A DNA stretch of 64,000 nucleotides from Holophagaceae bacterium. GTDB lineage: Bacteria; Acidobacteriota; Holophagae; Holophagales; Holophagaceae. The position numbers were made by a program, and so were the translations under genes. Below are positions 1 through 64,000 of the stretch, one piece after another. The stretch spans positions 1-64,000 of the forward strand of contig JANYBM010000140.1 in assembly GCA_025361125.1 (NCBI GenBank), given 5' to 3'. Every line of letters begins with the position of its first letter. Position 1 is the stretch's first letter. Below the pieces are notes generated by a model. It was not told where the DNA came from, did not search any database, and worked only from the letters and a program-made list of their open reading frames with translations.

Positions 1-719
1 TAATTCATCAGATCGCCGTCCTCGATGAGCCGCACGCCGTGGCCGATGCGATGGGCGCCGCAGAGGTGGATGGCTTGGTGGATGCTTTCGGGGCCGTAGG
101 CTTCGCCCGCATGCAGCGTGCAGTTGATGTTGTTGGCCAGCACCCGCCCGAAGGCGTCCTTGAATTTCTTGGCCGGAAAGTTTTCCTCGGCCCCCGCCAG
201 ATCAAAACCCACTACACCCTTGTTCTTGAACGCCACGGTGAGGTCCGCCATCTTGTTGCCCATCTCAGGGCTGATGTGCCGGATGCCGCAGATGATCACG
301 CCGGTGCGGATGCCATACTTCTTGCTGGCGAGCTTCAGCCCTTCCAGCACGGCCTGGACGATAGTGTGCAGCGTTAAACCCTTCTGCTGGTGGAGGATTG
401 GCGCATAGCGTACTTCCATGTAGCGGACATTCTCCTTGGCCGCGTCCTCAGCCAATTCAAAAGCGGTGCGGACCAGCGAATCGTAAGTCTGCATCACGGA
501 GAGCGTGACGTCGAAGGCCTTCAGGTACTCCACCAGGGACTTGCACTCCTCCCCCACTTCCACAAACGGCCGCAGCTTGTCCGCGCTATCCGCTGGCAGC
601 TTGACCTTTTGTTCTTCCGCCAATTCCAGGATGGTCGGAATGCGGAGCGAACCATCCAGATGGACATGAAGATCGGTCTTGGGAAGTCGTTGAATGTCTT
701 GATACGTGAGGTTTGCCAT
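1..719 (-). CDS. add: Adenosine deaminase, 5' part (gene runs off left edge)
   Basis: Reverse-strand translation begins MANLTYQDIQRLPKTDLHVHLDGSLRIPTILELAEEQ... and contains CTLHAGEAYGPESIHQAIHLCGAHRIGHG, typical of adenosine deaminases. Open to window start. Confidence 0.9.
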   Translation of the reverse strand, partial: MANLTYQDIQRLPKTDLHVHLDGSLRIPTILELAEEQKVKLPADSADKLRPFVEVGEECKSLVEYLKAFDVTLSVMQTYDSLVRTAFELAEDAAKENVRYMEVRYAPILHQQKGLTLHTIVQAVLEGLKLASKKYGIRTGVIICGIRHISPEMGNKMADLTVAFKNKGVVGFDLAGAEENFPAKKFKDAFGRVLANNINCTLHAGEAYGPESIHQAIHLCGAHRIGHGVRLIEDGDLMN

Positions 720-762
720 GGCCCAGACTAGCGCCAGGACGTCCGTAAGACAAATGTCAACC

Positions 763-1275
763 TCATGCGTGCAGTTGGCTCACCCGGTGGGCTATGTCAA
801 GCCCTTCAGTCCCCTTGGCCTGGCAGGCGCGGCAGATCCCAAATATCTGAAGGCTGTGATGCAACGGCTTGAATTGGAATTCTTTGCAGATGGATTCTTG
901 CATGGCTTCCAGGTCTGGCTTGAAGAATTCGATGACGGTATCACAATTCAAGCAAATCAAATGATCATGGTGCTCATCACCATGGACTGCCTCGTAATGG
1001 GCATGCTGGTCCCCAAGGCTCTGCTTGCGAACCAGTCCGCATTGGACCAACAGGTCCAAAGTCCGGTAGACGGTGGCACGCGAAATCTCATTGCCCTTCT
1101 GTCTCAAAGACAGATGAAGGCTGTCGGCATCGAAGTGGTGCTTGGAAGCAAAGACCGCATCCAGAAGTGCTTTTCGTTCACCGGTGTACTTGAGTTCACG
1201 ACTACGAAGAAAGGCTTCGAAGCGACTTTGCTCTTCAGGATGAAGCTGTTTTCGCGAAGGCTGGGGTTTGACCAT
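763..1275 (-). CDS. Fur-family transcriptional regulator
   Basis: 170 aa. ISRATVYRTLDLL helix, HAHYE..HDHLICLNC metal site and CRAC motif. Confidence 0.9.
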   Translation of the reverse strand: MVKPQPSRKQLHPEEQSRFEAFLRSRELKYTGERKALLDAVFASKHHFDADSLHLSLRQKGNEISRATVYRTLDLLVQCGLVRKQSLGDQHAHYEAVHGDEHHDHLICLNCDTVIEFFKPDLEAMQESICKEFQFKPLHHSLQIFGICRACQAKGTEGLDIAHRVSQLHA

Positions 1276-1439
1276 TGGGACTCCCAGAGAAGAGCTTAGG
1301 GGTTTTTACAGAGTAGCTAGCAATTTTCTGGCTGAATATACAGAATCACGGGTGTCGGACAAAGGAAGACTTAGTGGATTATTGCGAAAGATGCTTGACC
1401 AGTTTAAGAGCAAACTTAAACTAGAATCTCACACTTTAA

Positions 1440-2003
1440 TTGGAGTTGCCCATGGCAATGGTTGTGATACACACTTCAGCCCTCTCTAGAGTCCAAAAAC
1501 AACGCATTGGAGACCGGGTTATCGAAGCCCTCCATAATGAAGGTCTCCCCGCCAGTACCGTGGTAGTGCTGTTTAAACGCGAAGATACTGACATATATCT
1601 GGATGGTGGACTGCTGCACGAAGCCGACGCGCCCCTTTCAACCAGCCAACACACCATCCCGGCCACGGGCTTTGTGCCTGGACCACCCGCCGCCATTCAG
1701 GATTTCAAGACCAAGGTCCGCCGCTCCCGCCAGGAACTTGAGGAGCTACGATCGCGACTGGTCGCCCTACTCCAGGATCGAGGCGCGCTTTCCAGTTTCG
1801 AGGCCCAGGATGGATTGGAGCTTTCCAATTGCGACTGGGCTCCAGCCACCCTCCGCCGTTTCTTTGCCGAACTTGAGGATGAAGGCGTCATCTTCAAACA
1901 GGGCCAAAAGCGAGGTACTCGTTATGTCTGGAAGGGTGTCGCCAACCTCCCTAGGACTCCCGCGCCTGTGAAGCTGGTAAAGAAGGAAGAGTCTGAAAGT
2001 TGA
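1440..2003 (+). CDS. Conserved hypothetical protein: N-terminal tautomerase-like segment plus C-terminal winged-helix-like segment
   Basis: 187 aa ORF followed by a strong hairpin terminator. N-term MVVIHTSALSRVQKQRIGDRVIEALHNEGLPASTVVVLFKRED resembles a 4-OT-like fold. Confidence 0.6.
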   Translation: MELPMAMVVIHTSALSRVQKQRIGDRVIEALHNEGLPASTVVVLFKREDTDIYLDGGLLHEADAPLSTSQHTIPATGFVPGPPAAIQDFKTKVRRSRQELEELRSRLVALLQDRGALSSFEAQDGLELSNCDWAPATLRRFFAELEDEGVIFKQGQKRGTRYVWKGVANLPRTPAPVKLVKKEESES

Positions 2004-2020
2004 AATCCATAGTCTGTCGC

Positions 2021-2044
2021 AAGCGGCTCGGAAGGGCCGCTTTT
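2021..2044 (+). terminator. Rho-independent terminator
   Basis: AAGCGGC TCGGAAGG GCCGCTT followed by TT. Perfect 7-bp stem 17 bp after the upstream stop codon. Confidence 0.75.
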
Positions 2045-2045
2045 G

Positions 2046-2087
2046 CTTGAGTCCCAAGACCCAGGACTGAGGACCCAGAATTCACCT
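2046..2087. repeat. Degenerate heptanucleotide tandem repeat
   Basis: cttgagt cccaaga cccagga ctgagga cccagaa ttcacct; abuts the stop codon of the minus-strand CDS at 2082. Confidence 0.6.
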
Positions 2088-3497
2088 CAGCGCCCGCTCC
2101 ACATCCTCGGCCCTCCTTGGCAACCGTGCGCTCAAGTTTTTCGGTCCTTCTTTCGTCACCAGGATGTCGTCCTCGATGCGAATTCCGATGCCCTGCCATT
2201 TGGCCTCCACCCCTTCACTGCCTTTGGGGATGTAGATGCCAGGCTCCACAGTCAGCACCATGCCGACTTCCAAAGGGCGCCTTCCTCCCGCACGATAAAT
2301 TGGATCCCGCTGCCCGTAATCGCCGGCATCATGCACATCCATACCCAGCCAATGACTCGTGCCATGAATAAAAAAGCGCTTCCAGTCGCCGCGTTTGTAA
2401 ACTTCATTCTTGTCACCCTTCAGGATGCCGAGCTCCACCAATCCATCACTTACGACGCGCGAGGCCGCGAAATGGGTGGCGATGTGGGGGCTGCCCACCA
2501 CGCAGGCCGCGATACCCGACTCCTGGGCCTTGAATACCAGATCATATAGCGCACGCTGTTCCGGCGAGAATTTCCCACTTAACGGCCACGTGCGGGTGAT
2601 ATCGGCGGTGTAATAGCCCACTTCCGCGCCTGCGTCCACGAGCTGCAATTCGCCTGGATGCAAGGGAGCATCGTTGAATGGGTAGTGCAAGATGCAGCTC
2701 TGATTCCCCGCCCCTGCGATGGTGTCGTAGCCCAGAAAGCGCGCACCATGCCCCCGCACCACGCCCTCGAAAGCGCCCACCACCTGGCCTTCGTTGGTGG
2801 CTGTCCTGGAAGCCCGCATGGCGGCAAGGTGTCCATCAATGCTTACGTCCACGGCCTTTTGGATCAGGTCTATCTCGGCGGGCTGTTTGATTGAGCGCAG
2901 CTCGGCTACGAGATGGCGTCCGTCCACAACCGTCTTCCGGAACTGGCCATGACCGTTGTCCGTGCCGAGGGGCAGCACAGCGTCGAGAATCCTTATGCGG
3001 AATTCACGGTCCAGATTGCAGACCAGCACGATCCGTTGGGCCGCCTTGATGGCATCGGTTACTATTTCGTCGCCTTTCGGAAAATCAAAGGCCTGGTCCG
3101 CACCTTTTTTCAGCGCGCCCTCGACGCCAAGCCGCGGGCCGTTCCACGCCTCCCGCTTGGGGTCCCTGGGCCGCACCAAAAGCGTATAGGGCTTGTCGCT
3201 GTCAGTGGACAGCAACGCTACCGATCCGGGTTCCTCCACGCCGGTCAGGTAGAAGAAATCAGAATCCTGCCGGAAAGCTTGCTCGCCATCGCCATTCCGT
3301 GGTTGTTCGGGCATCGATTTGATGATCGCCAACGTACCTGGCCCCATGGTTCTCAACTGCTGCAGCAATCGGTCCCGATTCCCCGCGAAGAAGGTATTTG
3401 GTAGGCGAAGACCGTGATAACCAGCGGCCGGTACTTGTGCAGTGACCAAAGTCACCAGTGAGGCACTACAAAAGATCAATCCCGTGCGCCGAATCAT
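2082..3497 (-). CDS. Xaa-Pro aminopeptidase (M24B), with signal peptide
   Basis: 471 aa. VDAGAEVGYYTADITRTWP, HGTSHWLGMDVHD and VLTVEPGIYI metal-site motifs; hydrophobic N-terminus. Confidence 0.88.
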   Translation of the reverse strand: MIRRTGLIFCSASLVTLVTAQVPAAGYHGLRLPNTFFAGNRDRLLQQLRTMGPGTLAIIKSMPEQPRNGDGEQAFRQDSDFFYLTGVEEPGSVALLSTDSDKPYTLLVRPRDPKREAWNGPRLGVEGALKKGADQAFDFPKGDEIVTDAIKAAQRIVLVCNLDREFRIRILDAVLPLGTDNGHGQFRKTVVDGRHLVAELRSIKQPAEIDLIQKAVDVSIDGHLAAMRASRTATNEGQVVGAFEGVVRGHGARFLGYDTIAGAGNQSCILHYPFNDAPLHPGELQLVDAGAEVGYYTADITRTWPLSGKFSPEQRALYDLVFKAQESGIAACVVGSPHIATHFAASRVVSDGLVELGILKGDKNEVYKRGDWKRFFIHGTSHWLGMDVHDAGDYGQRDPIYRAGGRRPLEVGMVLTVEPGIYIPKGSEGVEAKWQGIGIRIEDDILVTKEGPKNLSARLPRRAEDVERALR

Positions 3498-3531
3498 TCA
3501 GGCCTCCAGCTAACAATCTACACTTACAGGC

Positions 3532-4287
3532 ATGGATTGGTTCGCCTACGACTTCGATCACCCCGCTTACTTCGACCACTACCGTGACAAGGAAAATGAC
3601 GCTTTCTATGAAGGCCCCGCTCTGGCGGCCTTGCTCAGGTTGCAGCCTGGAGCATCGGTGCTGGACCTGCCCTGCGGCTGGGGACGCCTGCGGCCTGCAC
3701 TAGAGGACTGCGGATATCACGTCATTGGTGGCGACTTAAGCCCACTTAACCTCCAACGCCACCGAAGCGAACATTCAGGTGCCATTGTGCGCCTGGATTT
3801 CCGCTCCCTGCCCTTCCGCGCCGCGTGCGTGGATGGAGTTTTTTGCGCATTCACATCCTGGGGCTATTTCGCCACGGAAGCGGAAAACTTACGCCAGCTG
3901 CAGGAATTTGCGCGGGTTTTGAGACCAGGAGGAACCTTGCTGCTGGACCTTTGTGGTCGCGAATCGCTGGAGCATGGTGTCGCTTCCACTGAGGGCCGCT
4001 GGGTGGAGCTGAAAGATCTCGGCTACCGTGAGCGCGTCCGCTGGAGCCCTGATCGCAAGCGCATCTGGACCGAAAGAAAGCAGGGTGGATCTTCATTTCG
4101 CCACGACATTTGGATTCCAACAGATCCAGAAGTACGCGACTTCCTCGATACCGCAGGGTTTGAGGTGGAAGGTGCCTTTGGCAGCCTGCGTGGTGGGCCC
4201 TGGTCGCGAGATGCGGAGCGATGGATCTACCGCGCCATGAAGCCTCAGCACGGTGTTAAGCCGAGACCCGTCTCGTCGCCAGGATAA
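3532..4287 (+). CDS. SAM-dependent class I methyltransferase
   Basis: ASVLDLPCGWGRLRPAL motif I and RVLRPGGTLLLDL motif. Confidence 0.85.
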   Translation: MDWFAYDFDHPAYFDHYRDKENDAFYEGPALAALLRLQPGASVLDLPCGWGRLRPALEDCGYHVIGGDLSPLNLQRHRSEHSGAIVRLDFRSLPFRAACVDGVFCAFTSWGYFATEAENLRQLQEFARVLRPGGTLLLDLCGRESLEHGVASTEGRWVELKDLGYRERVRWSPDRKRIWTERKQGGSSFRHDIWIPTDPEVRDFLDTAGFEVEGAFGSLRGGPWSRDAERWIYRAMKPQHGVKPRPVSSPG

Positions 4288-5410
4288 AGCTGCCAAAGCC
4301 AACTCCCACCAGAACCAGGGCCGTCTGAAGTCCCAACACCTGTACCAGGGCGCTGCCCACCAGCGGGCCCACCATCATGCCAACGGCGTAGGCGATGTTC
4401 AGGATAGAAAAGGCTGACCCGTAGCTGGTGCTTCCGCTTTTCTCTACTGCATCCGCCACCGCTGGGCTTGAGGGCGACATGATCAGACTCGCGATGCTGC
4501 CCAAGGCCATCATGCTGGCCACCACAAAAATCCTTTGGCGGAAATAAACAGGTAGAGGAATGAAGACCACGCTCAAGGCCAGGCCGATGATGAGCACTTT
4601 CTTGCGGCCAATTCGATCCGACAAATGCCCCATCCAAGGCGAAGTCAGGGTATGTGTAAGCGCTGCGGCAGCAAAGCAAAGGCCGATCTCGCCGGGACCG
4701 AACCGCAACACCGCATCAAAATGCAGGGGCAGGGTGGATTCCAAGACCGCCCACAAAGCTGAACCCAAGGCCAAAGCCCCACTGAACACAAGAATCACGG
4801 GGTTTTTCACCAACACCCAAGGACTGATGCGCCCACCCTTTTCCCCTTGAGATTCTTCCAACAGAAAGGACCGTCCCGCGGCATCGAGCACCACCAAGCC
4901 AAGCCCAAGCATGAAGGGCGCCGAGGCACCAAACCCTTGGGTGAGATAGCCCGAAATGGGCGGCCCGGTGAGCACCCCCAAATTGGCGCAGGCAAAGGCG
5001 GTGCCCATGGCTTTCCCCCGCTGTTCTTTAGGAAAGTAGTCCGCCAGCAAGGCCATTCCGGGAATCCACGTGGCCGCGCCCGCGGCGCCTTGGAGCCCTC
5101 GGGCTAGTACCAGCAGCCAGTAGCTCTTGGCGAATAAAAACAGCAAGGTGGTCGCACCTAGGGCCAACAGTCCGATGAGCATGGGCCTGCGCCGCCCCAC
5201 ACGGTCCGCCAGGCTCCCTAGAGGCAGCGTGACCATGACCAAGGCGATGGCGTAGCTGGCAAACAGAAGGCCGATGCGCATCTGCCCCAGGTGCAGTTCC
5301 CGTGCGTAAATCGGCAGGAGTGGCACCAACAGGTAATAAAGAAACATGTCGGTGAAAAAGGCCAAGCCCACCACAACCAGAGCAAGGGACTTCGAGGAAG
5401 GGCGACCCAT
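4256..5410 (-). CDS. MFS transporter
   Basis: 384 aa polytopic protein; LGSLADRVGRRRPMLIG motif A and MGHLSDRIGRKK. Confidence 0.88.
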   Translation of the reverse strand: MGRPSSKSLALVVVGLAFFTDMFLYYLLVPLLPIYARELHLGQMRIGLLFASYAIALVMVTLPLGSLADRVGRRRPMLIGLLALGATTLLFLFAKSYWLLVLARGLQGAAGAATWIPGMALLADYFPKEQRGKAMGTAFACANLGVLTGPPISGYLTQGFGASAPFMLGLGLVVLDAAGRSFLLEESQGEKGGRISPWVLVKNPVILVFSGALALGSALWAVLESTLPLHFDAVLRFGPGEIGLCFAAAALTHTLTSPWMGHLSDRIGRKKVLIIGLALSVVFIPLPVYFRQRIFVVASMMALGSIASLIMSPSSPAVADAVEKSGSTSYGSAFSILNIAYAVGMMVGPLVGSALVQVLGLQTALVLVGVGFGSFILATRRVSA

Positions 5411-5438
5411 GCTTCTGATGGTAGACGACTTGAATTTT

Positions 5439-5473
5439 CGTTTGACGATTGACGATTAGCGATCAGTCGCCGA
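5439..5473. repeat. Degenerate heptanucleotide tandem repeat
   Basis: cgtttga cgattga cgattag cgatcag tcgccga; the repeat supplies the last codons and stop of the 5456..6097 CDS. Confidence 0.65.
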
Positions 5474-6097
5474 CAGCTTCTCAACCCATATCACTTCACA
5501 GGCGCCATCACCGGAATCATCGCGGGTCATGGAGCTTTGCCAGTTCCAGCCGTCTTTCCCATCCACATGCACCAGGTAGCCGTCCAACGTCGCCACCTGG
5601 CCTTCTCGGACCCTCATCAGTCCACGTTCTATGGTCTTGGTGGCGGGAATCATGTGCATGTTGGCGGCGTGAGAAGTGATCACATCCATGGGCAAAGGCA
5701 AGGTAAGCACGCTCCAGTGAAACCAGCGATCGCTCTGGTTGATGCTCAGCTTTCCGAGCACCGCCGAATCAGACATGGGGCCCCATCCGAGCGCGAAATC
5801 CACCGGTGATAGTTCTGCGGCGCGATCAAAGTGATAGCGTTCGGTGGAGAGTACCCTAGCTCGGATATGGAAGCGGGCCAGCGCCTTGAAACGATGCTCC
5901 TTGGCGGACCAGGAGGCTCCGTCCGGAAGGTTTTCCTGCGCGGGTTCCTCAGCGGCCAGAACCCCTGCAGAATGGCTCACCGCGCGGGAATTCCAGCTTG
6001 AGCAACCCCAGCCCGCCACTACGACTGACATCAGCACCAAAGGCCAGCGAGCCTTTAACCAGTAGAGCCATTCCGAATCATTTTCGTAGGGGTTCAT
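5456..6097 (-). CDS. Conserved hypothetical protein with one N-terminal TM segment
   Basis: 213 aa ORF with LVLMSVVVAGWGC N-terminal hydrophobic segment and FHWSVLTLPLPMDVITSHAANMHMIPA. Confidence 0.65.
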   Translation of the reverse strand: MNPYENDSEWLYWLKARWPLVLMSVVVAGWGCSSWNSRAVSHSAGVLAAEEPAQENLPDGASWSAKEHRFKALARFHIRARVLSTERYHFDRAAELSPVDFALGWGPMSDSAVLGKLSINQSDRWFHWSVLTLPLPMDVITSHAANMHMIPATKTIERGLMRVREGQVATLDGYLVHVDGKDGWNWQSSMTRDDSGDGACEVIWVEKLSATDR

Positions 6098-6367
6098 GGA
6101 TAAGCCGTTTGCGAAAAAATAGTGTGTTATCTAGAGTGTGGGCTGGCCTAGAGGCTTCCGCTCTGGAAACGATAGCTGGAAGCGCCGTAACGCAATCTAA
6201 TCATATTTCTGAGCATCATCAATCGCGTCGGCCTGCAGTCGGCATAACCGATCAAACATTGCGGTTGGCCGAGGGGTCCGGGCCCTTTAGCGGTGACCTG
6301 GAACATCCAACAGAAAACCAGTTGGGCCTTGGTTAGAATCAACGCTGCTCTCCTGAAAGGAGTCTTC

Positions 6368-8413
6368 ATGGACCTCACCTGGTTCCTCGGTCATCCCGGC
6401 ACAACGTTTCTGCTAGCACTGCTCTTCATCTTTTTACTGGTGCTGCTCTCCAAGTGGGCCCGCTACATCCCCAACAACCGTGTAGGCATCGTGGAAAAAC
6501 TGTTCAGCCGCAAAGGTTCCGTGAAGACGGGACTCATGGCGCTGAATGGCGAAGCGGGCTATGAACCCCGGCTCCTCCGCGGTGGCTGGCATTTCCTCAT
6601 GCCCTTCCAGTACCGCATCCATAAAATGCCGCTGGTCACGATTCCCCAAGGCAAGATCGGCTACGTCTTCGCCCGGGACGGCAAAGACCTCCCTGCTTCC
6701 CAGGCTCTGGCCTCCAATGAGCGCGCACGGGATTTCCAAGACGTGGAAACCTTCCTTCAGAACGGCGGCACCAAGGGCCCCCAGCGCATGATCCTCCGCG
6801 AAGGCATCTACGCCATCAATCTGGTCCAGTTCGTGGTGCTCACCGAGGACCAGATGCTCTACCTACCATTGGACCGCAGCGAGGTCGACACCTTCACCAA
6901 GATGAGCGCCGTCATCGCCGAGCGCGGAGGCTATCGCCCGGTGGTCATCAAGGGTACCGATGACATCATCGGTGTCATCACGGTCCATGACGGGCCGAGC
7001 CTCCCGTCCGACGAAATCATCGCGCCCTCCGTGGGCAATGATCCGGCCCATCCCGACACCTACCACAACAACTTCCAGGATCCGGACAAATTCCTGAAGG
7101 CCGGGGGCCTCCGCGGCCGACAACTCCAGGTCATCGTTGAAGGCACCTACTACGTGAATCGGCTGTTCGCAACGGTGGAATCCATCCCCAAGACCGTCGT
7201 CGAAGTCGGCACCGTGGGCGTGGTGGTGAGTTATACCGGTGCCGAAGGCACTGATATGACAGGCGCGGACTACAAACATGGCGAACTGGTAGCCGTGGGC
7301 ACCCGCGGCGTGTGGAACGATCCTCTGCTGCCCGGCAAGTACGCCTTCAATACCTACGCTGGGAAGGTGGTGATGGTGCCCACGACGAATTTCATCCTGA
7401 AGTGGAGCCAGTCCGAAGTTGGGGCGCACCGCTACGACGAAAACCTGGCAGAGGTGAGCCTCATCACCAAGGATGCTTTCGAGCCCAGTCTGCCGCTCTC
7501 GGTGGTGGTGCACATCGACTACCGCAAGGCGCCCCTTGTCATCCAGCGCTTCGGCGACATCAAACGGTTGGTGGAGCAGACCCTGGACCCCATGGTGGCC
7601 GCCTACTTCAAGAACATCGGCCAGACCCGCACCCTCATCCAGCTCATCCAGGACCGCAGCGCCATCCAAGACCAGTCAGGTGTCCAGATGCGCGCGAAGT
7701 TCGACCAGTACAACCTGGAACTCCAGGAAGTCCTGATCGGCACGCCCACCAGCGGCCAGCAGGGCGGCCAAATCGAGCAGATCCTGATCCAGCTGCGCTC
7801 CCGGCAGATCGCCAACGAACAAGTGGAAACTTATTCGCGCCAGGAAGGTGCGGCCGTGAAGGAGCGTGAATTGCGCGAGGCCGAAGCCAAGGCCAAGCAG
7901 CAGACCATGCTGACGGAATCCGAAATTTCCATCACTGTTCAAAGCAACCAGGGCAAGGCGGATTACGCCCGGGCCCAGCAGGAAGCCAACCGCATCCAAA
8001 CCCTGGCCGGTGCTGAAGCTGAAAAGGTCCGCATCATGGGCGAAGGTGAAGGCAAGCGCATCAAGGCCATCGCCGATGGCGAAGCTGAGCGCGCTGCGCG
8101 GGTGGGTATCGCTCAGGCCATCGCAATCGAAGAACAGGTGCGTGCCTATGGCGGCCCGCAGTATCAGCTCACGCAGCAAGTCATGAACCGTTTTGCGGAA
8201 GCCATCGAGAAGGGCCAGATCGATGTGGTGCCTAAGATCAACATGTCCGGCGGTGGGGCCGGAGGCGGCAATCTCATCGAGAATCTGCTCGGCTTGCTGA
8301 TGACCACCAAGCTCGGCGAAAACGTCGGCGTCGTGGCGCCCACCGTGCGTGATCCCGAAGTCCAAGCCATGCGTGATGCACTGAAACAGCAGATGAAAAA
8401 GCCCCAAGCGTAG
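6368..8413 (+). CDS. Flotillin/SPFH-domain membrane protein
   Basis: Start moved to the ATG at 6368 (MDLTWFLGHPGTTFLLALLFIF). SPFH-type domain followed by an Ala/Glu-rich coiled coil (KQQTMLTESEISITVQSNQGKADYARAQQEANRIQTLAGAEAEKVRIMGEGEGKRIKAIADGEAER). Confidence 0.85.
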   Translation: MDLTWFLGHPGTTFLLALLFIFLLVLLSKWARYIPNNRVGIVEKLFSRKGSVKTGLMALNGEAGYEPRLLRGGWHFLMPFQYRIHKMPLVTIPQGKIGYVFARDGKDLPASQALASNERARDFQDVETFLQNGGTKGPQRMILREGIYAINLVQFVVLTEDQMLYLPLDRSEVDTFTKMSAVIAERGGYRPVVIKGTDDIIGVITVHDGPSLPSDEIIAPSVGNDPAHPDTYHNNFQDPDKFLKAGGLRGRQLQVIVEGTYYVNRLFATVESIPKTVVEVGTVGVVVSYTGAEGTDMTGADYKHGELVAVGTRGVWNDPLLPGKYAFNTYAGKVVMVPTTNFILKWSQSEVGAHRYDENLAEVSLITKDAFEPSLPLSVVVHIDYRKAPLVIQRFGDIKRLVEQTLDPMVAAYFKNIGQTRTLIQLIQDRSAIQDQSGVQMRAKFDQYNLELQEVLIGTPTSGQQGGQIEQILIQLRSRQIANEQVETYSRQEGAAVKERELREAEAKAKQQTMLTESEISITVQSNQGKADYARAQQEANRIQTLAGAEAEKVRIMGEGEGKRIKAIADGEAERAARVGIAQAIAIEEQVRAYGGPQYQLTQQVMNRFAEAIEKGQIDVVPKINMSGGGAGGGNLIENLLGLLMTTKLGENVGVVAPTVRDPEVQAMRDALKQQMKKPQA

Positions 8414-8422
8414 CCCGGAGGC

Positions 8423-8462
8423 AACCCCTGGACCCGGGCGGGATCACCCCGTCGGGGGTTTT
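8423..8462. terminator. Candidate terminator between convergent genes
   Basis: AACCCC ... GGGGTTTT arms around a GC-rich loop between stops at 8413 (+) and 8462 (-). Confidence 0.4.
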
Positions 8463-8839
8463 CAATTCCCCTTGCCGCTCCAGGCCTGCAACCCCACACC
8501 CACTACGATGATGACCAAAGCGACCCAGCGCATGGGTGGGATCACTTCAGCCAGGAAGGCTCTAGCCAGTAGCGCGTTGGCGATGAATCCAAGGGCGAGA
8601 AATGGATAGGCGTAATTGACGTCCACCAGGGAAAGTGCACCCAACCACACCACCACACTCACGGCGTAGCACAAGAGTCCCGCCAACACCCAAGGCTGCA
8701 GGATCACGCGGATCAGCGAGCCCATTTCCACCTGCAGGCCACCCGCGGCCTGCAGCCCCTTCTTCAGGCAGATTTGCGCCAACGCATTGAGTAGGACACC
8801 GATCAAGATAAGTGGAATGGCTTTGAAGTTAGGAGACAT
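8462..8839 (-). CDS. EamA/SMR-like small membrane protein (ArnE-like)
   Basis: 125 aa, 4 TM segments; MSPNFKAIPLILIGVLLNALAQICLKKG and YAYPFLALGFIANALLARAFLAEVIPPMRWVALVIIVVGV. Confidence 0.75.
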   Translation of the reverse strand: MSPNFKAIPLILIGVLLNALAQICLKKGLQAAGGLQVEMGSLIRVILQPWVLAGLLCYAVSVVVWLGALSLVDVNYAYPFLALGFIANALLARAFLAEVIPPMRWVALVIIVVGVGLQAWSGKGN

Positions 8840-8865
8840 GGTTCACCTCTCGGTTTCATTGATAT

Positions 8866-10308
8866 TTATTTTGAACCCTGGAGCAGATTTTGACCGCCCA
8901 TCGGCTGTGGAGTCCGCCTCCCTGGATCCAGCCGGTGGAAACCCCAGGTTCCGATTATCAATAGCACCACGCAAACGGTCGCGGTGGTTTCACGAACCAG
9001 GAATTCACCCTCACCCGCGGCGCCTCGAACACTCACCGAGAGCGCACCCATAGCCAGCACCAGCGCGGCCAGGCGCAAAGGGCCGAGCATCGGCGCAACC
9101 AACCCTTGAACTTCCAAACTCCCAAGGCGTAGGACGCTCACCGCAAAAAAAGCCGAGGCTGCCAACCATAGAGCCGCCGCCAGGATGGCCCCGATTCGCC
9201 GGATGCGGGCGACACCGACGCCTTCCACATAAACGGGTTGGAGCAGCCCCGCCAGCAGCAAGGCAAGAAAAGGATAGGCCACCAGCGGATCAGTTCCTCG
9301 TGTGCCATCAGCCCAGATACTCATCGGAAAAGGAACCAGAAACGCAATCATCAGGAACCGCGCCATAGGCGATTTATGGGCGCCGCTACCTCTCAGGAAA
9401 ATAATAAGAGCAGGCAGCAGAAGCACCCATGGAAACGAGTCCCGCACCAGGTATTCAGCGTAAATCCAGAGGGGTTGAACCTGGGAAAGACCGCGTAGCA
9501 AAAGGTACAAATTCGGTACTGCTACGAAGCCAAAGAAATAGCTCAAGATCGCTATAAATAGTAAGACGACCAACCCTGGATTGAGTAAGGATTCCTTCAC
9601 TGCTTTCCAATCTTTTTGCCACAGCAGAAAGATTACTAGGAGTAACGCCGAGAGCAGGAGAGCTTGCGAGCCCTTCACGAGAAAAGTGCAACAAAGCCAC
9701 AAGTAGGACCGTCTAAACCAGCGTTTATGTTCCTCCTGGTCGCCTTCAGCTTCATGCCGGAGCAACAGATAGCCCGCCAGCCAGCAGAGCCAGCTCCACC
9801 CGAGCATCGCAGTGAAGAGCAGATCCACCTGAATGGCCTGGGACTGCCAGAACCACAACGGTGTCGAGCAAAGAATCAGCATGGCGAGGTCCGCCACATC
9901 ACTTTGGAAGAAACGGGACGCCCACCGCCGGAAATAAAAAAGAAACAGGACGGAGCTGAGCACCGAAGGAATTCGCATCAGCCAAGGCAAATAAACAGGC
10001 GTAGAGACACCTCCATCAGCTCCAACCACCATTGCCGGAAGTTTTGCCAGCCAGAGATATAGGGGTGATAGCCCACTGGAATAGCTCATCCCGCTCGCAG
10101 GTGGGAGCCATTGCCCGCGCACAAGGAGGTTCTGCGTGAGGTCCGCTGCAAAACGTTCATCGGGCCCCCACAAACCCCGACTGAACATCACCATGATGAG
10201 CATCAAACCATACAGGATGACCACGCGGTTTTCCCGCACTAGCTCTCCTAATTGCTGGCCCGGCAAACGTGCTTCGCGGTGCTCGGAAAACTCATCGAAT
10301 TCATCCAT
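8866..10308 (-). CDS. ArnT-like glycosyltransferase family 39/83 membrane protein
   Basis: 480 aa polytopic protein; GLWGPDERFAADLTQNLLVRGQWLPP resembles the ArnT W-E-PDE.RYAE motif. Confidence 0.7.
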   Translation of the reverse strand: MDEFDEFSEHREARLPGQQLGELVRENRVVILYGLMLIMVMFSRGLWGPDERFAADLTQNLLVRGQWLPPASGMSYSSGLSPLYLWLAKLPAMVVGADGGVSTPVYLPWLMRIPSVLSSVLFLFYFRRWASRFFQSDVADLAMLILCSTPLWFWQSQAIQVDLLFTAMLGWSWLCWLAGYLLLRHEAEGDQEEHKRWFRRSYLWLCCTFLVKGSQALLLSALLLVIFLLWQKDWKAVKESLLNPGLVVLLFIAILSYFFGFVAVPNLYLLLRGLSQVQPLWIYAEYLVRDSFPWVLLLPALIIFLRGSGAHKSPMARFLMIAFLVPFPMSIWADGTRGTDPLVAYPFLALLLAGLLQPVYVEGVGVARIRRIGAILAAALWLAASAFFAVSVLRLGSLEVQGLVAPMLGPLRLAALVLAMGALSVSVRGAAGEGEFLVRETTATVCVVLLIIGTWGFHRLDPGRRTPQPMGGQNLLQGSK

Positions 10309-10372
10309 CCCTCAGTGTCCCCCGGCCCCTCCATACTGCAAAGCGCATACTGGTTGGGTGTAAGGAGACCCT

Positions 10373-10654
10373 ATGCGTACCTTCATTCTTTGCTCACTGC
10401 TCACGGTGCTTCCTTGCGCCATGCAGGGCACCAAGGAACAGCTGAAATCGGATTTCAAAGAGGCCGGAAAGGATATCAGTAGGGCAGCGAAGAAAGTCGG
10501 CCATGCCGCCAAGGAAGGCGGAAAAAAGATTGGCAAGGTTGCGAAAGAAAGTGGCAAGGCCGTTGGAAAAGGTGCCAAAGAAGCGGGTGAAGGGGTCGCA
10601 AAAGGTGCCAAGGAAACCGGGAAGGGTGTTAAGAAGGCCTTCAAGGAAAATTAG
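10373..10654 (+). CDS. Putatively exported Lys/Ala/Gly-rich protein with 11-residue LEA3-like repeats
   Basis: 93 aa; MRTFILCSLLTVLPCAMQ signal-like N-terminus, then AAKKVGHAAKE GGKKIGKVAKE SGKAVGKGAKE AGEGVAKGAKE TGKGVKKAFKE. RBS-like aaggaga upstream. Confidence 0.75.
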   Translation: MRTFILCSLLTVLPCAMQGTKEQLKSDFKEAGKDISRAAKKVGHAAKEGGKKIGKVAKESGKAVGKGAKEAGEGVAKGAKETGKGVKKAFKEN

Positions 10655-10658
10655 CTTT

Positions 10659-12338
10659 CTATTTCAGCCGTGCCAACACCGCGCCGGGGCTGCGTGCCAC
10701 CTCGTTCCAGGCTCCGCGCTCTGCCTCGGACAAACTGTTCCATTCACCCCGATGAGCCAGGACCATCACCGGTCTGGATGGATCCTCCGATCTCATGCGC
10801 TGGCCCGTGGCGCAGAGTTTTGATGGATTTTCTTCGAACCAACGCTCCTGTTCCACCCTGGGCAGCTGCCCTTTCCCAAATCCCAATTCGCCAGTGCCAG
10901 CCACCACCACACAGCGTTTTTGTGAATGAAAGGGGAGGCCTTGGAAGTACACGCCAAAACTGATCCACTGGGCATTTGAAGGAGCGCGGCGAACCAGCGG
11001 GGCCACATCTTTCCCCGCACTGGCCACCATGTCGGCGACAAAAACCAACGCCAACATGCAACCTCCCAGCGACGCCATCCAGCGCGGCGCGGTCAAGTGC
11101 TTTGGGAACAACGCGAAGAGGCCCACCAGCCCAAACACAACACCTAGTCCCATCACCCAGCCTTGCCCACCCTCCAGATCCTTTGCAAAGAGCAACCCAC
11201 CCATGAGGAAAATGGCACCAAGCACGAACAATTCCATGGCGATGCGCCGGAGACTTTGGAATTCTTCGCCCTTTTCTTCGAAGGTACAACCCAAGGCCAG
11301 CACTGGAACCACCACCGGCAGAATGTAGGGCGCAAGCTTCGAGCCCGACAAGGTGAAGAAAAACAGGGGCCAGGCGAACCCCATCATCATCGTCGCTACG
11401 GTCCAACGATTTAATGTAGCCTCTATGCCTTGAGGCCCTGTGGTCCTACGCATGAAAGCAAAGCCCCGCCTCAGTCCCACCAGACTCAAGCTAAGCCAAG
11501 GGAGCATTCCCACTGAAAGGATTCCCAAAAAGTAGAACTTATCCAGAATCGCATTGTCCGAGCCTTGCCTCGCATGCTCATGGGTGAGGAACCGCGTGAG
11601 ATGCTCGTGAATGAAAAAGAACCGCGCATGCCCTGGGTTTGCCTTGTTGACGAAGTAGAACCAGGGTGCCGTCAGCGCGAAAAACACCAGCCAGCCTAAA
11701 GGATGAAAACCCACCATCAGCAGGGCTTTTCGTAACTTTAGATCTTTCCAGGCGAAGGGGAGTGAAAGTCCAATAATGCCAACCAACAGCACCAGCGCCA
11801 CCGGTCCCTTGGTGAGTACGGCTGCTGATAAAGCGAGGTAGGTAAGCAAGGTCCAACCCAGTGATGGCTCATCACGGAACCTCACGGCCACGGCTTCTAG
11901 CGAGGCTGTGAGAGTGAGGATCAGGAAAGCGGAAAAGAGCGCATCCAGGGTCAAGAGCTGGCCGCAAACGAAGGTTATCAGGACTGTGGCCGTCATCACC
12001 ACGGCCCAGATGGGTCCCCTGGCTCCAAGTCTTTGCGCCAGCCGCCAGGCGCACCAGAACAGGATCAGCGAGGCCAGTGCCAAAGGCAGCCGCGCTGCTA
12101 CAGCGTTCACTCCGAAGAGCTTCATGGACAGCGCAGAAAGCCAATACTGGAGGGGTGGCTTCTCAAAATAAAGTACGCCATTGAGCGTCGGCGTGAGCCA
12201 ATTTCCAGAGGCCAGCATCTCCCGTGGAATTTCCGCGTAGCGTCCCTCGTCGGGTTCCCAAAGCGGCCGCATAAAAAGCGGCAGCAGCCCCAGGATGGCC
12301 CAGAGCAGCAAGGTGGTGGAGCGGTCGCGTTGGGTCAT
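10659..12338 (-). CDS. ArnT-like undecaprenyl-phosphate glycosyltransferase (GT83/PMT)
   Basis: 559 aa; LFMRPLWEPDEGRYAEIPREMLASGNWLTPTLNGVLYFEKPPLQYWLSALSMKLFG is a classic ArnT N-terminal signature. Confidence 0.88.
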   Translation of the reverse strand: MTQRDRSTTLLLWAILGLLPLFMRPLWEPDEGRYAEIPREMLASGNWLTPTLNGVLYFEKPPLQYWLSALSMKLFGVNAVAARLPLALASLILFWCAWRLAQRLGARGPIWAVVMTATVLITFVCGQLLTLDALFSAFLILTLTASLEAVAVRFRDEPSLGWTLLTYLALSAAVLTKGPVALVLLVGIIGLSLPFAWKDLKLRKALLMVGFHPLGWLVFFALTAPWFYFVNKANPGHARFFFIHEHLTRFLTHEHARQGSDNAILDKFYFLGILSVGMLPWLSLSLVGLRRGFAFMRRTTGPQGIEATLNRWTVATMMMGFAWPLFFFTLSGSKLAPYILPVVVPVLALGCTFEEKGEEFQSLRRIAMELFVLGAIFLMGGLLFAKDLEGGQGWVMGLGVVFGLVGLFALFPKHLTAPRWMASLGGCMLALVFVADMVASAGKDVAPLVRRAPSNAQWISFGVYFQGLPFHSQKRCVVVAGTGELGFGKGQLPRVEQERWFEENPSKLCATGQRMRSEDPSRPVMVLAHRGEWNSLSEAERGAWNEVARSPGAVLARLK

Positions 12339-12346
12339 ATTGATAG

Positions 12347-12388
12347 CCCTGGGTTCTGAATCCTGGATTTGAGGTCTGTAGGCTGCGG
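12347..12388. repeat. Degenerate heptanucleotide tandem repeat
   Basis: ccctggg ttctgaa tcctgga tttgagg tctgtag gctgcgg, in the spacer between ArnT-like and epimerase genes. Confidence 0.5.
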
Positions 12389-12428
12389 CCGCGGTACACG
12401 AGTTTCCTCAAGGCCCGGAAGTCAGGTC

Positions 12429-13478
12429 CTAGGACTCATCCTCCACCTGTTCCATGGCTTCATATTCTTTCAGGAAAAAGTCCAGGCTTTTGGCCAGGGC
12501 CTCCTTCATGCTCACCTTCGGATCAAAACCAAAGGTGTCCTTCATCCGCTGGATGCTTGGGGTGCGGTTGAGCACATCCTGGTAACCCTGACCATAGAAA
12601 TCGGTGCTGCTGACTTCCACGATTTCGCTGAGCTTCACCCCAAGCCTTGCTCGCATGGGGTGTTCCTTCCACAGCTCCCGCAGCATCTCCGCCACTTCCC
12701 GAACACTGTGATCCAGCTTTGGGTTGCCAATATTGAAGATGCGGCCATCGGCCTTGCCACCTTCATTCTTCAAGATCATCATCAGGCCGTCCATGGCGTC
12801 TTCCACGTCCATGAAACAGCGGCGTTGCGCGCCACCATCCACGAGTTGCAAGGGTTCGCCCTGGATCAGGTTCCAAACGAATTGGGTCACCAGCCGGGAG
12901 CTGCCTTCCTTCGCTGTGTTGAGGCTGTCGAGCTTGGGGCCCATCCAGTTGAAGGGCCGGATTAGCGTGAATTTCAGGCCATCCCGTTGGCCGTAAGCCC
13001 AAATGACGCGATCCAGCAGCTGTTTGCTGGTGGAATAGATCCAGCGCTGCATGGCGATGGGGCCAGTCACCAAAGGTGATGTTTCTTCGTCAAAAGCAGC
13101 GTCCTGGCACATGCCATAGACCTCGGAGGTGCTCGGAAACACCATGCGCTTTTTGTACTTCACGCATTGGCGCACGATGCGCAGATTTTCCTCGAAATCC
13201 AGTTCGAAGACCCGCAGCGGGTCCTGGACATAGATCTTCGGAGTGGCGATGGCCACAAGGGGCAATACCACATCGCACTTCTTCACGTGGTATTCGATCC
13301 ATTCCTTGGAGATGGTGATATCACCTTCCACAAAGTGGAAGCGATCGTGGCCCACATATTCAGTAAGTTTGTGGGTGCCAAGATCCATCCCGTACACCTC
13401 CCAATTGGTATCGCGCAAGATGCGCCCCACCAAATGGGAACCGATGAATCCATTGACACCAAGAATGAGAACTTTCAT
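12429..13478 (-). CDS. NAD-dependent epimerase/decarboxylase, ArnA C-terminal-domain-like
   Basis: 349 aa; [20 protein letters not shown] Rossmann motif, [27 protein letters not shown] and [12 protein letters not shown] as in the ArnA dehydrogenase domain. Confidence 0.85.
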
Positions 13479-13535
13479 GAATCTCTCCGAGCCAAACCAT
13501 TGAGTCTACCAGCGCAACACCACAAAGGATGAACT

Positions 13536-13602
13536 GGAACCACAAAGACACTGCGGCCACAAAGAGGCGAGCATTCAGTATGTCCCGCGTCTTCATGGTT
13601 CC
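13536..13602. repeat. Imperfect inverted repeat with CACAAAG motifs
   Basis: GGAACCACAAAGACAC...CGTCTTCATGGTTCC, in an intergenic gap that also carries CCACAAAG at 13520-13528 and 13557-13564, and CTTTGTGG near 13616. Confidence 0.6.
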
Positions 13603-13654
13603 GCTTTTTTGGCGCCTTTGTGGCTTCCCCGCGATCGCGGAGGGGGCCCTGGAC

Positions 13655-14710
13655 TCAAACCCGGCAAACCACTTTTCCAAAGCCCTGCCCTGCTTCCAAA
13701 TATCGCTGTGCTTCAGGGTACTCCGCAAGATCGAATATCCGATCAAGCACCGGCCGGAAAGGCGGGTTGGTGGGGTTGCGCTGGACATGGGCCAGCAAGG
13801 TCCATAGGTGTTCGCGGCGGCCCATGTAGGAGCCAATGAATGTGAGCTGCTTGGCGAAGAGCGTGCGGAGGTCCAGCGTGATGTCTCGGCCCGTGGTGGC
13901 GCCGCAGGTGACGATTCGACCCCCACGAGAGACGGCGGCAACACTGGCCTCCCAGCTGGCTGCCCCGGTGTGTTCGAAGACCAGGTCCACGCCGCGCTTT
14001 TGGGTGAGGTCCTTTACTTTTTTGGCGACGTCTTCGGTGCCGCGCACGATGACATGTTCTGCTCCCAATTCCCAGCACTTCACGGCCTTCATCTGATTGC
14101 CCACTACGGCGATGGGCTGGCCGCCGAGAAACTTCACCAGCTGGATGGCCGCGCTCCCCACGCCGCTGCCACCGCCCCACACCAGGACCGTTTCGCCGGG
14201 CTTCAGCTTGGCTTTATACACAAGCATTTCCCACGCGGTGAGAAAGACCAGGGGAAAGGCCGCCGCCTGCTCGAAATCCCAGTTGCCCGGAATCGGCAGC
14301 AGATTGGCTGCCGGCACCAGCACATGAGTTGAGGCGGTGCCATCGCAGCCATTACCCATCACTTTGTAATCACGACACAGCATGTCGTCGCCCCGCAGAC
14401 AGGCAGCGCAGACGCCGCAGGAGAGCCCCGGCGCGATCATCACGCTGCCCCCCAGCTCCACGTCCGGTGGCAGGGCCGTGCCTTCGCCCACGGCGTCCAC
14501 GGTGCCGGCCCCATCGCACCCCGGTGTCACCGGCAGTGGCAATGGATAGCCCTTCATCCCGACCGTGGTCCAAAGATCCAGGTGGTTGAGCGCCATAGCC
14601 TTCAGCTGAAGCCTTACCCAGCCTGGCTTTGGAGCCTGTGGCTCAAAGTTTTCGCGTACCACCGAACCGGCGGGACCGTGTTCATTCACACGAAAACGAT
14701 AGGCGTTCAT
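13655..14710 (-). CDS. Zinc-containing alcohol dehydrogenase / quinone oxidoreductase (MDR family)
   Basis: 351 aa; VTPGCDGAGTVDAVGEG, CGVCAACLRGDDMLC structural Zn site, VLVWGGGSGVGSAAIQLVKFLG. Confidence 0.88.
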   Translation of the reverse strand: MNAYRFRVNEHGPAGSVVRENFEPQAPKPGWVRLQLKAMALNHLDLWTTVGMKGYPLPLPVTPGCDGAGTVDAVGEGTALPPDVELGGSVMIAPGLSCGVCAACLRGDDMLCRDYKVMGNGCDGTASTHVLVPAANLLPIPGNWDFEQAAAFPLVFLTAWEMLVYKAKLKPGETVLVWGGGSGVGSAAIQLVKFLGGQPIAVVGNQMKAVKCWELGAEHVIVRGTEDVAKKVKDLTQKRGVDLVFEHTGAASWEASVAAVSRGGRIVTCGATTGRDITLDLRTLFAKQLTFIGSYMGRREHLWTLLAHVQRNPTNPPFRPVLDRIFDLAEYPEAQRYLEAGQGFGKVVCRV

Positions 14711-14721
14711 AGAGGCTCCTT

Positions 14722-14735
14722 GGGCTATGGGCTAT
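14722..14735. repeat. Two-unit heptanucleotide repeat (gggctat)2
   Basis: ccttgggctatgggctattttg, immediately upstream of the dehydrogenase gene. Confidence 0.4.
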
Positions 14736-14812
14736 TTTGTAGCAAGGGCTCTGATGGAGCTGCTTTTACCTGAGACTTCCTAAAATCGCCAACTGTGAAT
14801 TGCAAACCAAAT

Positions 14813-15832
14813 TCATTCCGATTTCAACGATCGCTTCATGAGCCGCCCAACGGCTTCTTTTGGATCGGCGCCATCCAGCAACCGGGCCACTTCTCCGGTG
14901 ATGGGCATCTCCACGCCCCATTGCAGGCCCAATGCCAGTGCGGCTTGGGTGGTGCTGGCGCCCTCCATTACTTGCCCGCCCATCAACTCCTGAGCTTCCG
15001 CCATGGTTTTCCCCTCGGCGAGATAGGCGCCCAGCCTGCGGTTGCGGCTTTGGGGTCCCGTGGCTGTAAGTAGCAGATCACCCATGCCCGCCAGACCCAT
15101 GACCGTATCTGGTTGGCCGCCCATGGCCGCCACAAGTCGCGCGATTTCGGCCAGACCGCGAGTGATGAGCGCCGCTCGCGCATTGTGCCCAAGGCCCAGA
15201 GCTTCCACCAGACCTGCGGCGATGGCGAGAATATTTTTCAGTGCGCCACACAGCTCCACGCCCGCCACATCGCGGCTCAAATAAATACGCAAATGCTCAG
15301 TGGCCAAATTGTGCTGAAGAACCCTGGCCCGTTCATCCGAGACGCTGAAAGGCAGCGCCATGACCATGGCGGAAGGAAGATTTCTCGCCACTTCATCTGC
15401 GAAGGTCGGGCCCGACAGTACGCCCACGGGAATGCCTAAAAGAGGTTCCAGCGCTTCAGATAGGCACTGATGACTGTCCGCCAGGATGCCCTTGCTGGTG
15501 TGCAGCAATACGTCTGGCGTTTGCGCCGTCCAATTGGGCGCCTGGGCTCGCAATGCCGTCCAGGCGTCGGGGCTGGCTTGGGTGGCGATACTGGAAATCC
15601 ACAAGGGCGCCATGAAGGCAGCTGTAGGGTCAGACATAGGGTGGAGGTTTGGCGGCAGTTCACTGCCGTTCAAGCGCGGATGATGCCTCGTGGCGGCCAG
15701 TTCCGCCATTTTCGAAGGGGTATGACCCCAGAGTGCAACCTGGTGTCCGGCCCGGGCCCAAGCGATGGCCAGGGCCGTACCCCACACGCCGGCTCCGAAT
15801 ATGGCGAGGTCAGGATGCGGTGAACTAGACAT
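14813..15832 (-). CDS. gpsA: Glycerol-3-phosphate dehydrogenase [NAD(P)+]
   Basis: Start moved to MSSSPHPDLAIFGAGVWGTALAIAWARAGH; VLSGPTFADEVA, GALKNILAIAAGL and LAGMGDLLLTATGPQSRNRRLG motifs. Confidence 0.92.
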   Translation of the reverse strand: MSSSPHPDLAIFGAGVWGTALAIAWARAGHQVALWGHTPSKMAELAATRHHPRLNGSELPPNLHPMSDPTAAFMAPLWISSIATQASPDAWTALRAQAPNWTAQTPDVLLHTSKGILADSHQCLSEALEPLLGIPVGVLSGPTFADEVARNLPSAMVMALPFSVSDERARVLQHNLATEHLRIYLSRDVAGVELCGALKNILAIAAGLVEALGLGHNARAALITRGLAEIARLVAAMGGQPDTVMGLAGMGDLLLTATGPQSRNRRLGAYLAEGKTMAEAQELMGGQVMEGASTTQAALALGLQWGVEMPITGEVARLLDGADPKEAVGRLMKRSLKSE

Positions 15833-16490
15833 GAGGTACAGCTTCAGGCTTGGAGCCCCAAAGTTTAGCTTCGGTACCCGCCTGCAAACGCCGGATATTC
15901 TCGCTGTGCTTGGCGATGACCAGCACTGCGATGCAGACCCACGCGAACAGATAGGGTGCGTGCTCTCCAAGCGCGCGAAAGCCACCGTAAGGACCGCTCA
16001 GGGCCACTAGCACAACCTCCAGAGGCAGCATGAGAGCTGCCAGGATGCTACCGAGGCTTACATGCCTCGTGAGCCAGAGGGCCGCCACGAAGAAGGCTAA
16101 TGGCAGTGCGCCCAGTCGCCATTGCACAGCCAAGATGATGCCAAGGGCGGTCGCTACGCCTTTGCCTCCCTTGAATCCCAGCATGGGCGAGAAGACGTGG
16201 CCCAATACCGCCGCGAAACCAAGCCATGGTAGTAAGGACTCGCCGATTCCAGCGCGGCGGGCCAGGAGCACTGGGACAATTCCCTTGGCAACATCCAGCA
16301 GCAACACCAGGATCCCAGCACCCTTTCCAGCCACCCGGCTGACATTCGTGGCGCCGATATTGCCACTGCCCTTGGACCGCACATCCCCCTGCCCCAGAAG
16401 CTTTACTACGATCAGCCCAAAAGGGATGCTGCCGCAGAAAAAAGCACCAAGGAACCCTAGCGCTAGCTTAATTGGTTGGGTTGATTCCAT
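15825..16490 (-). CDS. plsY: Glycerol-3-phosphate acyltransferase PlsY
   Basis: 221 aa; GSIPFGLIVVK, DVRSKGSGNIGATNVSRVAGKGAG, GHVFSPMLGFKGGKGVATALG. Confidence 0.93.
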   Translation of the reverse strand: MESTQPIKLALGFLGAFFCGSIPFGLIVVKLLGQGDVRSKGSGNIGATNVSRVAGKGAGILVLLLDVAKGIVPVLLARRAGIGESLLPWLGFAAVLGHVFSPMLGFKGGKGVATALGIILAVQWRLGALPLAFFVAALWLTRHVSLGSILAALMLPLEVVLVALSGPYGGFRALGEHAPYLFAWVCIAVLVIAKHSENIRRLQAGTEAKLWGSKPEAVPHV

Positions 16491-16511
16491 CGAATCACCT
16501 TAGCAGAGGCA

Positions 16512-16574
16512 GTGGGTTGTGGGCTGTGGACTGTAGGCTGCGGGCGGCAAGCTCCAGGCCTCCGGCTTTAACCT
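16512..16574. repeat. Degenerate heptanucleotide tandem repeat
   Basis: gtgggtt gtgggct gtggact gtaggct gcgggcg gcaagct ccaggcc tccggct ttaacct, in the cinA-plsY spacer. Confidence 0.65.
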
Positions 16575-16625
16575 CGCGACCCTCAATGCTCAACTTCTGC
16601 TGCCATCAGCCCGGGCCATCCAGGC

Positions 16626-17897
16626 TCACTTCCTGCAGAGCATGCGCCTAAGGAGATCCAGGGCTCTGGCGGCACCACGCAATTGGATATCAAGGCGATC
16701 TCCGGAAACAAGAAAAGTGTATGTTTCTTCACTTTGAGGCCCGACCACGGCTACGACGCATTCACCCAGCTGGTGGTCTTTCCCCCCTGAGTCCAGGTTT
16801 GGTCCCGCATTGCCAGTTATGGCAAGCCCCCAGGTGGTGTTCAACTTTTCGCGGATACCCTTCGCGAGGGCCAGGGTGGTGGGCTCGCTTATGGTCCCGT
16901 GTTTCTGAAGGATGGCTGGATCGATGCCCGTGAGCACGAGCTTGGCCGAGGCACTGTAGACCACCGCGCCGCCAGCAAAAACCTCGCTGGCGCCTGGAAT
17001 GGCTGTGAGCCTTGAAGCGACTAGGCCGCCGCTCATGCTTTCAGCCACCGCCAGGGTTTCGTTTCTTGTTTTCAGGGCATCCAACACCACGCTTTCGAGA
17101 TCACCGCTGCCGACACAAGCCAAATCCTCGCCCAGTTCTGATGCCAACTCCGCCCGCGCCGCATCCAGCAACGCAGAATCAGTGCTACGCACTACAAACT
17201 CCACTTGGGTGAGCCCTGCGAGGATAGTCCAGTCAAGCTGCGAATGCCGTCCGCGAATGGTTTCGGTGCGTTGATCCAAGGTGCTTTCTGGCACCCCGCA
17301 AACCACCACGCGCAGGGTATGCATAGGAGTTCCGGCCAATGGTTTCAAGCGTGGCTCCACCTGATCCAACCACATGCGTTTCATTTCCCTCGGCACGCCC
17401 GGCAGCAGGAAAATGTGCTTCCCTCCCCGTTCCCAGAGCACGCCAGGAGCCGTTCCCAAAGGATTCGGCAGTGGTTTTGATCCTTCCGGAAAGAGCACTT
17501 GCTTGAAATTCGCAGGTGGGGGAACGCGCTGACGCTGCGCGTACCAGGCCACGAGATCCTCACGGCTAGGGGTATCCTCCACCAGCTCTACTCCAAAAGT
17601 GTCGGCCCATACTTCCTTGGTGAAATCGTCAAAGGTGGGGCCCAGGCCTCCGGTGCAGATGATCACCTCGCTGCGTCGAAAGGCCTCCTGGCAGAGTTCT
17701 GCGAGATCTTCCCGGTGGTCCCCCACAGCCGTCTTCCGATGAAGCCATAGACCCAGCCCGGCCAAGCGTTCAGAGATCCACACGGAATTGGTGTCCAGCC
17801 GCTTGGTCGTGAGCAGTTCCGAGCCGATGGCGATGCATTCGATACGCACAGGTACTCCGTGTGATCCGGGTGGTGAAAACGGGAACGGGTGATTCAT
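16626..17897 (-). CDS. cinA: CinA family protein (competence/damage-inducible)
   Basis: RIECIAIGSELLTTKRLDTNSVWISERLAGLG, ICTGGLGPTFDDFTKE, LPGVPREMKRMW; C-terminal ETLAVAESMSGGLVASRLTAIPGASEVFAGGAVVYS. Confidence 0.93.
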   Translation of the reverse strand: MNHPFPFSPPGSHGVPVRIECIAIGSELLTTKRLDTNSVWISERLAGLGLWLHRKTAVGDHREDLAELCQEAFRRSEVIICTGGLGPTFDDFTKEVWADTFGVELVEDTPSREDLVAWYAQRQRVPPPANFKQVLFPEGSKPLPNPLGTAPGVLWERGGKHIFLLPGVPREMKRMWLDQVEPRLKPLAGTPMHTLRVVVCGVPESTLDQRTETIRGRHSQLDWTILAGLTQVEFVVRSTDSALLDAARAELASELGEDLACVGSGDLESVVLDALKTRNETLAVAESMSGGLVASRLTAIPGASEVFAGGAVVYSASAKLVLTGIDPAILQKHGTISEPTTLALAKGIREKLNTTWGLAITGNAGPNLDSGGKDHQLGECVVAVVGPQSEETYTFLVSGDRLDIQLRGAARALDLLRRMLCRK

Positions 17898-18009
17898 TTT
17901 CGATTTGCAATTGAAGCTTTACCGAAAGTGCATGTTCCGAAATTGCCTTTGGAACTATTTTGAGCCCTTCGAGTCGAGCCGGGATACCCCAGGGTAGTAG
18001 CCTTGAACA

Positions 18010-18288
18010 ATGATCATCCCCGATATTGACGACCTGGTGCTGGAGCATGACGACGAAACGGCTCTTGAAGAGTTGGGCCGGCGAGTGCTGAGCCGCGGTC
18101 CCTGGACCACCGTCGCCTTTCTTGTCAAAACCCGCAACGATCCAGAAGCGACTTGGGAAGGCCCCTTTCTCTGGCTGCACCGCTATCAGAAAGTGGCGCA
18201 AGGCTACAAGCTCGTGAGCCGCTTCCACACCACCGACAAAGGCCAGCTGGACACGTTGCTGGATGCGTTGCGAAGCTGGGATCTTTGA
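18010..18288 (+). CDS. Hypothetical protein
   Basis: 92 aa acidic ORF in the gap between two minus-strand genes; no overlapping better candidate. Confidence 0.5.
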   Translation: MIIPDIDDLVLEHDDETALEELGRRVLSRGPWTTVAFLVKTRNDPEATWEGPFLWLHRYQKVAQGYKLVSRFHTTDKGQLDTLLDALRSWDL

Positions 18289-18342
18289 GCTACCCGCTTT
18301 TGTTCCATTTTTAGAAAGATGCGCCGGAGGCGCTCCCAGATT

Positions 18343-18370
18343 GGCTCCTGGCTGATGGCTGGTGCTTCAC
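18343..18370. repeat. Short heptanucleotide repeat (ggctNNt)3
   Basis: ggctcct ggctgat ggctggt gcttcac, running into the stop codon at 18367. Confidence 0.45.
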
Positions 18371-18528
18371 CCAAAATATTCCCTGTCAATCCACCGCGCG
18401 ACCCACAGCCCAAAGCCGCTGGCCACCATCGAAAGCACCACAGCCGTGGTGATCCCCACGAATTCCCCCAACCACCAGCCGATCCATCCGGCGATGGTCA
18501 TAAGCAACATGCTGAGAATTCCTTTCAT
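18367..18528 (-). CDS. Small membrane protein
   Basis: MKGILSMLLMTIAGWIGWWLGEFVGITTAVVLSMVASGFGLWVARWIDREYFG; two TM segments, DUF-like small membrane protein. Confidence 0.55.
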   Translation of the reverse strand: MKGILSMLLMTIAGWIGWWLGEFVGITTAVVLSMVASGFGLWVARWIDREYFG

Positions 18529-18542
18529 GAGTCTCCAGACAG

Positions 18543-18619
18543 TGGTCTGTGGGCATTCGACTTTCGACACTCGACTTTCGACTCTCGACTTTCGGCGTTC
18601 GACCCTGAAGTATGGACAT
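18543..18619. repeat. Heptanucleotide tandem repeat, best-preserved copy (consensus tcgactt)
   Basis: tggtctg tgggcat tcgactt tcgacac tcgactt tcgactc tcgactt tcggcgt tcgaccc tgaagta tggacat, ending at the pyk stop codon. Confidence 0.85.
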
Positions 18620-20040
18620 TAAAATCCCATCACCTTCATCGTGTTGGTGCTACCGCTTTTCCATAGGGGCAGGCCCATGGTCATGACGATCTGGTCGCCG
18701 GGGTTCAATTCGTGATGCGCCAGGAGGAGTTCACGAAGGGCTTCCACCATCTCATCAGAGCTTTCCACGCGTGGAATGATGAGGGCCTTCACGCCCCTAA
18801 GCAACCCCATGCGGCGGGCGCTGGAAAGGTCCGTGGTGGCGCCCAGCACGGGTATCTTGCCCGCCAGCCTAGAAACCATGCGCGCGCTGCCGCCCCCTTC
18901 AGTGAAGGCCACGATCCAGCGGGCCTGAATTTCCTCAGCGGTCCGGCAGGCGGAAAAAGCCACGGAAATATCGGCTCGACCATGGATTTTCGTGGCCAGT
19001 TCCCGTTGAATGGAATCCGTACCGCGCTGTTGCTGGAAGTCTGCTTCAAGGGCGATGCGGACGAGCCACTGCACCGCCTCCACGGGGTATTGGCCCGTGG
19101 CGCTTTCAGCGCTGAGCATCACCGCATCGGTGCCATCCCAGATGGCGTTGGCTACATCGCTGGCCTCGGCTCTGGTGGGCTGCGGATTTGTAATCATGGA
19201 CTCGAGCATTTGCGTGGCCGTGATGACGGGTTTCAGGGCTTTGCGCGCGGCGCGGATGATGCGCTTCTGAAGCCCCGGAACGCGTTCCACGCCAAGTTCT
19301 ACGCCCAGATCTCCACGGGCCACCATGACCCCCCAGGAGACCTCGAGAATATCTTCCAGATGGGCCAGAGCCAGGGGATGCTCGATCTTGGCGATGATCG
19401 GCTGCGAGCCGCCGTGCTGCTTGATGATGTCCTGCAATTGCCGGACATCCTGGGGGCCGCGCACGAAGCTTTGGGCGAATAAATCCACGTCGTACCTGAC
19501 GCCCCATTCAATATCAGCAAGATCCTTTTCCGTCAGAGGATCCATCGCCACATCGAGGCCCACCGGGTGTATTCCTTTCCGGGCTTTCAGGAGTCCACCC
19601 ACCAGCACCTTCGTCGTCACCTGGGCCCCCGTGGACTGGATGACCTCAAGCTTCAGTGCACCGTCATCCAGCAACCAGATCTGGCCTGGTTTGGCCGCTT
19701 CAAAAAGTTCGGGGTGGGGTAAGGGTGCGGCCCAGGCAAAGCCAATGGGGGTGGGCATTGCTGGAGGATACAATACCCCGACACTGCCCACTTCCAACAA
19801 CACTGGCTCGTCCAGCAAGCCAATGCGCCATTTGGGGCCTTGAAGGTCCAGAAATATTGGAATATGACGGCCCAGCTCCACCCCAAGCGCTCGGACCGCG
19901 GAGAGTACTTGCGCCCTGGATTCAGGATCACCATGACTTGCATTGAGTCGAACAGCATCAGCTTCCAACAAAATTTCCCGTAACTTTGAGGAATCCTGCA
20001 GTGCTGGACCCATGGTTATGACGATCTTGGTTTTGCGCAT
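18619..20040 (-). CDS. pyk: Pyruvate kinase
   Basis: 473 aa; MRKTKIVITMGPALQ, IAKIEHPLALAHLEDIL, VMVARGDLGVELG, KPVITATQMLESMI, RAEASDVANAIWDGTDAVMLSAESATGQYPVEAV. Confidence 0.93.
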   Translation of the reverse strand: MRKTKIVITMGPALQDSSKLREILLEADAVRLNASHGDPESRAQVLSAVRALGVELGRHIPIFLDLQGPKWRIGLLDEPVLLEVGSVGVLYPPAMPTPIGFAWAAPLPHPELFEAAKPGQIWLLDDGALKLEVIQSTGAQVTTKVLVGGLLKARKGIHPVGLDVAMDPLTEKDLADIEWGVRYDVDLFAQSFVRGPQDVRQLQDIIKQHGGSQPIIAKIEHPLALAHLEDILEVSWGVMVARGDLGVELGVERVPGLQKRIIRAARKALKPVITATQMLESMITNPQPTRAEASDVANAIWDGTDAVMLSAESATGQYPVEAVQWLVRIALEADFQQQRGTDSIQRELATKIHGRADISVAFSACRTAEEIQARWIVAFTEGGGSARMVSRLAGKIPVLGATTDLSSARRMGLLRGVKALIIPRVESSDEMVEALRELLLAHHELNPGDQIVMTMGLPLWKSGSTNTMKVMGF

Positions 20041-20185
20041 GGAGAAGGCCTTTCAATCCACAAGTATTCCACAGGCTTTTCCACAGCGCCGATCCCAAAA
20101 CCTGCCGGCCCTTTAAAAAACTGGCTATGCATCACCCTGAAAGCAATGCTACAACCTTGAACTCTTCTCATTGTGGAGTACTGGA

Positions 20186-20410
20186 ATGCGAGAACAGCTG
20201 CGGAGCCTCGTGGCAGAGATGGTGCACAAGGGTATCCCCTTCGAGATGGCCAAGCGGGAATTCGAGCGGACCTATCTCGAAGAAGTTCTCAGTTCTCATG
20301 AAGGCAACCAGAGCGCTGCGGCCCGGCATTTGGGGATTCATCGGAATACCTTTTCCAAAAAACTGGAAGCCCCTCCTGTGCGCCTCCGCCGCGTGACCTT
20401 GGCAAGTTGA
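20186..20410 (+). CDS. Stand-alone Fis-type HTH protein
   Basis: MREQLRSLVAEMVHKGIPFEMAKREFERTYLEEVLSSHEGNQSAAARHLGIHRNTFSKKLE matches the NtrC-type C-terminal Fis helix-turn-helix. Confidence 0.8.
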   Translation: MREQLRSLVAEMVHKGIPFEMAKREFERTYLEEVLSSHEGNQSAAARHLGIHRNTFSKKLEAPPVRLRRVTLAS

Positions 20411-20478
20411 TTTCGAACCCAGCCTGAATCCTTTTGGCGAGTGGAGTACGCTAAAATGCGTCAAGCCTGGAGGTTCGC

Positions 20479-21483
20479 ATGAAGAAACTTGCTATCAACG
20501 GTCTGGGTCGAATTGGCCGCCTTGTGCTGCGGCAATTGATCAAGAATCCGCATGTGCAGGTGGTCGCGGTGAACGATCTCACCGACGCGGCCACCTTGGC
20601 GCATCTCATGAAACACGACTCGGTGCACGGCACCGCGGATTTTCCTGTGGCGGCCGATGGCGATTTTCTGGTTCTGGATGGAAAGCGCATACGCGTTTAC
20701 GCGGAAAAGGATCCCCACCTCATTCCCTTCGCTACGCTTGGCGCGCAAGTCGTGCTGGAGTGCACTGGCCTTTTCACGAAGAAACAAACCGCCTCCGCCC
20801 ATATCCAGGGCAGCGTGAGCCACGTCATCATAAGTTCCCCCGCTGACGATGCCGATCGCACGGTCGTCATGGGCATCAACGATACCGAAATAGATGTCAC
20901 AAAAGAGACGGTACTGTCGAATGCCAGCTGCACCACAAATTGTCTGGCCCCAATGGTGCAGGTGCTGGATCAGGCTTTCGGTATCGAGTTCGGACTGATG
21001 ACCACCATCCACAGCTACACCAACGATCAGCGCATTCTCGATCTGCCCCACAAAGACCTGCGCCGGGCCAGGGCCGCCGCGCTTTCCATGATCCCCACCA
21101 GCACGGGGGCAGCGAAAGCCATAGGGCTCGTGATGCCCCATCTCAAGGGCAAACTGGATGGCGTGGCAGTAAGGGTTCCCACCGCCGACGTGAGCCTCAC
21201 GGATCTCACCGCGACACTCAAAATGGATGCGTCCAAGGATACTGTGAACGCAGCCTTCAAAAAGGCCAGCCTTGAAGGTCCGTTGGCGCCTTACCTGGAC
21301 TACCTGGAAGAAGAGCTCGTCAGTGTCGATCTCATCGGTTGCCCCGCCAGCTGCAGCTTCGACCCCTACCTTACCAAGGCGCTCGGCCCGCGCATGGTCA
21401 AAGTCTTTGGCTGGTATGACAATGAATGGGGCTACTCTGCCAGGCTCATGGATCTCTGTATGCATGTGCTGGATAAACTTTAG
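20479..21483 (+). CDS. gap: Glyceraldehyde-3-phosphate dehydrogenase
   Basis: KKLAINGLGRIGRLVLRQL, SNASCTTNCLAPMVQVLD, PTSTGAAKAIGLVMPHLKGKLDGVAVRVPT, WYDNEWGYSARLMDL. Confidence 0.95.
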   Translation: MKKLAINGLGRIGRLVLRQLIKNPHVQVVAVNDLTDAATLAHLMKHDSVHGTADFPVAADGDFLVLDGKRIRVYAEKDPHLIPFATLGAQVVLECTGLFTKKQTASAHIQGSVSHVIISSPADDADRTVVMGINDTEIDVTKETVLSNASCTTNCLAPMVQVLDQAFGIEFGLMTTIHSYTNDQRILDLPHKDLRRARAAALSMIPTSTGAAKAIGLVMPHLKGKLDGVAVRVPTADVSLTDLTATLKMDASKDTVNAAFKKASLEGPLAPYLDYLEEELVSVDLIGCPASCSFDPYLTKALGPRMVKVFGWYDNEWGYSARLMDLCMHVLDKL

Positions 21484-21488
21484 CGCGC

Positions 21489-22517
21489 ATGATTGCAGTC
21501 AACGGCTTGGGCCGCATTGGAAGGCTGGTGGTGCAGCGTCTGGCGATGACTGCGCCGGAGCGCCTTTGTGCCTTGAATGACCCAGCGGACCTGCAGACCC
21601 TGCTTCATCTTCTGCGCCACGATTCTATCCATGGCCCCAGTTCCTTGCCCATGGCAGGCCTAACGCGAAATGGCCGCGATTGGCTTCGCATCGCGGACCT
21701 GGAGCTTCCGCTCTTCCATGAACTGGAACCTGGCAATATTCCTTTCGACAATTTTGGCGCAACCTTGGTGGTGGAGGCGTCGGGCCGATTCACGGGGCGC
21801 GAGGCAGCCTCGCGGCATCTAAAAGGCGACGTGAAGCACGTCATCATCTCGGCTCCAAGCACCGACGCCGATATCACAATCATCGCCCCCGTGAATTTCC
21901 ATGCCCTTGACCTCAAGCGGCATCAAATAATCAGCAACGCCAGCTGCACGGCCCACGCCACCGCTCCAATGTTGCAGGTGTTGGAAAAAACTTTTGGCAT
22001 CGATGTCGCGGGTATGAGCACCGTCCATGTAGTGACCAACGACCAGCGTCTCGCCGATGCACCCCACAAGGATCTTCGCCGCGCCCGCCATGCCTTCCAG
22101 AGCATCATTCCCACCACATCTTCGGCCTTCCAAGCCTTGCACCGCGTCCTGCCAGAATTGCCTAGCGGGTTTGGCGGCTTCGCCCTGCGAGTGCCAACGC
22201 TCAGCGTGAATCTGGTGGACATCACCGCCACCCTGAAGCGCGATCTGACGGTGGAATCCGTGAATCGGGCCTTCCTGAATGCCGCCAAGACACACCGCTG
22301 GCGAGGTTTTCTAGATATCTCCGAACCAGACTGCGTGAGCCTTGATTTCAGCGGCCGCACCGAAAGCGTGGTGATGGATCTTGGCCTAACGCATGTGCTC
22401 GGCAATCGTTTCGTGAAGGTCTTCGGCTGGCACGACAACGAGACCGGCTACGCCGAACGGCTGATGGAGCTGGTGTTGCATATCAGTCAGCAAAACGCCA
22501 TACCCGCACATCACTGA
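21489..22517 (+). CDS. Second, divergent glyceraldehyde-3-phosphate dehydrogenase-like protein
   Basis: 342 aa; MIAVNGLGRIGRLVVQRL, SNASCTAHATAPMLQVLEKTFGI, MSTVHVVTNDQRLADAPHKDLRRAR, WHDNETGYAERLMEL. Starts 5 bp after the first gap gene. Confidence 0.85.
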   Translation: MIAVNGLGRIGRLVVQRLAMTAPERLCALNDPADLQTLLHLLRHDSIHGPSSLPMAGLTRNGRDWLRIADLELPLFHELEPGNIPFDNFGATLVVEASGRFTGREAASRHLKGDVKHVIISAPSTDADITIIAPVNFHALDLKRHQIISNASCTAHATAPMLQVLEKTFGIDVAGMSTVHVVTNDQRLADAPHKDLRRARHAFQSIIPTTSSAFQALHRVLPELPSGFGGFALRVPTLSVNLVDITATLKRDLTVESVNRAFLNAAKTHRWRGFLDISEPDCVSLDFSGRTESVVMDLGLTHVLGNRFVKVFGWHDNETGYAERLMELVLHISQQNAIPAHH

Positions 22518-22947
22518 GTCGCTCCAGCACGGCTCGAATCACTTCTGGGGCGGCGTCTCCATAGCTTCGGACCTGGGCTTGACCTTTGGCGGCCAGGTGA
22601 ACCACATGAACTGACGCGCCATCTTCGAAAGCCGGGTGCTGGGCCAGAGGTCGCGCCAGGGATTCCAGGTCCAGGGTGTTCAACCATTGCTGCGGCAAAG
22701 GTGCTGTTCGCGCACCGGGGATCAGTGAACCCACTTCACGCGCCTGGAGCAGCACGAGGTGCCGCTTCCCCTTCTGTACCCCCAACCAGCTCAGAAACGG
22801 CGGCAGGGACCCAAACCCAATGCCTCCCTTGCGTGCTTCGGGCCAAGCATGAAGCTGTCTCACATCGAGCCGATCCGCCACTTCCATGGCCAGCCGCGCG
22901 AGATCCGGTTGAAGGGGCAGCACCCAGGGCTCGATTTGCAGATTCAT
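22483..22947 (-). CDS. Conserved hypothetical protein
   Basis: 154 aa ORF overlapping the UbiA start by 4 bp and convergent with gap2 (35 bp overlap). Confidence 0.6.
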   Translation of the reverse strand: MNLQIEPWVLPLQPDLARLAMEVADRLDVRQLHAWPEARKGGIGFGSLPPFLSWLGVQKGKRHLVLLQAREVGSLIPGARTAPLPQQWLNTLDLESLARPLAQHPAFEDGASVHVVHLAAKGQAQVRSYGDAAPEVIRAVLERLSDVRVWRFAD

Positions 22948-23834
22948 GCCGCCCCACTAAATCGAATCAGCAACCATTCAATGAAGTGGCCGCTGAAAAA
23001 GACCAGCCCCACTAGGCTATTCATGGTGAAGAAAGCTTGGTTGAGATTGTCCAGGTTGCCTCTCCTAACAAGCCACTGCTCCCTGACAAGAATGCCCGCT
23101 ACCACCAGCCATGCCAGCCATGGAAAGAGGTGGACCCCCAGCTCATGATTGAATACGCCCCAAAGCACGAGGGCGACGATATGCAGCCATCGCGAAAGCC
23201 ACAGAGACCAGTGTGTGCCTAGTTTTGCGGGGACCGAGTGCAACCTTCTCTCCCGATCAAAATCCTGATCCTGCAAGGCATACAAAATATCGAACCCAGC
23301 AGTCCAGCAAAGCACGCCTCCAGCTAACAACCAGGCAGGCATGGCAATGCCATTCGTAATGGCGATCCAGGCCCCTAACGGCGCACCGGAAAGGGAAAGG
23401 CCGAGCACCACATGAGCGAGCGCGGTGAACCGCTTGCAGAGTGAATAGCCCAGGATGATGATGAGAGCCAGCGGGGAGAGTTGCCAACACAGAGGCCCAA
23501 GCGCCCCAGCGGCTACGCCAAAAAGGGCCGTACCGAGCCCAAGTATCAACCAAGCGGTCCATCTGGGGACACGGCCCGCAGGCAAGGCACGCATGGAGGT
23601 CCGGGGATTTTCAGCATCCAAATCTTCATCTACCAGCCGATTAAAGGTCATGGCCGCCGTCCTCGCCCCCACCATCGCCACGATGATCCAGATAATCGTG
23701 CGAAGGGGTGGTAACCCTTGAGCCGCCGCCAATGCCGACAGGAAGGCGAAGGGCAACGCGAACACCGTATGTTCGAATTTTATCATTTCAAAAGATTCTC
23801 GTAAATAATATAAATGATTATTTTTAAACATCAA
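22944..23834 (-). CDS. UbiA-family prenyltransferase (4-hydroxybenzoate polyprenyltransferase-like / MqnP-like)
   Basis: FNRLVDEDLDAENPRTSMRALPAGRV (NDxxDxxxD-type motif) and DILYALQDQDFDRERRLHSVPAKLG (second Asp motif). Confidence 0.88.
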   Translation of the reverse strand: MMFKNNHLYYLRESFEMIKFEHTVFALPFAFLSALAAAQGLPPLRTIIWIIVAMVGARTAAMTFNRLVDEDLDAENPRTSMRALPAGRVPRWTAWLILGLGTALFGVAAGALGPLCWQLSPLALIIILGYSLCKRFTALAHVVLGLSLSGAPLGAWIAITNGIAMPAWLLAGGVLCWTAGFDILYALQDQDFDRERRLHSVPAKLGTHWSLWLSRWLHIVALVLWGVFNHELGVHLFPWLAWLVVAGILVREQWLVRRGNLDNLNQAFFTMNSLVGLVFFSGHFIEWLLIRFSGAA

Positions 23835-24190
23835 TAAATACCTTTTTATTGTGCCCCTTTGAGCCGCCCACTGGAAATGGGTGAAGCCTTACTTGGCAAC
23901 CCTTTGCTAAGGTCGAAATCATCAACTTGAGTGCTCCGGAAGGTCGCATTGGGTTCTCAGGATTCATGATTCAAGCGAGGATGAGTCATGCGAGGGCAAT
24001 ACATTGAAGCCTCGCTGTTCTAAGTATCTCACCAGCCCTGGCGCCGGGACCTTTTCTGATGGGGCATGGCGCAAGTGGAACGGGAAATAGGTCCGTTGTT
24101 TGAAGTGTGCCTTTCAATGCTGAAGGCGTAAACTGATGTGCAAGAATTCTTTTGTTTCCCGAAAATTCCCCATTTTTTTTTGGCGGCAGC

Positions 24191-24982
24191 ATGAATCCTT
24201 ATGAGGCACTTCAGATAAGCCCCGACGCTTCCGCCGAAGAAATAATGGCCGCCTATTTACGATTGGCCCAACAATGGCATCCCGACCGCTTCACAGGTGC
24301 GGAAAAGCTGGAAGCAGCCATGCGATATAGAGAATTGGCTGCGGCCTTCACGCAGCTGAAAGGCGTTGGGCGGCCCCAAGCCCAGCCCCCTGCCACTGCT
24401 CCGATCGCCTTGCAAAGCCCCGCACCCAGAATTGAACCAGGCCCCTCGGTGAATGCCGGTTCCCCTGCCCCTGTTGTTTTTGAATCCCAAAAAATTCGGA
24501 TCCAAACCGAAGCTGAGATAGCCGATGCGGCCCCCCGAAGTGAGCAGCCCCTGTTCGTAAAGGCCAAAGCCGCTTTGGAGAATGGTCAACACCAGAACGC
24601 TTTGGAAAACATCACAGAAGCCATCCGACTGGATCCTGAAAAGTACGAAAATTACGCACTTCAAGTCAAGATTCTGGATGCCATGGCTGGAGACAACCGC
24701 GCACTTGTCCAGGCGCTTGAACACTGTTTACGGCTCGATAAAAAGGATGCGGATTCAGCCATCCACATCGCGCAGATCTACCAATCTCTCGGAATGCAGA
24801 CTCGAGCCACACGGTACTGGGAATGGGCCTACAACTTGGCTCCAAAGCATCCATTCTTTGAACAGCAGGAGACTGGTGCCAAGGGCAAGCTCCTGAACAC
24901 CGCCGATGATATCAAAGGCTCCATCAATAGCCTGGTCTCAGACGCCAAGGGCCTGTTCGGGCGCTTCGGAAAAAAGAGCTGA
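24191..24982 (+). CDS. J-domain protein with C-terminal TPR-like region
   Basis: MNPYEALQISPDASAEEIMAAYLRLAQQWHPDRFTG (HPD motif), then TPR-like ALENGQHQNALENITEAIRLDPEKYENYALQVKIL. Confidence 0.82.
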   Translation: MNPYEALQISPDASAEEIMAAYLRLAQQWHPDRFTGAEKLEAAMRYRELAAAFTQLKGVGRPQAQPPATAPIALQSPAPRIEPGPSVNAGSPAPVVFESQKIRIQTEAEIADAAPRSEQPLFVKAKAALENGQHQNALENITEAIRLDPEKYENYALQVKILDAMAGDNRALVQALEHCLRLDKKDADSAIHIAQIYQSLGMQTRATRYWEWAYNLAPKHPFFEQQETGAKGKLLNTADDIKGSINSLVSDAKGLFGRFGKKS

Positions 24983-25007
24983 CTATCGACTATCCAGGAT
25001 GCTCAAT
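24980..25007. repeat. Short heptanucleotide repeat between convergent stops
   Basis: tgactat cgactat ccaggat gctcaat, overlapping the stop codons of both flanking genes. Confidence 0.45.
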
Positions 25008-26883
25008 GCGCTTCGGATTCGCCTTTATGAATTTCGTAAAGACCTTCGATAAGGCCATCGTACATATGATTCACGATTCTTCGCTTGATCTTCAAGCTAG
25101 GAGTCAATGCGCCATTTTCCACCGTCAGCTCATCTGGGACGAGAACGATTTTCTTGATGCGCTCATAATTCGATAGGGTGGCATTCACCTTCTCGATCCG
25201 AGTCATCAGTTTGGCCATGACAATGGGTTGCTCCACGAGCTCCCGGTGGTTGGCGTAGTGCAGGTGTTTATACCCTGCCCATCGCTCCAGAGAATCAAAA
25301 TTCGGCACGATCAGGGCAGTGATGAAATTGCGCTTGTCCCCGATCAGCACTGCTTGGGACACGTACTTGTCGGTTTTCAGTTCATTCTCGATGGGCTGGG
25401 GTGCAATTTTTTTTCCGCCGCTGGTGATGATGAGTTCCTTCTTGCGATCGGTGATCTTCAGTCGGCCGAGTGAATCAAATTCACCGATATCCCCCGTATG
25501 AAAATAGCCCTCTGCGTCGATGGCCTCTGCGGTTGCGGTCGCGTTGTCCCAGTAGCCCAGCATCACATTGGGACCATGGCAGAGAATCTCGCCATCTTCA
25601 GCGATCTTTAGGAAGGGTTTGCCTTCCCACGTATCGTAGAGCGCATGGCCAACGGTACCGGGACCGACCATTCCAAGGCGGTTGGCGGTGATGACCGGGC
25701 TGGTTTCCGTAAGGCCGTAGCCTTCCAGGATCGGTAGACCGATGGCCCAGAAAAACTCCATCACTTTGGGCATCAGGGGGGCGCCGCCGGACACCGCGAA
25801 TCGGATCTGGCCACCGGTGCGAGCTTTGATTTTGGAGAATACGAGCGCCTTTGCCAAAGCAAAGCGGAAACCTAACCAGCCGGTGGGTTCCTTCCCATTG
25901 TAGAGGAGGGGCACGACCTGCTGTCCAATGAGATAAGCCCAGTGAAAAAGCTGATGTTTGGGCCAGCCCGACCCCGCGACGCCATCCATCACTTTGGCGA
26001 AGATCTTCTCGTAAATGCGGGGCACGCTGCAAAGCACTGTAGGCCTGACTTCCATTAAATTTTCGGCCACGGTATTCACGCTTTCAGCGTAATAAATGCT
26101 CGCGCCCATGTGCAGCATCACGAAATGGCCGGCCATTCGCTCGAAAATATGGGTCAGGGGTAGAAATGAAAGGCAACGGTCCCTGGCCTGCACCGGCAAA
26201 ACCTTCAAGGATGCATGCACGTTTGAGACGATGTTGCCATGGCTCAACATGGCACCCTTGGGGTCGGCAGTGGTACCAGAGGTGTAGATCAGCGTCAGCA
26301 GATCATCCGGCTTGCGCTCCAGGCCCCACTGCCGCACCTCGGAGCGTTGGGCTTCCAGGGCTTTGCCCTCTTCCAGGAGTTGAGACCAGGAAAGAATGGT
26401 GTGGCCCTGAACTTCAGGTACCTGCCCTTTCATGAGTACGGCCAATTCCAGGTTGGGTAAGGTCGGCCAAAGCTCCAATACCTTGTCCAGCTGGGTCTCG
26501 TTCGAACAGAAAACCCAGCTTGATTTGGAATTATTCAAAATAAACGCGGCCTGATTGGCAATCAGGGTCGCGTAAATGGTGGCAGTGGGGAGACCCGAAA
26601 TTGCGCATGCATAGTCGGTCATAGCCCATTCGGGGCTGTTTTCCGCGAGGATGGCCACATGGGTTCCGGGGCGCAGCCCGCGTTTATACATGGCCAGGGC
26701 GAGATATTCAACGGATGCCAGCAATTCCTGACTCGAGATCGGGACATAGCTGCCATCTTTTTTGTAGGCCAGAGCGTCCGGCAGGTCATGCTCCACCGCC
26801 GCATAAAATAATTCCGCGATGGTCGTTACAGATTCATTCACCGTGAGGACTCCAACTTGAATGGATGGATGATGTGATGGCAT
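25003..26883 (-). CDS. Long-chain fatty-acid--CoA ligase (AMP-forming)
   Basis: 626 aa; LIYTSGTTADPKGAMLSHGNI, LEGYGLTETSPVITANR, YFHTGDIGEFDSLGRLKITDRKKELIITSGGKKIAP. Confidence 0.93.
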   Translation of the reverse strand: MPSHHPSIQVGVLTVNESVTTIAELFYAAVEHDLPDALAYKKDGSYVPISSQELLASVEYLALAMYKRGLRPGTHVAILAENSPEWAMTDYACAISGLPTATIYATLIANQAAFILNNSKSSWVFCSNETQLDKVLELWPTLPNLELAVLMKGQVPEVQGHTILSWSQLLEEGKALEAQRSEVRQWGLERKPDDLLTLIYTSGTTADPKGAMLSHGNIVSNVHASLKVLPVQARDRCLSFLPLTHIFERMAGHFVMLHMGASIYYAESVNTVAENLMEVRPTVLCSVPRIYEKIFAKVMDGVAGSGWPKHQLFHWAYLIGQQVVPLLYNGKEPTGWLGFRFALAKALVFSKIKARTGGQIRFAVSGGAPLMPKVMEFFWAIGLPILEGYGLTETSPVITANRLGMVGPGTVGHALYDTWEGKPFLKIAEDGEILCHGPNVMLGYWDNATATAEAIDAEGYFHTGDIGEFDSLGRLKITDRKKELIITSGGKKIAPQPIENELKTDKYVSQAVLIGDKRNFITALIVPNFDSLERWAGYKHLHYANHRELVEQPIVMAKLMTRIEKVNATLSNYERIKKIVLVPDELTVENGALTPSLKIKRRIVNHMYDGLIEGLYEIHKGESEAH

Positions 26884-26892
26884 GGTAACAGG

Positions 26893-27807
26893 ATGATCGT
26901 CACTTCTCCGCTAGGTGAAGCGGTTCATGCATTCCACCTGGAACAACGCGCCAGGGGTGTGTCGCCGCACACCGTCCGGGCACAAAAGGGTGACCTGGAA
27001 AAACTCGTTGCTCATGCGCTTCAAGAATCCTGGACTGGATGGGACGTGACCCCGCGCACCCTGCGGCGATTCGCACTGGAGCTGGGCGCGCGAGGCTTGG
27101 ACCCCGCCAGCCAGGCGCGAATTTTATCCACGGCAAGGGGGTTCTTCAGGTGGCTCTGGGATACCGGGCGCATCCCCATGAATCCAGCATCAGGCCTTAG
27201 AAACCCCAAGCAGGCCATCAAGCTGCCAGCTTTTTTGACGGAAGGAGAAAGTGCTTCCTTGCTGGACCTCCCGGTGGCAATGGATTTTTCGTCGGCACGG
27301 CTGCGCTGCCTATTGGAATTGCTTTATGCCTCGGGATTGCGCGTCTCTGAATTGGTGGGGCTGGACCTTCAGGATGTGTTTTTCGAACAGCGGACGCTGC
27401 GTGTGATGGGCAAGGGAAGTAAGGAAAGGCTTGTCCCCTTTCATCCGGAAGCCGCTGAAGTCCTGGAGTGCTATTTGCGTTTCCGGAACAGTCATTTGGG
27501 ATTGAAATCCCTGCCACCCACAGCTGCGATCTTCCTGAATTTGCGCGGTGGACGCCTGACCCCCACCAGCGTCCGGAACCTCTTGCAAAAAGCCATGGAG
27601 GGAGCCGCGCTCAGAGCTCGTATCAGCCCCCATGCCTTGCGCCACAGCTTTGCCTCGCACCTGCTTGCCCACGGCATGGACCTGCGCGCCATCCAGGAGC
27701 TTTTGGGCCACGCCAGCCTGAGTACCACCCAACGCTACACTCACTTGGAGCTTGAACAGCTCTCCAAGACTTACAACTCCGCGCATCCAAGGGCCAAGAA
27801 GTCATGA
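26893..27807 (+). CDS. xerD: Tyrosine recombinase XerC/XerD
   Basis: 304 aa; LLYASGLRVSELVGLDLQDV, GKGSKERLVPFHPEA, SPHALRHSFASHLLAHGMDLRAIQELLGHASLSTTQRYTHL (R-H-R-H-Y catalytic residues). XerC versus XerD not resolved. Confidence 0.9.
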   Translation: MIVTSPLGEAVHAFHLEQRARGVSPHTVRAQKGDLEKLVAHALQESWTGWDVTPRTLRRFALELGARGLDPASQARILSTARGFFRWLWDTGRIPMNPASGLRNPKQAIKLPAFLTEGESASLLDLPVAMDFSSARLRCLLELLYASGLRVSELVGLDLQDVFFEQRTLRVMGKGSKERLVPFHPEAAEVLECYLRFRNSHLGLKSLPPTAAIFLNLRGGRLTPTSVRNLLQKAMEGAALRARISPHALRHSFASHLLAHGMDLRAIQELLGHASLSTTQRYTHLELEQLSKTYNSAHPRAKKS

Positions 27808-27812
27808 TTGAA

Positions 27813-27840
27813 CCTCAGGACTCAGGATTTCTTCCTCAAG
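27813..27840. repeat. Short heptanucleotide repeat between convergent genes
   Basis: cctcagg actcagg atttctt cctcaag, running into the stop at 27836. Confidence 0.45.
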
Positions 27841-28657
27841 GCGCTGGCCTTACCTGAACGATATCGCCTTCGTTCAGGCCCCAGGCGCTCATGAGATCCT
27901 TGGAGATCGCCAGGGTGAAGTCATTCATGCCAGTAACGAATTGGATGGGATCCACGGCAGGACCGTGGGCCCACATGACGCGAACATTGACGAGGGGTGA
28001 ATGGGCATAGGGTTCAAGTTGACGCCACTGGGCTTCCAGGGATTTGGGCGCTTCCAGGTGGTCGCCTTTTTTAAAGAACCCCGTTTTCAGAATTCCCACG
28101 TTCACCTGCACTTCTGGTTCGAATAATTTCAGGCGTCCGGCATCGTAAAGAATGCTAGCCGCTTGGAGTACCTGGACCTCATTTTGTTCAGTGGTGGCCA
28201 TGACATCCAGAAAGTCCCGGAAACCGTCAAAATAGGGGATGATTTTCCGGTCTTCCGTATAGATCTTGATTCCCTGAAGCAACTCTTCGCCCTGAAGTGT
28301 TGGCCAGGGCACGGATTTAAGGCTGGGGAACAGGCTGCGCAAGCGCTTGCGTGAATCCGAAGTGCGGGCGGATTCCATGAGCAGGTCGGGAACTGAACGG
28401 CGGATGCTATTAGGTGCCTGAACTTTCATGGCGATGAACTCGAATTCACCCTTGTCCCATTCCAGAATCTCAAAGGCGGCCATTTCGCCTTTGCAATGAG
28501 GCGTTTCCGCATGAATCACTTCACCATTGACCACAAAAAGGGTACCGGATGCCTTTCCGGAAGTAACTTTGAGTAGGCCGGTCTTCTTGTTCACGTGCAG
28601 AAGCTGAGCCACATCCGTGAGGGAAATGCTCGACAGATTACCGCGGAGATTCGACAT
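27836..28657 (-). CDS. DUF4388-type (PATAN-like) domain protein
   Basis: Start moved to MSNLRGNLSSISLTDVAQLLHVNKKTGLLKVTSGKASGTLFVVNGEVIHAETPHCKGEMAAFEILEWDKGEF. Confidence 0.8.
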   Translation of the reverse strand: MSNLRGNLSSISLTDVAQLLHVNKKTGLLKVTSGKASGTLFVVNGEVIHAETPHCKGEMAAFEILEWDKGEFEFIAMKVQAPNSIRRSVPDLLMESARTSDSRKRLRSLFPSLKSVPWPTLQGEELLQGIKIYTEDRKIIPYFDGFRDFLDVMATTEQNEVQVLQAASILYDAGRLKLFEPEVQVNVGILKTGFFKKGDHLEAPKSLEAQWRQLEPYAHSPLVNVRVMWAHGPAVDPIQFVTGMNDFTLAISKDLMSAWGLNEGDIVQVRPAP

Positions 28658-29022
28658 CAGTCGGGCTCCCCGATGAGTTCCTTCACCATCAGCAGGATGC
28701 GATCCCGCCCAAAGGGTTTCACCGCATAGACATCGGCCCCCACGCGAAGGCCTTCCGACCAATGGGATTCTTCATCAAGGCCTGTGAGCATCACCACTTT
28801 CGGCGGATCAGGAAATCCTTTAATGAATCCACACAACTCGTAGCCACTCTCACCTGGCATGTCCACATCAAGGAACACCAAGTCAACTTTTTTGAGCGCC
28901 AGTTGTTTCCGAGCTGGATCGGTGCTGTCAGCCGTCAGGACTCGATAGCCTTCGAGAGACAAAATATCATGGAGGAGACCCACCACCTCTGGCTGGTCGT
29001 CTACTACCAGGATGGTCTTCAT
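28657..29022 (-). CDS. Single-domain response regulator (CheY-like)
   Basis: 121 aa; TILVVDDQPE, DLVFLDVDMPGESG, VVMLTG, YAVKPF. Confidence 0.9.
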   Translation of the reverse strand: MKTILVVDDQPEVVGLLHDILSLEGYRVLTADSTDPARKQLALKKVDLVFLDVDMPGESGYELCGFIKGFPDPPKVVMLTGLDEESHWSEGLRVGADVYAVKPFGRDRILLMVKELIGEPD

Positions 29023-29753
29023 GATGTATGGCCCCCGCCGCTCATGGCGTTCAGCATCTCTTTGACTGCCTGTTCCATGCCCACGAAGATCGCCCTGGCG
29101 ATGATGCTGTGGCCGATGTTCAATTCTTCGATTTCGGGGATGGCGGCCACCGCCCCCACGTTCCTAAGAGAAAGGCCATGGCCCGCCAGCACACGCAATC
29201 CTAAATTCGCGGAGCGCTTGGCGGCATCCCGGATGCGGCCCAGTTCAAGGCTCGGATCACTGCCAAATGGGAGATCTGAATACACCCCCGTATTCAGTTC
29301 GACTGCGTCTGCCTCAAGCTTGGCGGCCATCATCACCTGTTCGCGGGAGGGGTCAATGAATAGGCTCACGCGGATGTCGGATGCCTTGAGCTCCCGGATG
29401 ATCTGGCGCAGGGGCGCCTGTAAGAAAATGGCATCAAGGCCACCGGCAGTAGTGAGCTCTTCTCTTGTTTCCGGGACCAGTGTCACCATCTGAGGTTTAG
29501 GGCCGATGACCGATTCCAGAGCTTCTGGGGTGGCCGCGCACTCCACATTCAATGGCAGTGAAAGAACTTCTTTAAGAACCTTGAGATCCCGGTCCTGGAT
29601 GTGGCGCCGGTCCGCCCGGAGATGAACCGTGATACCACTGCAGCCTGCGCTCTGGGCCGCCAAAGCCGCAGCCACGGGCTCGGGTTCACGGCCCGCACGT
29701 GCCTGGCGCAGCGTTGCCACGTGATCAATATTCACACCCAGGCGTGGACTCAA
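29019..29753 (-). CDS. pdxJ: Pyridoxine 5'-phosphate synthase
   Basis: SPRLGVNIDHVATLRQARAGREPEPVAAALAAQSAGCSGITVHLRADRRHIQD; LFIDPSREQV; RVLAGHGLSLRNV. Start uncertain: I favour TTG at 29753; the track ORF extends to 29861. Confidence 0.88.
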   Translation of the reverse strand: MSPRLGVNIDHVATLRQARAGREPEPVAAALAAQSAGCSGITVHLRADRRHIQDRDLKVLKEVLSLPLNVECAATPEALESVIGPKPQMVTLVPETREELTTAGGLDAIFLQAPLRQIIRELKASDIRVSLFIDPSREQVMMAAKLEADAVELNTGVYSDLPFGSDPSLELGRIRDAAKRSANLGLRVLAGHGLSLRNVGAVAAIPEIEELNIGHSIIARAIFVGMEQAVKEMLNAMSGGGHTS

Positions 29754-29823
29754 GAGATGGCTCCCGTTGATGCAATCATATGGATGACCCAAGATACCAG
29801 AATTGAAGAGGCGGGCAGGGTCT

Positions 29824-31140
29824 TCATGACATCCCCAGATCCGCCCGGGCGGCAGTCTCAAGACTAAGCATGGCCGTGGCCAGTAGTTCGGGTTCCCTGG
29901 CTTCGGCCATGAGACGCAGCTTGGGTTCAGTCCCGGACCAACGCACCACTAGCCTCAAGGATCCGCCGACTCCGCCGTAGCGGGCTTCCAGGTCATTCAT
30001 GGCAGCAGCCAAAGCTTTGCATTCCTCCAATGCCTTACGTTCCTTGGTCCTCAGGTTCACCAATGTCAGTGGCCAGGGTTCGAAGCGCCAGGACCAACGT
30101 TCGGTTTTAGGACGACGCAACAGGGCCCGGAGCAAGGCGATGGCCGTGGCCAAACCGTCCCCCGAAGGGCCTTCCCGCTTCTGGATCAGATGCCCAGAAG
30201 CTTCCGCGGCCAGATCCCAACCCCGTGCCTGAAGTTCGCGCAGCAGGTATTTGTCCCCTACCGGTGTTCGCGCAAAGTCCACACCTCGGGTGGCCAGGGC
30301 TGCTTCCAGGGCTCCATTGGTCATCACGGTGCCGACAATGCCGGGAAGGGCTTCACCAGCTTCCAGGCGATCCTGGGCCAGCAACCAGAGCATCTGGTCC
30401 CCATCCACCAGCGCACCTTGGGAATCCAGCATCAGGCAACGATCACCGTCTCCATCAAACGCGATGCCGAGTTCGGATCCGGATGCCTTCACGGCTTCAC
30501 GCAAGGCGCCCAGGTGGGTGGAGCCACCCCCTACATTGATGAGTTTTCCCTCGGCTGGGACACCGATCCACTGGATCGCCCCCCGGAGCACTTGGGAGGC
30601 GAAAGGAGCAGTGGCTCCATGGGCGCAGTCTATGACGATGGGAAAATCATCCGGCAGTTCCACCATGCCGAGATGGGTCAAATAGCTTTCCACAAGGCAA
30701 TTGTCTGGGTTCAAGTGTGTGGGTGGCGAATCTGGAACCACAGCATCCATAAAGGCGCCTTCAATGGCCAGTTCCTCGGCTTCTTCAAGTTTCTCGCCCA
30801 ACCCATTGAAGCCCTTGATGCCATTATCCTCAGGGGGATTATGGCTGGCGCTGAGCATGATGCCCCAGGCGCCAGGCGTTTGCTTGGTGAGCAACGCTAC
30901 CGCGGGCGTCGGCACCATGCCGAGAATGAGGGTGGGAAAACCACCAAGACCCTGAATGAGTGCCTGGGCCATGGGCTCGGAACTGGTCCGGGGATCCCAC
31001 CCAAGAATGAGGCTTGAAATGCCCCTGGACCTGGCGACCAGGCCCCAGGCCTGGCCCCAGCGGGCCACTTCAGCAAGACTCAAAGGGGATTCATAGGCGC
31101 GGCCGCGAATGCCGTCAGTACCGAAATAATTCAAGGTCAT
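29824..31140 (-). CDS. glmM: Phosphoglucosamine mutase
   Basis: 438 aa; YFGTDGIRGRA, MLSASHNPPEDNGIKGF catalytic serine motif, GIAFDGDGDRCLMLDSQGALVDGD. Confidence 0.92.
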   Translation of the reverse strand: MTLNYFGTDGIRGRAYESPLSLAEVARWGQAWGLVARSRGISSLILGWDPRTSSEPMAQALIQGLGGFPTLILGMVPTPAVALLTKQTPGAWGIMLSASHNPPEDNGIKGFNGLGEKLEEAEELAIEGAFMDAVVPDSPPTHLNPDNCLVESYLTHLGMVELPDDFPIVIDCAHGATAPFASQVLRGAIQWIGVPAEGKLINVGGGSTHLGALREAVKASGSELGIAFDGDGDRCLMLDSQGALVDGDQMLWLLAQDRLEAGEALPGIVGTVMTNGALEAALATRGVDFARTPVGDKYLLRELQARGWDLAAEASGHLIQKREGPSGDGLATAIALLRALLRRPKTERWSWRFEPWPLTLVNLRTKERKALEECKALAAAMNDLEARYGGVGGSLRLVVRWSGTEPKLRLMAEAREPELLATAMLSLETAARADLGMS

Positions 31141-31143
31141 GCT

Positions 31144-31965
31144 CTAAGGTAGCTCGTGTGTCCTGAACACGCGATAGCCCATGGCCTCGGCTTCCTGGTG
31201 GGCAAAGTCGGTCAGGCCATCCCGATGGAGTGAGGACAGGCCCGGGGTACCGTTTCGCCAGGGGAGAAACCGCTTGCGGGAAATGCCGATGCAAAACCGT
31301 CTAATGGGCCAGGAAAGCATCGCCGGAAGGCGTGGAAGCAAGTTCCAAAGTGCGAAGTCTTCGTTATAAGTCATCCCGAATCCGAACCCGGGATCCAGGA
31401 CAATTCTTTCCTGAGCGATGCCAGCTTCGAGCAGGCGATCCCGCATACAACGCATCTCGGCAAGCGCCAGCTCCGCGCTCCTGGAAGCTGGATCGTCATA
31501 TTCCGGCATCCAGAGGGAGCCATCTCTCAGCCGGCTGCGCATGGCAATGAGGCCACAATCTGAATGCTTGGCCAGCTCAAGCATCGCAGGATCTGAAAAC
31601 CCGGTGACGTCATTCAATACGGAGATGCCAGCCTCCAGACCCTTTGCCGCTACCTGGTGGTGGCGAGTATCCAGACTCAGTGGGATGTCAGGGAGTTGCT
31701 CTTGAAGCATGGCCAGCACTGGTTTTAGTCGTGCCCATTCGTCGTCAGGGGTAACAGCAGCGGCTCCTGGGCGTGTGCTTTCGGCCCCCAGATCGAGCAT
31801 GCTCACACCGGAAGCCGCTAGTCTTCTGGCCTGCGTCAGCGCCCTGTCCGGTGAGATGAATTGGCCGCCGTCACTGAAAGAATCTGGTGTGACATTCAAG
31901 ATCCCAATGAAGCAAGGGCCACTCTTGGGAAGTGGCCCTTGCCTATGCTGGAAGAAATCCTTCAT
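31144..31965 (-). CDS. folP: Dihydropteroate synthase
   Basis: [58 protein letters not shown]. Confidence 0.93.
31912..31942 (-). other. Perfect 12-bp inverted repeat (RNA hairpin) inside the 5' coding region of folP
   Basis: GCAAGGGCCACT TCCCAAG AGTGGCCCTTGC on the minus strand, about 24 nt after the folP start. Confidence 0.8.
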
Positions 31966-33899
31966 GCGGGATTCAAAGCCGGATCAAGCCCTGGATCAGA
32001 CTTTTTCTCATCGGTGGCAGCGGCGTCTGCGGGACCGCCCGTTCCAGGAGCCGGGCGAGGCGGAAGCGTACCGCCCTTCATGAGCAATTCGACATCATTG
32101 CCATCAAGGGTTTCCCGTACCAGCAGTGCTTCGGCGATGGCAACCAACGAATCGCGTTTTTCGAGAATGATCCGTTTGGCTAAATCGTAATTCCGCATGA
32201 CGATGTCGTGCACTTCGGAGTCAATGACGCGGGCGGTATCCTCGGAGAAATTCCGTTGGTGTCCATAATCGCGCCCCAGGAAGATCTCCTGCTGCTCACC
32301 GGCGAAATTGAGAGGGCCCAGTTTGGGGCTCATGCCGTACTCCGTGACCATGGAGCGGGCCATGCTGGTGGCCTGCTGGATGTCATTGCTGGCGCCGGTG
32401 GAGAACTGGTTGAAGAAGATCTCCTCAGCGATGCGACCGCCCATGGAGATGGCGATGCGACCTTCCATGAATTCCTTGGTGGTGTTGTAACGGTCTCCTA
32501 CCGGTAACTGCCAAGTGACGCCCAGGGCGCGACCGCGGGGAATGATCGTCACTTTGTGCAGAGGGTCGGCGCCTTGGACCGTGACGGCCAGGACCGTGTG
32601 TCCCGCTTCATGATAGGCGGTGATTTTTTTATCTTCATCCGTCATCACCATGGAACGTCGCTCGGAGCCCATGTAGACCTTATCCTTGGCATTCTCAAAG
32701 TCTGACATCTCCACCCATTTTTTGCTGGTGCGGGCAGCATACAGAGCGGCTTCATTGCAGAGGTTGGCGAGGTCGGCACCGGCGAAGCCTGGGGTTCCCC
32801 GGGCTATGACTTCCAGATCCACATCAGGTGAGAGCGGAATCTTATTGGCGGTGTGTACCTTCAGGATTTCAAAACGACCTTTTACATCCGGGCGGTCAAC
32901 AACCACACGGCGGTCGAACCGGCCGGGCCGGAGCAGAGCGGGATCAAGCACATCCGGGCGGTTGGTGGCGGCGATGAGAATGACGCCCTCATTACCTTCG
33001 AACCCGTCCATTTCCACGAGCAATTGATTGAGCGTTTGTTCGCGCTCATCATGCCCACCACCCATGCCTGCGCCGCGATGGCGACCTACAGCGTCTATTT
33101 CATCAATGAAAATAATGCAGGGCGCACTTTTCTTTCCTTGCTCAAAGAGATCGCGCACACGGGAGGCGCCAACGCCCACGAACATCTCGACGAAGTCAGA
33201 CCCCGAAATGGAAAAGAACTGCACCTTTGCTTCACCGGAAATGGCCCTGGCAAGTAAAGTCTTGCCGGTACCTGGAGGGCCCATGAGCAACACGCCTTTG
33301 GGGATTTTTCCCCCAAGCTTCACGAACCGGGCTGGGTCCTTCAGAAAATCCACGATTTCCTTGAGCTCTTCTTTCGCTTCTTCGCAACCGGCCACATCGG
33401 CAAACGTGATGCGTTTGTTGGAGCTGGAAAGCCCCTTGGCCCTGGCTTTCCCAAAGGAAAGAGCTTTGTTGCCACCCGCTTGGGCTTGACGCATGAACAC
33501 GAACCACAGCACCACGAACACCAGCAGCGGGCCCCAGAAAATCAACAAGTACATGAATTGGTTGTCCGAAGGTTTCGTGGCCTTGAATTCATCCAGTTTG
33601 GGGGGCTCTTCCTGCCGCCAACTGAGGATCACCTTGCCAAGATCCTGCATGGGTGGGGCGATGGTCTTGAACTTCTCGATCTGGTCACCCTTGGCATTGC
33701 GGAAAGAGGCCCGGTAAGTCCCTTCCACATCCTGGCCAGAAAGGGTCACGGTCTTGTATTTGCCACCTACGCCTTCAGCAATGAAGGTGGAGAAGGGGAC
33801 TTCCTGCACATTGTTGGTCTTGGGAATTTGAATGATGGCCACGTAGACCAACACCACAATCCCAACCCAAACAAGCATGCTTTTGACGGCTGAATTCAA
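31962..33899 (-). CDS. ftsH: ATP-dependent zinc metalloprotease FtsH
   Basis: [41 protein letters not shown] (HExxH). Start placed at TTG 33899 because AAGGAGG lies 6 nt upstream; the track ORF begins at 33926. Confidence 0.93.
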
Positions 33900-33950
33900 A
33901 ATGAGCCTCCTTAAGGCCACCTGCAAAAGTCCTACGCGCTTTGCAGCCTT

Positions 33951-34964
33951 TCAGTTTAACCCAGCCAAGGAAGCTGGGCGAATGCTTGAGGGATGCAGGC
34001 ACCATTGCAAAGGTTCATCTTTGCGCGGATCCAAGGCCCAATGACCAAAGCTGTGGTGTCTCCCATGCCCCGCCAGATGATGCACTACCCAGCCACTGAG
34101 ATCCCTCAGCAGCGCGGCTTCCCGCGTCCAATCCAGGTGGCGGAAGGCTGCCTCCAGCACCCAGCGAAGCTCGTCTTCACGCCAGGCTTCAGCCCGCAAC
34201 CACACCGCAGCCTGAGCGCCATCGTCCAGATTCCAGCGTGGGCCGTGCCAGGCCTCGATCATGCGATCCCGCAGTTCGCTCAACTCACGCACCTGCAAGT
34301 GCGTCTCCCAAAGGTGCTGATCCAACGACGGGGATTCCTGCCGCAAAGTTGGGAGCAAAGCGCGCCAGCGGTTACGGGGGGTAAAACCTTCAAGATTGCT
34401 GGCGTCCTCGCGCCAGGGAAGACCCTCGCTCCGCAGGTATTCGCGGAGTTCTTCACGCCGAACCTCGATGAGAGGAGACCAGCGGTGGCTCTGGCGGACA
34501 GGCAGCGGCATCAGCGAACCCACGCCCCCGCCCCGGCTGAGCCGTAGAAACACTGTTTCGGTGTGATCTTCAAGGGTGTGGCCCGTAGCGATGAGATCGG
34601 CTCCGCAGGAGACAGCTTCCCGCCGTAGCCAGGCCCAGCGCAAATCCCGGGCAGCAGTCTCCAGGCCCATGCGCTGCTGGTTCGCGTGGGCCACGACATC
34701 GAGACGAGCTTCCGCCAGATCCAGATCGAAGTGTCGCGCCAATTCCCTGACAAAGTGCGAATCTTCGTGAGCTTCCACCCGCAGTTGGTGATCCGCGTGG
34801 GCCATGGATAATTCCAAGCCTAAGCTCCCACGAAGTGAAAAGAGCAGCGACAACAGGGCCGTGGAATCGCCGCCACCAGAACAGGCCACCACCACGCGGC
34901 GATTACCCAAGGCATCACCTCGATGACGGATGCGAGAAAGCAATGTCGCTTCGAAACGGTTCAC
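33951..34964 (-). CDS. tilS: tRNA(Ile)-lysidine synthase
   Basis: VVVACSGGGDSTALLSLLFSLRG PP-loop, ATGHTLEDHTETVFLRLSRGGGVGSLMPL. Confidence 0.92.
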   Translation of the reverse strand: MNRFEATLLSRIRHRGDALGNRRVVVACSGGGDSTALLSLLFSLRGSLGLELSMAHADHQLRVEAHEDSHFVRELARHFDLDLAEARLDVVAHANQQRMGLETAARDLRWAWLRREAVSCGADLIATGHTLEDHTETVFLRLSRGGGVGSLMPLPVRQSHRWSPLIEVRREELREYLRSEGLPWREDASNLEGFTPRNRWRALLPTLRQESPSLDQHLWETHLQVRELSELRDRMIEAWHGPRWNLDDGAQAAVWLRAEAWREDELRWVLEAAFRHLDWTREAALLRDLSGWVVHHLAGHGRHHSFGHWALDPRKDEPLQWCLHPSSIRPASLAGLN

Positions 34965-34983
34965 AATTTATTTCCTGAGCTCT

Positions 34984-35691
34984 TTATTTCAACTGCTCAA
35001 GCAGGTCCAAAAGAGACTGGGGCACGGGTTTTTCGCACCAGAGCGCTTCGGCCCATTCACAGAGAAGAAACGATGCGTAGTGCATGGCACGTCCTTCCAC
35101 GCCGCGCCGAAAGGCTGGATGGGCGATACGTGTGGACGCTTCCGGGTCTGCAGAAAACTGGCTTCCGAATGCGTCGAAGGCCTGCATACGGGTGGTCCAA
35201 ACCTCACTCACATCCAGCACGAGATCGGGCCGACCTGGATTCTCACCCGCCATCCAGGCAATGGCTTTGGGACGCCAGGGATCGCCTTGACAGGGATAGT
35301 TCAAGAGGCCTGCGTAATAGGCCGCTTCACGACCCAGACGAAAAGCCCGCCGATGATCCGGGTGGCGATCCTCGGGAGCCGGCAGGATCAATACCATTGG
35401 CCTGAGCTCCCTTAGTTTTGTCATGAGCAGAAGGCGATAGCTCTCGTCTTCGGAAAACCGCCCGTCTGGAAAGCCCAAATCGTGGCGTTCAACGCCAAGA
35501 ATCTTGGCCGAAGCCGCAGCTTCAACACGGCGAGTTTCCGCGGTCCCACGGGTGCCTAAATCACCACGGGTGAGATCCAGGATTCCCGCCCGCAGTCCAC
35601 GTCGGGAAGCCAGTGCAAGCAATCCGCCCACATGGACTTCAGCGTCGTCTGGGTGTGCACCGATGACGAGCAGATCAAGGCTTTCGCTCAC
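34984..35691 (-). CDS. bshB1: Bacillithiol biosynthesis deacetylase BshB1 (PIG-L family)
   Basis: LLVIGAHPDDAEVHVGGLLA, LDLTRGDLGTRGTAETR, LPAPEDRHPDHRRAFRLGREAAYYAGL. Confidence 0.9.
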   Translation of the reverse strand: MSESLDLLVIGAHPDDAEVHVGGLLALASRRGLRAGILDLTRGDLGTRGTAETRRVEAAASAKILGVERHDLGFPDGRFSEDESYRLLLMTKLRELRPMVLILPAPEDRHPDHRRAFRLGREAAYYAGLLNYPCQGDPWRPKAIAWMAGENPGRPDLVLDVSEVWTTRMQAFDAFGSQFSADPEASTRIAHPAFRRGVEGRAMHYASFLLCEWAEALWCEKPVPQSLLDLLEQLK

Positions 35692-36887
35692 GCTTCCTCC
35701 ACCAGGACCAGGCTCCTATTGCCATCCATGTTTGCCAATATTTTTTGGAGTACCTTTTCATCCCGCAGCCAGTAAATACCCGGCAGCACGCGCTCCTGGG
35801 CCTTGCCAAAGGGAAATAGCTGCTGGCGGAGACGCTCTGGATCCATGTTGAATTCATGGGTCGCACGGTCCCGCAACCATCTCCGATCCAGCCGTTCGAG
35901 GCGATGCCGCGCGCGATCCAATTCTTTTGTGAAGCGAGCGCCGAGGGTGGGTCCCCAGGCCAAATCTGGCGAGGCTGCTTCCAACCGTTGGGAGGGAAAG
36001 GTACCTTCATTGCCTGAAAAAGTCTGCCAACAACCATCTCGAAGCGTATTCAAATCTGAAAGGTGTTCCGCCTTCAGTCTGCAACCTGTTGGCAAAACAA
36101 ATACGGAAGGCCGGGGAATGATGCGCGGAACTTTGAGCCCCACCAACTCCCACAAAGGCTCCGCTAGTCGCCAATACTCCCGTTCCGAAGGGCCGAGCAC
36201 CGCAGCTTCAACGGGCAGCAGCAGGGATTGCATCAGGGGGCGCAAGGCCGCGCCAGGGCTGAGCCAGTGCTGCCTCGGACACACCTCCTCGCGTTCCAGG
36301 CGCCGACGCAAACCTGTGCGGGGGTCCAGGGCAAACCAGGTGGCTTGCTGACGCGGGTCCAAGGGCAAAGGGGCGCCTTCTGCTTCCAAGCGGGCCGCCG
36401 AGAGCAGGAGCTGCGCCTCCAGATTCAAGCTGCGCCAACGTTCCAGCTCACTTTGAATGGGCTCGCGAAAGGCCGGATTCGTGGGGGAGAAAGGGCGTAG
36501 GCCAAGTTTCCAAAGGGGTTCGCCAAGGCTCAAGGCGTGGCCGCGCAAGGATGGTTCAGAGGGTGTGGGCACCGGGCCCCAGAGCGATTCTGCCTCCTGC
36601 TGCTGCGCCACTCCCCAGGGCAGCCACCCCGTGGCGGTGCCTTCCGGGGCATCGAACCGAAAGCGATGACGCACCAGACGGCCGTTCTCAAGGCCAACAG
36701 AGGCTGCCACCTCGACCCGGTCGTGATCCTCGTCCGCCATCCAGTAGACAGCGTCCATGCCCAACCGCCTTGCCTCCGCCAAGGCTGCCAGCGCCTTGGC
36801 CACGGAAAGCGCAGGCGTCCATCCAGCGCCGATCTGCTGGCCGGTAACGATCACGGGCTTAGGCTCGGCGGTATTCGGTGTTGGCAT
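35688..36887 (-). CDS. bshC: Bacillithiol biosynthesis cysteine-adding enzyme BshC (compact form)
   Basis: 399 aa; KPVIVTGQQIGAGWTPALSVAKALAALAEARRLGMDAVYWMADEDHDRVEV, LPTGCRLKAEHL, KAQERVLPGIYWL. 4-bp overlap with bshB1. Confidence 0.82.
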   Translation of the reverse strand: MPTPNTAEPKPVIVTGQQIGAGWTPALSVAKALAALAEARRLGMDAVYWMADEDHDRVEVAASVGLENGRLVRHRFRFDAPEGTATGWLPWGVAQQQEAESLWGPVPTPSEPSLRGHALSLGEPLWKLGLRPFSPTNPAFREPIQSELERWRSLNLEAQLLLSAARLEAEGAPLPLDPRQQATWFALDPRTGLRRRLEREEVCPRQHWLSPGAALRPLMQSLLLPVEAAVLGPSEREYWRLAEPLWELVGLKVPRIIPRPSVFVLPTGCRLKAEHLSDLNTLRDGCWQTFSGNEGTFPSQRLEAASPDLAWGPTLGARFTKELDRARHRLERLDRRWLRDRATHEFNMDPERLRQQLFPFGKAQERVLPGIYWLRDEKVLQKILANMDGNRSLVLVEEA

Positions 36888-37100
36888 CTTCGAAGTCTAA
36901 GCCGTTGCGACAAAATTACTAAGTGAGTCTTGCTCTCGCGTTGGAATTCGGATTCAAGCCAAGGCCGGGCCACCCGTCCTAAGTCAAAGGACTCTCCATG
37001 TGGCCTTAGGGTACTGGTCTCAAGGCCTAGCCCACGCCACACGCCCGCTCAAGGCCTATCGCTCGACAATCCCCGTATTCCGCCATAAGGTAGACAGGCT

Positions 37101-38108
37101 ATGCCCAACCCTGTCCTTCAGCCTGAAAAATCGGCGATGCAGAACGGCCGCAGGGCCCTTCGGCTCAGTCGGCCCGACTCCAGCCGCTTCATCACCCTGA
37201 TGCTGGTTTTCAGCCACAAAACCTTCCGGTGGTCTGTCTCAAAGAAAGTCTTGTCCTGGCTGGCCGGGGGCATTACGGGGGTCTGGGCCATCGCGGTGAT
37301 CGGTTCGGGCTATGGCTTTTGGGCCACCAAAAAAATCATGAGCTTCGACCGCCTCCAGAAGGAAACCCAGGAACAACAGAACCGGCTTCGGAGCACCCTG
37401 GACCAAGCCGCTGGTCTGGAAGGTGAGATCAACGCCCTGCGTAAGCAGCACGAGGAACTCCTTCATCTGCTGGATCCCAAAATCCCAGCCCCCCGCATTC
37501 CGGCCATGCCTGGTCGCCCCGACAAAGCCCACGCTCAATCCATCGCAGAGCCGAAGGACCCAACAGCATTGAGGCTTAGCCAACTGAAAACAGATATCGA
37601 AAAAAGTGAGTCCGCCGCCCAAGCCATTCGAGCCCAAATGGCTCCCATCATAGATGCGTGGATTCACACCCCCTCCATCCCACCCACCGCTGGTTACTTG
37701 AGTTCCGGATACGGGGTGCGCCTCAACCCCTTCGCGGCTCGGGACGAAGCTGAGGGGGGCTTCGGCTTCCACTCAGGTCTTGATATCACTAACGCCGAGG
37801 GTACCCCGATTCAAGCGACGGCGGATGGAGTTGTGGAAAGCGCAGGGTGGATGGATCGCTACGGTTACGCAGTCATCCTGAAACACAATGAGGAACTTGA
37901 GACAGTTTATGGCCACATGGCCCGGTGGGAGGTTCAACTGGGCCAGACAGTGCACAGGGGCGATATCCTTGGGAAGATGGGCCGAAGCGGTCATGCCACC
38001 GGGGTTCATTTGCATTACGAAGTCCGACTTCGCGGCAAGCCTGTCAATCCCACCCAGTATCTGCGGCTCCAGCGAGAATGGTTGTCCACGCTGGGTGGTC
38101 AGCCTTGA
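37101..38108 (+). CDS. M23-family peptidoglycan metallopeptidase with N-terminal TM and coiled coil
   Basis: SSGYGVRLNPFAARDEAEGGFGFHSGLDI, GYAVILKHNEELETVYGHMARW, GATGVHLHYEVRLRGKPVNPTQYL-type region (GHATGVHLHYEV). Confidence 0.9.
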   Translation: MPNPVLQPEKSAMQNGRRALRLSRPDSSRFITLMLVFSHKTFRWSVSKKVLSWLAGGITGVWAIAVIGSGYGFWATKKIMSFDRLQKETQEQQNRLRSTLDQAAGLEGEINALRKQHEELLHLLDPKIPAPRIPAMPGRPDKAHAQSIAEPKDPTALRLSQLKTDIEKSESAAQAIRAQMAPIIDAWIHTPSIPPTAGYLSSGYGVRLNPFAARDEAEGGFGFHSGLDITNAEGTPIQATADGVVESAGWMDRYGYAVILKHNEELETVYGHMARWEVQLGQTVHRGDILGKMGRSGHATGVHLHYEVRLRGKPVNPTQYLRLQREWLSTLGGQP

Positions 38109-38230
38109 TGAACTGGCCGAGACCCCACCACCTGGGACACAGGACTTGATACTTTGGGGCTCCTTTGGCTGATAAACTATCCGGTCACCCCTGAAGGCCC
38201 TGAGATTCCCGCCCTTGCCTGGAGGATTCA

Positions 38231-38806
38231 ATGTTCATCAATAAAACCAAAGCACATTCACCTGTTGTCCACAGCCTCCTGGGCAAGGGCACCCTCTGGA
38301 AGGGTGAGATCCACACGGGTGAGCATTCCCTACGGATCGAAGGCACCCTGGAGGGCACCATCCATAGCGAAGGAGAGGTTACTATCGCGCCTTCAGGCCT
38401 GGTGAACGGCACCATCCACGCCAAGCACATGATCGCCACGGGGAAAGCCAAGGGGGTTTTCAAGATCCTGGAATGCCTAGAGATCCATGGCACCGGATGT
38501 GTCGAAGGTGAGGTAGAGGTGGGTAGCCTGGTGGTGGATGAGGGCGGCACCCTGCAAGGCACCTGCAGCCGCCGCGGTATGAACAAGCCGGAAAACCTGG
38601 CGCACAAACCCGAAGACAAAGTCGAGGCCAAGTCTGAAATAAAGTCCGATAAATCCAAATCCGAGATTAAGAAAAATGGCACCGCCGCGCATGGTCCCGT
38701 GCATGTGACAATCCCACCGCCTAACCATTCCGAACAAAAAAGCCTAGATGAAAATGCAGTTTTGGTGGGCGCTGGGGCCAATGGTAAGGGCAGCGAGCGC
38801 AGTTAG
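38231..38806 (+). CDS. Bactofilin (polymer-forming cytoskeletal protein)
   Basis: LLGKGTLWKGEIHTGEHSLRIEGTLEGTIHSEGEVTIAPSGLVNGTIHAKHMIATGKAKGVF beta-helix repeats. Confidence 0.88.
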   Translation: MFINKTKAHSPVVHSLLGKGTLWKGEIHTGEHSLRIEGTLEGTIHSEGEVTIAPSGLVNGTIHAKHMIATGKAKGVFKILECLEIHGTGCVEGEVEVGSLVVDEGGTLQGTCSRRGMNKPENLAHKPEDKVEAKSEIKSDKSKSEIKKNGTAAHGPVHVTIPPPNHSEQKSLDENAVLVGAGANGKGSERS

Positions 38807-38848
38807 GGCAGTTAGCCGCAGTTCGGTCAGTTAGGGGTAGTTGCGGTG
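38799..38848. repeat. Degenerate 9-11 bp tandem repeat (gcagttagg)
   Basis: gcagttagg gcagttagcc gcagttcgg tcagttagggg tagttgcgg; the first unit supplies the bactofilin stop codon TAG. Confidence 0.6.
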
Positions 38849-38890
38849 TGGCCAGTTTTTTTGGCCAAACCGTTACATCCCCACCTCGTA

Positions 38891-38913
38891 TCGCAGGCAG
38901 TGCCTGCTCCCAC
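38891..38913. repeat. REP-like palindrome
   Basis: tCGCAGGCAGTGCCTGCtcccac: perfect 7-bp stem with 1-nt centre plus GGGAGC-type flank (reverse strand GTGGGAGCAGGCACTGCCTGCGA). Confidence 0.6.
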
Positions 38914-38961
38914 TCGCCGCGCTCATGGACGTGGAGCCCCTATGCCGACGGAACGTATGGC

Positions 38962-40014
38962 CTAGGCAGGAAACAGGCCTGGCATCCATAACCCGGCCTT
39001 TTCGGACAATCCCAAAGATAGGTTCATGTTCTGCACGGCTTGGCCCGCCATCCCTTTCACCAGGTTGTCCAGGGCTGCGAATAGGACCGCACTGCGGCCT
39101 TTTACCGCGATTCCGATCTCACAAAAATTCGTTCCCACCACCGAAGCGATGCGCGGGGAACCATCAACCTGTCGAATGAAGGGTGCGTTCCGGAAAGTTT
39201 TCTTGAATCGTTGCCTCAAGGTGATTTCATCCAGCCTTTCAGGAAGGAGCAACTGTATCGTGGCGAAGATGCCCCGCACCAGCGGAGCGGAATGGGGGAC
39301 AAAGGAGAGTTGGGCGGTGATGTCCAAACCTCGCAGCAAACCCTCCATTTCGGCCTGATGCTGGTGTTCCAGGGCCTTGTAGGCGCGAAAATCGTGGGCG
39401 CGGGTGGGGTGATGGGCCGTCTCTGAAGGCAGAGCACCGGAGCCGCTGGAACCGGTGACTCCGCTCACGGCCACGAAACCCAGGTTGAGACCCCGAAGCG
39501 GCAGCAAGGCCAACTGCACGGCCGTAGCAAAGCATCCTGGATTGGCGATGCGACTGGCTCCCCGCAACTCTGAAGTCTTCCATTCCGGCAATCCGTAGAC
39601 AAAGGCACCAAGCCGATCGGCGTAAGGATGGGGCTTCCCATAAGCGGCTTCGAACACCAAAGCTTCCGACAATCGAAAATCACCGCTGAGATCAATGAGG
39701 GTGACCCGGTCAGCGATGCCTGCAGTTTCCCACTCGGATTCCAAATAGGACAACTGCTTCGCCAGTTCAAAATGCGGCTGTGCCGAAAATACGACAATGG
39801 CGCCTTCCCTGGAAAGGGTTCCCCATTCTATGTCTGCGTAAAATATGTCACCCAAGAATCCCCGAAGATGTGGGTGGGCACTCCAGATCAATTGCCCCGA
39901 GTGGGACTTGGAGACGGACTGTATGGACGCAACGTTTGGATGGCCTATGAGCAGGCGAAGCAGTTCACCGCCACCGTAGCCACCAGCTCCCAGGATGACT
40001 GCGTGGACCTTCAC
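38962..40014 (-). CDS. argC: N-acetyl-gamma-glutamyl-phosphate reductase (or succinyl analogue)
   Basis: VILGAGGYGGGELLRLLIGHPNV, RIANPGCFATAVQLALLPL, FVPHSAPLVRGIFATIQ. Confidence 0.92.
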   Translation of the reverse strand: MKVHAVILGAGGYGGGELLRLLIGHPNVASIQSVSKSHSGQLIWSAHPHLRGFLGDIFYADIEWGTLSREGAIVVFSAQPHFELAKQLSYLESEWETAGIADRVTLIDLSGDFRLSEALVFEAAYGKPHPYADRLGAFVYGLPEWKTSELRGASRIANPGCFATAVQLALLPLRGLNLGFVAVSGVTGSSGSGALPSETAHHPTRAHDFRAYKALEHQHQAEMEGLLRGLDITAQLSFVPHSAPLVRGIFATIQLLLPERLDEITLRQRFKKTFRNAPFIRQVDGSPRIASVVGTNFCEIGIAVKGRSAVLFAALDNLVKGMAGQAVQNMNLSLGLSEKAGLWMPGLFPA

Positions 40015-41066
40015 GCCTGCACCGCCTTCCGTTTTTCCAAGAGGTCCAGAATGAAATCGCCGAGACCTTGGGCATCATTGCGTGCATTCCTGGCCGGCAA
40101 CCCCAGCGTTTGTTCCACAAAGCGCACCCCCACACGGTTATCCGTCGCGGGTCCGGCGACAAGATCCACTGAGATATCGAAACTCTCCTGCAGGAATTTC
40201 ACGCCCCCAGCAACACCCACTGGATCATTGGCACAAAGCACGAAAGCTGTGGAAAGAGGCCTCAGTTCAGGGTCTGCAAAAATGGCCTGGACACCGTATT
40301 CGCCCATGATGCCATCCCCGGTTTCAGCCACGATGACATCCACTCCGCGGGAAGCTGCCTCTGAAAAAAGCACCTTGGCTGCGGCCGCTGCGTTCACAGC
40401 GTTAGTGGTCACTACCCCCGCATCCGTGAAATCCAAAGCCACCTCGGCACCGTAATCCCGCATCCCGAGAATGTCCCGCATCAAACTCACACCCGTGAGC
40501 TTCAGCCCCCCCACCCGCAAACCAGCGGCGCGGAATCGTCGCACCAAGGCACATGCGGCTGCGGTTTTTCCGGAATTCATGCAGGTACCCGCCACAAAAA
40601 TCACGGGGCAATTGGGCAGCGGACCTCCGCTTTTCAAAGCTCCTTGCTGGATGTTGGCGGGATGCCCCTGCCGCTTCTGGAATTCAGGGTAGACCAAGAC
40701 TTGTCCCAATATTTCGATCTCGAACGGCGGGCCCACATCGGGATTATGGGAAACGCAATGGCCAAATACACCCCCCAGGTTCAAGACATTGAGTTTGTCA
40801 CCAGGTTGCACATTGGAAGGCAGCACGCCCTCGTAGCCATGGAGCGCATTGCGGTGACCCAGGGCCCCCACGATGAGATCCCCATTCTGCAACATGCTCA
40901 TGCGGCCGAATACATCTTCCAATTGGTTGTAGACACTTTTGTCGCCTAGGATCCGTCCAGCCAGAACCGCTCCTGCTTCGGCAGTGATGGCTTCCGTAAG
41001 CGTTACCATCCGGTCCAACCGGAGGTTCCGCGTGACGGATGCGACCTTATCCAGATGAATCCTCAT
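40011..41066 (-). CDS. Uncharacterised P-loop NTPase (DUF1611-like) embedded in the arginine cluster
   Basis: 351 aa; Walker A-like VIFVAGTCMNSGKTAAACALVRRFRAAGLRVGGLKLTG; 4-bp overlaps with argC and argG. Confidence 0.75.
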   Translation of the reverse strand: MRIHLDKVASVTRNLRLDRMVTLTEAITAEAGAVLAGRILGDKSVYNQLEDVFGRMSMLQNGDLIVGALGHRNALHGYEGVLPSNVQPGDKLNVLNLGGVFGHCVSHNPDVGPPFEIEILGQVLVYPEFQKRQGHPANIQQGALKSGGPLPNCPVIFVAGTCMNSGKTAAACALVRRFRAAGLRVGGLKLTGVSLMRDILGMRDYGAEVALDFTDAGVVTTNAVNAAAAAKVLFSEAASRGVDVIVAETGDGIMGEYGVQAIFADPELRPLSTAFVLCANDPVGVAGGVKFLQESFDISVDLVAGPATDNRVGVRFVEQTLGLPARNARNDAQGLGDFILDLLEKRKAVQA

Positions 41067-42256
41067 GAAGCCTCTCCAGCATTCAACGCAAGCATTTGGG
41101 GAACACCATAGAGCTTGGCGAAACCAGCAGCCTCGGCTCCACTCCAGAGATGATTGGCCTCACCATAGCTGGCAATTTTTGAATTCATCAGCCCAAAGGG
41201 GGAGCGCACCCCATCCACCGAAAAGCAGTGAGGATGCACCGTCAACCGCACGTCTCCGCTCACCTTCGACTGGCTGGATTGCAGGAATGCTTCCAGGTCA
41301 CGCACCAGAGGATCGAAGAACTTGCCTTCATGCAGCAGAGAACCATAAAGATTGCCCATGGATTCCTTCCAGAAAAGTTGCTGGCCGGACAACACCAACT
41401 TTTCCAATTCGCGATGGGCGCCAATGAGCAGGTGGGCTGCCGGAGCCTCGAAACCCACGCGGCCCTTGATGCCAAGAATCGTATCGCCAAGGTGCACACC
41501 GCGCCCGATGCCGTAGGTCTTGCCCAATCGGTTCAGCGCCAGGATGAGTGCCACGGGTTCCATGGCCGAGTCGTTCAAGGCTATCGGAACACCCCGCTTG
41601 AATGCGATCGTAAGTTCGAAGGGGGGCAGCTCGGGTGATACGGCGCCCCCAGGATAGGCCTCTTCCGGCAGCGATGACCATGGATCCAAGGTCTCTGCGC
41701 CGCCTATGCTGGTGCCCCACATGCCTTCATTGATTGAATACAGCAAGGTCTTGGCAGGCACCTCAAAACCCTTGGCCGCAAGAAAGGCAACCTCGTCCGC
41801 TCGGGATAACGCTAAGTCGCGAATGGGAGTGAGAATAGCAAGCTCTGGCGCGAGGCTGCGGAAAGCCACATCGAAGCGCACCTGATCATTGCCGGCACCA
41901 GTGGAACCATGGGCGAGTGCGTTCACACCCATTTCCTTCGCCACCGCCACCACCGCTTGGGCCTGGCAAACCCGCTCCGCGGAGACTGACAAAGGATAGG
42001 CCTGACCCCGTAGTACGTTGCCGTAGATCAGGGTGCGCAAAAAGCCATTGAAAAGTGTATTCCTGGCATCCACGGTTCGGTGCGACACCGCCCCCAGGGC
42101 GGCGCTGGCGGCCCCAATGCGGGCCAATTCTTGAATGGAGAACCCACCCGTATCCACCGTCACAGTGGTCACGGACCAGCCCTGCTCTTTCAGATACAAC
42201 ACACAAAAGGAGGTGTCCAGACCGCCAGAAAAAGCCAATAGCGCCTGCTTAGTCAT
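41063..42256 (-). CDS. argG: Argininosuccinate synthase
   Basis: Start moved to MTKQALLAFSGGLDTSFCVLYLKEQGWSVTTVTVDTGGF; AHGSTGAGNDQVRFDVAF, SINEGMWGTSIGGAETLDPW. Confidence 0.92.
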   Translation of the reverse strand: MTKQALLAFSGGLDTSFCVLYLKEQGWSVTTVTVDTGGFSIQELARIGAASAALGAVSHRTVDARNTLFNGFLRTLIYGNVLRGQAYPLSVSAERVCQAQAVVAVAKEMGVNALAHGSTGAGNDQVRFDVAFRSLAPELAILTPIRDLALSRADEVAFLAAKGFEVPAKTLLYSINEGMWGTSIGGAETLDPWSSLPEEAYPGGAVSPELPPFELTIAFKRGVPIALNDSAMEPVALILALNRLGKTYGIGRGVHLGDTILGIKGRVGFEAPAAHLLIGAHRELEKLVLSGQQLFWKESMGNLYGSLLHEGKFFDPLVRDLEAFLQSSQSKVSGDVRLTVHPHCFSVDGVRSPFGLMNSKIASYGEANHLWSGAEAAGFAKLYGVPQMLALNAGEAS

Positions 42257-43643
42257 TTCCACCTCCGAATTCAAATAGTGCGGTTTCCTTGGTGGCCCAA
42301 AAGGTTCGCTTGGCCTGAATCCAGGCGCGCTGGCCGTCCAATTCAACCTGCGTTTGATCCAGGCCCAGATCTTGGGAGGAACCGATATGCGAAGGCACTG
42401 GTTCGTCGCGCTCCGTTACAAATTCTCCAGCCTGGATTTGCTGCCCCACCACTTGATATGCCTCCCGGAAGGAAAGCCCCCGCCGCACCAGATCAAAGGC
42501 TTGTTGCGCGGCATAAAGATCATCTGAGCAAGCAGATTGAGCATTCTGCGTGTTCACTGTCAGGCCTGCAATCACTTTCGTGAGGATGCTGAAGGCTTCT
42601 AAGCCGATGCTCAGCGCCGCGAACGTGGGCTGCTTCAACAACTGCAAATCCCGATGATAATTCGAGGGCAACCCGACCGCGATCTGCTCCACCTGATGAG
42701 CCAGACCACGCAGCTCACCCATCCTGCCCCGCAACAGCTCCACTACATCGGGGTTCCTTTTTTGCGGCATGATGCTTGACCCGGTGGTGAACGCATCCGG
42801 CAAGGACAGAAACCCGAACTCCTCCGTGCTGTAAAGGGTTATATCCCACAACGCTTTTTCCAGCACGTACGCCACGGAATTAAGCCAGTGAAGGATGGCC
42901 AACTCGTGTCGGCCCCGAGAATTCTGGACATCCACCACGCTACGCTGCACGGCACTAAAGCCCAGTAGATCTGCGGTGAAGGCGCGATCCACTGGCAATG
43001 GCACACCGAATCCCGCGGCGCTTCCCAGCGGGCATTTGTCCAAGCGTGCCTGGAGCGCTTTCAAGGCCTCCAATTCCTCCAACAATCCTTCGGCAAAGGC
43101 AGCGCCCCAAAGCCCAAAAGTTGAAGGCATGGCCCGCCGAAGATGCGTGTAGCCAGGCATCTGCACGAACTCGTGGGCAGCTGAAAAATTCAGAAAAGCT
43201 TGGGCCACGGCAGCGATTCCATCACCGATATCGAGAAGCGAGTCCCGATAAAAAAGCCTCAGGGCCAGGATCACCTGATCGTTCCGCGATCTCCCCAGGT
43301 GAATGCGCCGGCCGGCCTCACCGAGTTTTTGGGTCAGCTGCGCCTCGATGGCCGTGTGGCAATCCTCCTGCTCTGCCGTGATGGTGAAGGCACCAGTCTT
43401 GGCCAGCTCTCGGATGGTGTTCAACTCGGCAACCAGAGCTGTGGCATCTGTGTCATTAAGGAGCCCGGTGGAAGCCAGCATCCGCGCGTGGGCGGCCGAA
43501 CCAACCGCATCGAAGGGCACCAGCAGCAAATCGCTCGCTGGGTCGTCACCCACAGTAAACCGATGGATCTCCTCATCCAGCGGCAGACCCTTGGCCCACA
43601 GTTGAGGCGAGGCAACCTTTTCAGTGGGTTTTTCACTGGGCAT
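42249..43643 (-). CDS. argH: Argininosuccinate lyase
   Basis: LGRSRNDQVILALRLFYRD, GYTHLRRAMPSTFGLW, FTTGSSIMPQKRNPDVVELLRGR. Confidence 0.94.
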   Translation of the reverse strand: MPSEKPTEKVASPQLWAKGLPLDEEIHRFTVGDDPASDLLLVPFDAVGSAAHARMLASTGLLNDTDATALVAELNTIRELAKTGAFTITAEQEDCHTAIEAQLTQKLGEAGRRIHLGRSRNDQVILALRLFYRDSLLDIGDGIAAVAQAFLNFSAAHEFVQMPGYTHLRRAMPSTFGLWGAAFAEGLLEELEALKALQARLDKCPLGSAAGFGVPLPVDRAFTADLLGFSAVQRSVVDVQNSRGRHELAILHWLNSVAYVLEKALWDITLYSTEEFGFLSLPDAFTTGSSIMPQKRNPDVVELLRGRMGELRGLAHQVEQIAVGLPSNYHRDLQLLKQPTFAALSIGLEAFSILTKVIAGLTVNTQNAQSACSDDLYAAQQAFDLVRRGLSFREAYQVVGQQIQAGEFVTERDEPVPSHIGSSQDLGLDQTQVELDGQRAWIQAKRTFWATKETALFEFGGGND

Positions 43644-44721
43644 GGCAGGCCTCGGTCGGGTGCTGTTGAATTTTTTCTGCCGCCTCGAAATAGTTGTGGA
43701 TGAGATTCAAATAACAATCCACACCTGCACTCAGCTCTGAGCGGGTGAGGTATTCGTTGGGCTGGTGGCTGCGATGGGTGTCGCCGGGGCCGATTTTCAC
43801 GGTAGGAATAGCCCCCAGGAAAGCCCAATCGCTGGTGGTGTGGGATCCCACGGGTCCCTTGTTGCCATTGGCCTTCAGCGCTGCCTTGAGAATGGGTTGA
43901 TCCGGGTCCGTGGCTTTGGGCAGGTACCGGGCGGAATGAACGATGACCTCACTTTCAAGTTGAGAGGCCAGTTCCGCTGCCATGGTTTGATGATCCAAAT
44001 TCGGGGTAGTGCGCAGATCCACATAGAATTCGCAGGAGTCTGGCACCTGATTCCGCGTGAGACCGCCGGTCAGTTGGGTCACCTGCGCTTTGGCAGCACC
44101 CAACAGTGGATGGCCAGGGAAGCTCAAGGCCGCGAGTTTAGAGATGTCACGGGCGGCCTTGTGGATGGCGTTATCCGCAAGCCCCGCATGGGCCACATGA
44201 GCACTTCGACCGTGGGCAATACATTTCAGAATGAGCATCCCCCGCTGTGCGCCACAGGCCTGTAGATTTGTGGGTTCACCCACAACGGCTGCATCCAAGG
44301 GGCCCAGGTTTTCGAGAATCGTCGAGATACCCTGGCCGCCGATTTCCTCTTCTGCCGTAAAAGCAAAGATAGCGGTGCCCTTTGGAGACTCGGCCTCGGG
44401 CAGTTGCAGGGCTGCGCACAGCATGGCTGCCACGCAGCCTTTGGCATCGTTGGAGCCCAATCCATAAAGTCGATCGTCCTGCCACTTGGGCTGATGTGGG
44501 TCCGTTTCCCAACCCTCACAAGGCGGTACGGTGTCGAGATGTGAATTGACCAACAAACGGGGGCTACCGCTCCCCACCTCAAACCAGAGGTTATTGGCGG
44601 AGCGCTGCACCGCGATGCCATGGGTTTGAAGCAGGGCTGTGATCCACTCTGCGATGGCGCCTTCATTTTTCGAAGCGCTCGGAATGCTCACCAGGGTCTC
44701 AAGAATTTGAGCAGGGGTCAT
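43633..44721 (-). CDS. M20-family deacylase (ArgE/DapE type; likely N-acyl-citrulline or N-acyl-ornithine deacylase)
   Basis: LLVNSHLDTVPPCEGW, LYGLGSNDAKGCVAAML, FAFTAEEEIGGQG, VVGEPTNLQAC, SHTTSDWAFLG. Confidence 0.85.
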   Translation of the reverse strand: MTPAQILETLVSIPSASKNEGAIAEWITALLQTHGIAVQRSANNLWFEVGSGSPRLLVNSHLDTVPPCEGWETDPHQPKWQDDRLYGLGSNDAKGCVAAMLCAALQLPEAESPKGTAIFAFTAEEEIGGQGISTILENLGPLDAAVVGEPTNLQACGAQRGMLILKCIAHGRSAHVAHAGLADNAIHKAARDISKLAALSFPGHPLLGAAKAQVTQLTGGLTRNQVPDSCEFYVDLRTTPNLDHQTMAAELASQLESEVIVHSARYLPKATDPDQPILKAALKANGNKGPVGSHTTSDWAFLGAIPTVKIGPGDTHRSHQPNEYLTRSELSAGVDCYLNLIHNYFEAAEKIQQHPTEACHAQ

Positions 44722-45659
44722 ACAACCACCTCGCTGGGCTGATGCGAAATTGACCCTGCTGCGTTATTGGCAGCGATCATGGTGCCACTGCCTTCATTGG
44801 TGAATACTTCCATCAGCAGCGCGTCTGGAACCAGGCCGCTGACCAGATGAACACTCGACACACCCCCGGCTAAAGCCTGTTTCGCGGCGTCAAGCTTGGG
44901 TCTCATTCCTGCGGTGATGGCTTTATTTTGTTCAAGCTGGGTGAGCTTCCCCAACGTCGCAAAGGGCACCAGCGTGGCTGGGTTGTTCACATCCGCCAAC
45001 AAGCCGGCCACCTTTAGCAGGAAGAACAGTTTTTCTGCCTTGAGTGCCACCGCCACCGCAGCTGCAAGCGTGTCAGCATTGGTATTGAATATCGCTCCTG
45101 CATCATCCCCGGTCAGGGGGGCGATGACCGGTACGAAACCACCTTGAAGGAGATGGGTGAGAAGGGTGGGGTCCACGGATTGGATATCACCCACCAGCCC
45201 GAAGTCCACAGAAGCCGGTTCCGCCACACCATCGGCCTGAATCAATACTGGAGGCCGTTTAGTGGCGGTGACAAGGCCTGCATCCACACCGCTGAGACCA
45301 ACGCAAGGCAACCCGGCGGCGCGAAAGTCGGCCAGCAAGTCCATATGGAGCTTGCCCGCGAAAGCCATCTTCGCGGCATCCAACACCGCGGGGCTGGTGA
45401 TGCGTCGGCCGCCGACTTTAGCGATGGGCAGGTCCATGGATTCGCAGAGTTGATCCAGTGAAGCACCGCCACCGTGAACGATCACCAATTGGATGGAAAA
45501 GCTCCACAGCAACGCCAATTGCTCTGCGACAGCCTTCCTGATGTTGGGTTGATCGAGCAGTTCCCCACCCAATTTCACGACAAACGTTTTCTGGCGGAAC
45601 TGGCGCACATACTTGGCCGCGGAGCGAAGCGTTGCATAGGGATTCGGGGTATGGGACAT
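44718..45659 (-). CDS. argB: Acetylglutamate kinase-like amino-acid kinase
   Basis: Start moved to MSHTPNPYATLRSAAKYVRQFRQKTFVVKLGGELLD; LVIVHGGGASLDQL, NTNADTLAAAVAVALKAEKLFFLLKVAGLL, AGMRPKLDAAKQALAGGVSSVHLV. Confidence 0.9.
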   Translation of the reverse strand: MSHTPNPYATLRSAAKYVRQFRQKTFVVKLGGELLDQPNIRKAVAEQLALLWSFSIQLVIVHGGGASLDQLCESMDLPIAKVGGRRITSPAVLDAAKMAFAGKLHMDLLADFRAAGLPCVGLSGVDAGLVTATKRPPVLIQADGVAEPASVDFGLVGDIQSVDPTLLTHLLQGGFVPVIAPLTGDDAGAIFNTNADTLAAAVAVALKAEKLFFLLKVAGLLADVNNPATLVPFATLGKLTQLEQNKAITAGMRPKLDAAKQALAGGVSSVHLVSGLVPDALLMEVFTNEGSGTMIAANNAAGSISHQPSEVVV

Positions 45660-45669
45660 GGTCGCCTCC

Positions 45670-45732
45670 GGGGTTGAGAAGTTGGAATTGAGGATTTTCG
45701 ATTGAGATTTTCGGTTGCAGGTTGACGAGATG
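45670..45732. repeat. Degenerate heptanucleotide tandem repeat
   Basis: ggggttg agaagtt ggaattg aggattt tcgattg agatttt cggttgc aggttga cgagatg, in the argB-argF' gap. Confidence 0.45.
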
Positions 45733-45770
45733 AAAGCGGCGGGAATACTGGCACGTTGGCTTTTTGGTTT

Positions 45771-45798
45771 AGAAACTTTTGACTTGAGGCTTAAGCAT
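45771..45798. repeat. Degenerate heptanucleotide tandem repeat
   Basis: agaaact tttgact tgaggct taagcat; overlaps the stop of argF' (45791). Confidence 0.4.
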
Positions 45799-46780
45799 TC
45801 AGCAGCCAATCCATGAGCGCGCGTTGAACGTGAAATCGGTTCTCGGCTTCATCTACCACACGGCTGCTGGGATGATCCAACACTTCATCGGCCACCTCGA
45901 CATTGCGACGAACCGGCAGGCAGTGCAGAAAGATGGCGCCTGCGGCCGCCTTGGCCATGTGCTCGCGATTAAGCATCCACAGGGCGTTCGATTTCACGGC
46001 ATCGGGACCCAATCCAGACACAGTGGAAGGACCCCAGGCTTTGGCATAGACAGCCTTGGCTCCATGCAGCGCCTCATTCTGATCATCCGTAATGGTTACG
46101 CTTCCTCCGGTGTAGGCCGCAAGAGACTGGGCCTCTGCCAACACAGATGGATGCAGGTCGAATCCCTCTGGACGAGCCACGCGAATTTCGCATCCAGCCG
46201 CCGCCGCAGTAAGGAGAAATGAGTTGGGAACCGCCTTCGGCAGGGGCTTGATATGGGGCGCCCAGGTCAACGTCACTGGCACCTTCTTGGTGGTTCCAAA
46301 CGTCTCCTTCACTGTCAGCAGATCCGCGAGGCCCTGGCAGGGGTGCTCCCGCGCGCTTTCCATGCTGATGACGGGCACCGTGGAATACTGCCGGAAGGCA
46401 TTCAGGACCGGGTCTAAATTGTCGGCATCATCATCACTACAGGTGGCGAAGGTTCTCACCGCCAGGGCATCCACGTACCGTGCAAGGACAGGTACGGCCT
46501 CCTTCACATGCTCGGCCCGATCGCCATCCATGATGGCCCCCAGACGGTCCTCAAGCTTCCAAACGCCATTGCCCACTTCCAACACCACAGCATTGCCGCC
46601 ACCCCGAACCATGACAGCCTCGAAAGAAGCGCGCGTCCGCAATGAAGGGTTGAAGAAGACCATCCCCAGCAACTTGTCCGTCAGATGCTTGGGAAACTTC
46701 CCTTTCCACGCGGTGGCCTTGGCAAGGATCGATTCCACACCCGCGGGGCCGAGATCTTGTATAGAGGTGAAGTGGTTCAT
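45791..46780 (-). CDS. argF': N-acyl-L-ornithine transcarbamylase (ArgF' family; probably N-succinylornithine type)
   Basis: GMVFFNPSLRTRASFE, MDGDRAEHVKEAVPVLARYVDALAVRTF, HPCQGLADLLTV, LTWAPHIKPLPKAVPNSFLLTAA, HCLPVRRNVEVADEVLD, VVDEAENRFHVQRALM. Closer to Xanthomonas/Bacteroides ArgF' than to canonical OTCase. Confidence 0.85.
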   Translation of the reverse strand: MNHFTSIQDLGPAGVESILAKATAWKGKFPKHLTDKLLGMVFFNPSLRTRASFEAVMVRGGGNAVVLEVGNGVWKLEDRLGAIMDGDRAEHVKEAVPVLARYVDALAVRTFATCSDDDADNLDPVLNAFRQYSTVPVISMESAREHPCQGLADLLTVKETFGTTKKVPVTLTWAPHIKPLPKAVPNSFLLTAAAAGCEIRVARPEGFDLHPSVLAEAQSLAAYTGGSVTITDDQNEALHGAKAVYAKAWGPSTVSGLGPDAVKSNALWMLNREHMAKAAAGAIFLHCLPVRRNVEVADEVLDHPSSRVVDEAENRFHVQRALMDWLLNA

Positions 46781-47928
46781 AACGTTCCCTCCTGATAGTC
46801 ATGGATGGTGTCCAACAGCGTTTGGATAGCCTCATCGCTCACATTTAGAGATGGCATGAGACGCAGCACGCCTGGATCGCCGGACCCGCCAACCAGGATC
46901 CGCTTGGAGAGTAGGGTCTTTTTCAGGGCACCGGCCTGACTTCCGGCCCGAAGGCCTAAGAGCAGCCCCTGCCCCTGCACCGCACTGACGACAGTTCCAA
47001 CCAAACCCTGCTGGATCAGCCTTGAGGCTTCCATCGCCCTGGCCATCAGGCCTTCACTATGGATCACTGACAAGGTCGCGAGCAGCGCCGCACAGGCGAG
47101 GGGACCACCCCCAAAGGTGCTGCCCAAGTCGCCAGGCTTAAGCTGGGAAGCCACCTCCTCGCTCAGCAGCACAGCGCCCATGGGCATGCCACTGGCCATG
47201 CTCTTCGCGCAAGTGGTGATGTCCGGTTGGACTTCATATAGGTGAGCTGCGAATGGTCTTCCCAACCGTCCAAACCCGGTTTGAACTTCGTCAAATATCA
47301 AAAGTGTTCCCGCTGTATGACATTTCGAACGGAGGGTTGCGAACCACTCCGCGTCGGCTGTCTTCACGCCCGCCATGCTCTGGATGGGTTCGAGAATGAC
47401 CGCGGCAAAGGAACTGAAGTCAACACCCTCAAGTGCATCCATATTCCCGAAGGGAAGAAAAGTGGTGGGTACCAGAAAATCTTCATAGCCCTTCCGCAGA
47501 GCCGCATCGTCCGTCACAGAAAGGGCTAACAGAGTCCTTCCATGGAAGGATCCATCAAAGGCTAGGAAGCCTTTCCGGCCGGTCAATTTCAAGGCGATTT
47601 TCAGTGCGTTTTCCACGGCCTCGGCCCCAGAGTTGCAAAAGAACACTGAGGCCGGGCCATCCGCAAATTGCACCAGCGCGCGCGCGGCCTCGTCCCGCAA
47701 AGGAATTCGCGCTGCGGTGGAGTAGAAGATCAACTCACCCGCTTGAGCCGAAATGGCATCCACCACCGTTGGATGGGAGTGCCCAGTTGCGCATACGCAA
47801 TGGCCTCCATAGAAATCCCAATAGGCATTGCCATCATCATCAAATACCTGGTCCCCAACACCCTTCAGGATAGGAAAGGGATAGGCCGCGTAGGTTGGAA
47901 GGAGGGCTGGAACCAAATTGGTATGCAC
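46777..47928 (-). CDS. argD: Acetylornithine (or succinylornithine) aminotransferase
   Basis: DGNAYWDFYGGHCVCATGHSHP, VFFCNSGAEAVENALKIALK, LLIFDEVQTGFGRLGRPFA, TTCAKSMASGMPMGAVL. GTG start. Confidence 0.9.
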   Translation of the reverse strand: MHTNLVPALLPTYAAYPFPILKGVGDQVFDDDGNAYWDFYGGHCVCATGHSHPTVVDAISAQAGELIFYSTAARIPLRDEAARALVQFADGPASVFFCNSGAEAVENALKIALKLTGRKGFLAFDGSFHGRTLLALSVTDDAALRKGYEDFLVPTTFLPFGNMDALEGVDFSSFAAVILEPIQSMAGVKTADAEWFATLRSKCHTAGTLLIFDEVQTGFGRLGRPFAAHLYEVQPDITTCAKSMASGMPMGAVLLSEEVASQLKPGDLGSTFGGGPLACAALLATLSVIHSEGLMARAMEASRLIQQGLVGTVVSAVQGQGLLLGLRAGSQAGALKKTLLSKRILVGGSGDPGVLRLMPSLNVSDEAIQTLLDTIHDYQEGTL

Positions 47929-47975
47929 GTGTCATCGCATAGATCTGCATGAACCGGCTTATTCCGGTCATTGAT

Positions 47976-47988
47976 TGCATAATATGCA
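47976..47988. promoter_or_regulatory. Candidate ARG-box-like palindrome in the argD-argR intergenic region
   Basis: TGCATAATATGCA. Confidence 0.5.
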
Positions 47989-48084
47989 CATATGTAAAAT
48001 CATAAAGCCAACATTTTTTTCATTCGATATCCAATTATCAGTCATTACGGGATTCGCGGTCAGGCCATCGAAAAATAGTGATAT

Positions 48085-48094
48085 TGAATATTCA
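48085..48094. promoter_or_regulatory. Candidate ARG-box-like palindrome upstream of argR
   Basis: TGAATATTCA, matching the TGAAT/ATTCA half-sites of ArgR operators (spacing shorter than the E. coli consensus). Confidence 0.45.
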
Positions 48095-48118
48095 CGTATG
48101 AAGTTGCATACTTTTTGA

Positions 48119-48526
48119 ATGAATCGAACCCTGGACGAAATCATCCTGAACGTCATCGAGAAGCACGCTTTGTCAGATCAAGACGCGTTGCGAGCCGCGC
48201 TACTGAAGCAGGGCCACAATTTGACCCAGCCCACCCTTTCACGCCACTTGAAAAAACTGAACGTGCAGAAGATAGAAGGCCGCTACCAGCACGTGGAGCC
48301 AACTCATAGCCCTTTGCCAACCTTCAGCATGAGTGATGCACCCCCAAACTTGCTGGTGGTGCATACCGAGCCAGGATTCGCCAATGCCCTCGCCATCAAG
48401 TTGGACCAACTTCAGATCCAGGGCATAGCGGGAACCATCGCAGGTGACGACACCATCTTTGTCGCAGTTCATAATCAACGTCACCTTGCAGCGGTCAAGA
48501 CTGCTGTCTCCGCGGCTTTGGGCTAG
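48119..48526 (+). CDS. argR: Arginine repressor ArgR
   Basis: GHNLTQPTLSRHLKKLNVQKIEGRY wHTH and C-terminal AGTIAGDDTIFVAVHN oligomerisation motif. Confidence 0.9.
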   Translation: MNRTLDEIILNVIEKHALSDQDALRAALLKQGHNLTQPTLSRHLKKLNVQKIEGRYQHVEPTHSPLPTFSMSDAPPNLLVVHTEPGFANALAIKLDQLQIQGIAGTIAGDDTIFVAVHNQRHLAAVKTAVSAALG

Positions 48527-48560
48527 GGAATCGCCGCAAGGTGATCCGACGATTTAATAT

Positions 48561-51500
48561 TCATTTCCTCTGAGCTTTTTGCCAGTCTTCGTGGCTCATT
48601 GGCGTCAGAGATAATTGTTGGGAAGCCAGGCCCTGATTCAGTCCGGGCAGCTCCTTTTGAAGGTAGGACTCGACTTGATCGTCCGCTGTGGCGATTTCTT
48701 TTTTCAGGGCTTCCTTGCGATCCAATTGGGCGGCGCTAGGCTTGCCAGGGTAGCCCGTGATGGCGCCGTAAAGCAGGGCGACAAAATCTCTCAGGCGCTC
48801 CTCTCCGGTAATGCCACCCCCTTCCTTCACGGGGACATATTTGTTGCGCAGTGTTTCAAGTGTTGATGAAAAAGCCTGCAAGCGGTTTTTCAGTTGTTCA
48901 TCAGTGGCTTTGGATGCCAGACCCCTGCCCTGGTCCCGCAGATCCACGATGCGATCCACCGTGTAGGTCATGGCCGCCAGCACATGATAGAGGTCCATGG
49001 CCGCTGTAAATTGCGCCTCGCGCTCCTGCCGCGTATGCAAGCTGAGTGGGTCCGGCAGAATCTGAAGGTTGGTGGAAAGAGTCTCCTTGCCCTTCGTCAT
49101 CTTCACCAGGTAGGCACCCTCTAGAACTTGTGGTCCCAAAAAGGCGCCGCCCGCAATGGAAGCGCCGGTAGGTACTTTTGGGGCCTTCATACGCATAGCC
49201 CAATACAGCCGATTCAAACCCTTGCGCTTGTCGCCCGAAAAGGTGTCTATTAGGTTCCCAGCTGCGTCGAAAATCTCGAATTTTAAGTCACCGAAAATGT
49301 GCCGCTTCTTCTGGTAGTACGCGATGGCGGCGCCATCCTTTGGGCCACGGCCATCGTATTCCGCATCCCCATCACTCCAACCATCGTTGCCCAGCTCGTT
49401 GAAGGTGGATGGCCGGGTGGGCAGGAACGCCACATTTTTCGCGAGCAGTTCCGGGGTCAGCATCCTCAAGGGTGTAATGTCGTCAATAATCCACAAGCCG
49501 CGGCCATGGGTGGCCAGGACCACATCTTTATCCCGGGGATGGATGGCGATATCACGCACGGGAACCGGTGGGAAATCGCCACCCTTGAAGGCCGCCCATT
49601 GGCCGCCACCATCCAAGCTGATGAACAGCCCTGCTTCGGTGCCGAGATAGAGCAGGGACGGATTCACGGGATCCTGCTTCACCACATGGGCAAAGCCTTT
49701 GAGCTCTGGCGTTGAGAGGGAGCGCCAGGACTTCCCGAAATCACTGGTCATGTAAATGCGAGGCGACATGTCGCCGGTGCCGTGACCATCGAAGGTTGCG
49801 AAAGCCGTGCCCTCATCAAAGGTACTGGCTTCGATCCAGGACACCCACGTATTTTTCGGGAGCCCTGGAATATTGGCGACGACGTTAGTCCAATTTTTGC
49901 CGCCATTGCGGCTGAGTTGGACGTTGCCATCATCGGTGCCCACCCAGATCGTTTTCGTGTTCCTGGGGCTCTCGGAAATGGTGTAGATAGTGCAGTGGGT
50001 CTCAGCGGAAGAGTTATCCACGGTGAGGCCACCACTATCTTCCTGTTGCTGCTTGGTGGGATCGTTGGTAGTCAGATCGCCACCTAGTCGCTCCCAAGTC
50101 TGACCATGATCATGGGAACGGAATAGGTATTGTGCCCCCATGTACACCGCGGTCTTGTCCTTTGGGCTGAGCAGCAAGGGCGTGTTCCAGTTCCAGCGGA
50201 ACTTGGGCTCACCCGCGCCAGGTTGCGGTTGGATGAACCGGGATTCACCCAAGCTCAGGTTGATTCGCCCCGCATTTCCGCCCTGGCTTTCGGCATAAAC
50301 GTAGTTGGCATCCGTAGGATCCGGCTGCACCCAGAAGCCATCGCCCCCATACAGATTCTTCCAATGACGATTCTGGATGGATCCACCGGTCCGCGAAGGC
50401 CCCATCCAGGAGCTGTTGTCCTGCAAGCCACCAAATACGCGATAGGGCAAAGCCATGTCCAGTGCCACGTGATAGTACTGGCCGATCGGAAGGTTGCGCA
50501 TGAAGCGCCAATTGGCTCCGCGATCCTCGCTGCCATAAAAGCCGCCATCAGTGCCTGCATAGATGCGCTCCGGGTTTTCGGGGTCAATCCAGGTGGCGTG
50601 CCAATCGCCATGGGCGCTCCCGCCGATGACGCTGAAGGTCTTGCCGCCATCGTCGCTCACGGTCATGTTCAAGCCCGGTTTGTAGACCCGCATGGGATCT
50701 TTGGGGTCCACGAACAGGGAGCCGAAATAGAAAGGACGGATGATCGTATTGGCGCCACTGTGGCCGCGCACCCAGGTTTCGCCACCATCATCAGAGCGGA
50801 ATAGTGCGCTGTCCTTGGCTTCCACGTTGGCGTAGACGATTTGGGGATTGCTGGGCGAGAGGGCCAGGGCGATGCGTCCAAGATCACCAACCGGTAGCCC
50901 GTGGCTGGTGCCTTCACTGAGTTTGGTCCAGGTGGCGCCGCCATCGGTTGATTTGAAAAGGCCGCTTCCAGGACCGCCGCTTTCGAAAGCCCAGGGTTTG
51001 CGCCGGTACTGCCACATGGAGGCGTAAATTATTTTGGGGTTTTTCGGGTTCAGAATGAGACTTGCACAACCAGTGTCATCGTTGATGAATAATATGCGGG
51101 TCCAGGTCTTGCCGCCGTCGAGAGTCTTGTAGAGGCCTCGCTCGCTATTGCTGTTCCAAAGATGGCCCATGGCAGCCACGAAGACGATGTTGCTGTCGGT
51201 GGGGTCCACTTCAATACCTGCAATGCGTTCGGAATCCGGCAGGCCCATCAAGGTCCAGTTTTCACCTCCGTCTGTGGTTTTGTAGACACCGTTCCCAAGG
51301 GAAACGCTGTTGCGCACCCATGTTTCACCCGTTCCAACCCACACAGTCTTGGGATCCTTTGGATCAATACGAATGGCGCCGATGCTTTGGTTGTATTTGT
51401 CGAAGACGGCTTTGAAGGTTGTGCCTCCGTTGACCGATTTCCAAACTCCCCCACTGGCGGCACCCACAAATAGGGTCGTACGGCCTTTTTCGTGAACACC

Positions 51501-51668
51501 ATCCATGGTGGAGATGCGGCCCGACATGGCCGCAGGGCCGATGTTGCGAATGCCCAGGCCGGAAATGGTTTCAGACTCAAGCTTGACGGGCTCGGGCTTG
51601 GCCTCCTGCGAGTTGAGCATCATGCTGCTGATGGCAAGGCCAAACATGATTCGCGAGATTCGGCGCAT
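48561..51668 (-). CDS. Secreted BNR/sortilin-like beta-propeller protein
   Basis: Start moved to MRRISRIMFGLAISSMMLNSQEAK (signal peptide). Repeated S.DGG.TW motifs (KTTDGGENWTLM, KTLDGGKTWTRI, KSTDGGATWTKL, RSDDGGETWVRG). Confidence 0.85.
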   Translation of the reverse strand: MRRISRIMFGLAISSMMLNSQEAKPEPVKLESETISGLGIRNIGPAAMSGRISTMDGVHEKGRTTLFVGAASGGVWKSVNGGTTFKAVFDKYNQSIGAIRIDPKDPKTVWVGTGETWVRNSVSLGNGVYKTTDGGENWTLMGLPDSERIAGIEVDPTDSNIVFVAAMGHLWNSNSERGLYKTLDGGKTWTRILFINDDTGCASLILNPKNPKIIYASMWQYRRKPWAFESGGPGSGLFKSTDGGATWTKLSEGTSHGLPVGDLGRIALALSPSNPQIVYANVEAKDSALFRSDDGGETWVRGHSGANTIIRPFYFGSLFVDPKDPMRVYKPGLNMTVSDDGGKTFSVIGGSAHGDWHATWIDPENPERIYAGTDGGFYGSEDRGANWRFMRNLPIGQYYHVALDMALPYRVFGGLQDNSSWMGPSRTGGSIQNRHWKNLYGGDGFWVQPDPTDANYVYAESQGGNAGRINLSLGESRFIQPQPGAGEPKFRWNWNTPLLLSPKDKTAVYMGAQYLFRSHDHGQTWERLGGDLTTNDPTKQQQEDSGGLTVDNSSAETHCTIYTISESPRNTKTIWVGTDDGNVQLSRNGGKNWTNVVANIPGLPKNTWVSWIEASTFDEGTAFATFDGHGTGDMSPRIYMTSDFGKSWRSLSTPELKGFAHVVKQDPVNPSLLYLGTEAGLFISLDGGGQWAAFKGGDFPPVPVRDIAIHPRDKDVVLATHGRGLWIIDDITPLRMLTPELLAKNVAFLPTRPSTFNELGNDGWSDGDAEYDGRGPKDGAAIAYYQKKRHIFGDLKFEIFDAAGNLIDTFSGDKRKGLNRLYWAMRMKAPKVPTGASIAGGAFLGPQVLEGAYLVKMTKGKETLSTNLQILPDPLSLHTRQEREAQFTAAMDLYHVLAAMTYTVDRIVDLRDQGRGLASKATDEQLKNRLQAFSSTLETLRNKYVPVKEGGGITGEERLRDFVALLYGAITGYPGKPSAAQLDRKEALKKEIATADDQVESYLQKELPGLNQGLASQQLSLTPMSHEDWQKAQRK

Positions 51669-51717
51669 CGGTCCTCCGGTGGAGCAAGAACAGTTATCGT
51701 GCTGGAGGTGCTTGAGC

Positions 51718-52524
51718 TCAGCCTTTCTTTTCCGGGACGGCCGACTTGGCTGGCTCAGCGGTTTTCGCAGGCGCTGGCTCAGCCTTTTTCTCTGGCATCT
51801 TGAATATCGCGTCGTCAATGGCAGGGTTTATTTCCACCTTTTCGATGGTCAATTTCTGTTTTTCAGGACGCCCCTTGGCACCCATCTCCATGGAGTGGGG
51901 CATCATCACGCCACCTTCTTCTTTGTAGTCGCCGAGGGTGGTCTCGGTCTCAATATCTGTGCCACGTACTGTGCGTTTGCTGGCCTGCTTCACGGCCAGA
52001 AAAGAATCTGCGTCCAAGTAGATGATCTGGGTGTTGCCATTCTTCAGCGTCAGCTTCAGCTTATGAGCAGAACTGCCTTCCACGTCCTCCTTGCCCAGGT
52101 ACTCAACTTTGTGGCCTTTGTCCTTGTAATCAACCAGGGGACCATCAAGGTCCGCCTGCTGCTCGGCATTCTTGAGGGCGTCAGCATCCATGAGTTCAGC
52201 GTCCTTTTTACCGCCATAGCCGGCGAAGGGGTTGATGGTCCAACCACTCTTGCCGTCAAACGCTTCGATGAGATGCATGTTCTGAACTGTCACGTCCTGA
52301 TAGAAACTGCCGGGCCTCTTCTGCTCCATCACAAAAGGCGCCTCCATGGGACCAAAAGCAGCCTTCCCGGTGATTCGGATGGCTTTGATTGCCTTCAATT
52401 TGGCCATGCCGCCCATGGCCTCTACATTCTTGGCGATGATCTGATCAGCGCTCTGGACCTGGGCCATGAGGGGCGCTGCCGCAATGATGGGCACGACGAT
52501 GAGGTGAAGCAGGCGATGGGTCAT
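51718..52524 (-). CDS. LolA-like exported protein (outer-membrane lipoprotein-sorting-like)
   Basis: Start moved to MTHRLLHLIVVPIIAAAPLMAQ; NVEAMGGMAKLKAIKAIRITGK and LDADSFLAVKQ; C-terminal Lys/Pro/Ala tail. Confidence 0.7.
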   Translation of the reverse strand: MTHRLLHLIVVPIIAAAPLMAQVQSADQIIAKNVEAMGGMAKLKAIKAIRITGKAAFGPMEAPFVMEQKRPGSFYQDVTVQNMHLIEAFDGKSGWTINPFAGYGGKKDAELMDADALKNAEQQADLDGPLVDYKDKGHKVEYLGKEDVEGSSAHKLKLTLKNGNTQIIYLDADSFLAVKQASKRTVRGTDIETETTLGDYKEEGGVMMPHSMEMGAKGRPEKQKLTIEKVEINPAIDDAIFKMPEKKAEPAPAKTAEPAKSAVPEKKG

Positions 52525-52662
52525 AAGACCTCCATTTGGGTTAATCAGGGGGGAAGAAAAAGCAAGGATCAGGATGCAAGGGAAAAGCGTTTTGGACACC
52601 AGATTATTTTAGGAAAACCACATCTGCCGCCAAACCGCGGGAATGCGCCGCTCAGTGGGGGT

Positions 52663-53988
52663 CTAGCGCATGGCTTCCATGGGGCTAAGACGCGAAGCCT
52701 TCAACGCAGGGTACAGACCGAACACCAGTGCTAGACCCAAAGCCACGGCCCACGCCAAAAGCAGTCCCATGGGATTCACCACGAGGCCATACGGAAAATT
52801 GGCGGAAAGAGCCTTGCAGACCATGGTGCCCCCAAGAGTTCCCGCAGTGGCACCAAGCACCGCCAATACCAAGGCTTCGAGCAGGAACTGGATGAAAATT
52901 TCATGATCCGAAGCCCCCAGGGCCTTGCGCAGCCCGATTTCGAAACGCCGATCGCTGAAGCTGATGAGCATGACGCTCAACACACCCACACCACCTACCA
53001 ATAGCACCGTGGCCGCAAGACTCTGCAAGACCACCTGCCAGCCCCAGATTTGGTCCTTGAACTGCTGATAGGCGCGCACCAGTTCTGCTCCTAGGTCCGC
53101 CACCTCGATGTCCTCGATGCCGTGATGGGCCTGCTTGGCCCGACTCAAGAGCATGGCGCTTACTTCGTCCACATCTTTCTTGGATTTCAATTTCACCGCC
53201 AATTGGCTCAACTTATGGGTTGTATCCATGCGGTCCATATAGGCTTCCAATGGCATCAGGATTCCGTTGCCATCAAGCCAGGTGTCGTCGCTCATCACCT
53301 GCAAGGGAGCGAGCACCCCAACGATGAGAAAGCTTTGTGCTTCAAGCTGGACAGTTCGGCCCACCGGGTCCGCGCCGCCAAATAGTTTCGAAGCGATGCT
53401 TGAACCCACCACCACCACGGCGCTGCGGCGTTTGGAATCCGCTTCGGTAAGGCCACGACCCATCCCGATGCGGCGATTCATCCAGGAGAAATAATCGGGT
53501 GTCACACCGATGGCAAAGGTGCGTTCCGTACCTCCAATGACCCGCACTGGTGTCTGCTTGTAAGCGCGCGGAAGAAAGGCCAGCACTTTGTCATGGGGTG
53601 CCGTGAGTCGTGAGAGATCTTCGGACCTGAGCCCCGGGCTCATGGCAAAACGCTTTTGCTCTTCCGTGGTTTCCGGATCTTTGGGCGTCAGCATCACAGT
53701 CCCATCAAAACTCAGTCCGGAAAATCCGGTGCTGATCTTATCGACTACGCCATCCATCACGGAGGTCATGATCACCAGCGCAAAAACGCCGAGCATGAGC
53801 AAGGTCAACGTCAAGAAGCTCCGCAGCTTGTGGGCCCAAAGTTCTGTCAGCCCTGTACGAATCACTTCCAGCACCAGCGCCAGGCGGGCAGAGAAAGAAA
53901 AGCGATGATCGCCAAATCCTGGTGATGATTCCACGCCGTCCAAAAGGCTTGGCCCCGGTGCTACCAGGCTAGAGGTCGTGTCATTCAT
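52663..53988 (-). CDS. MacB-like ABC transporter permease
   Basis: GLTELWAHKLRSFLTLTLLMLGVFALV, FEIGLRKALGASDHEIFIQFLLEALVLAVLGATAG, LYPALKASRLSPMEAMR. Confidence 0.88.
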   Translation of the reverse strand: MNDTTSSLVAPGPSLLDGVESSPGFGDHRFSFSARLALVLEVIRTGLTELWAHKLRSFLTLTLLMLGVFALVIMTSVMDGVVDKISTGFSGLSFDGTVMLTPKDPETTEEQKRFAMSPGLRSEDLSRLTAPHDKVLAFLPRAYKQTPVRVIGGTERTFAIGVTPDYFSWMNRRIGMGRGLTEADSKRRSAVVVVGSSIASKLFGGADPVGRTVQLEAQSFLIVGVLAPLQVMSDDTWLDGNGILMPLEAYMDRMDTTHKLSQLAVKLKSKKDVDEVSAMLLSRAKQAHHGIEDIEVADLGAELVRAYQQFKDQIWGWQVVLQSLAATVLLVGGVGVLSVMLISFSDRRFEIGLRKALGASDHEIFIQFLLEALVLAVLGATAGTLGGTMVCKALSANFPYGLVVNPMGLLLAWAVALGLALVFGLYPALKASRLSPMEAMR

Positions 53989-55234
53989 AACGCAGTGCTT
54001 CCATTGGGGAAAGCCGGCTGGCTTTCCATGCAGGCACCAGAGCGAACAGAAATCCAAACATGATGGCCAATGCGAAGGCCCAGAGAAAACTGCTCAGTTC
54101 CATGCCCAGCGGGACCCCGATGTAGTGGGTGATGAACCACGAGAACCCTACGCCGACCCCAAGTCCGACCGTGCTTCCCAGCGCCGTGAGTAGAAGCGCT
54201 TCGGTCATGAATTCCTTGAAGATTTCTCGGCCCCCGGCGCCAATGGCCATCTTCACGCCCACCTCCCGCACGCGCTCTTTCAGTGATGCCAATTGGATAT
54301 TCACATTGACAATGCCACCGCCCAGCAGGGCAAGCACACCACTCAACATGAAGATGATGTTGTACGCATCGCCAGTGTCCCGCCGCTTGCGCTCCCGCGC
54401 GGCCACATCATCCAGGCGAAAATCATCCTGTAGGCGATGGTTGGTTTTCAAAACAGAAGTGAGGCCTTTCGCAAAAGCCTCGATGGTGTCCACCTTCGGA
54501 ATGCGAAAGGTCACTTTATCCACCCGCTGATAGTTGTCCCCCTGCATGCGCTGCTGAACCAGGGTCGCGGGCACGGCGATGAGCCGGTTCTTGCGGTGGA
54601 ACATGTTGCCCTGGCCCGGCGTATCGCGGAAGCGGAAGATCCGTTGGTTCAACACGCCCACCACCGTTACGGGAACATCACCCACGCGAATGATGGCGCC
54701 CAGGCCGGCGCCAGATGGGAAATAGGTCTGATAGGCTTCACTTCCGAGTACCGCCACGGCCGCGGCGCCAGCGATATCAGATTGTGAAAAACTCCGCCCC
54801 TGGGCGATATCGTACCCTTCGATGGCCAGGTAATCGCCATTGATGCCTTGCACGCGCCGCTCCTGGTCAGTGAAAGCCGAGCGTACGCGGGCACGGGCAT
54901 TGCGCTGAACACTGACGCCCTCCACTTGGGCCGAAGCCAATCCGCGGCCATCATCCATATCCTGATGACGCAGCCCCAGGTTGGCATTTTGCAGGGCGGT
55001 GGGGGTGCCGTTATTGCCGATGTTGTTGGGCTGGACGTTGAGTTTGTCCAGACCTCCGAGCTTCACATAAAGGGTTTCGCTGCGCTTCCGGAAGGAATCC
55101 GTGATGGAAAAACCACCCAGCACCGAAGCCACGCCCAGCACGATGCCGAGGGTTTGGAGGCTTGACCGCCCAAGGTTTTCCCGGATTTCCATCCACGCGG
55201 ATTCCATCCGCAGGCGGAAGGCTCCGGTGCCCAT
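53981..55234 (-). CDS. MacB-like ABC transporter permease
   Basis: REVGVKMAIGAGGREIFKEFMTEALLLTALGSTVG, LVPAWKASRLSPMEALRYE; 8-bp overlap with the downstream permease. Confidence 0.9.
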   Translation of the reverse strand: MGTGAFRLRMESAWMEIRENLGRSSLQTLGIVLGVASVLGGFSITDSFRKRSETLYVKLGGLDKLNVQPNNIGNNGTPTALQNANLGLRHQDMDDGRGLASAQVEGVSVQRNARARVRSAFTDQERRVQGINGDYLAIEGYDIAQGRSFSQSDIAGAAAVAVLGSEAYQTYFPSGAGLGAIIRVGDVPVTVVGVLNQRIFRFRDTPGQGNMFHRKNRLIAVPATLVQQRMQGDNYQRVDKVTFRIPKVDTIEAFAKGLTSVLKTNHRLQDDFRLDDVAARERKRRDTGDAYNIIFMLSGVLALLGGGIVNVNIQLASLKERVREVGVKMAIGAGGREIFKEFMTEALLLTALGSTVGLGVGVGFSWFITHYIGVPLGMELSSFLWAFALAIMFGFLFALVPAWKASRLSPMEALRYE

Positions 55235-55923
55235 CAGGCAACACCTGCTATAGCGCCAGCAATGAGTCCATCGCGGATCTCCACCCGGCGCTGTGCCAGG
55301 GCGGCGATAGAGGGATCGTGGGTTACGAGCACCAAGGTATTTCCCATGGCGTTCAATTCCTGGAAGAGATCCAACACTTCCGCGCCCGTATGTGAATCCA
55401 GCGCTCCGGTAGGTTCGTCCGCCAACAACAACGCAGGTTCGTTCGCCAAGGCCCGGGCGATGGCCACACGCTGACGCTGCCCGCCGCTTAAATTGCCCGG
55501 AAGTACGTTCGCTTTTTCGGGCATGCCGACCTTTTCCAACAATGTCATGGCCCGTTCCCGGCGCTCTTTCCGACTCACCCCCGCATAGAGCATGGGCAAT
55601 TCCACATTACGCAGGATGCTGGCTTTGGGCATCAGGTTGTAGCTCTGGAAAATGAAGCCGATTTTGATATTACGGATGCGCGCCAGTTCACTTCCTGAAA
55701 GGCCTTGGACTTGGGTGCCATCAAGGGCGTAGGTTCCGCTGGTGGGGGCATCCAGGCAACCGATGATGGCCATAAGTGTGGATTTTCCAGAACCCGATGG
55801 TCCCACGAGCGCCACGAATTCGCCCTTGGTCACCGCGAGATCAATGCCTCGCAGTGCATGGACGGCTGTGCCGTTGGCGCCGAAGGTCTTGGTCAAAGCC
55901 TGGGTCTGGATGATGGGGGACAT
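55234..55923 (-). CDS. ABC transporter ATP-binding protein (MacB/LolD type)
   Basis: MSPIIQTQALTKTFGANG; VGPSGSGKSTLMAIIG Walker A, NLSGGQRQRVAIARALANEPALLLADEPTGALDS. Confidence 0.93.
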   Translation of the reverse strand: MSPIIQTQALTKTFGANGTAVHALRGIDLAVTKGEFVALVGPSGSGKSTLMAIIGCLDAPTSGTYALDGTQVQGLSGSELARIRNIKIGFIFQSYNLMPKASILRNVELPMLYAGVSRKERRERAMTLLEKVGMPEKANVLPGNLSGGQRQRVAIARALANEPALLLADEPTGALDSHTGAEVLDLFQELNAMGNTLVLVTHDPSIAALAQRRVEIRDGLIAGAIAGVA

Positions 55924-55942
55924 CGCTCGCTCCGCTCGCGGG

Positions 55943-56012
55943 GGTGAAGGATGAAACTTGAAGGATGAATGATGAGGATTCTTCAACCTGCATTCTTCAG
56001 ACTTCAGCCTTA
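55943..56012. repeat. Ten-unit heptanucleotide tandem repeat forming an imperfect inverted repeat
   Basis: ggtgaag gatgaaa cttgaag gatgaat gatgagg attcttc aacctgc attcttc agacttc agcctta; ends exactly at the stop codon of the adaptor gene. Confidence 0.65.
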
Positions 56013-57224
56013 ATTGTTCTCATCATCCTTTTCGACTTTTTTCTTGCTCACGTCTTCCAGGCTCACCTGGTCGTCTTTGGCAAGGCCGCCCAGGATTTCA
56101 ACGCGCTCCAGCGTTGCCACACCAGCTTTCACAGGCACGGCATCGAAGTATTCCTTCCAGTGATCCGATAGCCAGATGAACTTGGTCCGACCCGATAAAG
56201 CCTGTTTCGCCCGCTTCAAGTCTTCGGGAGTCAGAGTCTTTTTCAGACGGAAGACCACTGTTTGACCATCCTTGCGTTGCAATGCTTCCAGGGGCACAGA
56301 TATAGCACTGACGCGCTTCTCACCCAGAATTTCCACATTGGCGCTCATGCCAGTCTTGAAGGATTCACTGAGTTCATCAAGGGTGATTTCCACCTTGAAG
56401 ACTTTTATTTTCTCCAGTAGTTCGGCCGCCGGGGCGACGAAGCGGACCCGCCCCGTGAAGGTTTTTTGCGGGTAGGCATCAAGGTTGATACGCACCGTCT
56501 GGCCCACGGCCACCTTGGCGATATCCACCTCATTGAGATTCACCCGGATGATCAGGCTCTTGAGATCCGCCACGGTAAACACTACCGTGCCCGCATTGAA
56601 GCTCGATACTCCGCTGGTGATGGTGTCGCCCAACTCCACACCCCGCTTGATGACCACTCCATCCATGGGCGCAGCCACCCGCGCGATCTGCGTGGACGCG
56701 TTCCCGTTGATGGGAATGCCCCGGTCCTCGACGATCTGGAACCGGGTTTGGGCGGACTTGAACGTGTCCCGAGCCACATCCCGCTTTGCCACCGCATCTT
56801 TGAAGGCTTCTCCGCCGATCAGGCCCTGGTCAAAGAGCGCCTTTTGGGTGAGGAATTGGCGCTCCGCATCCTTCAGGTTCAATTGGGATGAACTGAGGCT
56901 GCTTTGGACCTCGGAAAGGCTTTGGGCCTGGGTCACATCCGGTTCCACTTCGGCCATCACCTGGTTCCTTTTGACCACGGCGCCTTCGCGAACTTTAAGC
57001 CCAACAATGCGGCCCGATACGGTGCTCTTCACATCCACCTTGGTGTAGGGATCCACGACACCCACTTCGCGCACACTAACCTGCAGGTCTTCAGCCTGGA
57101 CCTTGCCAATGCGAAACGGCGTCTCAGTGGATTTGCCCTTGTCCTTGCTGACAGTCTTGGCGAACAGGATGCCCCCGACGATCACCAGCGCAATGGCACC
57201 AATTGCCCACCACCGTTTATTCAT
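56010..57224 (-). CDS. HlyD/MacA-type periplasmic adaptor
   Basis: Start moved to MNKRWWAIGAIALVIVGGILFA; STVSGRIVGLKVREGAVVKRNQVMAEVEP lipoyl-like hairpin; RVAAPMDGVVIKRGVELGDTI. Confidence 0.88.
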   Translation of the reverse strand: MNKRWWAIGAIALVIVGGILFAKTVSKDKGKSTETPFRIGKVQAEDLQVSVREVGVVDPYTKVDVKSTVSGRIVGLKVREGAVVKRNQVMAEVEPDVTQAQSLSEVQSSLSSSQLNLKDAERQFLTQKALFDQGLIGGEAFKDAVAKRDVARDTFKSAQTRFQIVEDRGIPINGNASTQIARVAAPMDGVVIKRGVELGDTITSGVSSFNAGTVVFTVADLKSLIIRVNLNEVDIAKVAVGQTVRINLDAYPQKTFTGRVRFVAPAAELLEKIKVFKVEITLDELSESFKTGMSANVEILGEKRVSAISVPLEALQRKDGQTVVFRLKKTLTPEDLKRAKQALSGRTKFIWLSDHWKEYFDAVPVKAGVATLERVEILGGLAKDDQVSLEDVSKKKVEKDDENN

Positions 57225-57342
57225 GACCTTCCCCTTTGCCATTGAGGCTGAAAAAGAATCCGAGCCAGTCGGGTCTTGCATGGCTCTGGGTACGGGGGAA
57301 AGATGCGGGCGTTTATTCAGCCCTTGGGGCCACGGGGCAAGC

Positions 57343-58251
57343 TTAAGCCACGGACAATGCCTCCTCAGCTTGGCGTTCGACGGATTCAGTGAGGTTTTGA
57401 ATGAATTCCGGTCCGGGGAGCCAACCCTGACCCCGGAGCCATGCTTCAAGATGGGCGATGGGGTCTTTCCTGGACCAGATTTCCAGTTGGTCAGGATCCA
57501 CGTAGCGCTGGTCATCGTGTTCCGCGTGGCCCTTCATGCGGAAGGTTTCACAGACCAGGAACACCGGGCCACCTCCATCCAGGCAGAGCCGACGGGCCCG
57601 CTTGGAGGATTCCAACACTTCCAGCGAATTGTTGCCGTCCACCACCATCGTATAGGCACCCTGAGACCGCTCACTCATGTGCCCCTTCATCTGTTTTTCA
57701 GGTGACGTGGAATAGGCGAATCCATTCAGTTCACCAACTACGATGAGCGGGAGTTTCTGGACCACCGCGAAATTCAAGCCTTCGGAAAAAGCTCCGGTGG
57801 AAGAGCCACCATCGCCGATCCAGGTCATGGCGACTCGGGCTTCCTTTTTCTGCTGAAAACTGAGCGCCACGCCAGCCATGACAGGAATGAGCGCGCCCAG
57901 CATGGAGGTTGGGGCAAGGATGCCCCGGGCCACGCCCCCAAAATGGTTGTTGTGCTCACGACCGCCACTGGGTCCCGCGGTTCGCCCGAGGTATTGAAGA
58001 AAGACTTCTTTCGGCTGGATACCTCGCGCCAGCATGGAACCCAGGTTGCGGATCATGGGGCCAATGACATCGTCAGGGCCCAAGGCCAGGGCCGTTGCGC
58101 AGGCCGTGGCCTCTTGCCCCAGGCTGCGATAGACGCTGCCCATGGTGTGACCTTGGCGGAAGAGTTTCACCAGGCGTTCTTCCACCAGCCGGGTGAGCAG
58201 CATCGTTTCATACAGGTGTAAAGCCGTTGGTCGGTCCATAGCTCGGTCCAT
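57343..58251 (-). CDS. TPP-dependent 2-oxoacid dehydrogenase E1 alpha-like subunit
   Basis: ETMLLTRLVEERLVKLFRQG, MTWIGDGGSSTGAFSEGLNFAVVQKLPLIVVGELNGFAYST (GDG...N TPP motif). Confidence 0.85.
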   Translation of the reverse strand: MDRAMDRPTALHLYETMLLTRLVEERLVKLFRQGHTMGSVYRSLGQEATACATALALGPDDVIGPMIRNLGSMLARGIQPKEVFLQYLGRTAGPSGGREHNNHFGGVARGILAPTSMLGALIPVMAGVALSFQQKKEARVAMTWIGDGGSSTGAFSEGLNFAVVQKLPLIVVGELNGFAYSTSPEKQMKGHMSERSQGAYTMVVDGNNSLEVLESSKRARRLCLDGGGPVFLVCETFRMKGHAEHDDQRYVDPDQLEIWSRKDPIAHLEAWLRGQGWLPGPEFIQNLTESVERQAEEALSVA

Positions 58252-58268
58252 AGAGGTAGCATAGAACC

Positions 58269-58751
58269 ATGCTGAAACTCCGGTCCGCAACCCCTGAAGA
58301 TGCTCCATTGATTCTCCAGTACATCCGCGACCTGGCGGAGTACGAAAAGGATCCCGAAGCCGCTGTGGCCACGGAAGCAGACATCCTTCACCACGCCTTC
58401 TCAGAGCACCCCTTGATCCATGTGGTGCTGGCCGAATGGGAAGACCAGCCCGCGGGTTTCGCGCTCTACTTCTTCAATTTCAGTACCTGGCAAGGGAAGC
58501 CTGGGCTCTACCTGGAAGATCTTTTCGTCCGGCCAGCTTTCCGGGGGTCCGGCATTGGCAAGGCTCTGCTCAAACACCTGGCGCGCATCGCGGTGGACTC
58601 TGGCTGTACCCGCTACGTGTGGCAGGTTCTGGATTGGAACGAACCAAGCATTAAGTTCTACGAAGCTATGGGCGCGCGGCAGTTGAAAAACTGGATCACT
58701 TGCCGGGTGGATGGTGAAGCCCTGTCAAGGATGGCCGAAGGCGCCCCGTGA
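58269..58751 (+). CDS. GNAT-family N-acetyltransferase
   Basis: LYLEDLFVRPAFRGSGIGKALLKHLARIAVDSGCTRYVWQVLDWNEPSIKFYEAMGA. Confidence 0.9.
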   Translation: MLKLRSATPEDAPLILQYIRDLAEYEKDPEAAVATEADILHHAFSEHPLIHVVLAEWEDQPAGFALYFFNFSTWQGKPGLYLEDLFVRPAFRGSGIGKALLKHLARIAVDSGCTRYVWQVLDWNEPSIKFYEAMGARQLKNWITCRVDGEALSRMAEGAP

Positions 58752-60136
58752 ATAAGGCGCAAGATTCCATTCAGCAGGCTTTGACCCGGGTTTCCGAGGC
58801 GCTTTCTCCCGAAGCCGGGCTGGTGGTGGTGGGTGGCTGGGTTCGTGATCATTTGTTGGGCCGGGATGCTGGGGACATGGATCTCGCCACGGCCCTGATG
58901 CCCGCAGACGTCATGCGGCGCGCCAAGGCGGCCGGGTTGAAAATTGTACCCACGGGACTTCAGCACGGCACCGTTACAGTCATCGCAAACGGTCATGGTT
59001 TTGAGATCACTACCTTTCGGGGTGATGGCGACTACCTGGATGGACGGCATCCTGAAGCAGTGCTTCTGGGCGTGAGCCTTCGGGAAGATTTGGCGCGCCG
59101 GGATTTCACGGTCAATGCCATGGCTTTGCCAGTGGAATACCTGAGCAGCCCACTACCAAATGAAAAAATAGTTGATCCCTTTGGTGGGAAAAGCGATTTG
59201 GACAGACACCTGATCCGGGCCGTGGGGGATCCACTGAAACGCTTTGCCGAGGATGGCCTGCGCTCGGTGCGGGCCTGCCGCTTCGCCTCGCAGCTGGGTT
59301 TTGAAATTGAACCGGAAACACTATCGGCCATCTCAATGCGATTGGATGTGTCCGCCAAGGTATCCGTGGAGCGCGTCTTTGTAGAGTTGACCAAGCTGCT
59401 TTGTGGCCGTGCTCCCAAAACAGGGCTGCAGCTCCTGGCAGAATCTGGGCTGCTGGATCTCTGGACTCCTGAGTTGCGGCCCATGATCGGTTGCACGCAA
59501 AATCGCCATCATCTTTTTCCGGTTTGGGAGCATACGCTGGCAACCGTTGGTTTCGCAGTGGCAGAACCCGCGCTGCGATGGGCGGCGCTGCTGCACGATG
59601 TGGGCAAGCCTCCCGCGCGTTCAGTGGATGCAGCCGGCGGTGTGCATTTCTACGGTCATGAAGCTATATCACTGGAAATCACCCAGGCCCTTTTCACGCG
59701 CTTGAAGGTGGGCCGTGTGTTCACCCGCGCAGTCCTTGCCTTGGTACGCCACCACGGGACTCATCCCACGGATGAGTGGAGCGATTCGGCTTGCCGCCGC
59801 TTTCTTCGCAAACTTTCCGAGGACAGCTTGCCCCTTGAACAATGGGGCCTTTTTCGTATGGCTGATCAATTCGCGAAGGGATTCGGCGAAGCGGAAAAGA
59901 AGCTGGAACACCAGAGGGTCATGGAGCGCCTGCGCCGCCTGGCCGAAGCCAAGCCACCCTTGAATCCAAGCGCCCTGGCACTGGATGGCAGAGCCCTGAT
60001 CAAGCTCGCCGGCAAACATGGCGGCCCGTGGGTGGGCGAACTTCAAAAACACCTGTTGGAAGCCGTGATCGAAGATCCCGATCTCAACACGGTTACTGAT
60101 TTGCAGAGGCTGGCCCAGGAATGGCTCAATACCTAA
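58748..60136 (+). CDS. cca: CCA tRNA nucleotidyltransferase with HD domain
   Basis: VVGGWVRDHLLGRDAGDMDLATAL, RRDFTVNAMAL, RFAEDGLRSVRACRFASQLGFEIEPET, ALLHDVGKPPA. Confidence 0.92.
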   Translation: MNKAQDSIQQALTRVSEALSPEAGLVVVGGWVRDHLLGRDAGDMDLATALMPADVMRRAKAAGLKIVPTGLQHGTVTVIANGHGFEITTFRGDGDYLDGRHPEAVLLGVSLREDLARRDFTVNAMALPVEYLSSPLPNEKIVDPFGGKSDLDRHLIRAVGDPLKRFAEDGLRSVRACRFASQLGFEIEPETLSAISMRLDVSAKVSVERVFVELTKLLCGRAPKTGLQLLAESGLLDLWTPELRPMIGCTQNRHHLFPVWEHTLATVGFAVAEPALRWAALLHDVGKPPARSVDAAGGVHFYGHEAISLEITQALFTRLKVGRVFTRAVLALVRHHGTHPTDEWSDSACRRFLRKLSEDSLPLEQWGLFRMADQFAKGFGEAEKKLEHQRVMERLRRLAEAKPPLNPSALALDGRALIKLAGKHGGPWVGELQKHLLEAVIEDPDLNTVTDLQRLAQEWLNT

Positions 60137-60618
60137 GCTCGTTCAATCAACACCACAGCCTGGGCCGCTAGGCCTTCGCCCCGGCCGGTAAAGCCCATGT
60201 GTTCGGTGGTGGTGGCCTTCACGTTCAAGGCATCGGGCTCTATACCCAGAAGGGGGGCGATGCGGGCCCGCATGGTCTGCCGATAAGAGCTGATTTTGGG
60301 CTTCTCGCCAATGAGGCACACATCCGCGTTTTCCACGCGCCACCCGCAGCTTCGCAGTTCGCCCATGACACGATCCAACAACAGCATTGAATCGGCATTG
60401 TTGTAATCGGCGTCGGTATCCGGAAAATGGTGGCCGATGTCACCCAGCCCCGCGGCGCCCAGCAGCGCGTCCATGAGCGCGTGCAGCATGACATCCGCAT
60501 CGCTGTGGCCCATGAGTCCGCGGTCGAAGGGTACATGAATTCCCATAAGCATCAGAGACCGTCCAGCCTCAGGGGCCGCAAAGCGATGGACATCGAATCC
60601 AGAACCTACCCTGATCAA
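60133..60618 (-). CDS. ispF: 2-C-methyl-D-erythritol 2,4-cyclodiphosphate synthase
   Basis: RVGSGFDVHRF, GHSDADVMLHALMDALLGAAGLGDIGHHFPDTD, KATTTEHMGFTGRGEGLAAQAVVLI. Confidence 0.95.
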   Translation of the reverse strand: MIRVGSGFDVHRFAAPEAGRSLMLMGIHVPFDRGLMGHSDADVMLHALMDALLGAAGLGDIGHHFPDTDADYNNADSMLLLDRVMGELRSCGWRVENADVCLIGEKPKISSYRQTMRARIAPLLGIEPDALNVKATTTEHMGFTGRGEGLAAQAVVLIERA

Positions 60619-62180
60619 ATGCTTCTCACACTGCCGGACTTCGGTGTTGGTGGATTCGTTTTGCGCAAGGACCTGGATTGACCCGTGCTTGTCAGCCCAC
60701 CTGTGTTTTCCTTCGAATTCACGCTATCTGGAATCGTCACGATCACCACCGTACCCTCGCCTTCCTCACTCTTCACTTCGATGGAACCTCCGTGTTCTTC
60801 AATGATCTTCTTGACGGTAGCCATGCCCAGCCCGGTGCCCTTCTTTTTCCCGTAGCTGAAAAACGGCTCGAATATTCTCCGCTGGACTTTCCGGGGAATG
60901 CCTTTGCCATTATCTGTAACCCGGATCTGCACACCGCCGGTCACCCGTTCCCAGGTCAGGGATACTTTGCGCTCGCCAGGCTTCTCGGCCACGGCATCCA
61001 AGGCGTTGGCCAGCAGGTTTTCGATGACCCTGGCGAAGCGGGCGGGATCCAAATTAGCGGCGCATGGCGTGTCTTCGCTCTTGATCTCCACCCCCAGGTC
61101 GCCTGCGTGTGGGCGGATGGCTTCCACCAAACTGGAAAGGAAGGCCGTCAGTTCCACTTTCTCACGGCGCGGCTCCCGGACCTTGGCGTAGTCCAGCACA
61201 TCCATACTCATGTCGCCCAGGCGCTGAACCGCTTCAAGAATTTTGGACACATGATGCTTGGATTTCTCGTCGGGGTTCAGGACTTCCAGCAGCTCCGTGT
61301 GCCCCCGCACCACAAAAAGCGCGTTCTTGAAATCATGCACGATGCTGCTGGCCACCTGCCCCACGGTGGCGAGCACTTGATTGCGCAGGTTGTCTTCGGA
61401 GAGCCGGGCCCGTTCGATGGCAATGGAGCAAAGCCCAACGATGGCTTCGAAGATGGGCCGATCCACAGGTTCCGTAATGATCCGTTTGGAGTCAAGGTAG
61501 ACCACGCCGATGCGCTTCCCCTTCAGTGTTAAAGGTAGGCAGAGAATCGTCTTGAGCTGGAGATCCAGCACTGACTGCTGGCTCATGAGTTTCTCGTTAT
61601 CCGAGACGTTATGAATCCAAATGGGCTCGCCCCGTTCGAAGACCGAATGCACGCTCGACATGGACAATTGGATACTGTGTTCCAACTCATTCCCCAGCCC
61701 ACGCTGAACTTTAGCGACGAGTTCGCCGCCCTCCAGCAACATGATGAAGCCCCTGTCGGTGCCGGAAATCGCAAGCAGCCGTTCCAAGGACTGATCCAGG
61801 ATGTCGTCCAGTTCAACATCTTCCGCCAGCAGTTGTGCGGTTTGCAGGATGGCCTGCATGTTGACTTCTGTGGCGGCTTGCGTTTCGGATTTCAAGGTGA
61901 TGAAGTAGGCGCCATCCGCCAATCTAACGGTCTCGCCCGCCTTCCATGGCAGGCGCGTGATGGGCTTGTCGTCCATGAAGCTGCCGTGGGAGGACTTCAA
62001 GTCCTCGACCCACCACTGCCCTTCGACCATTTCGATGCGCAGATGCGCCCGGCTGATCATGCTGTCCGTCAGGACAATGTCACAGTGATTTTGTCGGCCT
62101 AACGTCACTGAGCGATTCAGCATCAGCGTCCGCTCGAAACCATGGCGGTCCCTGAGAAGCATCTGATGGCGCTGGGGCAA
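60615..62180 (-). CDS. Sensor histidine kinase with FHA and GAF domains
   Basis: FHA: SVTLGRQNHCDIVLTDSMISRAHLRIE..SSHGSFMDDKPI. GAF-like middle. SSIVHDFKNALFVVRGHTELL H-box, NLLANALDAVAEKPGE, KKGTGLGMATVKKIIEEHGGSI. Confidence 0.92.
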   Translation of the reverse strand: MPQRHQMLLRDRHGFERTLMLNRSVTLGRQNHCDIVLTDSMISRAHLRIEMVEGQWWVEDLKSSHGSFMDDKPITRLPWKAGETVRLADGAYFITLKSETQAATEVNMQAILQTAQLLAEDVELDDILDQSLERLLAISGTDRGFIMLLEGGELVAKVQRGLGNELEHSIQLSMSSVHSVFERGEPIWIHNVSDNEKLMSQQSVLDLQLKTILCLPLTLKGKRIGVVYLDSKRIITEPVDRPIFEAIVGLCSIAIERARLSEDNLRNQVLATVGQVASSIVHDFKNALFVVRGHTELLEVLNPDEKSKHHVSKILEAVQRLGDMSMDVLDYAKVREPRREKVELTAFLSSLVEAIRPHAGDLGVEIKSEDTPCAANLDPARFARVIENLLANALDAVAEKPGERKVSLTWERVTGGVQIRVTDNGKGIPRKVQRRIFEPFFSYGKKKGTGLGMATVKKIIEEHGGSIEVKSEEGEGTVVIVTIPDSVNSKENTGGLTSTGQSRSLRKTNPPTPKSGSVRSI

Positions 62181-62300
62181 AACGGCTCCATGGATAAACT
62201 AGGTAAAGACAAAGGTATCCTTTCATGAGCCCAATACAAGCAAAGGCTGTGGCAACCGATCATGATGAAATGAATCTTCCAAGCTTCTTCCAGGACTGAC

Positions 62301-63317
62301 GTGGATCACCAACGACATCCCGATTTGGACGCCTTCCTCCCGGAGGAGGGTGAATACACCCTCAGACCTAAACGCCTAGGGGAATATATCGGCCAGGAAA
62401 AGATCAAGGCGAGGCTCGAGATCGCCCTTCAGGCTGCCCAGATGCGCGGCGAAGTGCTGGATCATGTGCTACTTTTCGGACCCCCGGGGCTCGGCAAGAC
62501 CACTCTGGCGCATGTTTTGGCCAACGAGATGGGTGTCTCCTGCAAAGTGATCCAGGCCCCTGCACTGGAGAAAAAGGGCGACCTGGCTGCAATCCTGACA
62601 AATCTGGAAGAAGGCGAATTCCTTTTCATTGATGAGATCCATCGCCTGCCCGCGGCCATTGAAGAGTTGCTGTATTCAGCCATGGAAGATCGCAAGCTGG
62701 ACATCCTCATTGGCCAAGGGCCTTCGGCGCAAACTTTGAAGGTGGATCTTCGGCCGTTTACTTTGGTGGGAGCCACCACCCGCGCCGGGCTTATCTCCAA
62801 GCCTCTTCACGATCGCTTCGGCATGGTGCATCGTCTGGATTATTACAGCCGGGCGGAGTTGACCGTCATCGCGGATCGCAGTGCGAAGGTTTTGAAGATC
62901 GAATTGGCCGCTGAAGGGGGTGTGGCCATAGCTAGGCGTTCCCGTGGCACGCCTCGGATCTGCAACCGCCTGCTGCGCCGCTGCCGCGATTACGCCGAAG
63001 TGAAGGGGCAAGGCATCATCACCTCTGACATCGCCGACGCTTGTTTAAAATTGCACGAAGTGGACGACCTTGGTTTGGATGGTCTGGACCGGGATTATCT
63101 CGAAGCCCTTTGCGGCAAGTTCAAGGGAGGCCCCGTGGGTGTGCGTACCTTGGCCGCCGCCTTGGGGGAAGGCGATGGTGGCGCGCTGGAAGATCTGGTG
63201 GAGCCCTACCTTATGCAAATCGGATTCCTTGACCGTACCCAGCAAGGCAGGCGGGCCACCGAAGCTGCCTATTCATATTTGGGTATCAAGCCCAGCATCG
63301 GACCCCTGTTCAAATGA
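62301..63317 (+). CDS. ruvB: Holliday junction branch migration helicase RuvB
   Basis: LRPKRLGEYIGQEKIKARLEIALQAA, LLFGPPGLGKTTLAHVLANEMG, FIDEIHRLPAAIEELLYSAMED, LVGATTRAGLISKPLHDRFG. Confidence 0.96.
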   Translation: MDHQRHPDLDAFLPEEGEYTLRPKRLGEYIGQEKIKARLEIALQAAQMRGEVLDHVLLFGPPGLGKTTLAHVLANEMGVSCKVIQAPALEKKGDLAAILTNLEEGEFLFIDEIHRLPAAIEELLYSAMEDRKLDILIGQGPSAQTLKVDLRPFTLVGATTRAGLISKPLHDRFGMVHRLDYYSRAELTVIADRSAKVLKIELAAEGGVAIARRSRGTPRICNRLLRRCRDYAEVKGQGIITSDIADACLKLHEVDDLGLDGLDRDYLEALCGKFKGGPVGVRTLAAALGEGDGGALEDLVEPYLMQIGFLDRTQQGRRATEAAYSYLGIKPSIGPLFK

Positions 63318-63389
63318 TCGGATAGGCGCGAAGCCCGGTCGTATTAAATTGTCCAGGATCCCAACGGCAGGTTCAAGACAGGTGGAATT

Positions 63390-64000
63390 TCACTCAATCT
63401 GTTGCGGGTTGTCTGCCTCACCCGCGGGTTCGCCCATGCGCATCAAGGCCGCTATCACAGCGATGCCCATGGAGAAGGGCGCGATGACTTTGGTGGCTTC
63501 GGGATAACCCATGACGAGATCCCCAATGGGCAATACCGCGTAGCACAGGATGGGGGCGATTACCACCCACTTGCCCATGTGGCCCATGGGTTTCAACGGA
63601 ATGCGGTGCTCGATGAGTCGATAGGCCAGGCCGGCGGTGAAGGTCGTGAGCACCCAACCCGCGAAATTACGAAGGGGGATGCCAAAATAGGGCCCGCCAT
63701 CGGTCCAGATCCAAGCCTTTTGCTGAAGGGACATGTACGGGTCCATGGTCAAGTCCCAGGCGCTCATGATGAGGGCGCTCAGCAGAGCCGCGAAGACGGA
63801 CCAGCCCCAGTGTAGCTTGCGAGTCACCGGCGTGCCGTGGATTGCGAGATTGGCCATCATCGTGCTTGGGTAGAGCACCATGAAGTAGGCCAACGGAATG
63901 GGCCAGGACACGGTGCCCAGGATCTTCCAGCCCAGCACGTCCGTGTAGTAGTAGCGCCCGAAGATGAGTCCCGTCTTCACGCCGATGTACTCGAAAATGA
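63390..64000 (-). CDS. Carotenoid-biosynthesis-like (DUF422/CruF-like) membrane protein, truncated at right edge
   Basis: EYIGVKTGLIFGRYYYTDVLGWKILGTVSWPIPLAYFMVLYPS; frame stays open through 64000. Confidence 0.75.
   Translation of the reverse strand, partial: IFEYIGVKTGLIFGRYYYTDVLGWKILGTVSWPIPLAYFMVLYPSTMMANLAIHGTPVTRKLHWGWSVFAALLSALIMSAWDLTMDPYMSLQQKAWIWTDGGPYFGIPLRNFAGWVLTTFTAGLAYRLIEHRIPLKPMGHMGKWVVIAPILCYAVLPIGDLVMGYPEATKVIAPFSMGIAVIAALMRMGEPAGEADNPQQIE

Follow-up and report, generated by a model that had tools for sequence, protein, structure and literature searches.

Bacteroides makes arginine via succinyl intermediates (PMC7311316). In transcarbamylases, the nature of the acyl group is reflected at three positions: the Xanthomonas-type AOTCase has E92, N185, and K302, and the succinyl-type set at 92/185/302 is (A,S,P,V,Q)/P/(V,I,E) (PMC4581275). 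Myxococcus xanthus is reported to have a linear arginine pathway, in which N-acetylglutamate synthase (NAGS) would be essential (PMC1865377).

Here we describe PL, a P-loop protein encoded within an acidobacterial arginine operon. In the lineages that carry PL, M. xanthus included, the models that we used recognized no gene for the first, committed step of arginine synthesis. PL is a candidate whose proposed reaction can be tested, and it would close this gap. Summed over possible mechanisms and acyl groups, we think it quite likely that PL is the missing glutamate-acylating enzyme; its activity is inferred.

PL and its operon

The window (the whole stretch of DNA that we analyzed, 64,000 nucleotides) contains arginine genes in the order argD-argF'-argB-argE-argH-argG-PL-argC, with a divergent argR:

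38962..40014, minus strand: argC, N-acyl-gamma-glutamyl-phosphate reductase (TIGR01850, 313 bits; 4-bp overlap with PL, GTGA)
40011..41066, minus strand: PL, P-loop protein, proposed N-succinylglutamate synthase (activity inferred), 351 aa
41063..42253, minus strand: argG, argininosuccinate synthase (TIGR00032, 307 bits; 4-bp overlap with PL, ATGA)
42249..43643, minus strand: argH, argininosuccinate lyase (TIGR00838, 303.5 bits)
43633..44721, minus strand: argE-like M20 deacylase, proposed N-succinylcitrulline desuccinylase (TIGR01910, 173 bits; substrate inferred)
44718..45659 (start approximate), minus strand: argB, N-acylglutamate kinase (TIGR00761, 200 bits; single AA_kinase domain)
45791..46780, minus strand: argF', knotted transcarbamylase with succinyl-type residues A/P/E at Xanthomonas positions 92/185/302 (NF003384, 423 bits)
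46777..47928, minus strand: argD, N-acylornithine aminotransferase (TIGR00707, 331 bits)
48119..48526, plus strand: argR, divergent arginine repressor (Pfam ArgR N and C domains; TIGR01529, 86.5 bits)

The first-pass annotation had described a 351-residue protein with the motif GTCMNSGKT between argC and argG, overlapping each of them by 4 bp, and all of this can be read in the sequence. The ORF list gives PL an ATG start, and the Walker A motif occupies residues 160-168. The stop codon of argG and the start codon of PL share ATGA (41063-41066), and the stop of PL and the start of argC share GTGA (40011-40014), so both overlaps are real. PL also has its own GGAGAGG just 5' of its ATG. PL is not a chance ORF: near relatives have orthologues with 85-92% identity, identity across phyla is still 55-69%, and 79 columns are invariant in an alignment of 27 sequences.

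The operon had also been said to lack a recognizable first-step acyltransferase. Indeed, Pfam and NCBIfam profiles identified no ArgA, ArgJ, or GNAT gene within it. Nor is an acyltransferase concealed in the window's ArgB, which consists of one kinase domain without a GNAT domain. (Elsewhere in the window, at 34984-36887 on the minus strand, two adjacent ORFs resemble the bacillithiol genes bshB1 and bshC, which is a sequence impression only; they adjoin tilS- and ftsH-like ORFs.)

Conserved position of PL

A scan of species genomes found 112 relatives of PL, of which 80 loci were retained, from Acidobacteriota, Myxococcota, Armatimonadota, Pseudomonadota, Planctomycetota, and Verrucomicrobiota. 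We detected argC downstream of PL in 75 of the 80 loci. The contig ends just past PL in four of the other five, which leaves L077 as the single real exception. Upstream, argG was detected wherever the contig extends, except in a planctomycete (L067) whose gene order is PL-argC-argD-argB.

Within Acidobacteriota, the PL family is graded: tiers T1-T4 score at least 200 bits, and T5 scores below 155 bits. T1-T4 form one group that is separate from the distant T5 rows (support 98/93). In the T1-T4 loci that we read, argC adjoins PL, with ~1.5 kb between the two genes in L221; the contigs of L194 and L227 are too short to show an argC neighbor. Six T4 loci (L184-L186, L190, L207, and L208), from five Acidobacteriota families, contain four-gene PL-argC-argD-argB units. 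ArgB, ArgC, and ArgD catalyze the three known steps after the acylation of glutamate, so PL fits the remaining step. A role in arginine synthesis would have been refuted, according to the first-pass annotation, if homologues lay mostly outside arginine clusters. This is not what we found: homologues of at least 200 bits adjoin argC in nearly every locus read, and only the distinct T5 clade (under 155 bits) was found away from argC. (In locus L171, a complete PL-type arginine cluster is accompanied by another set of argD/argB/argC-like genes at 10425-14054.)

Co-occurrence with other arginine genes

Among 396 genomes of Acidobacteriota, PL is present in 101 and ArgJ in 141, and none has both. 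PL is found in 82 of the 93 genomes with ArgF' above the cut-off, and the PL genomes without a full ArgF' match are mostly fragmented assemblies or T4 families. Fisher tests of these co-occurrences give extreme p-values but ignore shared ancestry; because the genomes are related, the p-values overstate independence. Within the window's family (25 genomes of a 41-genome set), 20 genomes contain PL, and all but one of the 20 have a match to ArgB (the exception, G002, is 76% complete). The five genomes of this family without PL had no match to ArgB, ArgA, or ArgJ either. The ArgJ model (TIGR00120) found nothing in the window's genome, and 22 PL genomes from six phyla, including M. xanthus, had no ArgA above the cut-off and no ArgJ.

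PL keeps a conserved position and is missing where ArgJ is present, and on these grounds it is probably an unrecognized first-step enzyme of arginine synthesis, and this probably holds for Acidobacteriota, for Myxococcus, and for several other bacteria. The gene positions and the co-occurrence are computed; that PL carries out the acylation is inferred, without biochemical or genetic data, and association with a pathway is by itself no proof of catalysis. Against this reading stand about eight genomes, all from the family f22, that encode ArgF' above the cut-off, argC, argD, and argB without PL; in those that were read, the ArgF' residues are of the succinyl type. (The f22 loci L209, L210, L211, L212, L214, and L216 have the order argR-argC-argD-argF'-argB and no PL.)

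Genomes with ArgF' and without PL would be easier to understand if PL were an accessory or regulatory ATPase, such as a chaperone, an organizer of a complex, or an arginine sensor for ArgB/ArgC, and if an unrelated acyltransferase encoded elsewhere made N-acylglutamate. Candidates of that sort exist, as GNATs were present in all genomes checked, with 18 matches listed for the window's genome. However, an accessory role does not sit well with the mutual exclusion of PL and ArgJ or with the four-gene PL-argC-argD-argB operons. Furthermore, two PL genomes of 1.2 Mb have just four GNATs each, and none of these four types reaches a NAGS cut-off (the BT3761 type was not among the models). The one nearest to the short-NAGS model scores 28 bits against a cut-off of 180; it is YjgM-like (L104), and we rejected it as the missing enzyme because records of E. 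coli plasmids also carry annotations of this family. We therefore consider an accessory role to be quite improbable. The first-pass annotation had proposed a regulator, a ligase- or kinase-like enzyme, or a part in N-acylation; we favor the last two in combination, and, with no bench data, a regulator is not excluded.

A GNAT in the window itself (58365-58673, plus strand) was also rejected as the missing acyltransferase: it is far from the operon, and the best family matches of its relatives are not NAGS. The 1.2-Mb relatives have orthologues of it, and its relative in them resembles no NAGS model closely.

The acyl group

The window's ArgF' has A/P/E at positions 92/185/302, which meets the published rule for the succinyl type. 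More broadly, the ArgF' proteins linked to PL have P at 185, a residue other than Glu at 92, and E, V, or I at 302, with one K (in L171). Most of them fit the published succinyl set; those with T or I at 92, or K at 302, fall outside it. A natural contrast, although it is one case, is the acidobacterium G122, which has an acetyl-type ArgF' (E/N/K), a fusion of ArgB with a NAT domain, and no PL. At L217 (6068-7384, plus strand), an acidobacterial ArgB-NAT fusion of the NAGS-K type has an acetyl-type ArgF' beside it.

The ArgF' residues are computed, and succinyl as the group that PL attaches is inferred from them. The residues outside the succinyl set raise the possibility that PL makes glutamate with a blocking group that is neither succinyl nor acetyl, for instance another carboxylate. 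But most of the ArgF' triads belong to the published succinyl set, and the cluster has no gene whose product would make a different blocking group, so we think that this is very improbable.

Fold, conserved residues, and proposed mechanism

No Pfam or NCBIfam family matched PL above its cut-off, and PHROGs gave nothing. No GNAT or NAT domain was found in PL with Pfam or NCBIfam, and the ArgJ model TIGR00120 did not match it. The AlphaFold model of the 351 residues (pLDDT 91.8, pTM 0.90) predicts two domains: an N-terminal beta domain (residues 1 to ~135) and a BioD/CobQ-like SIMIBI P-loop domain (residues ~152-345). With this model, Foldseek matched SIMIBI P-loop proteins (FtsY, BioD, MeaB), and each only in part; among the 50 matches listed, the query TM-score is at most 0.40. 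The N-terminal 137 residues, modelled alone, had no fold match in the PDB (best E = 1.1).

The P-loop domain matches the fold of dethiobiotin synthetase, BioD (PDB 1dts and 3of5, E ~4e-6 to 8e-6). This likeness does not extend beyond the P-loop domain, and a single-sequence comparison shows it only weakly (E = 0.004). The BioD model TIGR00347 matches residues 157-191 of PL with 14.1 bits, below its cut-off of 83.3 bits. In a profile alignment, K15, T16, K37, D54, and E115 of BioD, whose catalytic roles are established, align with K167, T168, K189, D198, and E248 of PL. (The pairing covers the P-loop domain only, with a profile probability of 88%, and no structures were superposed.) M163, GKT166-168, K189, D198, and E248 are invariant in 56/56 aligned members of the PL family.

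If PL works as BioD and CobQ do, then Mg-ATP would bind at the Walker A loop (K167 and T168, with D198 and E248); the carboxylate of succinate would be phosphorylated by ATP, with K167 and K189 assisting; and the amine of glutamate would attack the succinyl phosphate to give N-succinylglutamate, ADP, and phosphate. In this scheme, PL attaches an acyl group to the amine of L-glutamate. The product, most likely N-succinyl-L-glutamate, would pass to ArgB, ArgC, and ArgD, which would convert it to N-succinylornithine. ArgF' would then carbamoylate N-succinylornithine, the M20 deacylase would take off the succinate, and ArgG and ArgH would complete arginine.

An ATP-dependent, ligase-like PL at the acylation step is favored by the neighborhood, by the exclusion of ArgJ, by the lack of a full ArgA, and by the four-gene PL-argC-argD-argB operons. 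We lean toward ATP and succinate as the substrates that yield N-succinylglutamate; this activity has been inferred, not shown. The conservation of the ligase-type residues is computed, and the use of ATP rather than succinyl-CoA as the driver, like every catalytic role, is inferred.

Alternatively, PL could be the first-step enzyme and use an acyl-CoA donor (succinyl-CoA), with the P-loop binding the phosphates of CoA, as it may in DgcN. DgcN is a D-glutamate N-acetyltransferase that we take to be a member of DUF1611. The P-loop domain of PL has a weak similarity to DUF1611_C (PF07755, E = 0.0024; 17.7 bits against a gathering score of 25), a T5 relative just exceeds that cut-off (25.6 vs. 25 bits), and distant plasmid homologues of PL carry a DUF1611 annotation. 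Also, D-glutamate N-acetyltransferase is a known activity (EC 2.3.1.312; PMC11747546). In contrast, the whole set of ATP/Mg ligands is kept in every PL member, and the match of PL to DUF1611 is restricted to residues 152-188 around the Walker A motif. We consider the CoA donor unlikely; neither a CoA-dependent mechanism nor an accessory role of PL is excluded.

Distant relatives and implications

T5 relatives of PL adjoin ATP-grasp, ABC-transporter, or M20 genes. At L192, L200, L201, L202, L204, L206, L298, L299, and L302, they adjoin ABC-transporter or ATP-grasp genes, and one of them is annotated as a dethiobiotin synthase. Two others are on plasmids of Priestia megaterium (L300, 6965-8026, plus strand) and Bacillus paranthracis (L301, 6863-7891, plus strand), next to genes for PEP mutase, a thiamine-pyrophosphate enzyme, a carbamoyltransferase-like protein, and ATP-grasp proteins. 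These plasmid clusters look like phosphonate biosynthesis. Because T5 loci lie beside ATP-grasp, ABC-transporter, M20, and PEP mutase genes, the wider PL family is not specific to arginine.

It seems to us an evenly balanced proposition that PL represents a family of ATP-dependent N-succinylglutamate synthases in several phyla, neither GNAT nor ArgJ, with T5 relatives that are amide-forming enzymes elsewhere, including in phosphonate clusters. PL would then carry out a known pathway step with an unrelated P-loop protein that belongs to no Pfam or NCBIfam family, and it would add one more unrelated way of acylating glutamate. Auxotrophy predictions that count the first step as missing from such genomes would be corrected as well.

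Comparison with known enzymes and pathways

BioD is a single domain of ~225 amino acids, whereas PL has two domains, with an additional N-terminal domain of ~135 residues, and has no bio genes as neighbors. The carboxylate-amidating ligases CobQ, CbiA, and CobB show weak similarity to the P-loop of PL (for CbiA, E = 0.011 with the window's PL and 6e-6 with a T5 relative). Unlike these ligases, PL has an arginine context and a different N-terminal domain, and no glutamine amidotransferase domain was found in it.

ArgA, NAGS-K, short NAGS, and the N-acylglutamate synthases of Bacteroidota and Caldithrix act at the step that we propose for PL. PL, a P-loop protein without a GNAT domain, is unrelated to all of these. 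In Caldithrix, argA also flanks argG, in the order argAGCBEH (PMC5317091). Another parallel to the PL clusters is the succinyl pathway of Bacteroides, as both have a succinyl-type ArgF' and a separate deacylase and the other steps are the same, but the PL clusters have PL where Bacteroides has a BT3761-type synthase.
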